Origin: Chytriomyces cf. hyalinus JEL632
Lineage: Eukaryota > Chytridiomycota > Chytridiomycetes > Chytridiales > Chytriomycetaceae
Assembly: GCA_025435555.1 (NCBI GenBank)
Contig: JAIWWG010000020.1
Span: forward strand, 310,001-374,000
Direction: 5' to 3'
Length of the DNA: 64,000 nt
A program made the translations under genes and the position numbers. The notes beneath the pieces were generated by a model, which did no database searches, was not told where the DNA came from, and saw only the letters and a list, made by a program, of their open reading frames with translations. Shown piece by piece: positions 1 to 64,000 of this stretch (its first letter is position 1; each line of letters begins with the position of its first letter).

Positions 1-1334
1 AACGGTGGGCCGGGATGCTCTTCAGCTCTCGGGCTTTTCATGGAACTAGGACCGTGCCGTGTAGATCCCGGCGGGAACTCGTCCTCCTTGTAATCCGGCT
101 TTTTTTTTTTTCTTTTTATGTCTCCCGCACTAAACTCGATGAACATTTTCTTCCAGCAATCCATACAGCTGGAATACAAAAGCGAATCTTATGTTTCTGG
201 ATCAACCTGTGGATGTCGGATTTTCATACGCGAAACCTGGCGGCAAAGTAAGCGATTCGGAACAGGCAGCAATCGAAGTGGATATTTTCTTTCAAATCCT
301 CTTTTACAATCTTCCTAAATACTCGAAAGCTCCTCTTCAGTAAGTATAACAATTCTTGGGGGTTTTTTATTTATTTATTTATTTATTTTGTGGAATTCCT
401 GCTTGTCGCTTTACCATCCCTTTCTTGTTCGCAGCATTTTCGGCGAAAGCTACGCGGGTCATTACATTCCTGCGATTGGACGAAAGATTTACAGGGAAAA
501 CCTGGCTGCGCCGCAAAAGAATCCAAACCGCATTCATGTGAATTTGGAGTCACTCGGCATTGGAAATGGTTGGGTCCGCCCTCTGATTCAGTTCGACTAT
601 TTCGCCGAATTTCTCGTCGATAAAAAATGTTCGTAATCATATTGCGGGGATTTCTTGCGAAGGCTAATATTTTCTTCAAAGACGGTCCACTGATTTCGAA
701 AAGCCGATACGATTCATTGAAAGAAAAATACCCGTTATGCAAAGCACTGAGCACACAATGCGAACGCCGCCCATCTCGTTACACTTGCATACCCGCAGAC
801 AGCTACTGCGAAGTTGCATTCGGCCTGCCATCAGAAGTAAAACGAAACGGGTTCGATGTCCGCCAACCTTGTGATCCAGACAGCGGCAAAGAATGCTACT
901 CTATTATGGAGGACATTGATTCGTATCTGAACCTGCCGTGGGTGCAATCTGCGTTGGGAGTGGATCGGGAATATCTTGGTTGCAGCAGCGGAGTGGGAGA
1001 TTGGTTCTATTGGACAGGAGATGGTGGGATTCGGTATGACACGGCTGTTGCTGAGGTTCTCGAGGGTGGAGTGAAGGTGCTGATTTATGCTGGTGACGCT
1101 GACTTTGTTTGTAATTGGAATGGAATCGAAGCCTGGTTGCACGAAATGGAATGGTCTGGGCAGCAAGGATACCGCGATGCGCCCAAAACGGCGTTTATGG
1201 TCGCTGACGTTGAATCTGGATACTTTAAAACTCACAGCAATCTGACCTGGCTGGTCATGTTTGATTCTGGACACATGGTGCCGTACGACAAGCCAATCGA
1301 ATCACTTCAAATGCTCATGGACTGGATCGCTTAA
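1..1334 (+). CDS. Serine carboxypeptidase (peptidase family S10, vacuolar carboxypeptidase Y type), 5' truncated by window edge
   Basis: Removes C-terminal residues from peptides, usually in the vacuole/lysosome. Four exons can be joined in frame: 1-89, 157-339, 435-628 and 682-1334. The first readable residues are the S10 oxyanion motif NGGPGCSS. Exon 2 continues NPYSWN...FLDQPVDVGFSY, and exon 3 has the nucleophile motif GESYAGHYIP. The last exon carries the catalytic Asp in YAGDADFVCNWNG and the catalytic His in DSGHMVPYDKP near the C-terminus, so the triad is complete. The signal peptide and propeptide lie upstream of the window. The donor of intron 3 (gttcgt at 629) is weak. I chose it because it restores the frame (LVDKKY/GPLISKSRY) and is followed by a good gctaat branch and ttcaaag acceptor. 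Family assignment is secure; vacuolar location is inferred. Confidence 0.93.
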
Positions 1335-1414
1335 ACAAGGATTTTTATTTTATTATTTAACTTAGCTGAGAGTTGGGTCGGGTACTCATTGCATGTGTTG
1401 AAAACTGAAACAAA

Positions 1415-4400
1415 TCAACCACTGGACCCCACATTCCTTCTTTCTTCCTCCTCTCGTCGAACCCGTCGCATTCGTTCTTGATACACGGCTTCGATCTTAC
1501 CCTTCATGTCGTCAAACTCTTCGAGGATCCCCATAAACGCCGGCCTGGTGAGCTTGTACATCATGCACGGCGTTGCGGCTGCAACCGTTGCTGTTCTGGG
1601 TATGTTTGCAATTAGGGCCACCTCTGTTGGAAAAAAGAGTTCAGCGAAATGGAATTCAAAAGAAGTCGAACACACCTCCAAAGAAGCCGCCGTCAGACAA
1701 AGTAGCCACCGTCCTCCCCCCCACAATGATGTTCACCGATCCATTTTTCACAAAGTACATCTCATGGCCCATCTGTTGGCAAGGGTGCAATCAGTACGGT
1801 ACCATAGATGTGAGGGGCTGATGATTGTCACCTCTCCCTGTGCAAAAACGACATCTTCCGCAGCAAAGAACGAAACAACAAGCGAACTCGCTATCCGCTT
1901 CAAAAACAAATCATCGCGGCCATCATTTTCCTTCCGACTCAAATACGTGACTTTGGATGCAAGTTCCTGCGCAGCCTCCAACTTTCGTTGCTCTTCTTCT
2001 AACCGAATCTTTTCCATGCGTTCCCGGTAAATGACTTCAACGCGCCGCCGCACGTCTTCGAATTCCTCCAAAATGCTCGTGAACGCGTCTCGAGTGAGTT
2101 TGTAGAGCATGCTGGAGGTTGTGGCTTGGACTGTTGCTGTTCGCGGGATGTTGGCGATGAGTGCGATTTCTCCAAAGAATGCGCCGTCTCTGAAACTGGT
2201 GACTTTTTTGCCGTTGGCGATAATGTCTACCACACCGCTCATCATAAAGTACTGGGTAATTTGGGGGTCAGAGCTTTCACCCAAAAACAACTGAGGCAGA
2301 AACAGGACTCACCATTTCGTTGCCCATCTCACCCTGAGTGATGATGATATCCCCGGGCACGAAGTAACAAGCAGTCAGAGCGGTTGCAATTCGGCCGACA
2401 AAGAGGTCGTCCCGTCCGTCATGTTGTGCTCGTCTTAAGAATGATACCTTTGAAATCAACTCTCGGCAATTATGTGTTGCGATTTCCATTCGCAGCGAGT
2501 CATTCATTTCCTCCAACAGTGTGCGCTATAAGAGCAGTGTTACTGAACAGTTGGGGGGAGAGAAAGTAAAGTACAGATGAAGTTGTTGTCCCACCTCTTC
2601 AAAAAACTTGCCGCGATATTTAAGTTCGTAGTATCGAAGCATTTTACGACGCGTTGATGGTAGCAAGTCTTTCCATCGCATATACTCTTGGACCTCGTCG
2701 AGCTTTTGCCGATACAGCCTTCCTGAGGCATCCAGGCCCATTGCAAGAGAGGATATGGCACCAACAATGCACGCGTACTGGGCAGGTTGCATAATAAGGT
2801 TGATGCGCGCACAAGGATTATGAGAGACACTCACGAAACCAGCCCCGGTGGTAACGAATGCAAGCACCACCCACTGGTCAACAGCGATTTGAGGCCTGAA
2901 AGCAAACGTCATATATTTATAAATATATCAGATTCAATGAAGGATTCTCAACTTGTAAGTCATTGGAAAAGTATTCCCGACGGCCTGAAAAGCGGTGGAA
3001 AAAACGGTGGAAAAAAAAAGTCAGAGCGGTATACTTCAATCTCCTTTGAACAAAAACTCACGGAAAAGAGGCCCCAGGTGTACTTCTCCAGGATGGTCTG
3101 GTCTTGAATGATCAACAACTCCCCGTTCTGGAACCCGGTGACGCGACCAATAAAGAAGAGCGCACACGCTTGAATGTGCAGAAAGATGCAGAACCAAAAC
3201 GTTAGCGGGAAAATAACAGCCACGGTTTGACCAATGCCCAGCGCGTTCTGCATCATTTTCAACGTTTTGATGTAGACAGGTGAGGTCATGAATATCAGCG
3301 GCAGCTTGTACAGGCGTAGTAAACGGATGATGAACAGGTACGGCGCCTCAGGGATGGGGAGTAGCTCGAAGGGAAAGGACGTAAGAATGTCGATGGCGAA
3401 CCCGTGTCTGAGGTAGTATCTTCTCCACATAACCAAGGTTGGGTGGGATAGGGACTGCATCGCAGGATGTGAGGCCTTCAAAGTTAGCAGGTAGACAGCG
3501 CTATCTAGAAGGTAGGATACTGTCAAGAGGGTAGAGTATTCAAACGGCAGCTGTATCTCGAACGCGATGCAGAACGGCACTATCCAAAGGTTACTGATAT
3601 AGAGGAGTGAGATGTAGACCTCAAAAAACACTGAGAACATTGAGAGCGGGTTAATGCCAGTGTTCCACAGCGTAACGGCATCATTTAGTTGAGATGGAGT
3701 GCCCCCAGCGTCCACATCGCCAGACTGTAAATCTACTTCATCCTTCTCCTTCATGTCAAGAGTCGACACCAGCGAGCCCTTCGATGTCCACTTCTGCATG
3801 GTTGCGGCAGTATGTAACATGCCCTTCAAGAATGATGCCCGAGCCTGACTCCCGCCTCCAGGAGAACTTGGTGAGAGTTTACCTCCGTCCAGGTACTTCC
3901 CAGAAAGTCCCAAAATATCCGAACGTGTGCTGTTGGTGATGTCTCTGTTTGATTCGGATTTGATATGAATGGACACTACAGAGCAGTCTGCTTTGATACT
4001 TTCAGACGTAATCGGCCCCAACAGATTCCGGTTTGGAAAGGACTTTTTTGATGCGTTAAATTCAGCCGTTTGCACGTTGGACAGGGCGCTGGGATTAAAA
4101 ACCGAGCTTTTACGCGTTCGCTTGGACTTTAGTGACTCAGCACTGCCTGGCACACTGCTGTCCATGTTGACTCGTGCAATAATGGAGGGCTTCCGACTCC
4201 GTGGCGCAGAAGCAGCGGCAGACTGCCGACCAGGTAGATGCCGCATCAGAGCAATGTACTCGTTCGAACTCGTACTGAGTAAAACGTGTTATTTGCATGA
4301 GTTGGGGGATGTTTGGAAGGAAGTGTTGATTATATAATCACCAGCCCGAGTCCATACTATGCTGGGAAGACGTGCTCCATTTTCTAGAACGATCGGTTGC

Positions 4401-5036
4401 TCTCCGACCCACAGCCGGGGCAATAAAATTCTGCGAGACTGAAATCTCGTCGTTGTAGTCGAGCCTATTGTGCCTGCTTTCTGGACTGCAAATGTCATCG
4501 GGCAAAGTAAAGTCTTCATCTTTGAAACTGGCATGAGAAAGGGACGCGTTTTTGGCGTCTTTCGATTGCGTTGTTGCCTTTTCAGTGCCTTTTCTATGCA
4601 GGGTCGGTTTCTTTGCCAGCTTTTTGCTGGCGACGGAAGCAAGAGACCCGTTGCTTTTGAGATCATCACCACTGTTGGTGTGAGGAGCTTTTACCAAGCG
4701 CATAAGGCCTCCCATCCATTTGGACTTTGTGTGCTCGTCCATGGCTGCATTGGCTATGCTGTCTTTACTCTCTTCAACTGAGTCATCGAAGTCGTCGCCG
4801 ATATTCCAGTCTTCGCGTGGTAAGCTTCTGTTTGCGTTCATTGCGTAGCTTTTGATGAGCATTTCGGGTGTTTGATTCGCAATTTCGGATCCGGCGCTTT
4901 GGCTTTGATGCGCGCCGAGGGCCAGGACCAGTTTCTGCGCGATGGGTCGTAGCAAGAGCATCTGCTGGTCCAGGAATTCAAATTGCCTTTTGAAGTCGGC
5001 GGCGAGCCGCGGAAGTTCTTCGATGGGGAAGGACAT
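1415..5036 (-). CDS. Cyclic-nucleotide-gated ion channel, six-TM HCN/CNG type, with two tandem cNMP-binding domains
   Basis: A plasma-membrane cation channel predicted to open on cAMP or cGMP binding. The start at 5036 (MSFPIEEL) is preferred over a Met 24 codons upstream because its relative at 12692 begins similarly, with a LADFK-type helix. A Ser-rich cytosolic N-terminus leads into S1-S6. S4 is short in basic residues (IIRLLRLYKL), and the pore helix YTWGLFQ is followed by AVGNTFPMTYK, with no GYG/GFG. Next come a C-linker (MRWKDLLPSTRRKMLRYYELKYRGKFFEE) written here only as a landmark, and two CNBDs. Each CNBD has a phosphate-binding cassette of the form FFGE(I/V)ALIANIPRTAT, with the phosphate-contacting Arg kept. 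A Glu/Arg-rich helix ends the protein. About nine exons; introns 50-65 nt, e.g. 4338-4276 region joins SMDSG to SSNEYIALM. Selectivity and ligand preference cannot be read safely. Confidence 0.9.
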
Positions 5037-5330
5037 CTCCCTCGTTTGGACTGAATTTGCTGAAGCGTCTTTTTTTGGCGATCCCGAACCTTGACAAGAC
5101 CGACACAAAAAAAAAACTCACGCGTGACAAACACTTCAGTCATAAAGCCCAGCTCCTACTTGCTAATCTTCATTTAGTTACTTATCTTGTGTGTATCTGT
5201 GCATGTTTCTTTTTTGGTACCGGCTTTATTCTATCAAACCTACCCACACACAACCACAAGAGCATTTTCCCGACATATTTTAGTCAATAAACCAAATCCC
5301 CCCCCAAAAAAGGCCAGTACATCTTGCATT

Positions 5331-6465
5331 TTAGAAGCCTCTGGAAAAATCCACAAGTCCAGGAATGTCAGTATGGCCCGCGAAAAACATTTTTATACTG
5401 TTTGCAATAACTGGCGCAGCGTCTGCATAATCCGTAAGGGCAGCCATATGAGGAGTGACGACCACACTGGGGTGGTCCCATAAGGGTGATGCCAATGGCA
5501 ATGGTTCTACTTGGAAAACATCCAAAATTGCGTGGCTCAGTCCGATGCTAGGGTCGTCCAACGCGTGCAAAAGATCATGTTCCACTACTGTGGCACCTCG
5601 ACCAAGGTTGATAAAAGTAGCATCCTTTTCCGCCATTTGAGAGAAAATGTCGAAATTAAACAGGTTGTGCGTACTGTTTGTTGCCGGTAAGATGTCAATG
5701 ACCACATCAGCTTTCCGAACGATATCTTTGAGTGCGTTAATCCCCGCGACAACTGGTACTTGATGAGAAGATGTACTGAGCCCGTCCTCGCTCAGAACAG
5801 GAACCATTACAGTTCTTGCTGAGGTGCCCCATCCCAAGACATTTGTAAATCCATTCTGAACAAGGACCCTGGCAATGCCTGACCCTAGCACGCCCATGCC
5901 CGCAACAACAACACGAAATTGCGACGTGGGTTTTGGAAGATTTCCGTCCGAGTTTGGAGTGCGCATCCATTTCTTTTGGCGCTGCAGTTTTGAGTATTCG
6001 TCAAATGTTCTGTTTCTTGAGATGACGTGGTACAGCGCTGTTTGTGCCATTCGTGATCCCAACGACGCGTCAACAAGGCGTATGCAGGGAACATTGCGGG
6101 GGAAGAGCAGGTTGTTGAGCAGCTTATCCTAAGCCATTGTTTTGTTTACATATAATATCATATTGATTTGGTTGGGAGATTGATTGGCTGAGAGTCAAAC
6201 CGGCACTTACCACACCCGCCCAAGCCACGCACACGAGCCGCAGTCTGGGCATGCAGTCCCACTGCTCAAAGTGCGAGTCCACCACAGCAATCTCGACGGA
6301 CTCAAGGTCGCTTCCGTCGCTGGAAGAAGAGACAAGTTCGAGCGGGTCCAGGCAACTCAGCCTCTCGTCCGAAGCGAATGCGTCGCGAAGAAGTTCGAAT
6401 GCGCTGGCAACGGTGCTGCTCTGCGCCTTCCGAGACGGGTCCGTGTTGAGGTAGACAATTCGCAT
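5331..6465 (-). CDS. D-isomer-specific 2-hydroxyacid dehydrogenase, glyoxylate/hydroxypyruvate reductase A (GhrA) type
   Basis: Predicted NAD(P)H-dependent reductase of glyoxylate or hydroxypyruvate. Two exons: 6465-6211 (MRIVYLNTDPSRK...VAWAGV) and 6128-5331, joined in phase 0 across a gtaagtg...cttag intron to give AWAGV-DKLLNN. The Rossmann glycine motif is GMGVLGSGIA. The catalytic Arg lies in INLGRGATV, the Glu in DVFQVEPLP and the His in TPHMAALT, all in family order. The run PLWDHPSVVVTPH is typical of the GhrA branch rather than of formate or phosphoglycerate dehydrogenases. The N-terminal half of the substrate domain is divergent. The gene sits head-to-tail between the two channel genes with no obvious functional link. 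Confidence 0.88.
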
Positions 6466-8099
6466 TGTTCAGTGTCAATGGGTGTGCTCTTTATGATTTG
6501 TCAGATTTTCAGGTTTGAATGAAATCTCGCAGGTCGAATCCAATCCAAGAGTGCAGAAAAACTTATACAGCAGAATATAAATATTGCCGGCGCAGCACCA
6601 GCACCACTCAGTCGAAAAGCGGCACTGCGTCCACCACCACTGCTACCACTACTGAAAACGCAGCAACGCTCGATTCACTGCAGAATCCATTGCTTACCTG
6701 AAGCGCCAGCGGGACGAAGGACGCATTACCTCAAAAGCAGAGCACACAGCCCAGCGACGACTGATTTCAGACCTCTTTGAATGCAGCAAGTCGTCAGTCA
6801 AGGTTCTCTATTTGACAGTTTCATCGTCTTTGATTGCTTAACAATGTTTGACAGAACCAGTTCAACAACGCGAAACCAGCCAGCCAGCAAAGCGCAAACC
6901 CAGTCAAGAATCAATGATGGTGTCTGAGACCAATCAGTGACTAAGGTTTGCGCTGAGAGTGCTGTCTGTGGAAGCGGAAAAAACCGAGCACTTAAGCGAA
7001 TCAAAGCACATGCCAAGCTGCATCAGCTTGTCAGCAACTCGGCTTGTCAGCAACTCGGGCAGCGAAAATTCGAACTGTGTAGGAAACAACAGGGAAGAAG
7101 CTTGAGGCATCAGGTATGTATGTGTCCATTGGTGGGCAGTTTCTTTACTTGATTTGGGGGGCATTGGCTTTTGTGGAATCGCTGAACTAGACCAGATGAA
7201 GAACTGTTATGATGTGTTAATAAATGACCTTCTATTGGAGAGCATTGTCAAAGTTGCTGTTGTGTGGTGTGTCATTGTTAATCTGTGATCTGCACTTGTG
7301 ACGCGTGTTATCAACAAGGTGAACGTGACAACTAGCTCAAATGCATAGTATTATGTACGCATAATTCAAAAGAACAGCGCTGGTTATGAGCTTGGCATTT
7401 TGTTTGATTTTGAAGTGCGTGCGTCCTAAGTGAAGCAAGCAACCACAAACCAACTTTGCTGATTTGAAACTGAACTACACTCACAGAAGCTCATCTGCAC
7501 ACTTACATACATAAAATCGTTATGTTTGCAGGTTACTTGCTTTATTAGTCCACTTGACGCGTTGTTTGATGCTGAGCCAAATGATGCTGCGTTCTCCGTG
7601 ATATCCAATCCACAAGTTTGGCCACGTTGCCATTCAAGTTTGTCGCACCAAATTGGCATCCTCAGATCTATTACTAGTTCATGACTCAATGCTGCTGCTG
7701 TTTATTGGTTGCTCACTGATGAAGAGCAGTTTTGAAGTTTGCTTCAACTTCAGCAGCATCACCAGTCAACCCTGCCACTTTCATGTTGCTTTTCATCAGT
7801 TTTTCAAACATGGAGAAAGTTGTCAGAATTTTCTTGGGCTATCTGGCTCTCTGTACAGTTGTACCGAGTAAGAATAGAGCCACGGAGGATTGACATCATA
7901 AACTACGTTCAATGGCGTCGCAACTATCCTTGTTACTCCTCAATTTTCATTTGCACATTGGATTCGACCCACGAAATTTATATTTTAACAATTTCATTCG
8001 ACCAAATATGTCCGCACAAGGTGCAGATTTTAATCTTTTTTATTTATTTATTTATTGTTTATTTACTGTCGTTCGATATATTTAGCAGGTGGCAACTGG
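6466..8099. other. 1.6-kb stretch with no convincing gene
   Basis: Open frames here are short, overlap on both strands, and match no family I recognise. A perfect 16-bp direct repeat (cttgtcagcaactcgg, twice) lies at about 7025-7057. An AT-rich tract with repeated atttatttattt lies at about 8041-8065, just beyond the stop of the second channel gene. The frame at about 6519-6830 has slightly coding-like composition in places, but no splice chain I could build keeps an open frame. Confidence 0.5.
7025..7057. repeat. Short tandem direct repeat, 16-bp unit in two copies
   Basis: The unit cttgtcagcaactcgg occurs twice in a row with one spacer base, in otherwise non-coding sequence. Confidence 0.7.
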
Positions 8100-11000
8100 T
8101 CACATTCCAACCTTCACTTTCTCCATACGTTCGCGGTAGATGCTGTCTATCCGCTTCTTGACATCGTCAAACTCAGACACAATGCTTTCGAAAGACTCTC
8201 GCGTCAACCGGTACAGCATGCATGCTGTGCTGGCCTTGACTGTCGCCGTTCGCGGAATATTCGCAAGGAGCGCAACCTCTAAATACACACAGTTCAACAA
8301 CTCAAACTACACCCTTCAAGTAAAGCGTACCTCCAAAGAACGCTCCATCCTTCAAAGTCGTGACCACATTATTCCCAACAATAATATCAACGGATCCGTT
8401 CTTGATAAAATACATTTCATGTCCAAGATCGCCTTGCGAAAAGACGCAGTCTCCAGGAGTAAAGAACGACGCTACAAGCGATTTGGCAATGCGCAAAAGA
8501 AAAAGCTCGTCTTTTCCGTCGCCCTCGCCTCGCTGTAAGAAGGTTACTTTCGAAACAAGTTCTTGCGCAGCGCTTAGTTTTCTCGCGTCTTCTTCGATTT
8601 TGACGCGTTCCATTCGTTCAGCAAATATCACTTGCACATTTTCCTCGACATCTTTGAATTCGTCCATGATGCTTTCGAACGCGGGCCGCGTCAGCCGGTA
8701 GAGCATGCAGGGCGTCGCTGCAGCGATCGTCGCAGTCCGCGGAATGTTTGCAATGACTGCGACTTCTCCAAAAAATGAACCCTCCTTTAAGTACGATACC
8801 TTCTTGCCGCCTACCACAACATCCACCGTTCCAGTCTTGACAAAGTACTTGAAATCAATGCGTTAGTTTTGTCTAGGTGATTGAAATCAAACGCATGCAC
8901 AAACCATATCATTTCCAATCTGACAACGTGAAGAAAAAGCACTCGTCAGTCACAAAATTCAAGCCAACCCCAAATAATACTCACATCCCCTTGGTTAAAC
9001 ACAGTATCCCCCGAGACATAAAACGCAGCGACAAGCGAAGTGGCGACGCGATACACGAACAAGTCGTTTCTTCCATCGTCAATTTCTCGTCGCAGAAACG
9101 GCACTTTGGCCATCAATTCTCGTGCAGCGGCAATTTTGCGTGCTTCCTCTTCTAATCGTATGCGTTCCATTCGCTCCTTATATATTATATCCACTGCGGG
9201 CGTATTCAGTGTGGTATTCAAAAACAGCAGACATTAAACAAAATCATCGAACCGTTTCTCCGAACATCTTCAAAGTCTCTGAGAATGCTTGTAAATGCGT
9301 CGCGCGTCAGTTTGTACAGCATGCAGTACCTCTCTGCTTGAATCGTTGCTGTTCTTGGAATGTTTGCAATCAGTGCAACCTCTGTTTTTTTTTTGCGGAA
9401 AGAGACGGTAAGCGTAACCATCGCTGGTCAGCCAAAGTTTATCGAAGCGGACCTCCAAAGAAGGATCCCTCGTTCAAGGAAGAAACCCGGTTCTCCCCAA
9501 CAATGACGCTGACGCTACCTGACAGCATAAAGTACTGGTGGAAGGAAAGAAAGATGTTAAAACAAAAGTTCAATAAGCGTCTACGCACAGTACCATATCG
9601 TTTCCAATTTCACCTGTCGAGTAATAAAGAGGCATTAAATGCAAGGTTAGCATCTTGGTTGAGTACAGCCATTTTTCTTCGTTCAGACTACCTTGAAATA
9701 TAATGATATCCCCGGGCACAAAGTAGCATGGGACCAAAGACGTGGCAATTCTTCCGATAAACAAGTCGTCCCGTCCATCTTTTTGATGCCGGTTTAAGAA
9801 GGACACTTTTGAAATCAATTCCTTGCAATTGTGAACGGCAATCTCCATTTTTAGCGACTCGTTCATTTCATTCAACAGCGTTGTCTGTTGATGGAATAAA
9901 GGTCATGCGGTCATCAGACTCCTCCCCCATGTAATGCCACATCACAGACAGTTGTTTCTCACCTCCTCAAAGAACTTCCCTCTGTACTTGAGTTCGTAAT
10001 ACTTCATCACTTTCCGCCTGGTTGTGGGATCCAGGTCTTTCCAGCGCATGTATTCTTTGAGCTCATCGACTTTTTGTTTGTATAGTCTGGCTGACGCGTC
10101 AATGCCCATTGCTACGGATGAAATCACACCGACAACGCTTGCGTACTGTATAAATGTTGTTCAGTTGATTGTTCTTGAATAAAAGCACATTATTTACCAG
10201 CACGGCGCCAATCACTGAGAATGAAAGAAAAAGCCACCTCTCGACGGAAGTCACTGGCCTTTTTGACATCAACGTGAGGGAAAATACAAAAACCAAAATT
10301 AAGGAATCGCCCAATCCATGATCAAGTCAGAAACTGCTACTCACCGGTAGGCCAACGGAAATGTGTTTGCCACAGCCTGGGGGACCAAAGAAAGTTATTA
10401 GCATTGTACCTCAAAGAAAATAGACTCCCAAGTGTTATTTTTTTTGGTACCTGAAACATTGCCCAGGTATATTGTTCCCAAATTGTAGCATTGATTATTT
10501 CGCCAATTTCATCGTTCGAGCCTTCGTAAATCCGTCCAAACAAGTACAGGACGCAGGCTTGAAGATGAAAAAAGATCAACGAGATGAACGTCAGCGGCAC
10601 AATCACAGTTAGCGAGGACCCTAAGCTCATCCCCTCCATCGTTTTTTGGAATGCAAATGATGTGGGAGATACAAAGGCCATTTCCGACAGCTTATATACT
10701 CGCAGCATGCGGATACACCACAGGAAGTGGCTGTACTCGTATGGAAGGAGTTCAAAGGGGAACGATGTTATCAAATCGACTGCGAATCCGTGGGTAAAGT
10801 AGTAAGACTGCCAGTGTCTCAGGGTCGCGTTTTTGATGGATTGCATGGCGTGGTGGGACCGTCGGATCGTGAAGCACGACAAGAAACAGTCCACGGCAAA
10901 CACTACCGTCACAATGATGGAAAATGCTTCTGATAGGTCCAACAGGAATCCCATTTTGAGCGGAGCCATCCATAAAACCGCCATATTGACGGCTGTAACC

Positions 11001-12692
11001 ATCATATGCGTTGAGCATGCGCATGCAAAAAATGTTTTTGGAATCCTTACCAAAGTGAATCAATTCCATGCGGCAAAAGAAAGGGGACATCTCGTTGAAC
11101 CCATCTTGAAAAAAGGACCATTTCTTCTTTTCAGTTTCCAACTTTTGAATAGAGTTGGAAAGCGGTTCATTTTGAGGGGTTGCATTTTTGAATCTGTCTC
11201 CGAGCGACTCGGCGCTGCGGTTTGGCTGATATGATGTGATTGCCGTGGCTTGCTGGATTGCTTTTTGGGTCATGGTTGATATCGTTCGAACGAGACCGAT
11301 GCTTCTTCTGGAGCCGTGCAATGAGAACCTCTTGGGAGGTTCTACTGAAAGTTTTGCAGCAGTATCGCCGACTGGGAGGTTCAGTTGTTGGACCAGGTTG
11401 CCCTCAGAAACTCCTTTTTTGCTGCGTGCGGATCTCGCGACAGAACTCAGTGAATCCTGCGCCATGATGGTAATTGTGGGGATAGCGCCTTGCTCAAGGT
11501 CGAACGAATGTGTGGAAAGAGACCTTGCCTTCTTTGGTACTAGATGCATGGGCTCCTGTGCCGGCTTTCTGTCCATCATCTTCTGCCACAGCGGCTTCCG
11601 AGCCTCTTCTTCATTCTCAAAGACCAGGTCTCGACTGGCTGTGAGATCAATGTAGTCGACATCCGCTTTTGCTTGAAGACGCTGGACCACGGACGGCCGC
11701 TTCAGCGTTGAATTTGAACGGTTTTCTTTTGAGGCTAAGAATAGCCGCGCCTTGGAGCCAGCGAGCGTGACTGACTTTCTCAGGTTTTGGCTGCCAGAAC
11801 TGTCAGTCGGGGATGTAACGCTCGGCTCTTGCTGGTAATACGCTTTGGGTGTTTTGGCGCTGGTTTGCCGCGGCAGCGACGTTCGCACTGGGAACAACCC
11901 GCCAGCAGTTTGATTGAAAGGTTGCAGACTGGCACTGTGGGTGTCAGCCGCAGTGTGTGCTTCTGCCTGGGCTTGCGCCAGTTCATACACTTCTTGAATA
12001 TCAGGAACGCTGCCCAAGACGCTGTTTCTACCGGATGTTGCTGAATATGTCGTAATATTTTCGGGTGGTGTTTCGCATTCGGAAGAAATTGAGTCCGTGT
12101 CGGTGCCGTGCGCTTCCCGCTTTTCATCCAAATTCGCGGCGCACGCGTCTTGATTAAGACTGCTCCTGATGCTGCTGTTTGCAGAAGATATACTTCTTAC
12201 ATTGACTCTTGGCGACGGACTTCGTGCGGGTATTTTTTGAAATTGAATGGTATCTCCCATCCTGGATCCACCAACCCCCGCGTGCAATGACATTGGTCGA
12301 TTCGGCTTTTGAACCCCACTTTCCAGCGTAAAGCTCTTTGTTCGTTCGTTGTTTGCCATCGGGCTTAATGGCGCGGTTGTTAATGCCCCCACAGGCTCCA
12401 ACTGCGAATGTTGCACCGCCAATGAGTTTTTCGAACCAAAGTGTTCGCGGATGGAGCCGGAACCCACAGGCAAATTGTTGACAAACATTTCAGGAGCGTG
12501 GAACCAAGTTTCCCACGTGTTTGAAGGAGCCCCATCTTGCCGCGTTTGTGATGGCTTCAGTAGGCTGAAGAGTGAGTGTGCGGCGGGACGTAGGATGGAC
12601 AAGTGTGATTCAAGCTGATCAAACTTGAGTTTAAAGTCTGCGAGTGCAGCCAGGATGTCTGTGACGTCCATGGGTTCCGCACGGCGAGCCAT
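8100..12692 (-). CDS. Cyclic-nucleotide-gated ion channel, paralogue of 1415-5036, with three tandem cNMP-binding domains
   Basis: Same architecture as its neighbour paralogue but longer. The start is MARRAEPMDVTD at 12692, followed by about 480 residues of Ser/Pro-rich cytosolic sequence and six TM segments (HGFAVDLITSFPFELL is S3; IRMLRVYKL is S4). Pore helix YTWAMFQ is followed by AVANTFPLAYR, again without GYG/GFG. The C-linker reads YMRWKDLDPTTRRKVMKYYE. Three CNBDs follow: DLFIGRIATSLV...EVALIANIPRTATIQ, DLFVYRVATSLV...GEVAVIANIPRTATIA and ELFLLRIAKSLV...EVALLANIPRTATVK. Each keeps the cassette Arg and is separated by an RMERxxxEE(D/E)ARK-type linker helix. About 12 exons. The intron splitting the FFG-E codon (GGA G|AG) recurs in CNBD1 and CNBD3, and CNBD2 lacks it. 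The protein ends MEKVKVGM. Ligand identity is not determinable here. Confidence 0.9.
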
Positions 12693-13139
12693 CGTTTTCA
12701 GAATCTTGTGTTGGGAAAAATTTCGGTGTAAATCTTTTCCCGTTCAATTCTCAGCCGTTTACTAATTCAGTAATGATCAGACGCGACGAATTCGTTTGAT
12801 ATGACAAAAAGCAGTGGGAATATTTTTGGAAAAATTAATAAAACCGCGACTTGTTCGAGATGGGGTTTGAACGGTTGAAAGGTGGGAGAATGGTAGGAAC
12901 CACCTGTCGCACTGACGCCCCTCGTCTGACTTTTGTTGATAAAGGACGAACAGTAGGTAGTGGCGACGGGTAGGTGAAAGAGGTGCGCAACTACCGCTCG
13001 CGAAAAAGGGAAGCGAAGCGGGGATTTGACGTAGCAAAGGGAAATAGGGTTCCACTCGCCAGCTTCTGACTGTTGACTTTACCGCAGATGAAATATTTCT
13101 TTCTTTTTTGGTTTTACATAAAATCTTCAACATCCAAAG
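12693..13139. other. Intergenic region between divergent channel gene and RPC19
   Basis: About 450 bp between the start codons of two divergently transcribed genes. I see no gene. An open frame on the minus strand (12777-13187) overlaps RPC19 and has no family signal. The stretch presumably holds both promoters, but I recognise no specific element. Confidence 0.5.
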
Positions 13140-13749
13140 ATGGCTATGGTAGAACCCGTCGACGGGGCCGGCATGACCGTGCCCCAAACAGAAGGCCCAA
13201 AGATTGAGATTGTGCGTGGATTCAACATGACACTCCCTTGTGAGTACTCACTACGCACTATTCACAGCTGAAGGGAGACTACGACGATCCAACGGCAGTT
13301 ACATTCGTACTGAAGGACGAAGACCACACCCTGGGAAACACTCTGCGATACCTGCTGATGAAGAAGTGAGGAATACTCGTTTGTCGCTGTTTCGTTGAAG
13401 GCTGAGCCCGCACAACAGCCCGAATGTTTCCTTCTGCGGATACTCTCTTCCGCACCCGTCCGAATATAAAGTAAACCTACGTATTCAAACTGATGGTGCG
13501 TATTCTTCTCTTCGTTTTTCGACATTTTGCTGGGCAAGTTCGTAAACGTTCTTTTTTGAAAGGCAAAATCACGGCTGTTCAAGCTTTACACAAGGCTCTC
13601 GATAATTTAACGCAAATGTGCGAGCACATTTCTTCAACATTTTCAGAAAAGGTGTGTCAGTTGTTTTCGCAATGTTTATCGGTTTGGAAGACTGACTCTT
13701 CTGGCCATCATCGCAGATTGCCGCCGCGGGAGTCGAAAACGACAGCTAA
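13140..13749 (+). CDS. RPC19: DNA-directed RNA polymerases I and III subunit RPAC2 (AC19)
   Basis: Shared assembly subunit of nuclear RNA polymerases I and III; it pairs with AC40 as the alpha-like heterodimer. Five exons: 13140-13211, 13268-13365, 13419-13495, 13563-13651 and 13717-13749. They give a protein of about 120 residues ending AAAGVENDS. Family signatures are [28 protein letters not shown] and VNLRIQTDG, then a C-terminal helix with [12 protein letters not shown]. The first donor was taken as gtgcgt at 13212 because it keeps phase 0 (PKIEI-LKGDYDD); the stronger-looking gtgagt at 13231 breaks the frame. Length matches the family. Identification is firm. Confidence 0.95.
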
Positions 13750-13889
13750 CTTAGCAGATATCAATCGAAATAAACCCCGTAATACGTCCTTATTCAGACT
13801 TGGTGTTCGAAGCATTGCTGCATCTTGGTGTGCGAGACAGGAGAACCAACGCGGAGATTCTCTCGAGGCAATTCGCATCCACTGACGCA

Positions 13890-14175
13890 CGTAATGCATG
13901 CTTTGCCCGTTTGATATCAATGAAAGGGACAGCTGTTGCTCGGCTATTCGTAGTGGCGATGAGATTAGAAGATATCCAACAACTTCATCTAAAGGCGTTG
14001 GCGCAATCGACCACGATTTTGACCGGATTGTTTCCATCTACTCCTATTGTATCGGGCCGCCTCCAACGCCAAGGGCAGGTCCGAGAATGAATAATGATGC
14101 ATGACCATCTATTCGAGCTTATTTCCATCAACTCTGCCGTATCGCCATCGCTTTGCAACACTTGCAGCGCACATA
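13890..14175 (+). repeat. Duplicated block, copy A (relates to 16960-17390 and to 22085-21780 reverse)
   Basis: The segment from about 13918 (aatgaaagggac) through ggcgttggcgcaatcgacca to about 14170 aligns with the 3' end of the alcohol dehydrogenase gene and the sequence just beyond it (17150-17390), at roughly three quarters identity by eye with several small indels. Read on the minus strand it encodes the C-terminal motif NPVKIVVDCANAF, matching KPVKIVVDCANVF of the dehydrogenase, but the frame is broken twice upstream. It ends at the gcgcac at about 14170, where similarity stops abruptly. Confidence 0.75.
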
Positions 14176-15168
14176 ACAGCTCCACTGCAAAGTCTGAGCA
14201 GTGGACCACAGCTAGTTGGGTCATCCACCAATCCACTTCAGATGCCACAACCTGTCATTTTCAAGACGAGTCAACTTCCGTTCATTGTGAGAAAGATGAA
14301 CTCACCATAGCGTCCAAGTACAAACTATACATGTACTGTTCCAGAACAGCGTCGCACCTTGGAGCGACCTCCTCCGCACAAATGCCAGCGACAACAGCAG
14401 TGACCTGTTCATGCTAACGCCAGATATAAGGGTACCTTGGGTTAAAAAGAAACTGTCACTGTGACAAAGATCACAGAGCCTTACCTTGTGGCTTTGGCTG
14501 CACAGCATGCTGTCCATTGGGGCAACGCCCACATCCGGTTCAGCTAGTTCAGTAGCTTTGCCAGAACACTGCACCGCAGCCTCTTGAGTCGTGAACCATG
14601 CGACTTCGGATGCGATCACCTATTGTTTTCACAACACATCAAACTCCAGTTTCTCAGTGAGAAAAGATCAACAACTCACGTGCGGATCGGAGTACAAATT
14701 GTACAGGAACTTTTCATCGCTGGTTGAACGTTCTGGGCACATGTTCTCGGCCTCTTTTTCAGCGGCAGTCTCCGGTTCATCCTAATAACAGGTAATGATG
14801 CAACTCGGATTAACAAGAAAGAGCAGAGACTGAAAAGAACTGCAGGCTTTTACCGTTTCCACGTGGATCTGGTCCCCAAGAAGCGTTGCCTCGCTTCCCA
14901 TTTGGACCAATTTCTTCAAATGCAAGAATGTTGGATTGTGTTTTTTAAGCACTGGATTGTTTAAAATTTCCGCAGGGACAAGTACAATGTCCAGCTTGTG
15001 CGGTTGAACATCGCACATGCCACCTGCGAGAAGCGTATCAGTGACCGTGTTGAGCTTCGCATCGTTATCCTTTTGGGCCAGGAGGAGTGCCTCTATGGCC
15101 ACGGCGATTGTGATTTGGTATTCGCGTCGTTGTTGACGCTCGATTTGCAAGGAAGATTGTCTGGACAT
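13985..15168 (-). CDS. Unrecognised spliced gene with an internally repeated module; last exon fused to a dehydrogenase-tail fragment
   Basis: I do not recognise this family. A start at 15168 (MSRQSSLQIERQQ) opens an exon to about 14857, with helical, Lys/Leu-rich sequence (IEALLLAQKDNDAKL). Four further exons join with good donors (gtaaaag, gtgagtt, gtaaggc, gtgagtt) and ag acceptors. Exons 2-3 and 4-5 encode the same module: FLYNLYSDPHVIASEVAW...TQEAAVQCSGKATEL and YMYSLYLDAMVVASEVDW...TQLAVVHCSDFAVEL. In both, the intron falls between the Tyr-rich half and the ASEV half, so the repeat arose as a two-exon unit. The final exon runs into duplicated block A, so its last 60 or so residues are a broken copy of the dehydrogenase tail and may not be functional. 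No TM segment or signal peptide. Confidence 0.55.
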
Positions 15169-15800
15169 TATATTTAAGATCAATCGTTCCACAAAAAATA
15201 AACGAGGAGTCAGAAACAATGTGATACAATAGATCAAGGGGTGGGAAGGGAAGAGGAGGAAACAGGGATTTGCAAATCCGCGTGACAATTTCCATTTTGA
15301 GATCGAGTCTCAGAATGCTTTGAAACAAGATCGGGGGGTTGAAGAGAGGCTGGGAACGGGGTGCGCAACACTCCACCTACATTATTATTTGGTTGTTGAT
15401 ATGCTCGTGGGTCGTGTTCTAGTTTTTAGTAATCGAGTCTGTGAGTGAGGGAAATAAAATGACGCGGGTGAGAAGACAGGTTGGCATTTGGGAAGATCAA
15501 CGTGAACAAGGACTCAAGAGAGAGGAGTATGGGGGCGTATAAGAGACTCTCTATCCCAGCGTCTGATCCAAGGCTTCTGGAAGTTGGGGGAAGGGGGTGG
15601 GACTTGGAGAAAGTGCGGATGGAAGACGGTCACCGTTTCTTGACAATTATTTCTGGCTGGTCTCGAAAACGCCAAACACGAAATGAGACAAAAAATAAAT
15701 ATTTGCGGAATATTGTTGAAGGGGGTGCATGTCCGAGAAGCAGCAGCTTGAATCGGCGTTGAATCGTCCGAAGCCAACCTCGCATTCCAAAGTATCTTGG
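15169..15800. other. Region without a convincing gene
   Basis: Open frames are short and lack family signals. Upstream of the start at 15168 lies a pyrimidine/purine-skewed tract (about 15180-15310). Otherwise I see no repeats or structural RNA. Confidence 0.45.
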
Positions 15801-15802
15801 CA

Positions 15803-17100
15803 ATGACCTTCGAACACCGACTAGAACTCAAGCAGAGATCGGATTTGCTGAACAGGTGTGTCGTTCAATTTGCGTCCCCGACCCAGTGACGAAAAGCGAG
15901 TTTCGATCCCGCAATCAGCCACCCACAGCATTCTCTTGTGCTGTTTGCTGCAAAGCCCACCCGCGAAAAATAGACCCTCAGAACCACAAATTCTTCCGAA
16001 TGAAACTACATCTGCGACCACAGACAGTGCCCATTCTCACGTTGGGTGATGAGGTATCACGTCATTTATCAGACCCAAAATGCAGGATTGATATTTCGTG
16101 TGTGGGCACAGATAGATACGGGGTCGAACCTTGTTGAGGTCCGAATCGCTTCCGATAAACCCACAATATTTGCAATGTTCATCGAACAACCCAACCAGAG
16201 GGAACAAATTCATCTTGGCACGATTCCGCTCGATTCGGGTATGTCTCAAACGCGTGGTTGTCTATCTCCAGACTCCTTCCATCGAGCCCCTTCCACGCCG
16301 CATGTATGACGTTTAAGTTCCGTTGGCGAAATGCGGTGGTGGAAGTTGAAGAGCAAACTCCCGGTCGGCATCAACTCATAAAGTACGATGTAAGTATAAT
16401 CTGCTCAATGCATGTCCTATTCGAGAAGATTCGGAACTGGCTGCATGCCTGATCTTTTTTTTTTTCGAAACTTGGCGCCCCAATTCACTGTCGAGAAATT
16501 CAGGCTCCAAATGCTCCAGATTGACGTTTGTATTTCTCTCGTTGGAATAAGGATAGCGCGCAAAATCGGCCCTGCCATTCAATTTAAGCTTGCCAGGGGA
16601 GAGCGATGAGGATTCCAGATTATTCAAGGGAATGCCATCTTATAAATGTGCGACGGGACGATTTCTGGAGGTCTCGCTCTTCGCGTTCGATAGTGTCTGC
16701 ACGGTAAATTGTTGGAATTGGCGGGGCAGTTGACAGTGGAGAAAGTGAAGGATACTTGCAATGTTTCGAAATGACGCTCTTAAAGCAACTGGGATATAGA
16801 CTGATGTCCACTCTGCCGGCTCGAGGTGATGATGGCCAGGGAATCGAGACAATTGGGGGTGATGGAGAATATGCCCAAGATTTCATTGTCCTGGTCCGAT
16901 CATATCGCCTTCGGAATGATGCTGCGCACTATAGACATGATCGCAGATGTGCCTTCAGTTTTTGCGAGCAACTCGGCCCCATGGTTTTGACGAATCATCC
17001 TTTTTGTTTTCACAGACTGTTCCATTTTTATGCGTCTTTAGTTATGGTTGAACCAAAGCGTATCTCCATTGCTCATTTCCCCTCCGCGCTCCTTCCATGA
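15803..17100 (+). pseudogene. Probable degenerate gene remnant upstream of duplicated block B
   Basis: Coding-like fragments follow one another on the plus strand without a continuous frame. They are MTFEHRLELKQRSDLLNR at 15803 ending at a gtgtgt donor, SNLVEVRIASDKPTIFAMF around 16126-16230, FRWRNAVVEVEEQTPG around 16318-16370 ending in a strong gtaagt, and an open frame at 16756-17100. The last of these contains NHPFCFHRLFHFYASLVMVE, which matches NHPFCFYRLFHIYASLVVVE on the minus strand at about 22047-21985. After that match, stops appear in all useful frames. The matched exon starts right after a tttgttttcacag acceptor in both places, so an old spliced gene is likely. The function is unknown. 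An alternative is a working gene whose exons I could not chain. Confidence 0.35.
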
Positions 17101-17390
17101 TCCGGGCGCACAACAAACGGAGGGCTACCTGGACTTGATCATTAGCCAAGACCAATGAAAGGGAATTTGCTACCCGGAAGTCTTTTACTGCGACGAAACA
17201 CGCTTTTTTATTTAAAAAATGAGTTTTCAAAAGACATTGGCGCAGTCGACCACGATTTTGACAGGTTTCTTTCCGTCTGCTCTATTTCCTCTGGCCACCT
17301 CCATCGCCAAGGGCAGGTCTGAGAGTGAATAACGATGTGTAACTAGCTGTTGGAGCTTGTTTCCAATCAACTCTGCCTTGTCGCCATCTC
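16960..17390 (+). repeat. Duplicated block, copy B, overlapping the 3' end of the alcohol dehydrogenase gene
   Basis: Matches copy C (minus strand, 22060-21770) through cagactgttccat, gatccgggcgc, ctacctggactt, gaccaatgaaaggga and ttcaaaagacattgg, then gtcgaccacgattttg and ctctatttcctc. The last part lies inside the dehydrogenase coding sequence read antisense. It matches copy A from the aatgaaaggga motif to about 17390. Copies A and B therefore share the dehydrogenase 3' end, while B and C share the upstream exon-like portion. Confidence 0.7.
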
Positions 17391-18880
17391 TTTGCAACAA
17401 AACTTGGAGCGCACGTTTAAAATCACCGCAACGGGATGTGCTGATAATAGTTCCTTTTTGTAGCAGTAACGCCATCGCATTCTCATTCATGCGAGATGAA
17501 TAAGCGCTCAAGTAAAAGATTGCCCCTCTTGGGGCAACGAGAGATTTGTCATGGAATCGAGATGGGAAAACAATGCCATCGACATCGTCGGGGCTTGAAA
17601 CAATCGCTGCATCATACCGCGGGAGTCGTGAGCCAGACGATAAGAGGTGCTCGCCTAAAGATCCTAATTCAAGTGCTGCATCCGCTTCTGCAATTGACAG
17701 ATCCGTGTGCAGAGTATAGTCGCTGTGATTCAAGAGTTCTGTCGGCAGCTGGTCAGCCGCTGACGGTGCCACATAAATGTTCATCTTTTGTTCGCCAGAT
17801 GGTTCAGTACGAACAGCTGGGTTCCTCCAAGCCAGGCGCGAAATCAAATCCTGTGCTGTTGCAGGAATCAGAGCAAGTTCTGCAACGACCATCTCAGTCC
17901 AATGTCTCATTCCAAACACTGGCTGTCCATGCGTGCTCTTCAAATGCACTTCTCTTTTCGCCAGGGAAATGGCGCGGTGCAATCCTTTTGGGTTCCCAGT
18001 CGTATCAAAGACAACATCGAATTCAAGGTTTGCCAATGCAGAGTCCTCCCCTTCCTCAGACTTTGGCACTGAGACAATGTGGTCAGCACCAAACGACTGT
18101 GCAAGTGATACATGCTGAAGATTTCCATCGCGCACGAGAGCTGTGATTTGGATGTTTGAAAACTTAGGGTCACTTTTTCTTCGTCCGTCAAGCGCCAAAA
18201 TTGCGAGGAGACCGAGTTTTCCTGCACCCAGAATTGCGACATGATCTGATTGCTGCAATGAAGATGAATCAATCGCATGAAGCGCAGCTGCGAAAGGTTC
18301 GATCAGAGTTGCGCTTAGGAGACTGAGCGTGTTTCGTGGGATGGGAATCATGTTTTCGACCGGAGCAACCATGAATGGAGCGAGACCCCCTGGCCATGTA
18401 TTGATTCCCATTGTAATCCTGCGCGGGCATTGCGTCGGGAGGGTGTTGTTGGCGCAGTATGGGCAAGATTTCTGACGGCAGTTGCTGTTGATTTCGACAG
18501 CAGCAAAGTCAGCGTCCTTCAAGAGCGCGTGGCTGTCTGGAATTGCAACAATGACCTCGTGGCCAATAATCTGGGGAAGAGGGTACGGAAGAAAGTGCCT
18601 GTCTGCGAGTGAATACGTCATTATGACTAAGAACAGTGAAACACGCACCGGGCACAGTCAGTGCAGCAGATACCGCAAGAGAGCGTCTGTGCATCGGAGT
18701 TTATTGGAGTGGCCCAAGACAAGAGCAGGAGAAGCGTTGAGTCACCTTGCACACACACCACTCGCCGTCCAGGGAAAGGTTCTTAACGCCATTCCGGAGT
18801 ACAGACTTTGGAGAGAAGGAGTACTCGCACGATTGTAGGCTGGTGTCCTCGTGCAGTTCAAGCGCCGAGCAAACGGTCAT
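17227..18880 (-). CDS. Zinc-containing alcohol dehydrogenase (MDR superfamily) with an insertion of about 115 residues
   Basis: Predicted NAD(P)-dependent oxidoreductase. Exons 18880-18746, 18686-18649 and 18598-17227 join to LSCGICCTDCARHFLPYP...IIGHE, restoring the catalytic zinc Cys and the GHE motif. The structural-zinc cysteines are the four in CRQKSCPYCANNTLPTQC. The Rossmann motif is LGAGKLGLLA. After VVAELALIP, where ordinary family members go straight to the GSRCGPF motif, about 115 extra residues intervene before IISTSRCGDFKRAL. The usual end VTHRYSLSDLPLAMEVARG...KPVKIVV follows, plus a tail DCANVF. The total is about 515 residues against a usual 340-400. The start codon is 33 bp from that of divergent RAP1. 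Substrate unknown. Confidence 0.85.
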
Positions 18881-18913
18881 GTCAGAGAACAGTAAAATAA
18901 AACAAATAAATAA

Positions 18914-21662
18914 ATGGCGGAGTCGTCACTGTTCACGGTTGATGGTCGGCCCCTCCGCTTCAGTATTGCTCGAATTGGGAAGTTACGAGAGACATACCGA
19001 ACTCTGATTGAGGTGAGTTTTTTTTGCGATACATGCTGTCACCTTCTCCGCTGCACTGACGACTTCTGAACAGCAAAACGGCGGAGTGGTGTGTGAGCCG
19101 TCGGAGCAGAACCTGTTTCTGCGTCTGGGCGATCAGAGTGTGGCGCATGCACGGAATGACTTGTACAGCTGCGAATACATTCAACACGCGATAAAGTGAG
19201 TTCCGGAGTGACCTCGCTGTGCATGCTCATTGACCAACAACTGCTCCTCTGAAGACATAACAGTTTGCTGGACAAGGAAGCATTCAAGCTGCATCCAGGT
19301 CCGAACGCACCTGCGCCACCATCAAAGTACTCTTTTTTTTTTCAACTTCTTCACGATCGAACGTGCTGGCTCATGCTCTTGACAGGGGTCGCTCTGCATT
19401 TTCGAAAGAAGATGACGCGATTCTGATCGACATATTTGTTAAAAACAAAGTCCATTTAAACGGAAACGCTCTTTACAAAGATCTTGCTGCAAAGGTGCAT
19501 TTTATATTAACTCTTTTCAACGACTCATTTTTTGTTCTGTGCCCGCAGTACCCTCATCATACGTGGCACTCGTGGCGCGACAGAGCAGTCAGAATTCTTT
19601 TGCCAAAGTTGGAGCAGAGTGGTCAACTGGAGCGGCTTCGTGCCGCGTACGCAAACAATGTTCCGCCTCCAGAGAACACCAATGCCGACACCACCAATCC
19701 AGCGCAAGTTGATTCAGCATCAGTTCATGCGCAGAAGGCTGTCCCCCCGAATCACGAGAATCAGAGCATTCATACGTTGGGATCCTCCTCTTCAAGCACA
19801 TCCAAGCAACGCGTTTTACCGACGGACTTCCAAGAAAAAGACAGTATCAGCAGATCAGATGCTTCAGTGCGGCCGCGTTGTGGCAACGACCGTGAAAATA
19901 ATCCATCAGTCACTGCATATACCAACCTCACAGTCAGTGAGCCCCAAAATGTGCAGTCCGCGGTGCAAAGTTCAAAGGCTGATAATTTTCTCGATGAATT
20001 CGATCAATCCGGTGAAGATGAGGCTCAAAGAGGCCGGGACGCCAGTCCCATTAAAGTTGCACCTAATCCAGTCGAAGTTACTGCTTCTACCCATCTCGAT
20101 GTCTCTCAATCACCTAAACATGCCATATCCATCTACCGCACGATTCCGAAATCACTCGAATCAACTGACTCTACTGAGTATACCCATCGAACTATTCCTC
20201 GATCACCTGCTGCAAACGTATTGGCACCTGCAAGTGAGCTCATCACGTCAAACGAAACGTCTGGCTCGAATGTATCGAATTCGCCAGACAAAGGAACAAG
20301 CGTGCGCATGAACGGACACACATCTGAGCAAATTCAAATCAGCAAACTTCCCGAAAGCTTCGCTGATATCGCAAATAAAAAGACCGAATTTCTCAATTCG
20401 GCAGGAAGCTCGAGACGGGAATTACCTTCAACGAAAAGATCTGTTTCTGCATCTGTCGCATCAAAGTCTTCTCCCGGCAAAACGGCTGCTCCAGAAAGCC
20501 CATCATCATCATTTGAAACTCTGGCGCGAAACGCACTCAACCCAGTCCTGCGTACATTTGCCCAACTTCACACGCATAATCCCACAACGGCTCCCTCAAT
20601 TTCGCCCAAACGTCTCATGAATAATTCAATCGAAAGCAAAAAATCCCGACGTCAGTCTGGCGCCGAAATGCTCGAGCAAGTGCGCATGCAAGCTGTACGA
20701 TTGGAGGAAGAACGCGAACACCGTCGAAAATCTCAGCCGTCCTCTGTTTACACGCGTCTTTCTCTCCCACCCTCGACCAAAATATTCAACGAAACTGCAG
20801 ACCTTGCGCGTGAAGCCACAGTTGTGCTTGAGCACAATCACGTGGAAGAGACTTTCTATTTGAGCAGGGAAGATGTTCGAATGGCAAAGTCGTTGATGGA
20901 ACCAGGCAGCGCAGATGCCCCACTCACAAGTCAGCTATTATCAGAACCTTCCCGTCTTTCTTCCGCAGAAGGCAGCATAGCTGCGTCCTTGAATGAAAAA
21001 GAGCAACTACCTGATCGAAAGAGGAAGAAGACTGCTTCTTCATCTCAAACGGAAACCGACTTGATTGATACCCCCTCTCCAAAACGGGTCCAGACCCAAC
21101 AGGGTCAAAGCCAAGAAACAACTTCTTTTGAACCATTATTCAACGACCATGGTGAAGAGGAAAAAGCACCAAATTTCTACACACTCCCGTCTTTCGAAAT
21201 CTCACAGGAGTTTGAAACTGCAGAATCTGAAGAGGCCATCTTTGGAAATGGTGGAGATACCGAAGAGATTGTCGATGAGCTTGTCCTGGAACTCATGGAT
21301 GAGTATGGCGTGTTGAAAGCAGACGCTGAAAAGGCGCTCGATATGTGTATGGTGAGGATATCAGCTCCGCAAAAAAATTGCCATGCATTCTCACAAGCAA
21401 TCTCTATCAGTTCTTTAAAAATAAGGCAATCAAAGTGCTTCAATGCAATTTCAAAGTCGATCTGCTGAGTTCAAAAGTCCGTCCATGGGTCTTCTCTCCG
21501 GAAGAAGATGCATTACTGACTGAGCACGATGATTGGGATGAAGAAGGGGGTCCCATGCAGACTCTGCTGGATGTGCATGGGTCTCGGTTCGTAGGGTTGA
21601 GGTTCAAGTATTTGATGGAAAAACAGAAATTGCGCACACTGGGCAAATCGCGGAAAGCGTGA
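18914..21662 (+). CDS. RAP1: RAP1-type telomere-binding protein (BRCT, Rap1-Myb, C-terminal RCT-like region)
   Basis: Predicted shelterin-type protein acting at telomeres. Exons: 18914-19012, 19074-19195, 19264-19326, 19386-19494, 19549 to about 21350, and a last exon to 21662. The N-terminus (LFTVDGRPLRFSIARIGK...LIEQNGGVV) is a BRCT-like fold. Then comes the diagnostic Rap1 Myb helix-turn-helix: GRSAFSKEDDAILIDIF...GNALYKDLAAKYPHHTWHSWRDR. A Ser-rich, low-complexity linker of about 450 residues with an NLS-like RKRKK follows. The C-terminus has ELMDEYGVLKADAEKAL, then the typical RPWVFSPEEDALL near the end. The last intron is uncertain: gtgtat (at 21347) to cacaag keeps frame to NLYQFFKN; the gtgagg donor 9 bp later does not. 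Some RAP1 proteins bind DNA directly and others only via TRF; this cannot be decided here. Confidence 0.9.
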
Positions 21663-22085
21663 AAAAATAAATTGGAGTTATATTTTTCTGTTGGATGTAT
21701 ACAGTGGAACAATTTCCTTGAGAATGTGCGTTTTTCGTTGCATATTTCACAAGGAGATCTTTGAATGAAGGTGCCCGAGGAAATAGAGAAGACGGAAACA
21801 CAAAATCGTGGTCGACCACTCCAACATCTTTTGAAAGCTGATTTTTCAAATAAAAAGCGTGATTCATCGCTGCAATGAAAGACAGCCAGGTAGCAACGTC
21901 CCGTTCATTGGTCTCGGACAGAAAATGCATGTAATGGGGACGAATGACAAAGTCCAGGTAGCCATAGCGCCCGGATCACGAAGTTCAACCACAACTAAGG
22001 ACGCGTAGATGTGGAACAGTCTGTAAAAACAGAACGGATGATTCTGGGGGACTTGCTCGCATTGTGTGAATTTGTGTCCAAACAC
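21604..22085 (-). pseudogene. Duplicated block, copy C: orphan exon-like fragment with a PH-domain-like end, convergent with and overlapping RAP1
   Basis: On the minus strand a tctgtttttacag acceptor at about 22025 is followed by LFHIYASLVVVE. A one-step frame change then leads to GYLDFVIRPHYMHFLSETN and ERDVATWLSFIAAMNHAFY, a pattern resembling the last strand and C-terminal helix of a PH domain. The frame runs on as SKDVGVVDHDFVFPSSLFP and closes at 21604, overlapping the last RAP1 exon by about 58 bp. No upstream exon with a start was found. Related sequences lie at 13.9-14.2 and 16.9-17.3 kb. It may be a gene remnant rather than an active gene. Confidence 0.4.
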
Positions 22086-22160
22086 AATGTAAAGAATGTG
22101 AAGAATTGACGCTTAAATATCATAAATTATATATACAGTATTGGTCTTTCTGAAGATCAG

Positions 22161-22232
22161 GCCTCTGTGGCGTAGCGGTAGCGCGTCTCCCTAGTAAGGA
22201 GAAGGTCATCAGTTCAATCCTGGTCAGAGGCA
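22161..22232 (+). tRNA. tRNA-Thr (anticodon AGT)
   Basis: Acceptor stem gcctctg pairs with cagaggc. The D arm is gcgtagcggtagcgc, and anticodon stem tctcc/ggaga encloses loop ctagtaa, placing AGT at 34-36. The T arm contains gttcaatcc. There is no intron and CCA is not encoded. A T-rich stretch follows. Confidence 0.95.
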
Positions 22233-22368
22233 TTTTGCAACGTATTTGTTTTTGCACACTCACATACAAACAATGCATCAGCTCCGTTGCAACTGGCCCA
22301 TTGGGACATGCGCTCACAGAAAAGAAAAACAATGCCTTTTATGTACAAGTCAAATAAATTAAAAAGAT

Positions 22369-25300
22369 TCATCTCTGCTTGTCCCGATGCAAAACAACCA
22401 ACAAAACAAACCCAAGCACACGAGCAATGAGCCCAATAAAAAAGCAAACCACCAAATCCTTGTCAATCTGGTTCAAAGACCATCCAAACTGTGCAGCAAC
22501 GAGATCAACGTCATACTGATTTTTGTAAATATTGACGGACGCGGCATCTAAGAATGTAAGTTTGAGTAACGAGTGATGCCCTTTCGTTTTGCTTCGACCA
22601 CAAAAAAGCAGTACTTACACATGGCCTCCGCGGCCCATTTGTTGAAACTCATGTCCATCAACCAGTTTAGTTTCCAGTTTTTGGCTTGAGTGATGCTTGG
22701 TCCATAACCACAGAATACAGACGCGAACTGGAAAAAGAACGACAGTTAAACCCGCGCTCAAAGTGCGACTATTTCTCGCGGTTATCACTTACCAAGCACA
22801 TCACGACGGCAAGAAGAGACGCATTCTCCCGACGAACAACCATGGAAATAATACACGAAAGTCCATAAACGCCCCAATATTCAAGCGCAATAATGATATA
22901 CTGCAAGTGTGGCGCAATGATGGGTTTGGCCAAAATCATGTAAAATGCCGTGAAATGAAGCGACATGATAATGATTCTGCAGATTGTCGCAAGAGTTTTG
23001 CCCTGTTGAATGATTGACGCTCGCGTTTAGCAGCTTCGGAAGAATGAGCAAAAACAAGTTCCAACACACCAAAAAATATGCGAGCCGGCTGTGGCCTGAC
23101 GCAGCTTCCCGCCAATATACATGCTTCTCTTCCCCAAATACTTTTACAGCGGACGGTGCACTTGCAAGAGCCACGGCGAGTCCAACCAAAAAGCAATACA
23201 ATGATATGACGTCGACAGGTCGAGGAGATACAGCCTTGTACGCACCAATATAGACACCAGCATACAGCTCCTTCACCTTTCCTTGCGTCGAAATGCCTAT
23301 TTTTTTTGGTGTTGTGACAACATTCACGTCAGTGTTTTGCTCTGATGCCAAAAACAACCTCCATGTAACCCACCCATCAAAACCCCAGCAAAAACAGCTA
23401 CCGTAATCTCCATTATAAAAGCATTAATGCGCCGACTTTGCTGAATAATACTCCTATTATGACAATGCACAAACTGCCAAAAGAACGAAGCACCGCGCTG
23501 CTCAATTACAGAAGGAATGAGTGCATGAAATTTCTGGTTCTCCGTACGCATTTTCTCGGCAGAGTAGCTCTTTGTGAACGAGACTTCGCTTTGATTGATG
23601 ATGATTTCCGAGTCAGAGTGAGTGTCGCGGGGTTGTTTGGAAATGTCGGTTGAGTATTCGGATTGAAGCTTTCTGCTGGATTCGAGAAGTTTGCGAGACG
23701 GTGTTGCTGCTGCATGGTTTACATCTTGCGAAAATTTTTGAATCAGGGGCGGGACGTCTTGGTCAAGAATGTGCATTTCCACTGGTTCATTTTCTGAATC
23801 ATCGTTTTCGTGGATTCGCTTCTTTGGATGCAGCCGCCGCAGAGGCGATAAATTAAACAGGCTGACATACTTTTGATACCGACCCAGAGACTCATTATAG
23901 CTATTTTCAGTGTCGAGTCTTCGAATTGTTTTGACTGTTGACCTTGAGATTGAAGTCTTTCCCAGCAGGCGAAGTTCATCAGACTCTGCCAAGGAAGCGC
24001 TCGATCCCCACACACTTGCACGACCGCTTGATAGGCTCAATTGGGACGGTTTCAAACTGCTGTACATTCGGCTCAACGAAAAAATGTCCTGGCGAGTACC
24101 AGTTGTTGATTCGCGCGTCGCAACAAGCTTTGGTGCCGATACAGATTGAGAAGATGCGCGACTGTTTAACGTTTCGTAACATGAAAGAAACTCGTCTGCA
24201 GGCAGAGAGCCATTGGACCTCCCCATTTCGTTCACAGGTTTCGCCTTTTCATCCGCCACCCGCTGAATGAAATCCATGCGCAAGTCATTGTTTTCCCACA
24301 ATTCAACGACTTGAGGAGCAGTCAGCGCTCCCGCTATCGGGTTCCTTCCTTTCCCAGCCAGAATATCCATGGCAACATCCGAAACGTTTGCCGACTCTTC
24401 AAACTCAAACCCAAGGCTGGTAAAGTAACTTTGGACCAGAGTCACCGGTCCCATGAATGCGATTCGGCCACCGGGCGCCACCATGATGACGTCATCAAAT
24501 TTACGAAAGATTTCAATGCGAGGTTGGTGGACAACTGCGACAATGGTGATTCCCAAGAATGCCATGCTTGACAGAATGTCGGTTACTTCCAAGGCGCTGG
24601 TTGCATCAAGGCCTGAAGTTGGTTCGTCCAAAAAGATCGCGAGCGGTGCTGGGAGTAAAAAGTTTCAGTGAGGATGAATCTATTCGAGAGTGAATGCAAA
24701 AAATACCTGCTGCAAGCTCCATTCCAATATTGACTCTTTTTCTTTGACCACCTGAGATTCCGCGTATTGCCTCATCCCCAATGATGGAATCTGCAAGCTG
24801 CGAGAGTCTGCCGGAATACAAAAAATGTCGGTCAGAATAAAAAGTGAACGAACAGCGAAAAAAATACATACTTCAGGGCTTTGAGAACATTATCCACATG
24901 ATGATTGACTTGCTTGGCAGTCCAGCTTCGCGGTAATCGAACACGGGCAGAATGGAGCACATTTTCTTTCACCTGTTTGAAAAAGTGCGGTCAGTTGGAA
25001 TGGCAGTTGCGTATTCGTTTTACCGTGAGTTCTTGCAACATGATATCCTCTTGGGGTACGTAACCAATGATTTTTCGAAACGCATGAACTTCAGTCTCTC
25101 GTCCGTTGATCATAATCTTTCCTCCAGTCTTGGATACCTTTCCCATGAGAGTATGCATAAAAGTAGTTTCTGAAAAATAGGAAAACGTTAGAACGCATTT
25201 GACACGATAATTCCGCAATGGGCATTAACTGCCAGCTCCACTAGGTCCAATAATCGCCGTCATACGACCTTCCCGAATTTTCCCAGTAACTCCCGACAAA

Positions 25301-26224
25301 ATCTTGCGACCATCTTTCAAAGCAAGTTCCAACCCTTCAAAAGTAAAGTTCATTCGAACTTGACCGTGAAGTGGAAACGCGTCCTTGAAGGCACCCCTCA
25401 ACGTTGTCAAGTCATGGCGAAGCTTGTCCAATGATAATTCTTCCACAGGAATGGAATCAATGGTGGTGTGTGAGTTGAGGTTTTCGGTTCTTGTTGATGG
25501 ATTTGTTGGGTCTTGGATAGTGGCGGGTCCTGCCTTCTTTTTGATAAAAGTCTCCAAAAGGCGCGCCGAGAAGGCTCTGCACCGAATCTTGAGAATATCA
25601 TACAAGTTTGGAGTATTGTACAGGATACGATGCTTTCGATACGTCTTGATTCGAAACGCAAGCCAGACAATCAGCAGAATGCCATCAATAACTGCAATAA
25701 TGACCAAGAAGCTGTACACAAGTTGGTACACGGATCCTTTCGGGCAAGACGTCATGATTGTGCATCGGTGTGGTTTTACGGTGCCTGTTGGGCAATAGTA
25801 TCCTTTCGGGCACCGCAGCATCGTTTTAAAGTCGGGGCAGAAGAAGCCGGGTTTGCATATGATGGGTTCGTACAGACCTTGCGCCTGATTTTCATGTAAT
25901 GGGAGTAAGTAAATCGTTCAATTTGTAAGGATGTGAACATACCGAACACGGCAGGCCCGTGAGTCTGTACGACGTGCAACCAACGTTTGCAGGGCACACA
26001 ACAGGCAACGTGCGAGAGTCAGACTGGTTCAGAAAGGGACAAAAGAAGCCGGGATCACAGGTGAGGATACGGTCCGGGTCAAGCGGAGTGCCGAGAGGCA
26101 GGGAAGGGGCAATGAAGCACTCTCGACCGGCACCGCGTGGAAGCGGGGCGGCGTCGGTAAAGTTGAGGGTGGGGTCCTTCTGCCAGTTGGGCGGAGGGGC
26201 TGGCACACTGATTCCGCCACCCAT
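22369..26224 (-). CDS. ABCG-family half-transporter with Cys-rich extracellular N-terminus (fungal ADP1 / plant ABCG24-28 type)
   Basis: ATP-driven exporter expected to dimerise in a membrane. The start at 26224 (MGGGISVPAPP) gives a Cys-rich luminal region (TCDPGFFCPFLNQSDS...CPKGYYCPTGTV) but no clear signal peptide, so a further 5' exon is possible. One TM helix precedes the nucleotide-binding domain. Walker A GPSGAGKTTFMHTLMGK is split by an intron after the Lys codon's first base. Q-loop GYVPQEDIML, signature ISGGQRKRVNIGMELAA, Walker B LAIFLDEPTSGLDA and H-loop VVHQPRIEIFRKFDD follow. A long Ser-rich linker leads to an ABC2 membrane domain ending LLVVLHRDKQR at 22369. About nine exons. 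The paralogue at 27982-31642 shares the Walker A intron position. Substrate unknown. Confidence 0.9.
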
Positions 26225-26402
26225 GTTTGCTGGTGCGTGTGTGTGTGGTGGTTGTTTTTAGATTCAAGCAATTCGATGCTTGCACGAGCAAGGGTCCCGT
26301 CCAAGCCGCAACCTTTTTTTTGCTCCAAAAAAATGTTTATTTTTAACTGTAAAGTATATTTTGACTCGTCACTGAAAAAAAATCAAAAGTGATTTTCGGA
26401 CG

Positions 26403-26945
26403 TCAAAACACGAGTCCGATAATGATCAGGCTGATACATGGCATCAACACACGTCCCTGTGATGCCGCACCTGGTGGGATGTTGAATCCCTTCTGCGGTT
26501 TCCCACGATCCTGGTTGCTCTGCATCGGATCCGTGGGTGATGCTGAACCCGCCCCGGCCCTGTCCCCTCCAGAAACAACATCAGGAGGATGCGCAAACGT
26601 GTTTCCGTTCAATCCGCCCTCGCAGTGCGCACATCCAGCACGTACTTCAGCGCCAGCATGGCACGCCACTGGGAAGTAACCGAGACAGGAAGTGTTTGTG
26701 CAGGATGCGCCGGATGAAAGGCCAAAGATGGGAATACTTCCAACCAGTTCGATTTTGTCTGATGAAGCTGGCATGGGACTGGTTGTAGTTTGGGACCGTG
26801 GCGTGCTCGAGACTGGCTTTGGACCGCAGAAACAGTTGCACGTGTCGAGCAGAAACGAGTCTGCGCCTTGAGCACGGGTAGTTATTGGAAGTTGAAAGAG
26901 AAGGGCAATGCTGGCAATGAGCGTGAGAAAGCAAATCATTTTCAA
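26403..26945 (-). CDS. Small secreted Cys-containing protein, probably GPI-anchored
   Basis: A single exon of 180 residues with no family I recognise. It starts MKMICFLTLIASIALLFQLP, a clear signal peptide ending near TRAQG. About ten cysteines in three clusters (CNCFCGP, CTNTSC, CHAGAEVRAGCAHC) suggest disulfides. A Ser/Thr/Pro-rich spacer is present, and the C-terminus (PGAASQGRVL then a hydrophobic ISLIIIGLVF) fits a GPI-attachment signal. It lies in the same orientation between the ABCG gene at 22.4-26.2 kb and a hypothetical gene whose stop is only 29 bp upstream of its start. A cell-surface role is inferred. Confidence 0.7.
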   Translation of the reverse strand: MKMICFLTLIASIALLFQLPITTRAQGADSFLLDTCNCFCGPKPVSSTPRSQTTTSPMPASSDKIELVGSIPIFGLSSGASCTNTSCLGYFPVACHAGAEVRAGCAHCEGGLNGNTFAHPPDVVSGGDRAGAGSASPTDPMQSNQDRGKPQKGFNIPPGAASQGRVLMPCISLIIIGLVF

Positions 26946-26973
26946 TTCTTTTTACAGACAGTAATGTGAGAAG

Positions 26974-27902
26974 TCAGACATGTATTTTGGAAAACAAGCG
27001 CTCCCAAACAAGCGACGCATCATCTCCACGGCGCGAGTCACCTTTGATGATTTCGTGTATCATTCCTATGTGATCACTCTGCATGACCGTCTGGCCTTGC
27101 TCTGTTTGGCCAAGTTTCTCGACAAAGATTGCGTCGTTCTTTCTTGCAACAACTTCAAGCTTGCGACGCAGAAATGTTTGTTTGTCGAGAGCCTGTTTCC
27201 GAGTGCTGGGACGTGAGGTAAGTAGGCGAATAAAATAGCTGAGCAAGTTAATTACCGCGCAGCATGCATTGCTTCTGGACGCATCTCCTCTAGAGTCACG
27301 CGAGCATGCTCCATGTTTTCTAACAAGTTCTTGAACTTGACGACACTGACAAGCCGCGCAGGAATCGCGTTTCCAAGTCTGTCTGTCAGAACTGTTTGAA
27401 TGCATGCACCAATGCTCACTTGATGTACTGTGAAAATACCTTTATCGTTCAGCTGTTTCCTGTCAGTCTTTCTGTCTTGATCCTTCCGCTCTTGCATGCG
27501 TTTCAACTGTGCAAGCAACGCCGCCGCTGTTTTATCCCCTGCATTCATTCATAAATAAATCCAGATGACGTAATCAAAAGTTAAAGACAGGGACGCACCC
27601 TCTGCCGCAGACGCATGAACCCCATCACACTCATTCCTTCTCAACGCGTTTCGATTCAGCGCATACAGCATGTCGGTATAGCATCCACTCCGCATCGTCT
27701 CGTATGTTTCCATCTCATCTTGCGCGTCTTCAAGCACGCTTTCCCACTCGTTGTCATGGTAATCGTCATCGTCAGCTTGCACATCGTCTCTCGTGACATC
27801 ATCCAATGGCCGGTATTCTTCCCATTCCAGTTCCGTGTTTTCGATAATTTCGATGCCCGTGTGAGCCAAGCTTTTTCGGGTGCTTTGTTTGGTGTCTGCC
27901 AT
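26974..27902 (-). CDS. Hypothetical protein, acidic N-terminus and helical charged C-terminus
   Basis: No family recognised. Three exons: 27902 to about 27597 (MADTKQSTRKSLAHTG...ASAAEG), about 27541-27258 and about 27212-26974. The joins (gtgcgtcc...atgcag and gtaattaa...cccag) keep the frame. The protein has about 270 residues. It begins with an Asp/Glu-rich stretch (DDVQADDDDYHDNEWE). The middle is a predicted coiled coil (LLAQLKRMQERKDQDRKTDRK). The end is a Lys/Arg-rich helix followed by LVWERLFSKIHV. No signal or TM segment is seen. The 80 bp to the next gene's stop leaves little room for a promoter. Confidence 0.65.
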
Positions 27903-27981
27903 GTTCAACGCGTTATCAACAGAATGAATTTTATTCAAAAGAAAACAGTGCAATATACAACAACAACAAGGCAGCCGGCCA

Positions 27982-30900
27982 TCATCGCTGCTTGTCTCTG
28001 TTCAACGAAATCATCAAAATGAACCCAATCACGCGCATCACAATCCCAATAATCACACACATAAACAAGTCCAGATTCACTTGCGACAACGAGTACCCCC
28101 AAATACTCGCCATCAAGTCAATGTCCAGTTTGTTTCGGTACACGAGAATCGATGCCGCGTCTGTTTGTATTCATAAAATATTTCAATAAATTGCATCATA
28201 TCAAACCCAGAAGCTACTTACAATTGGCTTCAGCCGCCCACTTGTTGAAACTCATTTCAAACAAAAACATGTACCCAGACTTTTTGGCTTGAACAAGACT
28301 CGGACCGTATCCGCAAAAGATTGCTGCAAACAATGCAATCACGACTGCCAGTAGAGACGCATTCTCGCGGCGAACGACAACGGAAACAATGCATGAAATT
28401 CCATACACTCCCCAAAACTGAAACAGCACCAATGCATACTGCATGTATGGGTCTAGAACGGGTTTGGCAAGAAGCATGTACAGCCCAGTAAAGTGTAGCG
28501 ATGTCAGAATGAGGCGGTATACTGTGGCGATCGTCTTTCCCTGTTGACATGCATCATTTTCGCGTTAATTTGACGCGCAGTTTTTCCAAACAGAAACAAG
28601 AACAAACCAAATAGTAAGCAAGGCGACTGTGTCCAGAAGCAGCTTCCCTCCAAAAGACGGGTTTTTCCTCGCCAAACACTTTCACTCCAGCAGGCGCGCC
28701 AGACAGCGCAATAGCAATTCCAATAAGAAGCCCATACAGCGCCAACAAATCCAACGGCGCAGGCGACAAGAGAATGTAAATTCCCCAGTAGATTCCATTC
28801 ATCAATTCCTTGACTTTTCCAATCGTTGAAACTCCTTTTAAAAAGAAATGAGCACACCACGCCCACTTTGAAAGCAATATAAAAAAAATGTTACCCATCA
28901 ACATTCCTGCAAACATGGCCACAAAAATCTCCAACGCAAGCGCGCCAACCTGTCGACTCTGTTGAATCAAACTCCGCTGATGACAGTAATACACTTGCTT
29001 AATAAAACTAGCGCCACGCTCCTTAACAACTTGCGGCACAACAACATGAAACTCTCGTTCAAAGTTGCGTCCGTCTTCGCTCATTTCGGAACCACGTGCG
29101 CCTTGGAAAGATTTGCGCGATTTGAGCGATCGGGTGAGCGTGCGCGGGGTTCCAGCGGGCCGCGTAGCAGCAACAGCAGCACCAACATCGCGTTCAGACA
29201 AGTGCAAGTTCCGCGCAGACCCAACAGGCGTATGTACAGCCGTTGCAACATCCGACGTGTGTCTCAAACGCCCCTCAGAAACAACTTCATCCGCAATAAC
29301 AAATCCGCTGCGCGAGTTTCGCGACCTACGACTCATACCACGGTCCATGCTGAGACTAATGGGAATATCATGGTCCTCATCTGCAACGCTTCGTACAGGC
29401 ACGGGATCGTCTCTTGGTGGACTTGACGACATCATCTTATGGTCCGAAGAATGGACTGCTCCCAGCCATTGCTCCACTTTTACAACGGATGCAGGTCTTG
29501 AAACCAAATCTTCAACAACTTCTTGCGGATTCTCTTCAGGCGCTTGGTTGAAAAACGAGGGTGGCTCATTGTAAATATCGCGCGAATGGCGGTCTTCCCA
29601 GATTTCCACAAGTTGATCTGGTGTCAGCGTAAACAACCGGTTAACTCCCTTTCCAGCAAGAATATCCATCAACGTGTCGGACGCATTCGCCATTGGCTCA
29701 AACTCAAACCCAAGCGTTTCAAAATACTGCTTTGCAAGTGTCGTAGGTCCCAAATATGCTACTCTCCCACCCGGCGCAATCATGAGCACATCATCAAACT
29801 TTCGAAAAATTTCAATACGCGGCTGATGAATCACTGCGACAATCGTGAGACCCAGAGAAGCAACTGAATGCAAAATGTTGGCTACATCGAGTGACGAAGT
29901 TGCATCGAGACCGGAGGTGGGTTCATCCAAGAAAATGGCGAGCGGGGCGGCAGCGAGTTCCATGGCAATGTTGACGCGTTTACGTTGTCCGCCAGAGATG
30001 CCGCGTGTGTTTTCGTCGCCAATGCAGCTGTTTGCTACGTGCGCTAGGTTGAGTGCTCGCAGAATGTTGTCAACGTGGTTGTTGATTTGTTTTGCGGTCC
30101 AGTGGCGAGGGAGGCGGACTCTTGCGGCGTGGAGAACATTTTCGCGCACCTGTTTTTTGTTTGTTTGTCAGTCTTGATCCGGCGAGCTTGAAATAACAAC
30201 CGACTCACCGTCAGATGGTTGATCATGATATCCTCTTGAGGCACGTATCCAACAATTTTTTTGTAGAGATGCATTTCCGTCTTTTCTCCGTTGATGAATA
30301 GCTCGCCTCCGGTTCTCGACACTTTACCCATCAAAACATTCATGAACGTCGTTTCTGATAACGCAAACAGTTAGTCACTATAAATCAACAAGAACCACAC
30401 TCACTTCCAGCGCCACTGGGTCCAATAATGGCAGTCATCCGCTTTGACCGAATCTCGCCCGTGACCCCTTGCAAAATGGTCTTTCCATTCTTGAGCACCA
30501 GCGCTAAGTTATCAAACCGAAAGTTCATACGCAACTCTCTGTTTCTAAAACTCTCTCTGAAGGCATCCACAAGCAACTGCATCCCTTGGTTCGAAGACTC
30601 CTCGGGACTCATGACTTCCCCGCCAGGATGCATACCCGTATCATGCCGCGCCGCCTCCACCTGTGCAATCGTTCGACGAGCAGTCTGTTCCAAAGCAAAC
30701 GATGGCCCTTGCAGAATCGTGCTAATCAAATCTTGCCCGCCGTTTCCATCCTTTTGTCCACCAAAGAGTCCAATCTTGATGTGTCCTTGACGAAACTTGA
30801 AAATGATAATCATGACGGCGAGGAGAAAGTCCAAGAGTCCCATAAAGATGAAGAAGCCGTATACGGTTTGAGAGTAGGATCCTTGTGGGCAGGATGCGAA

Positions 30901-31642
30901 CCATGTGCATGCGTGTGGGGTTACGGTTCCTGTTGGGCAGTAGTAGCCTTTCGGACAAGGGAGCCTTATGTTTGTTGTTTAGGTGATTGGGTTTTGACGA
31001 TAGAGGAGAGAAACGCGCTTACATTGTCAAAAAGTCTGGGCAGTAGAATCCAGGTTTACAAACGACGGGTTCATATTTTCCTTGTGGCTGTCGAATTTGT
31101 TGGTGCAAGTTTAGAATTTTTTTGGTGATGTGAGAAAATGCGCAGCAGCAAAAAACAAACCGAGCACGGGAGCGACGTGAGGCGGTACTGCTGACATCCA
31201 GAGCTCGGAGGGCAGTACACGGGAAGTGTCGTTGGATCCGACTGGTTCAGATTGGGGCAGTACCAGCTGTCGCAATACGTACACGGTTATGCTCAGTCAA
31301 ATAACGATGCCTCAAAACAACTCACCCTGGGTCACATGTCAGAACTTGCTTTGGATCCAGCCCAATTCCAATGGCCAGATTCGGTGCAATGTAGCATGAC
31401 TTGCCGGCACCGGAAGGCAGGTTCGCCGTGCCAAGTGTAAAGTTGAGAGTTGGGTCGTTCTCGGAGCCTGCTGGTGGCTCTGGTACAACGCGTCCTCCGC
31501 CCATTTGATGATACGAAAGAGATAGCTGAAGTGTTTGGTTGTATGTTTTTGTTTTTTGAGGGGCTTGGACTGCGCTTTTGACGGAGTTTGTTGGGACCCC
31601 CTGGCTGCAAAGTGCACATCCCGCTGACACTGACAGCGACAT
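27982..31642 (-). CDS. ABCG-family half-transporter, paralogue of 22369-26224
   Basis: Same architecture as its neighbour. The N-terminal region (MSLSVSAGCALCSQG at 31642, then YHQMGGGRVVPEPP) leads to Cys-rich repeats: TCDPGWYCPNLNQSD after splicing across the gtgagtt intron near 31325. The TM helix around 30840-30780 precedes Walker A (GPSGAGKTTFMNVLMGK, split at the same place as the paralogue). GYVPQEDIMINHLTV, ISGGQRKRVNIAMELAA, Walker B LAIFLDEPTSGLDA and H-loop VIHQPRIEIF are all intact. The linker is Ser/Arg-rich. The ABC2 membrane domain ends ILMISLNRDKQR at 27982, almost the same tail as the paralogue. An alternative hydrophobic frame at 31.6-31.75 kb could supply a signal peptide through an extra splice; this is unproven. 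Confidence 0.9.
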
Positions 31643-31789
31643 TCAAGTACAAAGCAACAAGAGGAGAAGACAAGAGAAAAGAGCTAAACAAGAGGCAAAA
31701 TAAGAGAACACGAATATTGAAGGGAGACAAAATGGAGTGAACGGCGACACGGCACAAGTCAAAACAAAAATTGCAACCAAAAAGACAAC

Positions 31790-32806
31790 ATGGACTCCTC
31801 TTTACCTTCCACAGTCGCATCAACTACAGCCAGCGCAGTCTACATGGCAGCTGGCAGAGGGCCCCTTCCAAGAGCTGCTACTTCTCCTTCAGACCTGTAC
31901 GCGCTGTCAGCCAAGCCAGCATCGCTGAAAACTGGACAACTGTCCATTCTTTCCAGAGTGTCGCAGCAAGCAGTGCCTGTACTCGATTCAAGTGATAATA
32001 ATGTGAACCAAGAATCTGCGGGAAATGGGCAGTTGTTGAGCAACCAAGTTGTCGATTCTTTTCAAGGGGAACATCAAAACTGGCAATCCGCAGACGAATT
32101 GTTCATTGCACCGAACAGAAATGCACTCCCGCCTACCGGCACTGCATTTTCCGCCACAGTCACTGCAAGTTCCCGTTCAACTTCCCTGTTCATGCCCAGC
32201 TTCACGCTCCCCTTCAAACCCGCATCCACTCAAACAATCCAAGCCACAGCGCTGTCCATGCACCAGAAAATCCCTCTCGCCGATTCAGCAACACAACCCC
32301 CCGAAACAACCAACTCAGAATTAACCCAAGTCGTATTGATTGCGTTTGGACTCTTTCTCGCAATCAGTTTCCTCCTCACAATCGTCACCTGCTACTGCCG
32401 CAGCCAACCCCTCAAACTAGCCCACGATTCATTTAAAACTATTGAATCTTTGAAACTACCGCGTTACGAAACCAAGTCCACCAAAAGCGCAAACAAGTCC
32501 CGCCCCTCCCCGAAACCTCACTCACAATCAACTGATCCTGAAAATGAACCCCAAGTCACGTTGACGCGCATTCAACAACTTTCACGTCGCGAAACGGTGC
32601 AAGAAATGCTCGGCGCACATGTGATTTTGATTAAACGCGATGACAGCAGTGATACGATCCTTGACACGGGGTTGATGGGTGCTGCCATGTCGGCATCAGG
32701 CCGTGATTGTGGCACCAGTGAATGCGGTGCATCGAGTGCTCGCAGTTCCATGTTTGAACGTCCCTCGACACCCATGCGGCCAGTGTTCCATGTCAAGAGG
32801 GGATAG
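31790..32806 (+). CDS. Single-pass membrane protein with Ser/Thr-rich ectodomain, function unknown
   Basis: A single exon of 338 residues (MDSSLPSTVASTT...PVFHVKRG). Residues 1-180 or so are rich in Ser, Thr, Ala and Pro, as in O-glycosylated surface proteins. One TM helix at about 183-203 (VVLIAFGLFLAISFLLTIVTC) is followed by Cys-rich and basic juxtamembrane residues and a cytosolic tail of about 130 residues with several Ser-Pro/Arg-Ser sites. No cleavable signal peptide is obvious, so topology would rest on a type III-like insertion. It is divergent from the ABCG gene (148 bp between starts). The gene at 33455 has the same layout. Confidence 0.7.
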   Translation: MDSSLPSTVASTTASAVYMAAGRGPLPRAATSPSDLYALSAKPASLKTGQLSILSRVSQQAVPVLDSSDNNVNQESAGNGQLLSNQVVDSFQGEHQNWQSADELFIAPNRNALPPTGTAFSATVTASSRSTSLFMPSFTLPFKPASTQTIQATALSMHQKIPLADSATQPPETTNSELTQVVLIAFGLFLAISFLLTIVTCYCRSQPLKLAHDSFKTIESLKLPRYETKSTKSANKSRPSPKPHSQSTDPENEPQVTLTRIQQLSRRETVQEMLGAHVILIKRDDSSDTILDTGLMGAAMSASGRDCGTSECGASSARSSMFERPSTPMRPVFHVKRG

Positions 32807-33145
32807 AAAAAGAGAGTGAGATGACAGGACAGGTTAGAGTAAGGAGTTGTATTTTCTGCAGATGCGCGTATCCCCTTTTGGCAGTATTTTATTTCATTTT
32901 GTCGGTTCTCTTCTTTTCATTGTTTTGATTAGTTCGTTCGTTTTGGTCAAGCGGAACCGATGCGCGAATAAAGTTCAAGAATACGCTGTATCAACGCACA
33001 GACGCTGTTCTGTACTATATTTGTGCAATGCCATCAGATTATATGGACATGTGCGGAGCAGATACAACTGGATGTGTCAAATAGAATTAGGAATACATAG
33101 TGGTATAATTTTATCATAAACGCAATATAAACCGGAATCTGTCAC
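32807..33145. other. Intergenic stretch upstream of tRNA-Ala
   Basis: About 340 bp. A 90-codon open frame at 32847-33119 starts with a hydrophobic run but has no family signal and no splice-site context. I see nothing else. Confidence 0.4.
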
Positions 33146-33218
33146 GGGGATCTAGCTCAAATGGTAGAGCGCTCGCTTAGCATGCGAGAGGCACTGGGAT
33201 CAATGCCCAGGTTCTCCA
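33146..33218 (+). tRNA. tRNA-Ala (anticodon AGC)
   Basis: Acceptor 5' strand ggggatc faces gttctcc. The D arm is agctcaaatggtagagc, and anticodon stem ctcgc/gcgag encloses loop ttagcat, giving AGC. The T arm is ctgggatcaatgcccag. There is no intron. It lies between two genes of similar membrane proteins. Confidence 0.95.
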
Positions 33219-33454
33219 CACTCCTTTTTTTGCGATCTTTCTATCTATGCTTTACTTGCCTGATGAAAGAATGCCTTTTCCTTCTCGACTGATACTGCAG
33301 CAGTGTAGTTGCCACTTACGGATTGTACAACAGTCTCACTCACATCACAGTGCATGCCTGTCACATCGAACCAGAAGCTTGAAGGGTCAATCAAATTTGA
33401 TTGTGCAACACAAGCAAAAAAAAAAGCCTGTCAAACCAAGTTCCCAAAAAAAAG

Positions 33455-34813
33455 ATGCCTCCAGTTTATGTGCAGCCAATTTCAAGTAGCAGTACCGCAT
33501 TTCCGCATACGACTTCGATGTTTGTATTTACAGCCTTGGAAACGCGGCGACTCGTTCCGGTATCCACCAATCCTGTCGTCACGTCGCAAAATGTGGAGCA
33601 TCTGTACAGTTCTTTTGGCCAAAATGACGACATGGAGTCGATGAATTCGGGGAACTTGCTAGATACAGCTACTGTCGACATTGGCCATGTGCAAACAACT
33701 GCTGATCGAAATGACCTGTCGCCACCAACGCAAAATGTTGTAGATGGGTACACCTCTGTGACAGATTCTGGGAATGATACAGATGAGGAAGCCTTCTTGT
33801 ATCCTGACGTCAGTACCACTGCAATGCCGTCAATCGGGATGGATCGAAGCGACCTCGTCAACAAACAGGCAAATACGAATTCAAGCGACGCGACATCCAA
33901 GCCAGTTGACCTGACGTTGAATTCAAACAAAGTCATATCAACTGCAATTGAAGCGACACCGTCAAACGAAAGGACGACCGATTTGCTGAATGGACTTGAC
34001 ACGACAGCGACAATCAATGAACTCAGCATCGCCACCACAGAAATCAACTCAACATCAAGAACTGCATCATCAAAAGTAGAATCCGCTGCAGTTGAAACAA
34101 TACCAGCTCTCCCATATCCCGCACCCGTATTCCCAACCACCACACGCGCGCCCTTGAAAACAGCCGATACGTCAAACGCAAATTCGGAGCAACCCGAAAC
34201 CGTGGCAATCACACCTGCACAGATCCAGCTTCTCACTGTAGCGCTGGTTGCTGCGTGTGCTTTAAATTTCCTGACGTTGATGTTGGTAGCGTTTGCAATT
34301 TGGATGGCGTATTGTATGTTTGGTCAGTTGAATGGATTGGTTGTGCTGAATCAACGCGAGCCAGTGCAGGCGAGTAATCTTTCTCGGGAGGTGAGCAGTC
34401 GGGATCCATTACGAGATGCAGGGCGATACCAAGATTCGGTTCCGCCAAATCTGCGCATGGAAGAGCAATCGACTTTACGAGGAGTAGTGTATCCCGGTTT
34501 GCAAAACGTGCAGCGAGTGAGTACTGGGTCCGGTGTGCCTGTGAGGGATACGAGGAGCAGTCTATACTTGCGCAATCAGGAAAGAAGTTCGAGCAGCGAG
34601 TTTGGTAGCATGACTGGAAGAGGAGACGGCGGAAGTAGAGAGGCAGATAGTGTGGGGAGTGGAGGGAGTGGGAGCAGTGGAGAGGCTGGGGCCAGGGTCC
34701 ATGTGCGCGTGCTTTCGCGCAGAGATTTAAGTAGTGCAGTATCTCGGTCTCGATCGGGTGAAGGAGCCAGCGTGGGCGGGAGCGAGGACGAGGTCACCGC
34801 AGTGATGTTCTGA
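33455..34813 (+). CDS. Single-pass membrane protein with long Ser/Thr-rich ectodomain and Arg/Ser tail
   Basis: A start at 33455 (MPPVYVQPIS) is preferred over 33401 because the extra 18 residues are Lys-rich and follow a poly-A tract. The ectodomain of about 260 residues is Thr/Ser/Asn/Asp-rich. One TM helix (LLTVALVAACALNFLTLMLV...) is followed by a cytosolic tail of about 180 residues. The tail is rich in Arg-Ser pairs, with a Gly/Ser-rich run (GSGGSGSSGE) and an end reading DEVTAVMF. The layout is the same as the gene at 31790, although sequence similarity between them is weak. No enzymatic domain seen. Confidence 0.7.
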   Translation: MPPVYVQPISSSSTAFPHTTSMFVFTALETRRLVPVSTNPVVTSQNVEHLYSSFGQNDDMESMNSGNLLDTATVDIGHVQTTADRNDLSPPTQNVVDGYTSVTDSGNDTDEEAFLYPDVSTTAMPSIGMDRSDLVNKQANTNSSDATSKPVDLTLNSNKVISTAIEATPSNERTTDLLNGLDTTATINELSIATTEINSTSRTASSKVESAAVETIPALPYPAPVFPTTTRAPLKTADTSNANSEQPETVAITPAQIQLLTVALVAACALNFLTLMLVAFAIWMAYCMFGQLNGLVVLNQREPVQASNLSREVSSRDPLRDAGRYQDSVPPNLRMEEQSTLRGVVYPGLQNVQRVSTGSGVPVRDTRSSLYLRNQERSSSSEFGSMTGRGDGGSREADSVGSGGSGSSGEAGARVHVRVLSRRDLSSAVSRSRSGEGASVGGSEDEVTAVMF

Positions 34814-34866
34814 TGACAGACTTGAACACGAGTAAATATTTACAGTAAATAAAATCGAGTAAATAA

Positions 34867-37800
34867 ATGATGAACAGGACCCCGCAAAGTCAGCTCACGC
34901 ACGAGTTGCGCGAGCGGGTTCTTGCTAGCGGCGCCCGCACAAGCGAACAGGTTGCAGCCATGACACGCAGCGATCTGATCGCCTACATCAGTGCCAGCGA
35001 GAAACTGCCGAATGAATCGAAAGATGCGAGCGGAAAGACCGAACTGCCCGTGCCAGCCGGAGGATCAACTGCCCCAAGCGCATTAATGATGGATTCTCCA
35101 CTTCTTCCTCCCTCCCGCTTCCCTTATCCCCGATTTGCTACGGTCTCTCTGGCAGTGAATCCACCTCCGACCAGTGTCACGGCTTCTCCCAGACTTAGTC
35201 TGGCCACTCCAACTGGCTCCAACACTGCTCTCGGCGTATCTTCTCAACCTACCGCACTACTCAGCGCAGTTACACCCATCCCGCCTCCTTCTGACGCTTC
35301 TGGCGATACACAATCAATATCACAAACTCAATTCCCAGCCCGATCTTCCTCCACAAACCCCGTGTCCGAAAGCCTAGTGAACATGGAACCTGTTTTCGTG
35401 TCGGTTGCAGTGGCCCCGAGTCCACCGACAGTGGATCAATTTCTGCGTGCCAAAAATGCAACTGCGAACCACGCTGCGGACTTGCCCTATTCCCCAAAAA
35501 TTCCGAATGCAAATGCCGGATCTGGAGATAAACTTCCTCATGAACTGTTGCCAGAGTCTGAGAAGGGGAAAAATCCTATCCCGTACAATCCTTGGTCCAA
35601 CTCGTTGAAGAAAACTCCATTGGCGAATCGTATTTCTCAGCGGAATCAGTCGACTCGGACACCTGCATTTGCTGCCCAGATTGATGAAATGCCTCAGGTG
35701 CCTATCCTTTCCTTGTCCAATTTAATAAATTTACGGATATGTCCCCACAGGTGCTACAAGACAACATTGAAGCAGCAGAAATTGGAGACTCTGACTCAAT
35801 GTACACTATTGGAAAAGCGTATTTAGAAGGATCGGGAGGACTTGATCGTGATATTGGCTGGGCAATGACTTGGCTCCGTGAATCCGCTAATCGAGACAAC
35901 CCGGACGCCATGTTTTTACTAGGAAAAGCGTATCAGGATGGCAGAGTGCGAAAGTGGGAGGTGTGATACTCTTTTTCTCCAATGTCTGTTGTTTTCGGGA
36001 ACTTCCATTTCTCATCCTCTTGTCAAGTCTTCTCGCAAACATTTCCGAGTTGGAAAGAATGAGGAGGAAGCACTTTTGTACGATAGAGCAGTTTCTGCAG
36101 ACTGGTATCTCAGAGCTGCAGAATTGGGACATGCAGAAAGTATGGTTCACATTGGCAAAGCATATGTGAGTAGCAAAGTTTTTATTGTCTGTCGGTTGTA
36201 CTTTCAATGCTTATTCGACATATTTCGATTTCAAGGAACACGGAGTTGGCGTTCGACAAAACCCAAAACAAGCTTTTATTTGGTACAAAGCCTCTGCGAC
36301 GCGTGGATTCCCAAGGGCACATAATCTGTTAGTGCTATCCATTGCATAGCGATCATTTTTGAATCCTGATTTTCTGTTGCAAAATACAGACTTGGCTATT
36401 GTTATTGGAAGGGTTTTGGCGTTCCCAAGGACCTTGTTGAAGCTTGCAGATGGTATCGTCGCGCTGCGGAGTTGGGACTTCCTGAAGGGCAAGCAAATCT
36501 GGGTCTCGCATTTGTAAGCACTCTTTGCCAAAATAAGACAAATCCCCATCGCTCATCTTCTTCGCGTCAACATAGGCTTATGGCTGGGCCGGATTCAAAG
36601 ACCGCACCGAAGCAGCACATTGGTTCTGGGCCGCCGCGTCGTACGGTGGTGACTCCAAATCCGCGTACGAACTTGCGAGCCTGATTGAAAAAGGAAATGG
36701 AGTTCAGAAAGATTTGGCAAAATCGTTCGGCTGGTACATGTGTGCAGCTGAGGCTGGGTATGTCAAAGCTATGGAGAAATTGGCGAGATACTTTTTGGAT
36801 GGCGTGTATTGTCCACAGGTGACAGATTTCTTTTTTTCGGCGAGCCTTTTTTTCCTCTCCGGTCACTTAGACTTGACTCTTTGTGCACAGGACAAAGTAG
36901 AGGCCGCCAAGTGGTTGCGCCGCGCAGTAGACGCCGAAAGTGTGTATGCCATGCTTACTTTGGGGCACATGCACGAAAAAGGAGAGGGTGTCCACCAGGC
37001 AAGAATGCGCCGCAGTTCAAGAAGTGTGGGAAATATTGAACTAAACAGCACCGCTTCTTTTGTTTCCAGGATTACCAAATTGCATTCACGTACTTTCAAC
37101 AAGCTGCGGAGCGAGGAGATCCAAAAGGCCGTCTATATGTCGCACAATATTTGGTAAAAAAAACGGCAACACCACTCGAAAACAATATCTCGCTTGGTTT
37201 AATGCTATCGAAAACAGGAAACCGGACGAGGAATCAAGAAAGATCTTTTACAAGCAATCGCGATTTACAAGCGTCTTATTCGAGACTTTCCATCTGCCTC
37301 TTTCGAAGCGTATTACCACCTAGGCCTCTGCTACGAATACGGAAAAGGAGTTCCACAAGACTTGATACAAGCCTTCAACTACTATCAACTTGCGTACTCC
37401 GAATGTATGCCAGCAGCCACCGCTCTCGGATGCGTCTTGCTGACTGGACTCCCACCCATGATCCAAAAAGATGTCGAAAAGGCCAGAAGCTTGTTTGACT
37501 TTGCTGCTGTCCGCGGCGAACCTGCTGCCATGTACCGCCTGGGGCTTTTGTGGCTGACATCAGGGCCTAAAGGAACTCCTGCGGATCCGTCCAAAGCCAG
37601 CCATTGGTTCCGAAGCAGTGCGAGCCGTAATTACGCGCCAGCCATGTCGAAACTAGGAAGCATCTACATTGAAGAAGCCCAAAACCGGCACATGATTGAA
37701 GAAGGTGTGCTCTACGTGACTGGGGCCGCAGAAATGGGAGATGTGGATGCAATGGATCTTCTTTCGAGGTTGTATGCGCGTGGTGTGGAAGTGGATGCGA

Positions 37801-38180
37801 ATGGCAGTTTAGTGCGGGCAGCTGAAAGTACTGGAAGCCGGCTGGGATTATTCAAAAGTCGAGAGGATAATAGCGGTGGTGGAGGCAGCAAGTTTTTTGG
37901 AAAACTGAAGAGCGCGGTTCTTCCGAATTCATCGACTGGGTCATCTGTGGGCGCTGTTGCCGCATCAGAGGTTGCGAGCGTGAGTACGGTTAATATGGAC
38001 AGCGGGCCGCAGATTATTTTGAGGAAGGATCTTCAGGAGAGTAATCAGTGGAAAAGCAAGGCTGCTCAGCGGCGGAAAGATAAAGAAGTGCTTGATCAGG
38101 CGATTGCGAAGGCTGGAAAGAGGCGGGCCCCTATTGAGGATAGCCTTGTAGACGCGGTGGATCGACTGAAAATTCGATGA
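34867..38180 (+). CDS. Sel1-like repeat protein
   Basis: Scaffold-type protein of the Sel1/SLR (TPR-like) class; in fungi such proteins often regulate chitin synthase or act in ER quality control. The first exon (34867 to about 35696) encodes MMNRTPQSQLTHELRE and a Ser/Pro-rich region. About nine further exons carry at least ten Sel1 repeats of the pattern A..LG..Y..G.GV..D...A..W...AA: GDSDSMYTIGKAYLEGSGG, AESMVHIGKAYEHGVGV, LGYCYWKGFGVPKDLVEA, YAMLTLGHMHEKGEGVH and YHLGLCYEYGKGVPQDL. Many introns fall at the same place within a repeat. The C-terminus is Gly/Ser then Lys/Arg-rich. There is no TM segment or signal peptide, so a cytosolic role is likely. Confidence 0.9.
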
Positions 38181-38417
38181 TGGAAGTCTTTCGTTTTCTT
38201 CGTTGTTGGGCAATGGAAGTGCCAGAAATTGCGCAGAAAGGGGTGTGCCGTTTTATGGTTTGAGTTTATTCCCGGTGTTATTTCTTTCTTTTCCCACACC
38301 TTTTTTGTCTTTGTCGCTTCCATGAAAACAGTTATCCGACGATCATATAAATGCACTTATAGCACACGCTATCACACAAATTTTGTGTCTTCCAATATTC
38401 CCTCGCTCTTACCAAAG

Positions 38418-38678
38418 TCAAGTGAAAAGACTACCACACTTTACACAACGCGTCTCCCTCAACCCAAGACAACACAAAATACCAACCGGAAAAAACAAGA
38501 CCCCCAGGCACACACCAAGGGTCGTGAAGGAATGGTCTAGAACATGCTCGCCCCCAGACGCGCAGAAACCATTGTGGGGAATGTACACTACTGCAACAGG
38601 GTATTGGCTGGGTTCGACTTGTGATGGTTTGACATCTTGGTTGAGGGCGTATGCGACGGGGAGTTGGTCTTTCTGCAT
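38418..38678 (-). CDS. BRI3-like small membrane protein
   Basis: A single exon of 86 residues (MQKDQLPVAYALNQ...). The C-terminal half has the BRI3 (brain protein I3) pattern: a Cys-containing segment, a hydrophobic LGVCLGVLFFPVGILCCLGLR, then a terminal C-x2-C knuckle (RCVKCGSLF). The N-terminus is Pro/Val-rich with PSQYPV, also usual for the family. In animals such proteins are lysosomal/endosomal; the role in fungi is unknown. A decayed copy lies 340 bp upstream of its start on the same strand. Confidence 0.75.
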   Translation of the reverse strand: MQKDQLPVAYALNQDVKPSQVEPSQYPVAVVYIPHNGFCASGGEHVLDHSFTTLGVCLGVLFFPVGILCCLGLRETRCVKCGSLFT

Positions 38679-39018
38679 TTTTGTGTGTTTTGGAAGAAAC
38701 GATCTATGGCACCAATCAGAAGTTGCCGGTTTGCAGAATTAAGATCGTTTCGACCGGCCTATCAGAAATGTCTGGCGTCTGCCTTACACATTTGAAGCAT
38801 CACAACTGGATGCATTGAGCCATCACTGATCCTGCCAGGGGCCATGGGACAAACACCACAGACTTTATGTAGGGCGGGACAGGCAGGTCATAAATATCAA
38901 CATCTCTTGCGTAAGCTGCAAATTGGAAATAATGCAAATGATGTGCAGCGCTCGCAAATTGTAACATGACCTGATGCCAGCAGCGACGTTTTGTCACGAG
39001 TTTTTTATTTTTCCGTTC

Positions 39019-39300
39019 TCACCCAAAAACCTCGCCGCACTTCACACAACGCGTTTCCATGAGCGCAATGCAACAAATAATTCCGATGGGAAAAACACAC
39101 ATTACAAGGCATGCCCCCCAAGGCCGTGAATGATTTATCGAGAACGTGCTCGCCGCCCAATCGACAGAATCCTTACGGTGACAAGCAAATCACGGTTGTG
39201 TGTACTTGATATGCTGCAGACTCAGGGTTCACTTTTGAAGGTGCTTAGATTGAGGGAGGTATAGTCTGGGTGACCTGTGGCTGTTCGTTCTTTTTTGCAG
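39019..39300 (-). pseudogene. Decayed second copy of the BRI3-like gene
   Basis: Reading the minus strand from about 39300 gives a weak match to the start of the intact gene (QK..NS). Then comes an in-frame stop just before GFCRLGGEHVLDKSFTALG (intact copy: GFCASGGEHVLDHSFTTLG). A run of six C (39111-39116) shifts the frame by one base. After this, VFPIGIICCIALMETRCVKCGEVF closes at 39019. There is no Met at the expected start. The C-terminal half is still well conserved, so the decay is recent, or a base in the C run is wrong. Confidence 0.65.
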
Positions 39301-39329
39301 AAAAGTTAACGGAAAATCTCTTCCACTTT

Positions 39330-42300
39330 TTATTTCGAATCGGCGTGATACACACCGTTCCAGTCATCGGGAGGAGGTTCTATGCGGTACATCATCGCCC
39401 GCTCCAGCAGCGCCAGACTGGGCCCATCGTCCTTAGTCGATCGAAGTGCCTTTGAAAAGCATTCAATGGCCTGGTCAAACGCTCTCTCTCTGAACACCTT
39501 AAGCCCAAATTCAAAGTACTCCAACGTGGCAGCCATGGACGCGCTCAACTCGTCGCCCTTCCTACCCAACAGTTCGTAAATGCTGACCTTGTTGCTCTTC
39601 CCCTTCACCACGACTGAATCGATTTCGCGGATGATAAAATTGTCTCCGATTTCGTTTACCGTGTGCTCTGTGATGAGGATCGTGACGCCGTACATTTTGG
39701 TCATTCCTTCGATTCTTGAAGACAGGTTTACGGCGTCTCCTATGCAGGAGAACTCCATCCTCTTTAGAGATCCAATGTTACCTGAAAGTACCTGGAAGGG
39801 AAATTTGGTCGGTATGTCTGTTGTACATAGAGTGGAATATTATAGTACCATGCCCGTGTTGACACCAATACCCATTTTGATGGGATCTTGCCCATTGGGT
39901 ATCCGTACAGTTTCATTATATACCTGCAAGCTTTCCTTCATTCGCAATGCCGCACTGCACGCATGAATCGAGTCATCAGGGTTGACAAAGGGAACGCCAA
40001 AGACGGCCATGACAGCATCGCCAATGTACTTGTCCAGAATTCCTTGCTCCGCAACGATTGCATTCACAGCATCCGTAAAATGGTGGTTCAGCATCTCCAC
40101 GACCATATGAGGTTCCATCGATTCGGAGATTGTTGTGAAGGAACGAATGTCCGAGAACAAGATGGCTACTTTTTTCCTCTTTCCGCCGAGCTGACCCCCG
40201 TCTTCGGCCATCACTTGTTTCGCCAGTGCCGGTGACATGTATCGTCCAAGCGTCATGAGGGCTCGCTTTTCGGAACTAATGTCTTCGAGGACAATGACTA
40301 CGCCATGGCTTAAGCCCGTGATTCCTCCGCCACCCCCATTCCCACCAATGCCTGATGTGTCGTTGTTGTTTGTACTGCCCTCCGCCATTTGAACGATCGT
40401 ATAGTTGACGTTTTTGATCTTATTATTAATGCTGAGTTCATAGTCCTGTGCAAAGATGGTAGAACTGTCCGAGTTTCCCGAAAACGCGCGTTTAATGTCT
40501 GAAAGAAGAGTCGCGTTTTCAGCGCCAAGCCAAACTTCAAAATGCTGCTTCTTCAAAGCTTCCACGGCGCTGGCATCAAGATCCATTTTCTGAGGATGGT
40601 TAATATGCGACAGGTACCCGTTCTTGTCGAGTGTGATGACAACGTTGGTGATGGATTGGAGGATCATGGAGAGATAGTTTTTCATGTTGCTTGTTTCACG
40701 GAGCATGTCTTCGGTCTTTTTGAAGAGGTTCGAGTTTTCGATGGCCACGGCCGCTGTGTGGAGTGATGTTGCATTTAGAATAGCTTTTTTTTGTTTGGTG
40801 TGTTGTCACCTTGGGCCGAGAATGAAATCAACAGTTTTTCATCGTCAGCTTCGAAAGCGCCGACTTTCTTGTTAATCATTTGCGTGACGCCGATTGACTG
40901 TCCGCTAATGTTTCGAATGGGGATGCACAGCATGTTGCGCGTGATGTATCCCGTCTTTTTGTCCACATCGGGATTGAACCTGTGCATCGAATAAGTTTGT
41001 GAGAGAGAGAAAGAGTTAGTGAGTGAGTGAGTGAAGAGAATTCTGTTAGTGAGGAAGAGGATATATTACCTGGAGTCCTTGTAAGCATCAACGATATTCA
41101 CCGACTCTGGAACAGTGTGAGAACCAAATATAAATCATACTCCGAGGCAACTCACCTCCCGACGTGAACGCAAATCCGGCAATACCTGAGTTCATTGGAA
41201 TCCGGATCTCTTCAATCGAATCTCTCCCCTGGATATGAGCCTTCAGCTGCTTTGCCTTTGCGTCCGAAAGGAAAAGCGTGCATCGATCTGCCATCAAGAG
41301 ATCCTTTGCTGCGTCCATGATCCGCTTAACAAGTAAGTCCAGCTCCAAGGTGGATCCAAGTGAGCGCGTTGTTTCGAGCAGGACCTCGACCTTCTCCTGA
41401 GTCTTTTTGAGCCGGTTGTAGGTCTGCGCATTGCCAATGAGCATCCCTGCCAGCTTCCCGAGCGTTTTGAGCATAAATTCGTCCTCCTGGTTGAAAACAA
41501 TCGTGTTTCCGATTGGACCCGTCTTGTTGATGGCCGCCATGACGCCCTTCAAGACGCCATCTTTTGATGCCAGAGGCACGCACAGCATCGAGTTTGCAAT
41601 AACATTCATTCCGCGAATGTCAATGTCGTGCTCGAATCGCTCATGTCGGCTGGCATCCTTCAAGTTTACCGTTTCGAGTGTGGATCCAACCCAACCAACA
41701 ATACCCATGCCCATTGGGTACTTTCTCTCCTTGATCAGTTCCTTTTCTTTCGGATCCATGTACGGGTCAGAATCTGCTGCGTAAAAGTCTCCCGTCGCGG
41801 GATCCACGAGGTACAGCAGCAAAAGCTCGGCGCTCACCAAGTTCTCTGCCTCGTAAATAATTTGATCAAGTGCATACTCGGTATCCATTTCCAGACTAAT
41901 AAGCCCTCCCATTAATAGAATTTTGTCGACTTTTTGGAACAGCGACAGTAGATGCTTTACAATTTCGCTTCGAGCCGTCTTGTCCATTTTATCCAGTTGT
42001 ACCATGAAACGCGGGTCATAGTATTTCTGGAGAATACTCGTCGTCAGTGCTTCCGCTTCCAAATTGTCCATGCGTGAGTTGATGATGACGGCTGGAGCAA
42101 CGGAAAGACTTCGCTGAAAGTTGGGAGGCCGCACGTTGAGTTTCTCGTTTGAATCGCTCGATGTGACTTGCACGGAGATTTGTGGGCTGACTGCATCAGC
42201 GATGGAAACATTTGATGGGAATTCAATTGCAGGTTGGCATGAGTTCATGTGATCGTTGGACCCAGTTGCTTGAGAGAATGTTGGATGGGATGTGGTTGAA

Positions 42301-44265
42301 CCGGGTCTGTGACCCCAATTGCGTTTTGGTTGGATTCGTTGCGGGCCAGCATTGTTTTGCATGCGTTCGTTTATGGCAGTTACTCTTTGTTGTAGTTCGC
42401 TGGTTGCTGATGGTAGCGAGTTAAGGACTTAATTTGGGAATAGAAGAAGACTCACTCCTCGCAATCGTTTGCACGGCCGCCAGGATCGGAAGAATCCCGT
42501 TTTGCTTGAATAGACATGTCAGCGTCAAGGCTGCAAAATGAAGTGTCAGTAACTGCGACTTTTGTTGACTGCCAAAATGAGGCGTACGGTTTTTGGACGC
42601 CATTATTTCGAGCAGTCGACACGCTTTCGTTTGAACGTCTGGAAACTCGGGAAGTCGGTTCATGACATACAGAATAATTGTGACGCCTCCACGATCGAAT
42701 AAAGTCGTGGCCGCAAGGGTCTCTGAGGTGCAATAAGATTGTCGTCAATTTGACATCATACCGACGGTAACTCACGCCTCACCGTAATCAATGGCAAGCG
42801 CAATCAGTTTCGAAAGGGCCTCCAGAACTTCTTCGGGTGCGCATTCCGGATCAGTTAATATACAAAGCTGTTCATCCGTAACTGCTGTTTCGTTGATGTA
42901 AATGTTCTTGCGACCCGACTGGCTATCTTGAAAGGCGCTATTTCGAGAGCTTTGATGCACAGTGTTGCGGGGAGGTGAAACTGTTGTATTTCGCGGCGGT
43001 GCCGTTGTGGGTCTTCCCGCGTGAATTATTGGCGCCATAAAATCTTCGTCAAAGCTATCAAAGTCCATGCTAGGAATCATTGCTGCATTGATACGATTTG
43101 CTTGTTGCACCCCAACAGCGGCTCGGAATTTTGTGTGATGATGTTTTGCGTAGAATCCGGCTGAATGTGCACCGGTAGGTCGTTTTTTGGATTGCGGGCC
43201 GTTGTGGTTGTGGAACGGTTCTGGTTTCGGCCAGGCTACGGTGGGATCGGAGGAACTGGGGTCGTTTTGGTATATCCGTGACACTGTACCACTGGTGACG
43301 GTAGATGCGCTGGCAATGATTCGGCTGGGTCTGAGTGATGAGTTGGCGCTTCTCACATCGCGGTAGTTGGAGTTATGACCAGCAGTTGGGTTACCCGCGA
43401 CAGCTTCTCCAACAAGCGCCGCAGTTTCTTTCGATACGCCCATATCACGAAGATCCGCCATAAGTTTAATGGACAGAGGAGAAGCAATGACAGTCGTCGA
43501 TGGAACCAGAACCGACTGCATCGCCGCTCTTCCTTCGAGCACGGGCGATCCCAGGCGAGAGTCGTTCAGTGCTCGTCGATCCTGCTTCTCCATAAGCTTC
43601 CACAGTTTGATTGCATGGATTTCGGCGGCCGACTTCGAAGCGGCGCTGATTGGCCGAGTTTGGTCGTACGACAACATGAGCGACGTTGGGGGTACAGGTA
43701 ACTGTGTTGATGTTGTAGTTGAGTGCATGGACACGGCTGAAGATGGCCGCATGGGGACATGGGCTTTTCGAACACCCGATTTGGCAGACTTTGCGGCGTA
43801 CGGACTCATTGTATATTTGCGCATGTATTCCAGTGCTTCAGCGTCTTTGACTGCGGCATTGACTTTCATTTTCAAGATTGCTGGCGACGGCTGTGGAGGA
43901 AGAGAACCCAGTGGTAGTAGATCGCCGGATGGGCTTTGGCTTCGACTAAGCGTGCGTGAGGTTGAGAACTGTTCTTCAGGATCATCGAAAAAGGTGTCGG
44001 AAGTTGTGAAACGCGTGACTTTGGATGAACGTGGCAAGAATGAAGATTGCGGACGCATGAGTCGCTGTCTGTCTCTCTCGCTGCTGCTGTTGTTGGCATT
44101 GAATGCCGCTGTGGGTTTGCTGGACTGGCCATTGGATGAAACCCAGGCCCCGTTTCGAGCTGACAGAATCTGTTCAGTATCAACTCCGTCAGGGAGGAGG
44201 ATTTCGACGCGATTTGTTGAATGAAATCGAAGATCTTGCTGGTTCCGCGTTGGAGTAACTTTCAT
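39330..44265 (-). CDS. Multidomain class III adenylyl cyclase: long N-terminus, ARM-like segment, GAF-GAF-PAS-cyclase
   Basis: Makes cAMP from ATP, probably in the cytosol (no TM seen). Exon 1 (44265 to 42775) is about 497 disordered, Ser/Pro-rich residues. The next exons (TLAATTLFDRGGVTIILYV..., LTCLFKQNGILPILAAVQT) look armadillo-like. They splice in frame through gtgagt...ccatcag to SELQQRVTAINERMQNN and the regulatory core. GAF1 has NKTGPIGNTIVFNQEDE and GAF2 NKKVGAFEADDE; both fit NKxnFx3DE. A PAS follows (ILQSITNVVITLDKNGYLSHIN). The cyclase domain has metal-binding Asp residues in FSDIRSF and DKYIGDAVMAVFG and the transition-state pair in NLSSRIE. Lys in DKYIGD with Ser in FSCIGD fits ATP use (class IIIb-like). 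A short TPR-like tail ends near 39330. Total about 1,500 residues. The cyanobacterial CyaB1 core has the same order. Confidence 0.88.
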
Positions 44266-44428
44266 CGCAGGTTTTTATGATGTGAGTTGATCAAATGTTG
44301 AAGGAGACTTGTGTGAGACGGAAATTGTCACGCGAGGATTTTCAAGAGCTGCGACATGAGAAATATGAGAAATACCTCAATCTGCTTTTTATTACTCCGA
44401 TATTACACGCCCATGTACATTGACGCAT

Positions 44429-46379
44429 TCAATCCACGCGAAGTTTCTCATTGCCTGTCGCAAAATGAGGCGTTGATTTTCTCCGAATTAAAACACGAAC
44501 ACTCGCACCCTTCAACGGTGCATTACCCGGGTCTGGAGTAATTAGAATGCTATTTCTTCCAGAGTCATTACCAGTGGTGGCGGTGAAGTTGCCCGAGCTC
44601 GAAGTGATCGTTGATAAGAACCCTTCAGGATAATGCAACTCAAAGTTTGTCCGAATCTCAGTCACGCCGCCGAGTCCCACCAAGCCATTATAAACAAAGT
44701 CTAGAGAAAACTCTCCACTCGAATCTATATACCGCATCGCGATTGGAACTCCTGCGATTGCATGCGCGTAGGTCCGCGAGAAGGCTGTTGCCATGTCTCG
44801 TCGAATTTCACCCGTCTCGGGATCGACAATGCCGTTGTTTGTTCCTGTAATTACCTGGAAAAAAGAATCGCACGTTTAGTTCGTACCCTAACAAATAGCT
44901 AGCTTTACATCAGAGTTTCAAAAAAAAAAAAACCTGCTGATGAGGTCCAACATAGTCCTTATACTCCCATCCTGTCGCTGAGAGCAAGTGCGCATCAGCT
45001 GCCTGGTACGAGGTTTCGATATTCTTCGGTCCAGCCCCGGCGCCCATTTCAAACTCACTCAAAAATGCGCCGCAAGAAAGCGAATTGGCAGCCTTGAGTC
45101 GCTGTGCAATGGTTGCGTTGAGGTTGCTCCGTTGCACATTGGAATAAAAGTGGAAATTGAAGACATTTTTTGGGGCGTTGTTTATGCCGCCTGGTCCACT
45201 TGTGAAGCCCGCGTCCTTCTGGATCAGAGCGACTGGCTCAAAGAAAATGAGCGCGTTCGCATCGACTGAGCTGTGGTCAAGTGCAGGCCTGTTAGAGCAA
45301 GTACAAGGCTGCAAGGTTAGAAATCGTCACAAGTACCGAATGCCTGCACTGACGATTTCGTAAAACGGCTGCAGCGTGTTCTTGTTTGCGTACGCTGAGT
45401 CCAGCCGTCGCGAGTCTTTGAAGATATCTGCGATTTGCAAGGGCGTGATCAACAACGCTGTCAACAAAAAAAAAAAAAAAAAAAAAAGCCCAAACACACC
45501 TCCATTCCACGGCTCATTAATGATGTCATACCCCAAAATATTCGAAAACGGCAGGAATGTGGCTGCAACCAGCTTCCAAAAGTCAACAAAAGAGTCTCGA
45601 ACTCCGCCGTCATTGTCGTACAGGCCCTGATACGCGGCACAGAGTTCCCACGATCCTTGGTACAGAGCCCACTGTTTGGATGCACAGTCCTGCGTTGACG
45701 GAGTTAGGTTTTCGTCCAGTTCGTACGGCTTGTATGTGAGTGGGACTGGGAAGGCGAGCTGTGAAAATGAAGCGTATTCAAAAAATTGCGTGCATTCACC
45801 TTCAGTAAGATGCACTTACCCGAGGTTTCGCTGGCTTGGATGCAAACAAAGGCGCTCCGTTCCCGCAAAAACGTTCTGAAAACAGATCCTGATGAAAATC
45901 CAGCAAAACGTAAATTCCGGCATCGCTGCACATTTGGACGATTGACTTGAGCTCATTCAGATATGTGGAGTTGTAATGCCCGCGAGTGGGTTCCACGCCC
46001 GCCCAGATCACACCTGTGGAAGGGTTTGAGTGGGAGTTGGTCGCTCATTGGTCCATTTTCAAACCCAGGCGGACAGCGGTCGTTCCGTGCAATGCAAGGA
46101 TGGCAACGTCCCTTTTGTTGAAGGACAGCGTCGGACTGGCATCGATACGCGTGTCTGGAATGTACGGAAACGCTTTCGCAACAACGTTTGTGCCTCTGCG
46201 AATGAGTGAGCGAGAGAGCGGATATCAAATGCAGCATGCCCCTCCCCCTACCTCAAGACTCGTGTCCGTCCGGAGTCGTCGGTGAACAGTTGTCGGTTGG
46301 TGGACACGATGCTGTTCAAGCGTGTGCCGTGCGTTGCGGCAACGAGCACGAGCCACGCAAGAATTGTCGGAATCAACAT
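44429..46379 (-). CDS. GH5 endoglycoceramidase-like glycoside hydrolase
   Basis: Secreted hydrolase predicted to release glycans from glycosphingolipids or related glucosides. The start MLIPTILAWLVLVAATHG at 46379 is a signal peptide. Exons join to RGTNVVAKAFPYIPDTR, LHGTTAVRLG-VIWAGVEPTRGHY and GIYVLLDFHQDLFSE, all hallmark endoglycoceramidase sequences. The acid/base Glu is in LGYDIINEPWNG, and the nucleophile Glu is in GAFLSEFEMG. A C-terminal beta-sandwich region (GGVTEIRTNFELHYPEGF) follows, ending KLRVD with no membrane anchor. About eight exons. The intron after NEPWNGG contains a 22-nt homopolymer (45466-45487). Paralogue of the gene directly upstream. Confidence 0.88.
45466..45487. 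repeat. Homopolymer A22 (plus strand) inside an intron of the GH5 gene
   Basis: 22 consecutive A on the plus strand, read as the poly-T tract of an intron on the minus strand, close to the acceptor gttgacag. Confidence 0.9.
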
Positions 46380-46440
46380 TTTGTTTTTATTTGATTTGAC
46401 AAGCACTTGAACACGCGCTGCACATTATTAATGCGGCTGA

Positions 46441-48458
46441 CTAATATGCCATTGCAACCAACAACACTGCAAACAAACTGACGGATGCTGAATGTCCTTT
46501 CCCGGCCTTTTTTGTTTCGACTGGTGCGGGAGTCGCTCCAGCTGCCACTGCATCCGGCGCAGTCAACGCGGGCGGAGTGCTTCCCTGCGGATACACAGCC
46601 ACAGCTACCCCAGCACCAACATTTGCAGCTTTACCAGAATCCGGCGCCACATAAATCGCATTTTTGGAAACTCCGTTCCCGTCCATTGCAGCAAACGATC
46701 CGGAAGTTGAAACAATCAACACCTTATACCCTTGGGGATAATGAATGGCCAGATTGGTTCGTATCTCCGTGATGCCTCCGACGTCAGTGCGTCCGTTGAA
46801 ATTATACTTGAGGATAAACACTTTGCTGGCATCTTGAAACTCCATGGAAACCGGTGTCCCTGCAACCGCATGCGCGTGCGTGCGACTCCAGATTACCGCC
46901 ATGTCAGCTCTAACTTTCCCTTCCTCATCCACGAGTCCGTCGTTTGTTCCGGTGATCATTTGTCCCTTGATGATGTATTCCTTGTATTCCCAGCCTGTCA
47001 TGGATAGCAGAAATTTGTCTGCGCTGACTGAGTACTTTTGGATTGCTGCTGCGCCCGTTCTTACACCCATTTCGTATTCTCCCAGAAATGTTCCGCATTG
47101 GAGTTCTTCGGCTGTTTGGATTCGATACCCAATCACCGTCTGTTGGCAAAGAATTCTTAACTTGCTTCAACACAATACCTTACGCTCTCTCATTACCTCA
47201 AGAGGGTTCGATTGCACCGTTTCATAGTAGTGGAAATTAAAGACAGTCTTGTTGCCGTACTGTGGGCCACCAGGGACCCTGCTAAAACCCGCTTTTTCTT
47301 GAATAATGGTGACTGACTCAAAATGAATGATTGCGTTGGGATCGATGCCTCTGAAAAAAGTTGAGGGATGGATGAAATGATGAATAAAATGGATCGCGAA
47401 AACAACACTTGAATGCCCACACACCTGATTCCCTCACTCACAGCCTCATAAAACGGTAGCAAATTATTCTCATTCGCATACTCAACATCCGACAACAACA
47501 CATTCGCAATAGCATCCCCATTAAACGGCTCATTCATGATATCATACCCCAGGATATTCTTGAACCCCAAAAACGCTTTTGCAACCACTTTCCAGTACTC
47601 GACAAACGCGTCCCGTTTCCCATCCACGTTTGAATACAAGTCTTGGAACCCGCGTTGTGTTTCTTTGGCGAAATGGTAGTATCCCCAGGGGAGTTTGAGG
47701 CAGTCCTCGTCGGAGGGGATTCCGGATGCGTTGAGTTTGTACGGTGGGCTGATGGGTGATGGGAAGCCGGACTGTTTGTTTCTTTTGTTAACTGCAAGAG
47801 TCTGATGCAGAGAATAAAACTCACGGCGCCAGTGTTTGGGTTCTCGATCCACAATGGAACACCTTCACCACAGTACTTTTCGCTCAACAAGTCTTGGTGG
47901 AAATCGAGGAGGACGTAGATTCCGGCGTCGCTGCACATTTGCACTATTTTCTTCATATCGTCCAGGTATGTTTGGTTGTATTGTCCACGAACTGGTTCAA
48001 CGCCTGGCCACATGATTCCTGTTTTTTCACGTGTTGAGCGGAGGTGGTTGTGGAAGATTAAAATGAAAAGATCAAGACTCTCACCAAGACGGATGGCAGT
48101 AACGCCGTGCTGCGATAGAACATCAATATCCCTCTGGTTGAAGGAATGTTTTGGTGGTGCGTCAGGCCGGGTGTCGGGGATGAACGGCGCAGTCTTGGCC
48201 ACAACGTTGGTTCCACTGGCGAAGCAGCCGTTTGCGTTGTGAGTATGCGTGTTCCAAAGGGTGCAAAACGGACGGAGCAAAGAATGGTGCGGGGTTTCAA
48301 GGGGCTGGCGCATTTCTGGAGGTGACGTACCGGAATATCCGGACTCGGCCGAGATCATCATACAAAAACTGTTTCTTCACAGACACGATACGGCTGACGT
48401 CTGGTACTTTCTGACAAACTGCAAGAGTGGACAGCAATGGCAGCCATGGCAGGATCAT
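46441..48458 (-). CDS. GH5 endoglycoceramidase-like glycoside hydrolase with C-terminal GPI-type signal
   Basis: Tandem paralogue of 44429-46379. The start at 48458 (MILPWLPLLSTLAVCQ) is a signal peptide. It is followed by VSVKKQFLYDDLGRVRIFR, then spliced GTNVVAKTAPFIPDTR, TAIRLG-IMWPGVEPVRGQYN, VLLDFHQDLLSEKYCGEGVPLW and the acid/base motif ILGYDIMNEPFNGD. The nucleophile Glu is in GTFLGEYEMG. The end differs from its sister: an Ala/Pro/Thr-rich spacer, a small-residue/basic stretch (KKAGKGHSA) and a terminal hydrophobic SLFAVLLVAMAY. That is a typical GPI-attachment signal, so this copy is probably tethered to the membrane or wall and the other released. Confidence 0.88.
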
Positions 48459-48870
48459 TTGCGGTTCTTTCCTAAAATAGAGTGGCCCAATCAGGAGCGA
48501 CGTAACCTAACGTTACACTTTACGGGCACGTCAAGAATATACTTATCTATTTATCCGACCACCTTGGCGTTTCGGCGCGTTTAGAAATGCTGCACAAAGG
48601 CGCAAAACTCGCTTCTACCGGAAGCAGCTACTGCTCAAATAACCGTTTTACTCACACAGACAATAACAAAAAAAAAAAAGAACATGAACAAAGCTAAGCT
48701 ATACGCATGAAATCCAAGCCATAACAGTCCTCACTCTGTAAACTTAAATACAAAAATAATATCCATGCAAAAACTAGCATCCCACCAAAACACAGAGTCC
48801 AATCGCAATAATATCCAAATGGGTTATACATCGATCGCAATAGAAGGCACCTTTTCCCCCTTTTCGCAAC
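48459..48870. other. Intergenic stretch, no gene seen
   Basis: About 410 bp between the start of the GH5 gene and the stop of the next minus-strand gene. AT-rich, with an A11 tract near 48669. It contains the GH5 promoter side and a terminator side; no element is recognised. Confidence 0.45.
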
Positions 48871-49443
48871 TTACTGCTTCAGCTTTTCGAACGCTTCAGC
48901 AAACAGAACGCGATCCCCATACGCGAAAATTCCAAACAACTCCAGCAGATCATCTACTGGAGTAACCAAGAGTACGGGTCCAGTCATTCGCCCAACTTTA
49001 GCAAGGAAACAAACATCAGCACCGACATTCTCCAATTCGAAAAAAAAAAACGAAAGGAACACACCCTGCACAACTGATACGACATCCACGCCCGCATCAC
49101 GAATCGAATTCCCACCATTCTTCAAAACCCAACACGCAACCTCTTCCATACCCCACAAGCTGGGTTCCTTGGCGTCCAACCCGTTCGTCGCAGCCACTGC
49201 CAAAACGCGTGCATGCAGTGATTCGTTTGACCGCTGCATAGCGCCTTCAGAAATTCTGCTTTCTTTGCGTTTCAGCAGCAGAGAGGTTCGCTGCGTCTGT
49301 TGTGAATACGTGTCGGAGGCGCTGATTTGGGCAATCGCGAGGGCTCGGAATAAATCGGAATCGCGTGTTTCCGTGTCAAGTGCGTTCAAATTGGCGAGTG
49401 TGAGAGGAGACGGAGATGCTGCTGAAGACCTACAGAATTGCAT
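48871..49443 (-). CDS. Small protein with SAM-domain-like C-terminus
   Basis: The start MQFCRSSAASPSPLTL at 49443 opens a Ser-rich helical N-terminus (about residues 1-90). Then comes SLWGMEEVACWVLKNGGNSIRDAGVDVVSVVQ, which resembles the first helices of a SAM domain (W..EEV..WL). A likely gtgtgt...ctaaag intron around 49066-48998 removes a poly-Phe read-through and joins to VGRMTGPVLLVTPVDDLLELFGIFAYGDRVLFAEAF. That supplies the long final SAM helix. Read without splicing, the frame is also open (190 residues). Role unknown; SAM domains usually mediate protein contacts. Confidence 0.55.
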   Translation of the reverse strand: MQFCRSSAASPSPLTLANLNALDTETRDSDLFRALAIAQISASDTYSQQTQRTSLLLKRKESRISEGAMQRSNESLHARVLAVAATNGLDAKEPSLWGMEEVACWVLKNGGNSIRDAGVDVVSVVQGVFLSFFFFELENVGADVCFLAKVGRMTGPVLLVTPVDDLLELFGIFAYGDRVLFAEAFEKLKQ

Positions 49444-49469
49444 TGGTTTTTGATGGTTTGCAAAAGGAA

Positions 49470-51493
49470 TTAAAACAAGAAACGCAACTGCAAAAATGAC
49501 GATGAAATGGGTCTCATGTTGAGAAAGTCTTGAGGCATGTTCGAAGTCTGCCCACTTAATTGAACGCTACTCGTCTCCGACATTCCAAGGTCAGAAAATG
49601 ATGACGAAGCAGACACAGACGATCCCAATCCGCGGCGTCGTCCTCTTCGAGACGTGCGTTCGCGAGCCACTCCATTTTCATCGAGACCCGCCTGAGAAGG
49701 TTCAAGAAACGTGGGCATTTCGGTCATGGGCGGGTTCGCATCACTTTTTACAATCCGTTTTCGGAAATACATGAGCCCAACGCCAGTGAGAACCAAGACT
49801 ACCAATGCAACGCTTCCAAAAGCGATTCCAATCAAGCGTGCGAAGTTTCCTGAAGGGGGTGCATTTGCTCCTGCGTCTGACAATGCGATGTCTGTCGCGG
49901 AAGCATTGGCGCGTCTCGGGCCCGTGAAGGGTTTCGGGCGAATGTTGCCCAACACGCCGCTCACATCATGCTGATACAAGACTGAAACACCGTTCAACCG
50001 ATCCAAATCGCCAGCCGGAACCACCGAAGATATGGCAAACATGTATTCGCCAGTTATATCATTCCCAGTCTTTCCGGTTCCAGAACTTGCGACGACTTTC
50101 GGATGAATCGCTGAAAAACTGATTTTAGACCACGCAGGTGCAGGCTCCATCAATACCACTTGTTTCCAGGCACTGTTTTTTGCGACTTGAATCGCATGTT
50201 GCGAAGTGGAAAATGCGGTTGTCCAAGCTTGGCCGCTGCTGTTTCTCCAAGCTGCAATTACGTCTCCATCCTTCATTGATGTGGATCCGACGCCAAAACC
50301 GGTCCAGCCTATAGCAGATGAGTGAATCGTGTAAACAAGGTTCGAGCCCGTATCCTGAGCAGACATGCAAAATCGTGGAGATTCAAAAGATGGATAGCAC
50401 TGCATTTCCGGATCGAGAGCTGCTGGTTGACCTTGGTCCGCTGGTGGGAAATCGGTAATTGATGTGCTGATGGAAACATTGGATAAGCCCGAAGCCACAC
50501 CCACTTCCAATAGTTTTGAAAACGCCAGTTTAAAATCCGAAAGGAATGCCGTCAAATTTGATGCGTAGTTTTGAACATGCGAGAGGTAGATGGGATCTTG
50601 CATGAGAGCCATATCGGATGGCAGCATGAAGCGACCAGAATTGTCTGAAAATTGCATCCGTGTTGTGTTATCGAGCGAAGTTATGGTTTCTTGGCGGTAA
50701 GTTGAGTTTTTGGTGAGCTGGGTGAAGTATTGGTTTGTGACGAACAACGGAGTTTGTGTCCAAGAGCCAACATAACCAGAGACATTGAGATGCGCGTTTC
50801 CTGTAGATTCTTTCGGAGTAAGTATGACGGATGATATACAGAAGAATGCGTACCCATGCAGTGAGCACCCATGAGCGCCACCGTTTCTTTGTCGTCCATT
50901 CCAATGCTGGAAAAAGCGTTTCTGATTGAAGCTGGATCCGCAGTTGGATTTGGCTGTATAGACACGTGATCGGATGTGCGAATCAGTGCATCGCTGCGAC
51001 CAGGACGCCAGTTGATTGTTGGTCCCCCCGAGTTGGAGACAGCGACAGCTGCTGCGTAGGACCACAAATCGGCGTGCGTGATTCCAGCGTGTTTCTTGTA
51101 GATATATTCGAGTAGTTGGATTGTTGTTGAATTATCTGCGTATGAGTTCAAAGACAGAGTTGTGAGCGAGGTTACAATTGTTGAACACAGGCAGCCCCCA
51201 CCTCCCAGACGCAACTCAGCATGCGGTCCTCCAGCGCTCGATGCGTCCAACCACGCCAGCTGTACGACCGCCGGTGCATGGCCTCCCTGGACAACGGTGT
51301 TGTACACGTCAAAACGCAGGGCGTCCCACGCAGCGTCGGTCATGTTGTTGGTGTAGAATGGACTCCACTCAGGGCCATCTCGTGCATGCAAACGGACCGG
51401 GTCTTCTCCCTTCGATGGCGCTGACGTTGCGTACGGACAAGCGTGAGTGATCCGCAGCACAAGCAACAACCCAAGCTTGTTGATCATTTTCAT
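49470..51493 (-). CDS. Secreted/membrane heme-peroxidase-like protein (CCP/APX type) fused to DOMON domain and TM helix, distal catalytic residues lost
   Basis: Signal peptide MKMINKLGLLLVLRITHA at 51493. The peroxidase domain follows: APAVVQLAWLDASSA stands where active enzymes have the Arg-x2-Trp-His motif (RLAWH). Then a short gtgggg...acgcag intron joins LRLG-DNSTTIQLLEYIYKKHA. Proximal side: VALMGAHCMG-NAHLNVSGYVGSW keeps the heme-ligand His and the Trp, and FMLPSDMALMQDPIYL keeps the Asp. A DOMON-like domain follows (GWTGFGVGSTSMKDGDVIAAW...; candidate heme ligands Met in FCMSAQD and His in YQHDVSG). Then come a TM helix (LIGIAFGSVALVVLVLTG) and a Ser/Arg-rich cytosolic tail. Distal Arg and His are replaced by Gln and Leu, so ordinary peroxidase chemistry is unlikely. 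The start lies 53 bp from a divergent GH35 gene. Confidence 0.85.
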
Positions 51494-51546
51494 GTTTTTA
51501 TCGGCAAGGTTTACGGTTTATCATAAAATACAGTATAGGCACGGAA

Positions 51547-54500
51547 ATGAAGAACCTCTTCACAGCCACGGCGACGCTGACCCTCGCAGCGACACTCACA
51601 AGTCTTTATGTTCTCATCAAAACGCTCAAACATCGCCGCCGCCGCCGCCAGCTGGGCTCTCTGAACGTGACCTCGCGCAGTGTGGCGCACAAGAGCCGCG
51701 TTGTCGACTGGGACAGACACTCGCTCGTCATCAACGGCGTCCGAACAGTCATCCACTCGGCAGAGTTCCATCCCTGGCGCATCCCAGACAGAGACAGGTG
51801 GCGACGCGTGCTTCTTTTGTTCAAGGAGATGGGCTTCAACAGGTGAACCCCGAATGTGTGCGAGTCCTTGTGAATTATGCTCTACTGACCCCTTTTGTTT
51901 GCACGGCTGGCTGCGTTTAAAAGTATCCGCATTTACTTCCACTGGGGCTTCCACTCGCCAAAAGAAGGCGTTTATTTGTTCGACGGAAACAGAGACATGG
52001 ACTACCTGCTGGCCCTGTGCACGGAACTGCGACTGTTTGTTCTGGCTGCGCCGGGTATTTTTTTGTTGTTTCCTGTTTGCACGTTCCTGTCAACCCGCCG
52101 AATCCAATTTATTCATCCGTGCCCGAACAATTCGCCACCATCAGGTCCATACATTTGCTCAGAAACACAGGCAGGCGGTCATCCCACATGGCTCGTTGCG
52201 AAAAAGCATGTTCGAATAAGGCATTCCCGCGCCACGTTTGATAAACCTTTCGACATTGAGGTGATTTACATCCAACAAGGGTGACCCCCTTCACAACTAA
52301 ATTTTTCCCCTCAAAAGTACTCGAAATACTGCCGCGAATGGCTTCTCGAAATCCTACCCATCATTGCTGCCCACCAAATCACATATCCGACCGTGGCGAA
52401 CAATGCGAAACAACCGCACCCTCACGGTTGTGTCATTGCGCTTCAAATCGAAAACGAAAACTTTGAAACGTTCAAAGGGATCCCGGTTGGCAGTGCTGAT
52501 GATATGCGATACCTTGCCCGTGTTGCGCGTGAATGTGGAATCACGGTTCCCTTGTTCCACAACGACGGGTTTGAGGTGAATTATAAAGAAATTATTGATC
52601 TGGAATCCTTTGTTCACTTTTCTTTCTTGTTACAGGAAGGGTCGTGGGTGTCGCATGAAGTTCCACAAACAGAAGCTGGTGTTCCCACGTTCGGTCTCGA
52701 TTTATACGCATTTGACAAGTATGTTGTGTTTTGCCCAACGAGCACACCGCAATCGCTTTATGTGGATCCTGGCGCAAAGGGACACGTGCATGCGTGGAAA
52801 GATTGGGAGCCTGCTACAGTTGTACATGCAATGGATTCCATGGAGCGTAAAGTTCGCGAATTTGGAGGATGTGCTGCCACGGGACCTCTGTTTATTGCCG
52901 AATTGCAAGGTGGATGGTTTAACCACTACATGCTTGGATGCTCTTATGACACAATCTATGAGTTGAGTTTGCATTTTTTTTTCCTTGTTCGCGTCAACTC
53001 ATTGGTGCGCGTTTTCTCAGTTACTACGGTGAAGATTACACTCGTCTCGTATATGAAAGCAGTCTTGCTCAAGGAGTTAGTATTCTGAACCTATACATGG
53101 CGTATGGAGGCACAAACTGGGGTACCCTTGGTGACCCAGATGTCTACACCTCGTACGATTACAGTGCATGTATCCGAGAATTCATGTACCTCAGTGGACG
53201 CGGGAGAAAATTGCGCCAGGCGCTAGCTTTTTCGAGAAGTTTTGGCGGATGCGGCGAAGTGGCTGTGACTCAGCCGATTCAAAAACGAGACAGCCTGTTT
53301 ATCGCGAAACCAGACGGTGTCTTGAACATGGATAGACGCAAACTTGTTAAAGGAGGTGGAGCAACTGTGGAAGGCGGTGTTTTGTTTTATCGAAACTTTA
53401 GCAACTCTGTCGAGTATACTTTGACGCTCTGCGAGAGACCCGGTGTTGTGTTGAATGGATCGCTTGCGCTTAAGCGGTCTTTTGTTGGATTGTATGGGTA
53501 CACTGTTTCTGGAGATGGCGAATGGTTGGAGCTTGTTGCTGCAACGCTGCCAGTGATTGTCAAGACGCGCGTGCTGGTTGACGAACGCGAAATTGAAGTC
53601 TGGGTCGTTCAGAATGAAGTTGGTTTCGTGAGTGGAGAACTCGCTTTCGATGGACCAGAATTGGAAGTTTTGGAACAAGGCGGTCCACTTTCCCCACACA
53701 TTCAAGTAATCCGCGATGAAACCAGCATTGTGAGTTTCGGAGGTAGCCAAGGATGGTGCAGTTTGGGACGGCAGGGGAAAGTGGAGCTGCTGATTTTGGC
53801 GTTGAATGAGCAAGATTTGTTTACGCTTGTACCCACGTTTGAGGATCCGCATTGGTTTGATGCGGGTGTCGATGATGTGTATGGGGCTGCTGCGAGTAGG
53901 GATCCTGTGAGTTTGGCGTGGGGTGTGTACGGCGTGCAGCATGATATTAAGGCGAAGCGGATGGATATTGAATGGCTGCATGATGAAGAGTCGTGTTACT
54001 GTCTGTTTTCAGCTTCTGCGCAGGTGCATGGAACGTTTGGATTCGAGCCGCTTTCGAAAAAGACGGATGCGAAATTTCCACACTTTGGATTACCGGGGCT
54101 TTTGGTCAAACGTCGTCATGCGAAAACGGCTTCCACGTTGACTCGACTCGAAAATTTGACGACGGCTGCGAGCAAAGCGCCCAGTATTGGCACATTCCAT
54201 TCGTGGAAATCTCGAACTACAGATTATGAAACTCTGCCGTGGGTTCCGTTGACGCTGACTGGTGCAGACAACACGGTCCCTTCACTCGACACGGTTGATC
54301 TTGGATACACGTCTGGCCATGTTCTGTACAAACTCGTGCTGCCAAAAAGGCACCCGAAAAGGGCACCCTCCGACTTTAAGATCCGCCTCAACATTCGCCA
54401 TCGCGCAATCCTGCACCTCAACGGAACTCATATTCTGGGCGGACACACAACGTACGGTCACCGCCTTCTCAAGCCGGGTTCGAAGCAGGGCCCCGACCCG

Positions 54501-55235
54501 TTCCGCGACACGCACGAATACACTGTCCCTGCAGCGTTGCTCAATATGGAAGGAGACAATATTGTATACGTGATTATCGAAAGCTTTGGATTGAGTCGGC
54601 AGGCGTTTGTATTGAACGATGTGCGGAGTCCACGCGGCATTGTGAATGTAGAGTTGTTTGCGGTTGGCCAGTCGATTGTGCCGTGGCGTCAGACACGCTT
54701 GCTTGATTTTGGGTTGTTTATTGCTGGAGTTGATGTGAAGGAGTTGGACCAGCCATTCAATGTGTGCGGGTTTCCAGATGAATTCAGTGTGGATGGATGG
54801 ACGGCTGTGAAACCTGGTGGTGTTTCCGGTGGCGAAGTTGTACTTCGAATGGATGAAGGGTACATGCCAAAGTGGTTTGAAGGAGTCATGAAGATGGAAG
54901 ATGCGTTTGTTGCGAGCATGACGGAAGGTGGTATGATGCCGGTACGGTTCCACATGAAGGGGCCTGCCACGGCGCATATCTGGGTAGACGGGATTTATTT
55001 GGCACGGTACTATGGAAACGGAGACTGTGTGCAGCGAGACTTTTATGTGCCAGATACGTTTTGCTGGAAGAGTGGGTCTTTGGATGTAAAAGTGTTGGTG
55101 TATGATGGAAGGGAAGGGGCTGATTGGGTTTCAATGGATGTGAGGGGGTGGTCGATTTGCAAGGATTGGAGTGGGAATGTTCTTGATGATGAGGCAGGGC
55201 AAGTGTTTTTCAGTGCAGTGGAGAAGCTGGGCTGA
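51547..55235 (+). CDS. Beta-galactosidase, glycoside hydrolase family 35
   Basis: Predicted to release terminal beta-galactose. The N-terminus (MKNLFTATATLTLAATLTSLYVL then HRRRRRQ) is a signal anchor or signal peptide. The GH35 barrel begins with FHPWRIPDRDRWRRVLLLFKEMGFN and SIRIYFHWGFHSPKEGVY. The acid/base Glu is in GCVIALQIENENF, and the nucleophile Glu is in LFIAELQGGWF. MAYGGTNWGTLGDPDVYTSYDY is the other family signature. C-terminal beta-rich and jelly-roll domains fill the last exon (53097-55235). At least six exons in the N-terminal third, with introns at about 51843, 52055, 52257, 52577, 52963 and 53078. Length about 1,050 residues, within the eukaryotic GH35 range. Exact borders of the short middle exons are uncertain. 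Confidence 0.88.
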
Positions 55236-55252
55236 AGCTAGCTTTTTTTGTT

Positions 55253-55274
55253 TGTGTGTGTGTGTGTGTGTGTG
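55253..55274. repeat. TG dinucleotide microsatellite
   Basis: About eleven TG units directly downstream of the GH35 stop codon. Confidence 0.9.
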
Positions 55275-55896
55275 GGTATTTATTTATGCTGCAGTGTTTT
55301 GGTAATTGTTTTGTTTGATTTTGTCCTTCCTTCAGCCAACAGATGTTTTTTATCTTTTATCGTTTCGTCCGTCACTTGAATCGAAAATAGAGTTTGGTAT
55401 TCTTTACTTTTTGGAAAATGTTTTTATGACTTGGCGCAAACAAATTGACTCAGACTAGGTGGGCATTCTTATCAAGAAAAGAGAAAGAAGAGGAGAAAAG
55501 GGCCTTGAAATAGATTGTACATCCTCTCATCCGAATATTCGAGCACTGCCATCATCAAGCTGATTCGCAGAAGGGATTGGGCCAAACAAAGTGGCAAAGG
55601 TTATTTGGTCGCGTTAAAAAGTGGAATACATCGAATAAACCGGTTTTCATGCCATGTTAAGAGACGGTTCCAGTGTCTGCACCTTATTTTGCTTTGAAGG
55701 AAGCTCGCATTGTAACCACAGACATTGGGAGTTGCTTTTCAGTTTACAGAATCAAAAACTAAAAATAATCCATCAATGAATACGTGGCTCTTGTTTGCAG
55801 CGGTCGTTGTGCGCATGAAAAAGGAAAGTGAATGGAAGATTGCGCTTGTTTTGTCCGAAACTGCCTGAATAAAAGTATATAAAAAAAAAGTACAAA
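55275..55896. other. Intergenic stretch, no gene seen
   Basis: About 620 bp of AT-rich sequence between two plus-strand genes. It contains only short open frames without signals. It ends in an A9 tract just before the next start codon. Confidence 0.45.
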
Positions 55897-56870
55897 ATGA
55901 GCAGTTCGCAACCAGTGCTGCGGTACTCTCGACAGCACGCCGGCGAAACTAACTGGAGCTTTGTAGACTCTGCGCCAGGAATAGAGACGGAGCTCGGAGT
56001 GCGTGTGGGAGGAGGTCGCATTAGCGTCACGGCAGGCACGCGAGTGGTTGAGAATGTGAGCGTTGGTGTCGCGTACCTGTCAATCGTCAAGAAGGATGCG
56101 GTAAACGCTATGTTTGGTTGCCTTCAAGTCAGTGTGTGCCCTTTTTTGTTAAACTCGTACTTTCCCAGACTGTCGGTGTCAAATACCTCAGTCAGCAAAA
56201 GAAAGCGACTCCGTCCAACAAGGCCAAGATCAGAAGTGCACCTAAAAACCGATTCCAGTTGATCTTTGAAACGGACCAAGCCGCCACTTTGTTTGTCGCC
56301 GAATTGTCGGCGCTTGGTGTCCGAACACGCATTGTGGCAAATGAAATTCCGGACACGCAGGGTTTCGAAGAGACGGCGCGACAAGTTCAAGAAACTATGA
56401 CGGATGATTCGCAAGTACTTATGGATGACTCTCAAGGGCTTATGGATAATTCTCAAGTGATCATGGACGAAAGGGCAGCTCCTGCAACCCATTCGAATTC
56501 ACCATCGACTCCTTCAAAATCAGCGGCTGGGCAGAACAGTACACCAAAAGAATCATTATCTCTTCCATTATCATTGAACCAGTCGCAGTCGGGCCACATT
56601 GCAAGTGGCCAATCCGTTCGGTCGGTCCCTGAAACTCCACAAGCACTTTTACGCGATACAATTTCCCAGACCCAGTCACTGCCACTGCAAGAATCAATAC
56701 CTGTGGCAGATTTGGTTGTGACTGAAGAAAAACCAAGTACCAGAAAGTTTTCCCAGTTGTTGGCCTCTGAGCGACAAGATGCTGTGCGGGCAGCAATGAA
56801 AGACCCCGAGTTTCTTGAAATCTTTCATGCTGCGAGAGGACTCCTTGTAGAGCGTTTGATTCTTGCATAG
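55897..56870 (+). CDS. Possible REC114-like meiotic recombination protein
   Basis: Two exons: 55897 to about 56128 (MSSSQPVLRYSRQHAG...FGCLQ) and about 56169-56870. They are joined through gtcagtgt...cccag to TVGVKYLSQQKK. The first 130 residues look like a small PH-type beta fold: LRYSRQ, NWSFVD, GGRISVTAGTRVVENVSV, then NRFQLIFETDQAATLFVAELSALG as closing helix. The order strand-Trp-strand-GRI recalls REC114 family signatures. A Ser/Gln-rich linker with four near-identical heptads (DDSQVLM, DDSQGLM, DNSQVIM) follows. The C-terminal helix is DPEFLEIFHAARGLLVERLIL, where REC114 proteins also end in a conserved helix. The match is by pattern only; a generic PH-fold protein is the alternative. 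Confidence 0.5.
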
Positions 56871-56895
56871 TGTTTGACTCCACGTCTGGAGGGGA

Positions 56896-56913
56896 GGGGG
56901 GGGGGGGGGGGGG
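56896..56913. repeat. Homopolymer G18 between convergent genes
   Basis: Eighteen G in a row within a G-rich 40-bp stretch, 25 bp after a stop codon and just before the convergent gene's end. It could form quadruplex structure or be an assembly length artefact. Confidence 0.85.
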
Positions 56914-56934
56914 TGTGGGAAGGGGGGTAATGTT

Positions 56935-59422
56935 TCATTTTATTTTCATTAGATCTTGAATAAATCGCAAGCTGGTTTCGCTTGACGCGTCCAAGACTGG
57001 CCTCAAATGCTCGATCCAAACTACTTTTCCGACCATAGCAGACTCGCTTTCTGGTCCTTTGAACCCTGACAACTTGATCCCGCCAATATCCTTGTGTTCA
57101 AGCAGCCGCAAGAGGATCGAGTTGTGTTTGATACCATCGTATGGGCGTAGCAACGCGTTCTGGACGGAAACTACACTCAGTTCAGCTGAGATTTGCTGCT
57201 GGATCTCCGAGGTTGGATCAAGTTGTTTGTTTTCGTGACTGGACAACTTTGATGAAACTGAAGGAAACTCCACAAATGTCGCGTGGGATGTTGTTTTTTG
57301 GTTTGTATGTTGATGCCGTGTTTCTATTCGGAGTATGCACAAAGAGGTGCATGGGTTAGGTGGGCGCTCGGGAGAGATCGTTTCATGGCATTTCGAGAGG
57401 AGGAGGTTGAATTCTTGCATAGTTGCGAGGGGGAGAACTGTATGCGGCGGCGCCAGCTGCACGAGCACATGTTAATAAATGACAGTTGCGCGTATTCCTG
57501 AAGGTACCTGAACTGGGACTGTTCTCTACTGGTCCAAGTCTGCGACTCTGTCGCTGAGCAAGTCGTACACTGATCATCAGGGCGACTGTGAGTAATAAAA
57601 GCACATCTCAAATCATGCCTACTCTCACCTCGTTCCTTGTGAATCTGCAGTGCTGAGAACGAGAGGTTCATTTGCAGTTCTTTCAAAGAATGGGCGAGGG
57701 CAATCAAGTCTTGCGCTGCATGGCTCAAGACACCGGGGGTCCCAGAGCTGCCTCGAAGGAACTCTGTCCTTTGGGCGGCCAAGGACGAGTCTTGCGCATG
57801 GGAAACAGCACAGAAACTGACTCCATCCACGCAGTCTGCCGCAAAACGTTTAAAACTGTCTCGATACATGTCCCGCAAAGGTACAGATTGTTCGAAAATG
57901 GTGTCGGCATGGAATGAAGCCAGACGCCCTTCCCGCTGGGCAACCAGTTGACGACCACCGCCAAGCTTCACAGCAGACAATGCCACATCCCGACTAGATG
58001 TACTCACACGCGTGTCTTGAGCGAGACGGCAGAGCACATGAACTCGGTTGCTGAGACTGTGTTTCAGGAGCCGCACTGCGCGTCTGTCTGAGAGCATCCC
58101 CGCACGCATTGTTTCGACTGTGGACTGAGTTGTTTGCAGCTTCTGGGAAAGGGCATCAGCCATCTGTAAAACTGAGTGTGATAGTATTTCCAACTTTGAC
58201 TGCGAAGGCGATGGAATTGGATACGCATCATTCTCAGGTACTGCACTTGCTTCGTGAGCGACTCAACCTCGAGCGCAAGACCCTGGTTCTCTTATTTAGC
58301 TTGGACAAGCGCTGCATCTCGGCTGCCGTGCTCTTGCCGTTCGTATACAAGCTCAAGTCGAATTGACGCCAGCTCGTTCTGGGCACGCGCCGCAGTTGTT
58401 TGTGCTTCGACGAGTTGTGAGTCACGTGATTGGAGTTTGTCTTGAAGGTCCGAAAGCTGTGTTAGAAGCTTGGCGGAATTAGTTTGCTTGCGATGGAAGC
58501 CATCTGGGGACAGAGATACGGCGCTGTCCATGGCGCCAATCACTGGTCGAGAGTTGCCGTATGGTGTTGAGTAGTCGCAGCCCCGCTTTGTCTTCAAGAG
58601 CGCCTCAAGCGTGGCATCGGGACTATATCCATTCTCTCTCAGTGACAGCAGCAAGTCCTTGTGATGAAAAGAAAGGTCAATGTTGTTTTGCCGCAGATTG
58701 TGGTGCAGCAATTCAAGAGTCTCTTGGACTTCTGGGATGCAGCATTCTGCCTCGATGGATATCGGCAGCCATTCTTGGTGATGCTCGTTGAAGTAGCAGC
58801 GAATGGGGCGGTACAGTGGGAACAAGTGCGTCACGATCCGTGTGTTGGACAGCGGGTCAAGACTAACAACAGCTTGGTCCGATACTTCGTTTAACGCGGG
58901 AAATACGGGACAAGCTCCGGATAGAATTTTGATCTGCTTCGATACAAAGTATCCGCCATGTCTCCATTCATCCGGGAGTGGAACAGGTCCCCCCGATAGA
59001 GAGTTCCAGTCAATGTAGAACCAGTTTTCTGACGCATCCAAAAAACAAGAATACGTCTTTCCAGATGCAGTGACGAACGAGTCTGTACGCTGCCTGCTCC
59101 CGCTTTCGAAACCCGTATTGAGCATTTTCATGCGCATGGAAGCAAGGACAAACGCTGGGTCCGAGATTTCTGAATTGACCCGCTCCAATTCTTCCGCTTC
59201 TTCCTCGCTGACAATCAACCTCGGGTCCCTCCATTCTTGTACTGGAGGTTTGATCTCGTTGCTCGTGTCTGTGACAGGCGGATAGGTGGTGTTTTCATCG
59301 TGGACGCGTTTCCGTTTCCACCACTTTGGGAAATTGGCGGCTGAGAAAAGCCTGGCTGCTGCTGGTTTCGCATGATCCTTGTTTTCGTTGTCATGCGCTG
59401 CAACCGATGATGCCGAGCCCAT
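56935..59422 (-). CDS. Putative N-myristoylated coiled-coil protein, function unknown
   Basis: The start MGSASSVAAHD at 59422 fits the N-myristoylation consensus (Gly2, Ser6). No family recognised. Exon 1 encodes a conserved-looking globular part (YSCFLDASENWFYIDWNSLSGG...LPDEWRHGGYFVSKQIKIL), then a coiled coil (LTQLSDLQDKLQSRDSQLVEAQ). An in-frame TAA (58294-58292) follows DAALVQAK, yet the same frame continues as clear coiled coil (ENQGLALEVESLTKQVQYLR). Either an intron removes this stretch or the stop is real or an error. Downstream exons continue MADALSQKLQTTQSTVETM, AVRLLKHSLSNRVHVLCRLAQ and LIALAHSLKELQMNLSFSAL, with a last exon ending SLRFIQDLMKIK at 56935. The overall gene is plausible; exon joins between 58.3 and 57.3 kb are unsure. 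Confidence 0.55.
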
Positions 59423-60667
59423 GGTCTCTGCAAGGGATGCCGTTTAAAATAACGACATTGTCTAAAGCTTTGCGGTCAACAATGCAACTTTGCCATCGGT
59501 CTTCTACACCACCATCCAATGCTCCAAGCTTATATATAGAACTCTTTGCATTTATCCAACACGCGTCAAAAAAATACCTCGCGCCCATGCACCAAATAAG
59601 TGCTCCGACTCCCGTGACATAATTCCGTAGCATTCACAGGCGTTCGATACCAATTCTGCACAGTCTCTGTAAACTGAAACTTTGCAGCCGTGTTCGCAAA
59701 CTCACTCCATCCAACCAAACTCCGATTCCGTCTTACAAGATCTATTGCTACATCGTAGCTATGCAGGTACTGATCACCACTCAAATCACGCGACATTTCC
59801 CCTTCCACCAGTGAAAGAAACTTTAAGAAGGCGGCATCGTCTACTCGATATAACGCGTTTCCGTTGATATGCTCGGCAAACGTCCATTCCCCAACCGATA
59901 CATCTTCGTTCCGGAGAATAGATCCACGCATCCAGAAATCTCCAGGGATCGAAGCTTCTTCGTATAACCTGTCCAGCCAGCTCGCGCGACACGGCAGGTT
60001 ATCAGGTTCCATGTAATAAATTGCCTGATGATGCATGCCTGCTTCCCGCTTGCCGGACAAAGAAGGAGCCACGCCGAGTAACGGATGGCGTTTCAGTGTA
60101 TTAAACAGCTTGAAAAACATTCGTGAAGGTCCAACAGGATACGCATCCTCATCCATTGTCAAAAGCGCGTTTACAAAGCGAACTGATGCGAAACATTGTT
60201 TCAAAACAGGTTCAGATTCGATACTGTTGATGAGTTGTTGCACCGTGTTTGCGTGTGTCAGAATGTCGCGGTGAAAGTAAAACACGAGATCAATCGATGC
60301 GGCGTAGTTTCGGTGTATGCTGCATGGAGCGTGTTGGAGCCATGTTGTGTGCAGGTTTTTGAGGACTTGGGAAGTGTCTGAGGCTGTGAAGGGGATCACG
60401 AGGGCCATGCGGAGTGCTGGGCTGTGCCGTTCAAGGTCAGAATCCGAGAGTGCTTGTTGAGACAGAAGAAACGTCAGCGAATGAGTAATCTCTCTTAATG
60501 AAATGTTTATCGAGTGAACTTACCGATTCCATGGATCCCATTCTGCCTCATGCCCTCAATGGTCAGATAGAAAATAGCCACCACAGACAACAGAATCGAC
60601 AGCAGCAGGAGGAGCAGTTTCACCAGAGCAGATAAACGACGCGTTGGAACCAGGAGATGCTTTCGCA
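59391..60667 (-). CDS. Type II membrane glycosyltransferase-like protein
   Basis: Exon 1 (60667-60524) begins MRKHLLVPTRRLSALVK, followed by one TM helix (LLLLLLSILLSVVAIFYL), typical of a Golgi type II enzyme. Exon 2 (60452 to about 59578) has the catalytic-like region: LVIPFTASD, SIDLVFYFHRD, ALLTMDEDAYP, IYYMEPDNLPCRASWLDRLY (acidic EPD motif), GDFWMRGSI and EHINGNALYR. These resemble eukaryotic glycosyltransferases with an EPD-x4-R-x2-WLD motif, but I cannot name the family. A gtattttt...tataag intron leads to a last exon ending DHGLGIIGCSA. Its stop at 59391 lies 32 bases inside the next gene's coding sequence, in another frame on the same strand. Without that last splice the protein ends REVFF. 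Confidence 0.65.
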
Positions 60668-60932
60668 TTCCTTCTTTCTGGGCAGCTGTTGATTTTTTTT
60701 AAACAAGTGCCAACACAACTTGTCAACTGCCAATCTTCTTGAAAAAAAAAACAATAACAAAAAACATCGAAAAAACCCAAACTTGAGCAGCGTTCGAAAA
60801 CTAAAAATATAAAGAATACAACACACACAAGGCACGAGACAAAATGAACAGCCAAAAGCAAGAGTCCTCCACATCTCAAACGCGCACACGCCCCCCTGCT
60901 CAAAATTACATGCACATTTGCACCCAGCAGTA
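60668..60932. other. Intergenic stretch with no gene seen
   Basis: 265 bp between the glycosyltransferase-like start and the stop of the upstream gene. It has poly-A/poly-T tracts near 60685-60760 and no recognised element. Confidence 0.45.
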
Positions 60933-63900
60933 TCATTGAACAGATGAAGTCCCGCTGCTAGCCTCTGCCGGTGTTGCAACTCCCGAATCTACTGACTCAT
61001 TGGCCAAAGCCGTCTGCTTTTGTGAAGGACTGCTGTTGGCATCAACGGTTGTCCTTCCGATATCCGATAATTTAGACTATGTGTTACAAGAGTATTAAGT
61101 CCCACTCTTTGCAGAAACGCGTTTTTTTTTAACTTACCGATATGGAATCGATTTCAGATGAATTGATCGACATGCTCTCGCCTTTACTTTCATCGTCGAA
61201 ACTGATGGATGATAGCTTGTCTGGGAAAGGGTTTTCCTGTTTTTTGAGGGCGGCTAAGGTGTCAGCACCATTCCCCCATCAAAAGGAGGGATTTTTGTTT
61301 CCACAAATGGTTACCATATCAAATCTGTAAAAGAAGACAAGATTTTCGTTAGATGCGAAACGTGTCGTGAAAAAAAAAAAAAAAAAAAAGGATCATCGCT
61401 CTTACCCAGTCTCATCCATTAAAAGCTCTTCTTCAATCGCCTCGCCGAGTCCTTCCTCCTCGTCATCCGAGTCGTCTCCCAAGATTCCCCGATCCGGCAA
61501 ATCGCTGACCATGTTTTGGCAGAAATACCGTGCGTACTGGGAGAAAAATGAACAGAGGAATATATTAGATGAACGAACAGATTTAGTTTGAGAGGTCCCA
61601 AGCTTCCTCCATCACCACTTTCCATATTCCCCCACCTTCCACCCCTCTCCCACAAGGAAAGAAAGAGAAAAAAAACATCAACAAAATATGTGAAGGGGAG
61701 TTGGCAGAAAAGAGAGTAGCGCAATCGTGGGGGAGCGAGAATCGAAATTGAGTTTGATCCGTTTTATTGGGCAATACATGCATGATTTCCTCTTGCGTCT
61801 TGAGCTCTCTTTTTGCGGGACAGTGTTGTGTGACTTGCCGAGAACCGGTAGGGAGTTATTTGGCCAAAAGCAGGGGAAGTTGAAAGGTAGGGTTGGATCC
61901 GGGCAAAAGCCTCCATCAAAAAGAAAAGAAAAAAGATCATGAAGAAGAGGAAAAAAAAAGTCGCTCCTGTAAAACCAAACCCAGATGAAAAGCAAAAAAA
62001 AAAAGTAACCGCATGAAAATCCTCAGAAAACGTCAGCAAGAAAAACTTCCCCCCAACAAAAGATCTTGTACCCCTCACCCAAATGCGCGCAACCATCAAT
62101 CATAATAACCCTCCTGCCAGTCCTTCGATGACCCGCTTTCTTTATAGTTTCTCACCTGATCACCGAGCGCGTCTCCTCCATCTGCAATGGCAGCGTCAAC
62201 GCCCTTCCCCAGTTCGTCATCTTCTTCGTCAGAATCGTTGCTGACAGGAGGTGTGCTATGATGTAGTCCGCCTCCAAGTTCTTTCTTTGGGGGTGGTGCA
62301 GCGCCCAAGGGCGGCATATCGGTTTCGTCAATCTTCCCAAAGCTTGTCGCGGCTTGTCCAGTGTGCGTGGGTCGAACACCTCCCAATGCTTGTCGGTCCC
62401 GGTCCTTTGTTTCGCGCAGCACACCCCCAAGATACTCTTGCCAATCATCGGACTCAATTAAGTCTGTGATGGCAAATTTCATCCACGGAAAGATGAGGGG
62501 TAAGTATTTTCCAACGGAACCAATCATTTTCGGTTGTTACCTTTCACTTCTGGCCCAAAATCGTCCAAACATTTTTCGACCAGTTTTGAAACTTCATCGG
62601 ATATATACGTCAAATGGCCCATGTAACCCAATCGTACACCTTTCGGCTGTTCGACTTCGAAATCATTCCGTCTTTGAGCATCCGTAATTTTCGCCGTCAG
62701 CTTTCCTTCGACGAGAATCTGCAAATTCAAACAAGTTGTGAGATAAATTGAACAGGATAAAGTTGAGACATTGAGCAACGAACCGAGAGAACAAGCCTCT
62801 TGAAGACTCCTGAAACGTCCTTCATTTTCGTTTCGAGTGGACTCAGGATGCCGTCTTCGCCTGCCGGTGGAATCAGTTCGTTTCCGTCTGGCCCGACAGG
62901 TGCAAAATTGGATGATTGTGATGTGAATGAATATGTGTTGAAGACTTTGGCAATCATGTCATACACGACGCTATGCAGAAAGTTGTTCCAAGGAAATTGG
63001 AAAAACAGAGCCTTGAAACAACGGACGGGGGTTATGGAGGAAAACAACCTTCAACTTGTCCGAGAAACATACCAAACACATGGGAAGCACTTTGGATTGC
63101 ACCAACAGTTCGCTAATCAGCGATAGTTCGTCTCCAACATTCCGAACTTTCTTCAGCCTCATACCCTCCACACCCACACTCAGGGTTTCCAGACCCGCCC
63201 CTTGCGCATTTCCATCAGACGTCTTGCTTTCCATCATTGAGTCTTCGTCTTCGGGTGGATCGCCAAAGACAAGCCGCTCAAACAGTGGAGATGAAAAAAA
63301 AAGGTACTGCAGGTGCAAGATTTCTGCAAATAACTCGCATGTGCGGAGACGTTCGCTTCCAAGAGGTGTAATTCGACCAAGAGTTGTATCCGCCAGGTTC
63401 TTGACGATAAAAAACATGTGTGGGCGTCAGAAAACGGTGATCAAACCACACAAAGTCAAAATACGAGTACCATGTTTCGCGGTTGTTCCAGCAACTGACT
63501 AAATTCGCCAACCTTCTCCCCAATCACTTTCAGCAAGTCGTTCAAGTCCACAGCAAGACTCTTCATTTTTTCGGAGGTGGGCAGGATTCCAAACTCATTT
63601 CGCGCGGATTGCATCATTTGCGTTTGGAATTGATGTTGCTGAAATTCAGCCTGCTCAATCTCGCTGTATCAAGAGAAACTCTTAAGAAATGCATTCGCTT
63701 CTTTGCAGTACGCTGAATTTTCTGACCTGCAGTATCTTCGAATCAGTTCAATCATGATAATCACTCCGCTTGACAGGGATGACGTTGCATTTGGTGCGGT
63801 CTTGTCGAGCATGAATCCGAAGATTTTTCGCATCATTGCCTCGCTGAAATAAAAGTAGCGCGTAAAGATAAGCAAATTAGGGGTTTGAGATTCGATCAAT

Positions 63901-64000
63901 CTCATGCCAAAGCACCTTTTCAATTCGTCCACCAGTGAATTCCCGCCACCAACATTCGCAGGAGCTCCATCTTCCTGCTCCATGGGTCCTACATTTTGAT
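60933..64000 (-). CDS. SAPS-domain protein, Sit4/PP6 phosphatase regulatory subunit, 5' end outside window
   Basis: Regulatory subunit of PP6/Sit4-type phosphatases. Sequence from 63983 (MEQEDGAPANVGGG) follows an intron-like tgtag acceptor at the window edge, so at least one exon is missing. Helical repeats follow: SEAMMRKIFGFMLDK, GVIIMIELIRRYC, RTCELFAEILHLQ, then the SAPS hallmark LFFQFPWNNFLHSVVYDMI, and GYMGHLTYISDEV. The acidic, Ser/Asp-rich C-terminus is built from several exons: SDEEDDELGKG, a long intron (about 62158-61536) to YARYFCQNMVSDLPDRGILGDDSDDEEEG, a weak-donor gtggaa intron to ALKKQENPFPDKLSS, and SKLSDIGRTTV, ending SSGTSSVQ at 60933. Alternatively intron retention gives the end SKDWQEGYYD at 62096. 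The family call is firm; the 3' exon chain is moderately sure. Confidence 0.85.

Follow-up and report, generated by a model that had tools for sequence, protein, structure and literature searches.

A membrane-anchored class I peroxidase fold without its distal arginine and histidine, fused to DOMON-like and SAM-like domains: a possible surface receptor in a chytrid fungus

The window (the whole stretch of DNA that was analysed, 64 000 nucleotides from Chytriomyces cf. hyalinus JEL632) carries a minus-strand gene for a membrane protein related to cytochrome c peroxidase (CcP). The distal residues of its heme pocket are replaced and the proximal ones are retained. What such a protein does at the cell surface is the question raised by this locus. 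The original prediction was an extracellular heme-based electron carrier or sensor and not a peroxidase. The gene model, the domains, the relatives in the same genome (37.8 Mb, 242 contigs) and the published relatives were used here to choose between these roles and others. The genome also encodes a chitin synthase (PF01644) and the cilium-linked family PF13868 (TPH), as would suit a flagellated fungus, probably a chytrid.

The extent of the gene was worked out by comparison with a close copy on contig C31. Window and C31 DNA were 89% identical in the tail region, where conserved blocks were parted by diverged stretches fitting introns, with compatible phases and GT-AG ends. The gene had been predicted to span 49470..51493. 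The end at 49470 was rejected because that stop sits inside the third of the introns listed in Table 1, and two more exons extend the gene down to 48871. Exons 1 and 2 are joined inside the proximal motif (MGAHCMG, then NAH). The signal peptide and the transmembrane helix (TM) were called by eye. The protein is 814 amino acids long as an open model and 792-797 amino acids long after removal of a 66- or 51-nt in-frame intron. The ~17-22 residues following GGPHAELRLG are probably such an intron, because this insert is present in the window row alone among nine aligned sequences, contains the frame-breaking indels of the C31 copy and is taken out by a spliced aligner. A GH35-like gene lies upstream in opposite orientation (52285-55235, +) and GH5-like pieces lie downstream on the same strand (46441-48361, -). 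An adenylate/guanylate cyclase catalytic domain (PF00211, 1.8e-16) was found at 39843-40805 (-).

Table 1. Features of the gene model, in window positions
Feature	Positions	Strand	Basis or remark
Exon 1: from the signal peptide to MGAHCMG, including the distal half of the class I peroxidase-like domain	50854..51493	-	Splice joining, Pfam, structure search, C31 comparison
Distal motif QLAWL (RLAWH in CcP)	51248..51262	-	Alignments
Probable in-frame intron	51136..51201	-	Variants of 51, 66 or 75 nt, all ending at 51136; open if unspliced
Intron, 53 nt, GT-AG	50801..50853	-	Splice joining, C31 comparison
Exon 2: remaining (proximal) half of the peroxidase-like domain, then DOMON-like domain, TM and start of cytosolic tail	49489..50800	-	Splice joining, C31 comparison
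Conserved Trp (VGSW), equivalent of the CcP proximal Trp	50760..50762	-	Alignments
Conserved Asp (LPSD), partner of the proximal His	50613..50615	-	Alignments
DOMON-like domain with invariant Met and C-terminal His	49944..50405	-	Pfam, alignments
Single transmembrane helix	49770..49835	-	By eye
Intron, 59 nt, GTTGCG..CTGTAG, containing the stop at 49470	49430..49488	-	C31 comparison
Exon 3: cytosolic tail and first part of SAM-like domain	49065..49429	-	C31 comparison, spliced alignment
Intron, 69 nt, GTGTGT..CTAAAG	48996..49064	-	C31 comparison, spliced alignment
Exon 4: remainder of SAM-like domain and stop	48871..48995	-	C31 comparison, spliced alignment

The window protein matched the peroxidase family PF00141 at 3e-31 (109.5 bits, cut-off 27). 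Its best match among solved structures was CcP (4.4e-35, residues 64-316), so the predicted class I, CcP-like alignment runs along the domain from end to end. In this alignment QLAWL lies opposite RLAWH. The distal Arg is thus replaced by Gln and the distal His by Leu, and the distal Trp is kept. The proximal His (MGAHCMG), the Trp of GSW and the Asp of LPSD are in register with CcP and are invariant in all nine aligned sequences, as is a His in a GG-x-HA motif after the distal helix. Both the proximal retention and the distal change had been read correctly in the original prediction, and the change is repeated in the C31 copy. Judged by its sequence, the domain is a homolog of the class I peroxidase fold; it is not filed as a peroxidase because of the two distal replacements. 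The second-best structure match was 5ccp, which we take to be the engineered H52L mutant of yeast CcP, and its aligned row has Leu at the distal His place, like the window protein.

An engineered enzyme gives some guide to how such a pocket handles H2O2. In the available text of PMC3733812, the apparent rate of reaction with H2O2 was 1.1 per M per s for CcP with Arg48, Trp51 and His52 all changed to Ala, and its peroxygenase activity rose ~30-fold. The comparison is partial because the window protein keeps the distal Trp. By analogy with this mutant, the window protein should be a poor peroxidase.

The genome gave 42 matches to PF00141 and 35 to the window protein. Eight copies share the order peroxidase-DOMON-TM-SAM in spliced models, which are our own spliced alignments predicted from the genome sequence. 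The distal motif reads QLAWL in the window and C31 copies, RQAYA at C191:236.5k, RLAYA at C191:233.8k and C191:230.6k, HQAYG at C191:176.8k, HQAYA in the C111 copy and RRAWH in the C189 copy. The search for other QLAWL members, run in this genome, therefore returned the C31 copy and five more His-less copies with other motifs. The distal His is lost in seven of the eight DOMON-fused copies (six of seven if C31 is not counted separately), and C189 alone keeps a complete distal set. A SAM-like tail accompanies all eight; that of C31 lies behind an insert of ~5.7 kb, and that of C189, which carries PPEY, was read by eye across an intron. At C191:230-232k a single open frame of 730 amino acids runs from the proximal peroxidase half through DOMON and TM to the tail, so the fusion does not depend on predicted splicing. 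The predicted fusion of peroxidase and DOMON domains with a TM anchor was accordingly borne out by the spliced model and the paralogs, the helix being called by eye.

Among peroxidase loci with a readable motif and no DOMON domain, the distal His is kept in 14 of 14 (C165, C191:227k, C50, C156, C177, C112:273k, C239, C189:215k, C38:63k, C112:284k, C27, C62, C134 and C173, with C27 and C62 looking like near copies). This count leaves out C186 (pieces on two strands), C38:59k, C210 and further C134 stretches. C165 and C191:227k read RLAWH, and C191:227k finishes with a Ser/Thr-rich stretch and a hydrophobic terminus resembling, by eye, a GPI signal. The interval C191:227000-239000 is a tandem array in which this RLAWH peroxidase with a GPI-like end stands beside three His-less peroxidase-DOMON-TM-SAM genes. 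At C186:195516-198908, distal-half and proximal-half peroxidase pieces occur on opposite strands, and the locus looks rearranged or broken. In trees, the His-less copies fell on one side of a weakly supported branch (78/81; also 69/59 and 64/51). Constrained trees that placed the window pair with C189 gave a p-AU of 0.09, and those that placed C189 with the C191/C111 group gave 0.365. These values bear on whether the distal His was lost once or twice, and neither number is favoured here. A scan of bacterial and archaeal genomes gave six loci; the four of them read whole all have RVAWH and, by eye, ankyrin-like repeats. Planctomycete and myxococcal MAGs thus contain class I peroxidases with RVAWH followed by apparent ankyrin repeats (by eye).

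The distal loss was checked for error and decay with the C31 copy. The Leu of QLAWL is encoded by CTG in C31 and by TTG in the window, a synonymous difference. Sequencing error at the distal motif, which would have undone the original prediction, is ruled out by this second QLAWL. Window and C31 differ by a dS of 0.20 and a dN of 0.027 (Nei-Gojobori, custom script). Their overall dN/dS ratio is 0.133; taken part by part, it is 0.021 for DOMON, 0.119 for the tail and 0.177 for the peroxidase domain. Three C191/C111 gene pairs gave 0.062-0.083 for DOMON, 0.131-0.162 for the peroxidase domain and 0.139-0.234 for the tail, rough figures because several dS values exceed 1. By these ratios the His-less peroxidase domains are under purifying selection, and the distal loss is therefore neither error nor decay; a pseudogene is ruled out by the overall ratio and by the constraint in the other His-less copies. 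The C31 copy is split between its DOMON and tail parts (C31:19343-25043), with AACATT at both borders, as after insertion of a mobile element. The copied block on C31 also takes in the GH35-side neighbour.

The second extracellular domain was assigned with less strength. In the window protein the match to the DOMON family (PF03351) fell short of the 32.7-bit cut-off, at 15.9 bits (E 0.016), and in five paralog proteins it reached 17.2-27.8 bits. In the genome scan, the paralog at C191:231478 scored 33 bits with neighbours in frame included. The assignment is fair rather than strong. Met and His are the heme ligands in DOMON cytochromes. The candidate ligands Met44 and His146 of the DOMON-like domain are invariant in seven of seven aligned copies (C31 being outside that alignment). 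Of the predicted DOMON domain with Met/His ligand candidates, the candidate residues are thus well upheld and the domain call is held back by the window score. The C-terminal His also aligns with that of other DOMON proteins encoded in this genome, which appear by eye to be linked to b561. The DOMON profile found no DOMON structure among solved structures, a same-genome DOMON sequence found nothing relevant there, and neither structure search gave a cellobiose dehydrogenase match. A structure prediction of the DOMON domain alone had a pLDDT of 33 and was not usable.

The cytosolic tail, a feature absent from the earlier reading, was identified from its relatives. When a profile of 11 tails, including that of the window, was compared with solved structures, SAM domains came first, with whole-sequence E values of 8.3e-7 for liprin-beta-1 (a sum of two stretches, the best single one at E 0.019), 9.6e-5 for PHC3 and 1.1e-4 for SARM1. 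One tail searched alone against solved structures found none. In Pfam searches of six tail-bearing sequences, a SAM family was the best match in five (E 0.0017-0.071) and absent from one, and none of the six passed the cut-off. The window tail alone gave no Pfam match at E up to 1. In the multiple alignment it shares 33-36% identity with the C191/C111 tails. The C-terminal part of the window protein is thus called SAM-like, through spliced and multiple alignment.

A tail of this kind is found on other proteins. Searching the genome with a C191 tail (six-frame, without introns, E up to 10) gave 14 places, five of which are the C191/C111 genes. The window tail was not among these 14; its split exon is hard to find in such a search. 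The other places adjoin unrelated ectodomains, each with one hydrophobic segment by eye: Cys-rich on C75 and C123, short on C46 and C162, and possibly leucine-rich on C180. In 13 of the 14 loci the SAM-like domain is followed by a C-terminal PPxY, and the remaining locus has LPAY. The 14 loci sit on contigs C191, C111, C75, C180, C162, C123 and C46. Two other tails gave 49 and 35 genome matches at E up to 0.1, some shared with PF00536 places. Taken together, these sequences possibly form a modular receptor-like repertoire, in which a shared SAM-PPxY tail is carried by apparent single-pass membrane proteins with unrelated ectodomains. The window copy stands outside the PPxY pattern. No PPxY was found before its stop or in the frames just downstream that could continue the tail, and a further PPxY exon beyond the GTAAGT at the stop was sought downstream and not found.

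These observations are best joined in a receptor-like surface protein that crosses the membrane once, combines a signal peptide, a disarmed class I peroxidase fold, a DOMON-like domain, a TM and a SAM-like tail, and works by heme sensing, a reading to which we give about an even chance. It starts from this architecture, the distal replacements, the retained proximal His-Asp-Trp, the conserved DOMON Met and His and the purifying selection, all read from sequence. The peroxidase fold would hold a heme that is ligated by His and open on its distal side. Lacking the distal acid-base pair, this heme would no longer form compound I efficiently and could bind NO, O2, H2O2 or another small ligand of this sort, or report redox state. 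A DOMON heme may exchange electrons with it and set its redox state. The signal would then cross the membrane as altered SAM-mediated assembly. In the C189 member (RRAWH), the same anchor and tail may be joined to a peroxidase that remains catalytic. Against the receptor reading stand the window tail without a Pfam match and outside the 14 places, the two-stretch sum behind the best SAM structure match, the single tail that matched no structure, the DOMON score below cut-off, the DOMON profile that met no DOMON structure and the missing PPxY. The broader proposal, a new class of fungal surface receptor with a two-heme extracellular sensor, one helix and a cytosolic SAM assembly domain within the modular SAM-PPxY repertoire, is put forward more tentatively, as slightly less than an even prospect. 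The SAM-like tail opens the function to direct test, by following SAM assembly against ligand or redox change in the ectodomain.

The distal residues, lost and variable among copies (Q/R/H, W/Y, L/A/G), would also suit a pseudoenzyme receptor in which the peroxidase fold has no working heme and serves as a scaffold for a polymer, peptide or other molecule, with heme in DOMON or in neither domain. The receptor-like tail common to proteins with unrelated ectodomains fits this as well, and APX-L/TL29 is a heme-free yet functional peroxidase fold (PMC8069737, in its available text). Such a scaffold is nevertheless unlikely: all nine aligned sequences retain the proximal His, Trp and Asp, whereas APX-L is by definition without the proximal His in that account. 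An altered enzyme is similarly doubtful. The protein would be a slow peroxygenase, a peroxynitrite isomerase or a nitrite/NO-converting heme protein fed by DOMON, its SAM tail serving for clustering or sorting. The retained proximal side and DOMON ligand candidates agree with this, as do the ~30-fold higher peroxygenase activity of CcP mutants with an apolar distal pocket (PMC3733812, available text) and the peroxynitrite decomposition by the Leishmania major pseudoperoxidase, as cited in PMC12398798; however, the distal positions differ among paralogs, unlike a conserved new active site.

The carrier half of the original prediction fared worse than its other parts. That the protein is no ordinary peroxidase was upheld, the distal His loss extends well beyond the single gene first read, and the sensor option gains from the SAM-like tail. 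A surface carrier that passes electrons through its two hemes from external donors to external acceptors would use the retained DOMON Met/His and proximal Trp, but it would have no use for a SAM-like cytosolic tail, and the protein has a single TM, no membrane heme domain and no known partner. Since it has one TM and no b561-like membrane heme domain, unlike the same-genome DOMON proteins that look b561-linked by eye, electrons cannot cross the membrane through it. A receptor or sensor is favoured over a free electron carrier because of the cytosolic SAM-like domain, and the carrier is improbable. Sequencing error or a decaying gene is scarcely credible: the interrupted C31 copy shows that copies do break, but it has the same motif with a synonymous codon difference and a low dN/dS overall, and five further copies are also His-less with constrained domains.

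Among known systems, yeast CcP (class I, PF00141; including PDB 5ccp) is alike in the whole-domain alignment, the proximal His/Trp/Asp and the distal Trp. The window protein differs from it by Gln and Leu for the distal Arg and His, by being secreted and membrane-anchored and by its fused DOMON domain and SAM-like tail. The DOMON cytochromes (DOMON-b561 and the cytochrome of cellobiose dehydrogenase) share a DOMON-like domain with conserved Met and C-terminal His, but the window protein pairs this domain with a peroxidase fold and a single plain TM helix instead of b561 or a flavin dehydrogenase. Fungal hybrid B heme peroxidases are likewise fungal, secreted and multi-domain (PMC5571214, PMC8945051). 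In the available text of these papers they keep the distal His and have WSC or carbohydrate-binding partners in many members, whereas the window protein is CcP-like with a distal Leu, and its Pfam scan gave no WSC or carbohydrate-binding family. Plant APX-L/TL29 is a class I relative that has stayed functional after losing catalytic residues; according to the same partial source (PMC8069737), it lost all key residues including the proximal His and has no heme, whereas the window family keeps the proximal triad. The Leishmania major pseudoperoxidase is a peroxidase relative with a role other than H2O2 peroxidase. It is likened here through the citing descriptions in PMC12398798 and PMC12285341, whose available text mentions neither DOMON nor SAM.

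Loss of the distal His per se is not unheard of, because sequences without essential residues were set aside, and peroxidase-like domains without both histidines mentioned, in the available text of PMC4232752, and because charophyte sequences with distal His changed to Asn are reported in that of PMC8069737. A partial literature search (titles and abstract openings) gave no peroxidase-DOMON or peroxidase-SAM fusion among the matches listed. What is apparently new, with no counterpart found in that partial search, is an expanded DOMON-TM-SAM family that retains the proximal triad but has largely lost the distal His. Its His-less copies beside one member with the full distal set offer a natural series for how an enzyme becomes a receptor. 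In the available text of a 2017 survey, the distal histidine was apparently invariant in all known sequences of the superfamily (PMC5571214); here, in contrast, most members of an expanded family under constraint are without it and have the proximal heme ligand in place.
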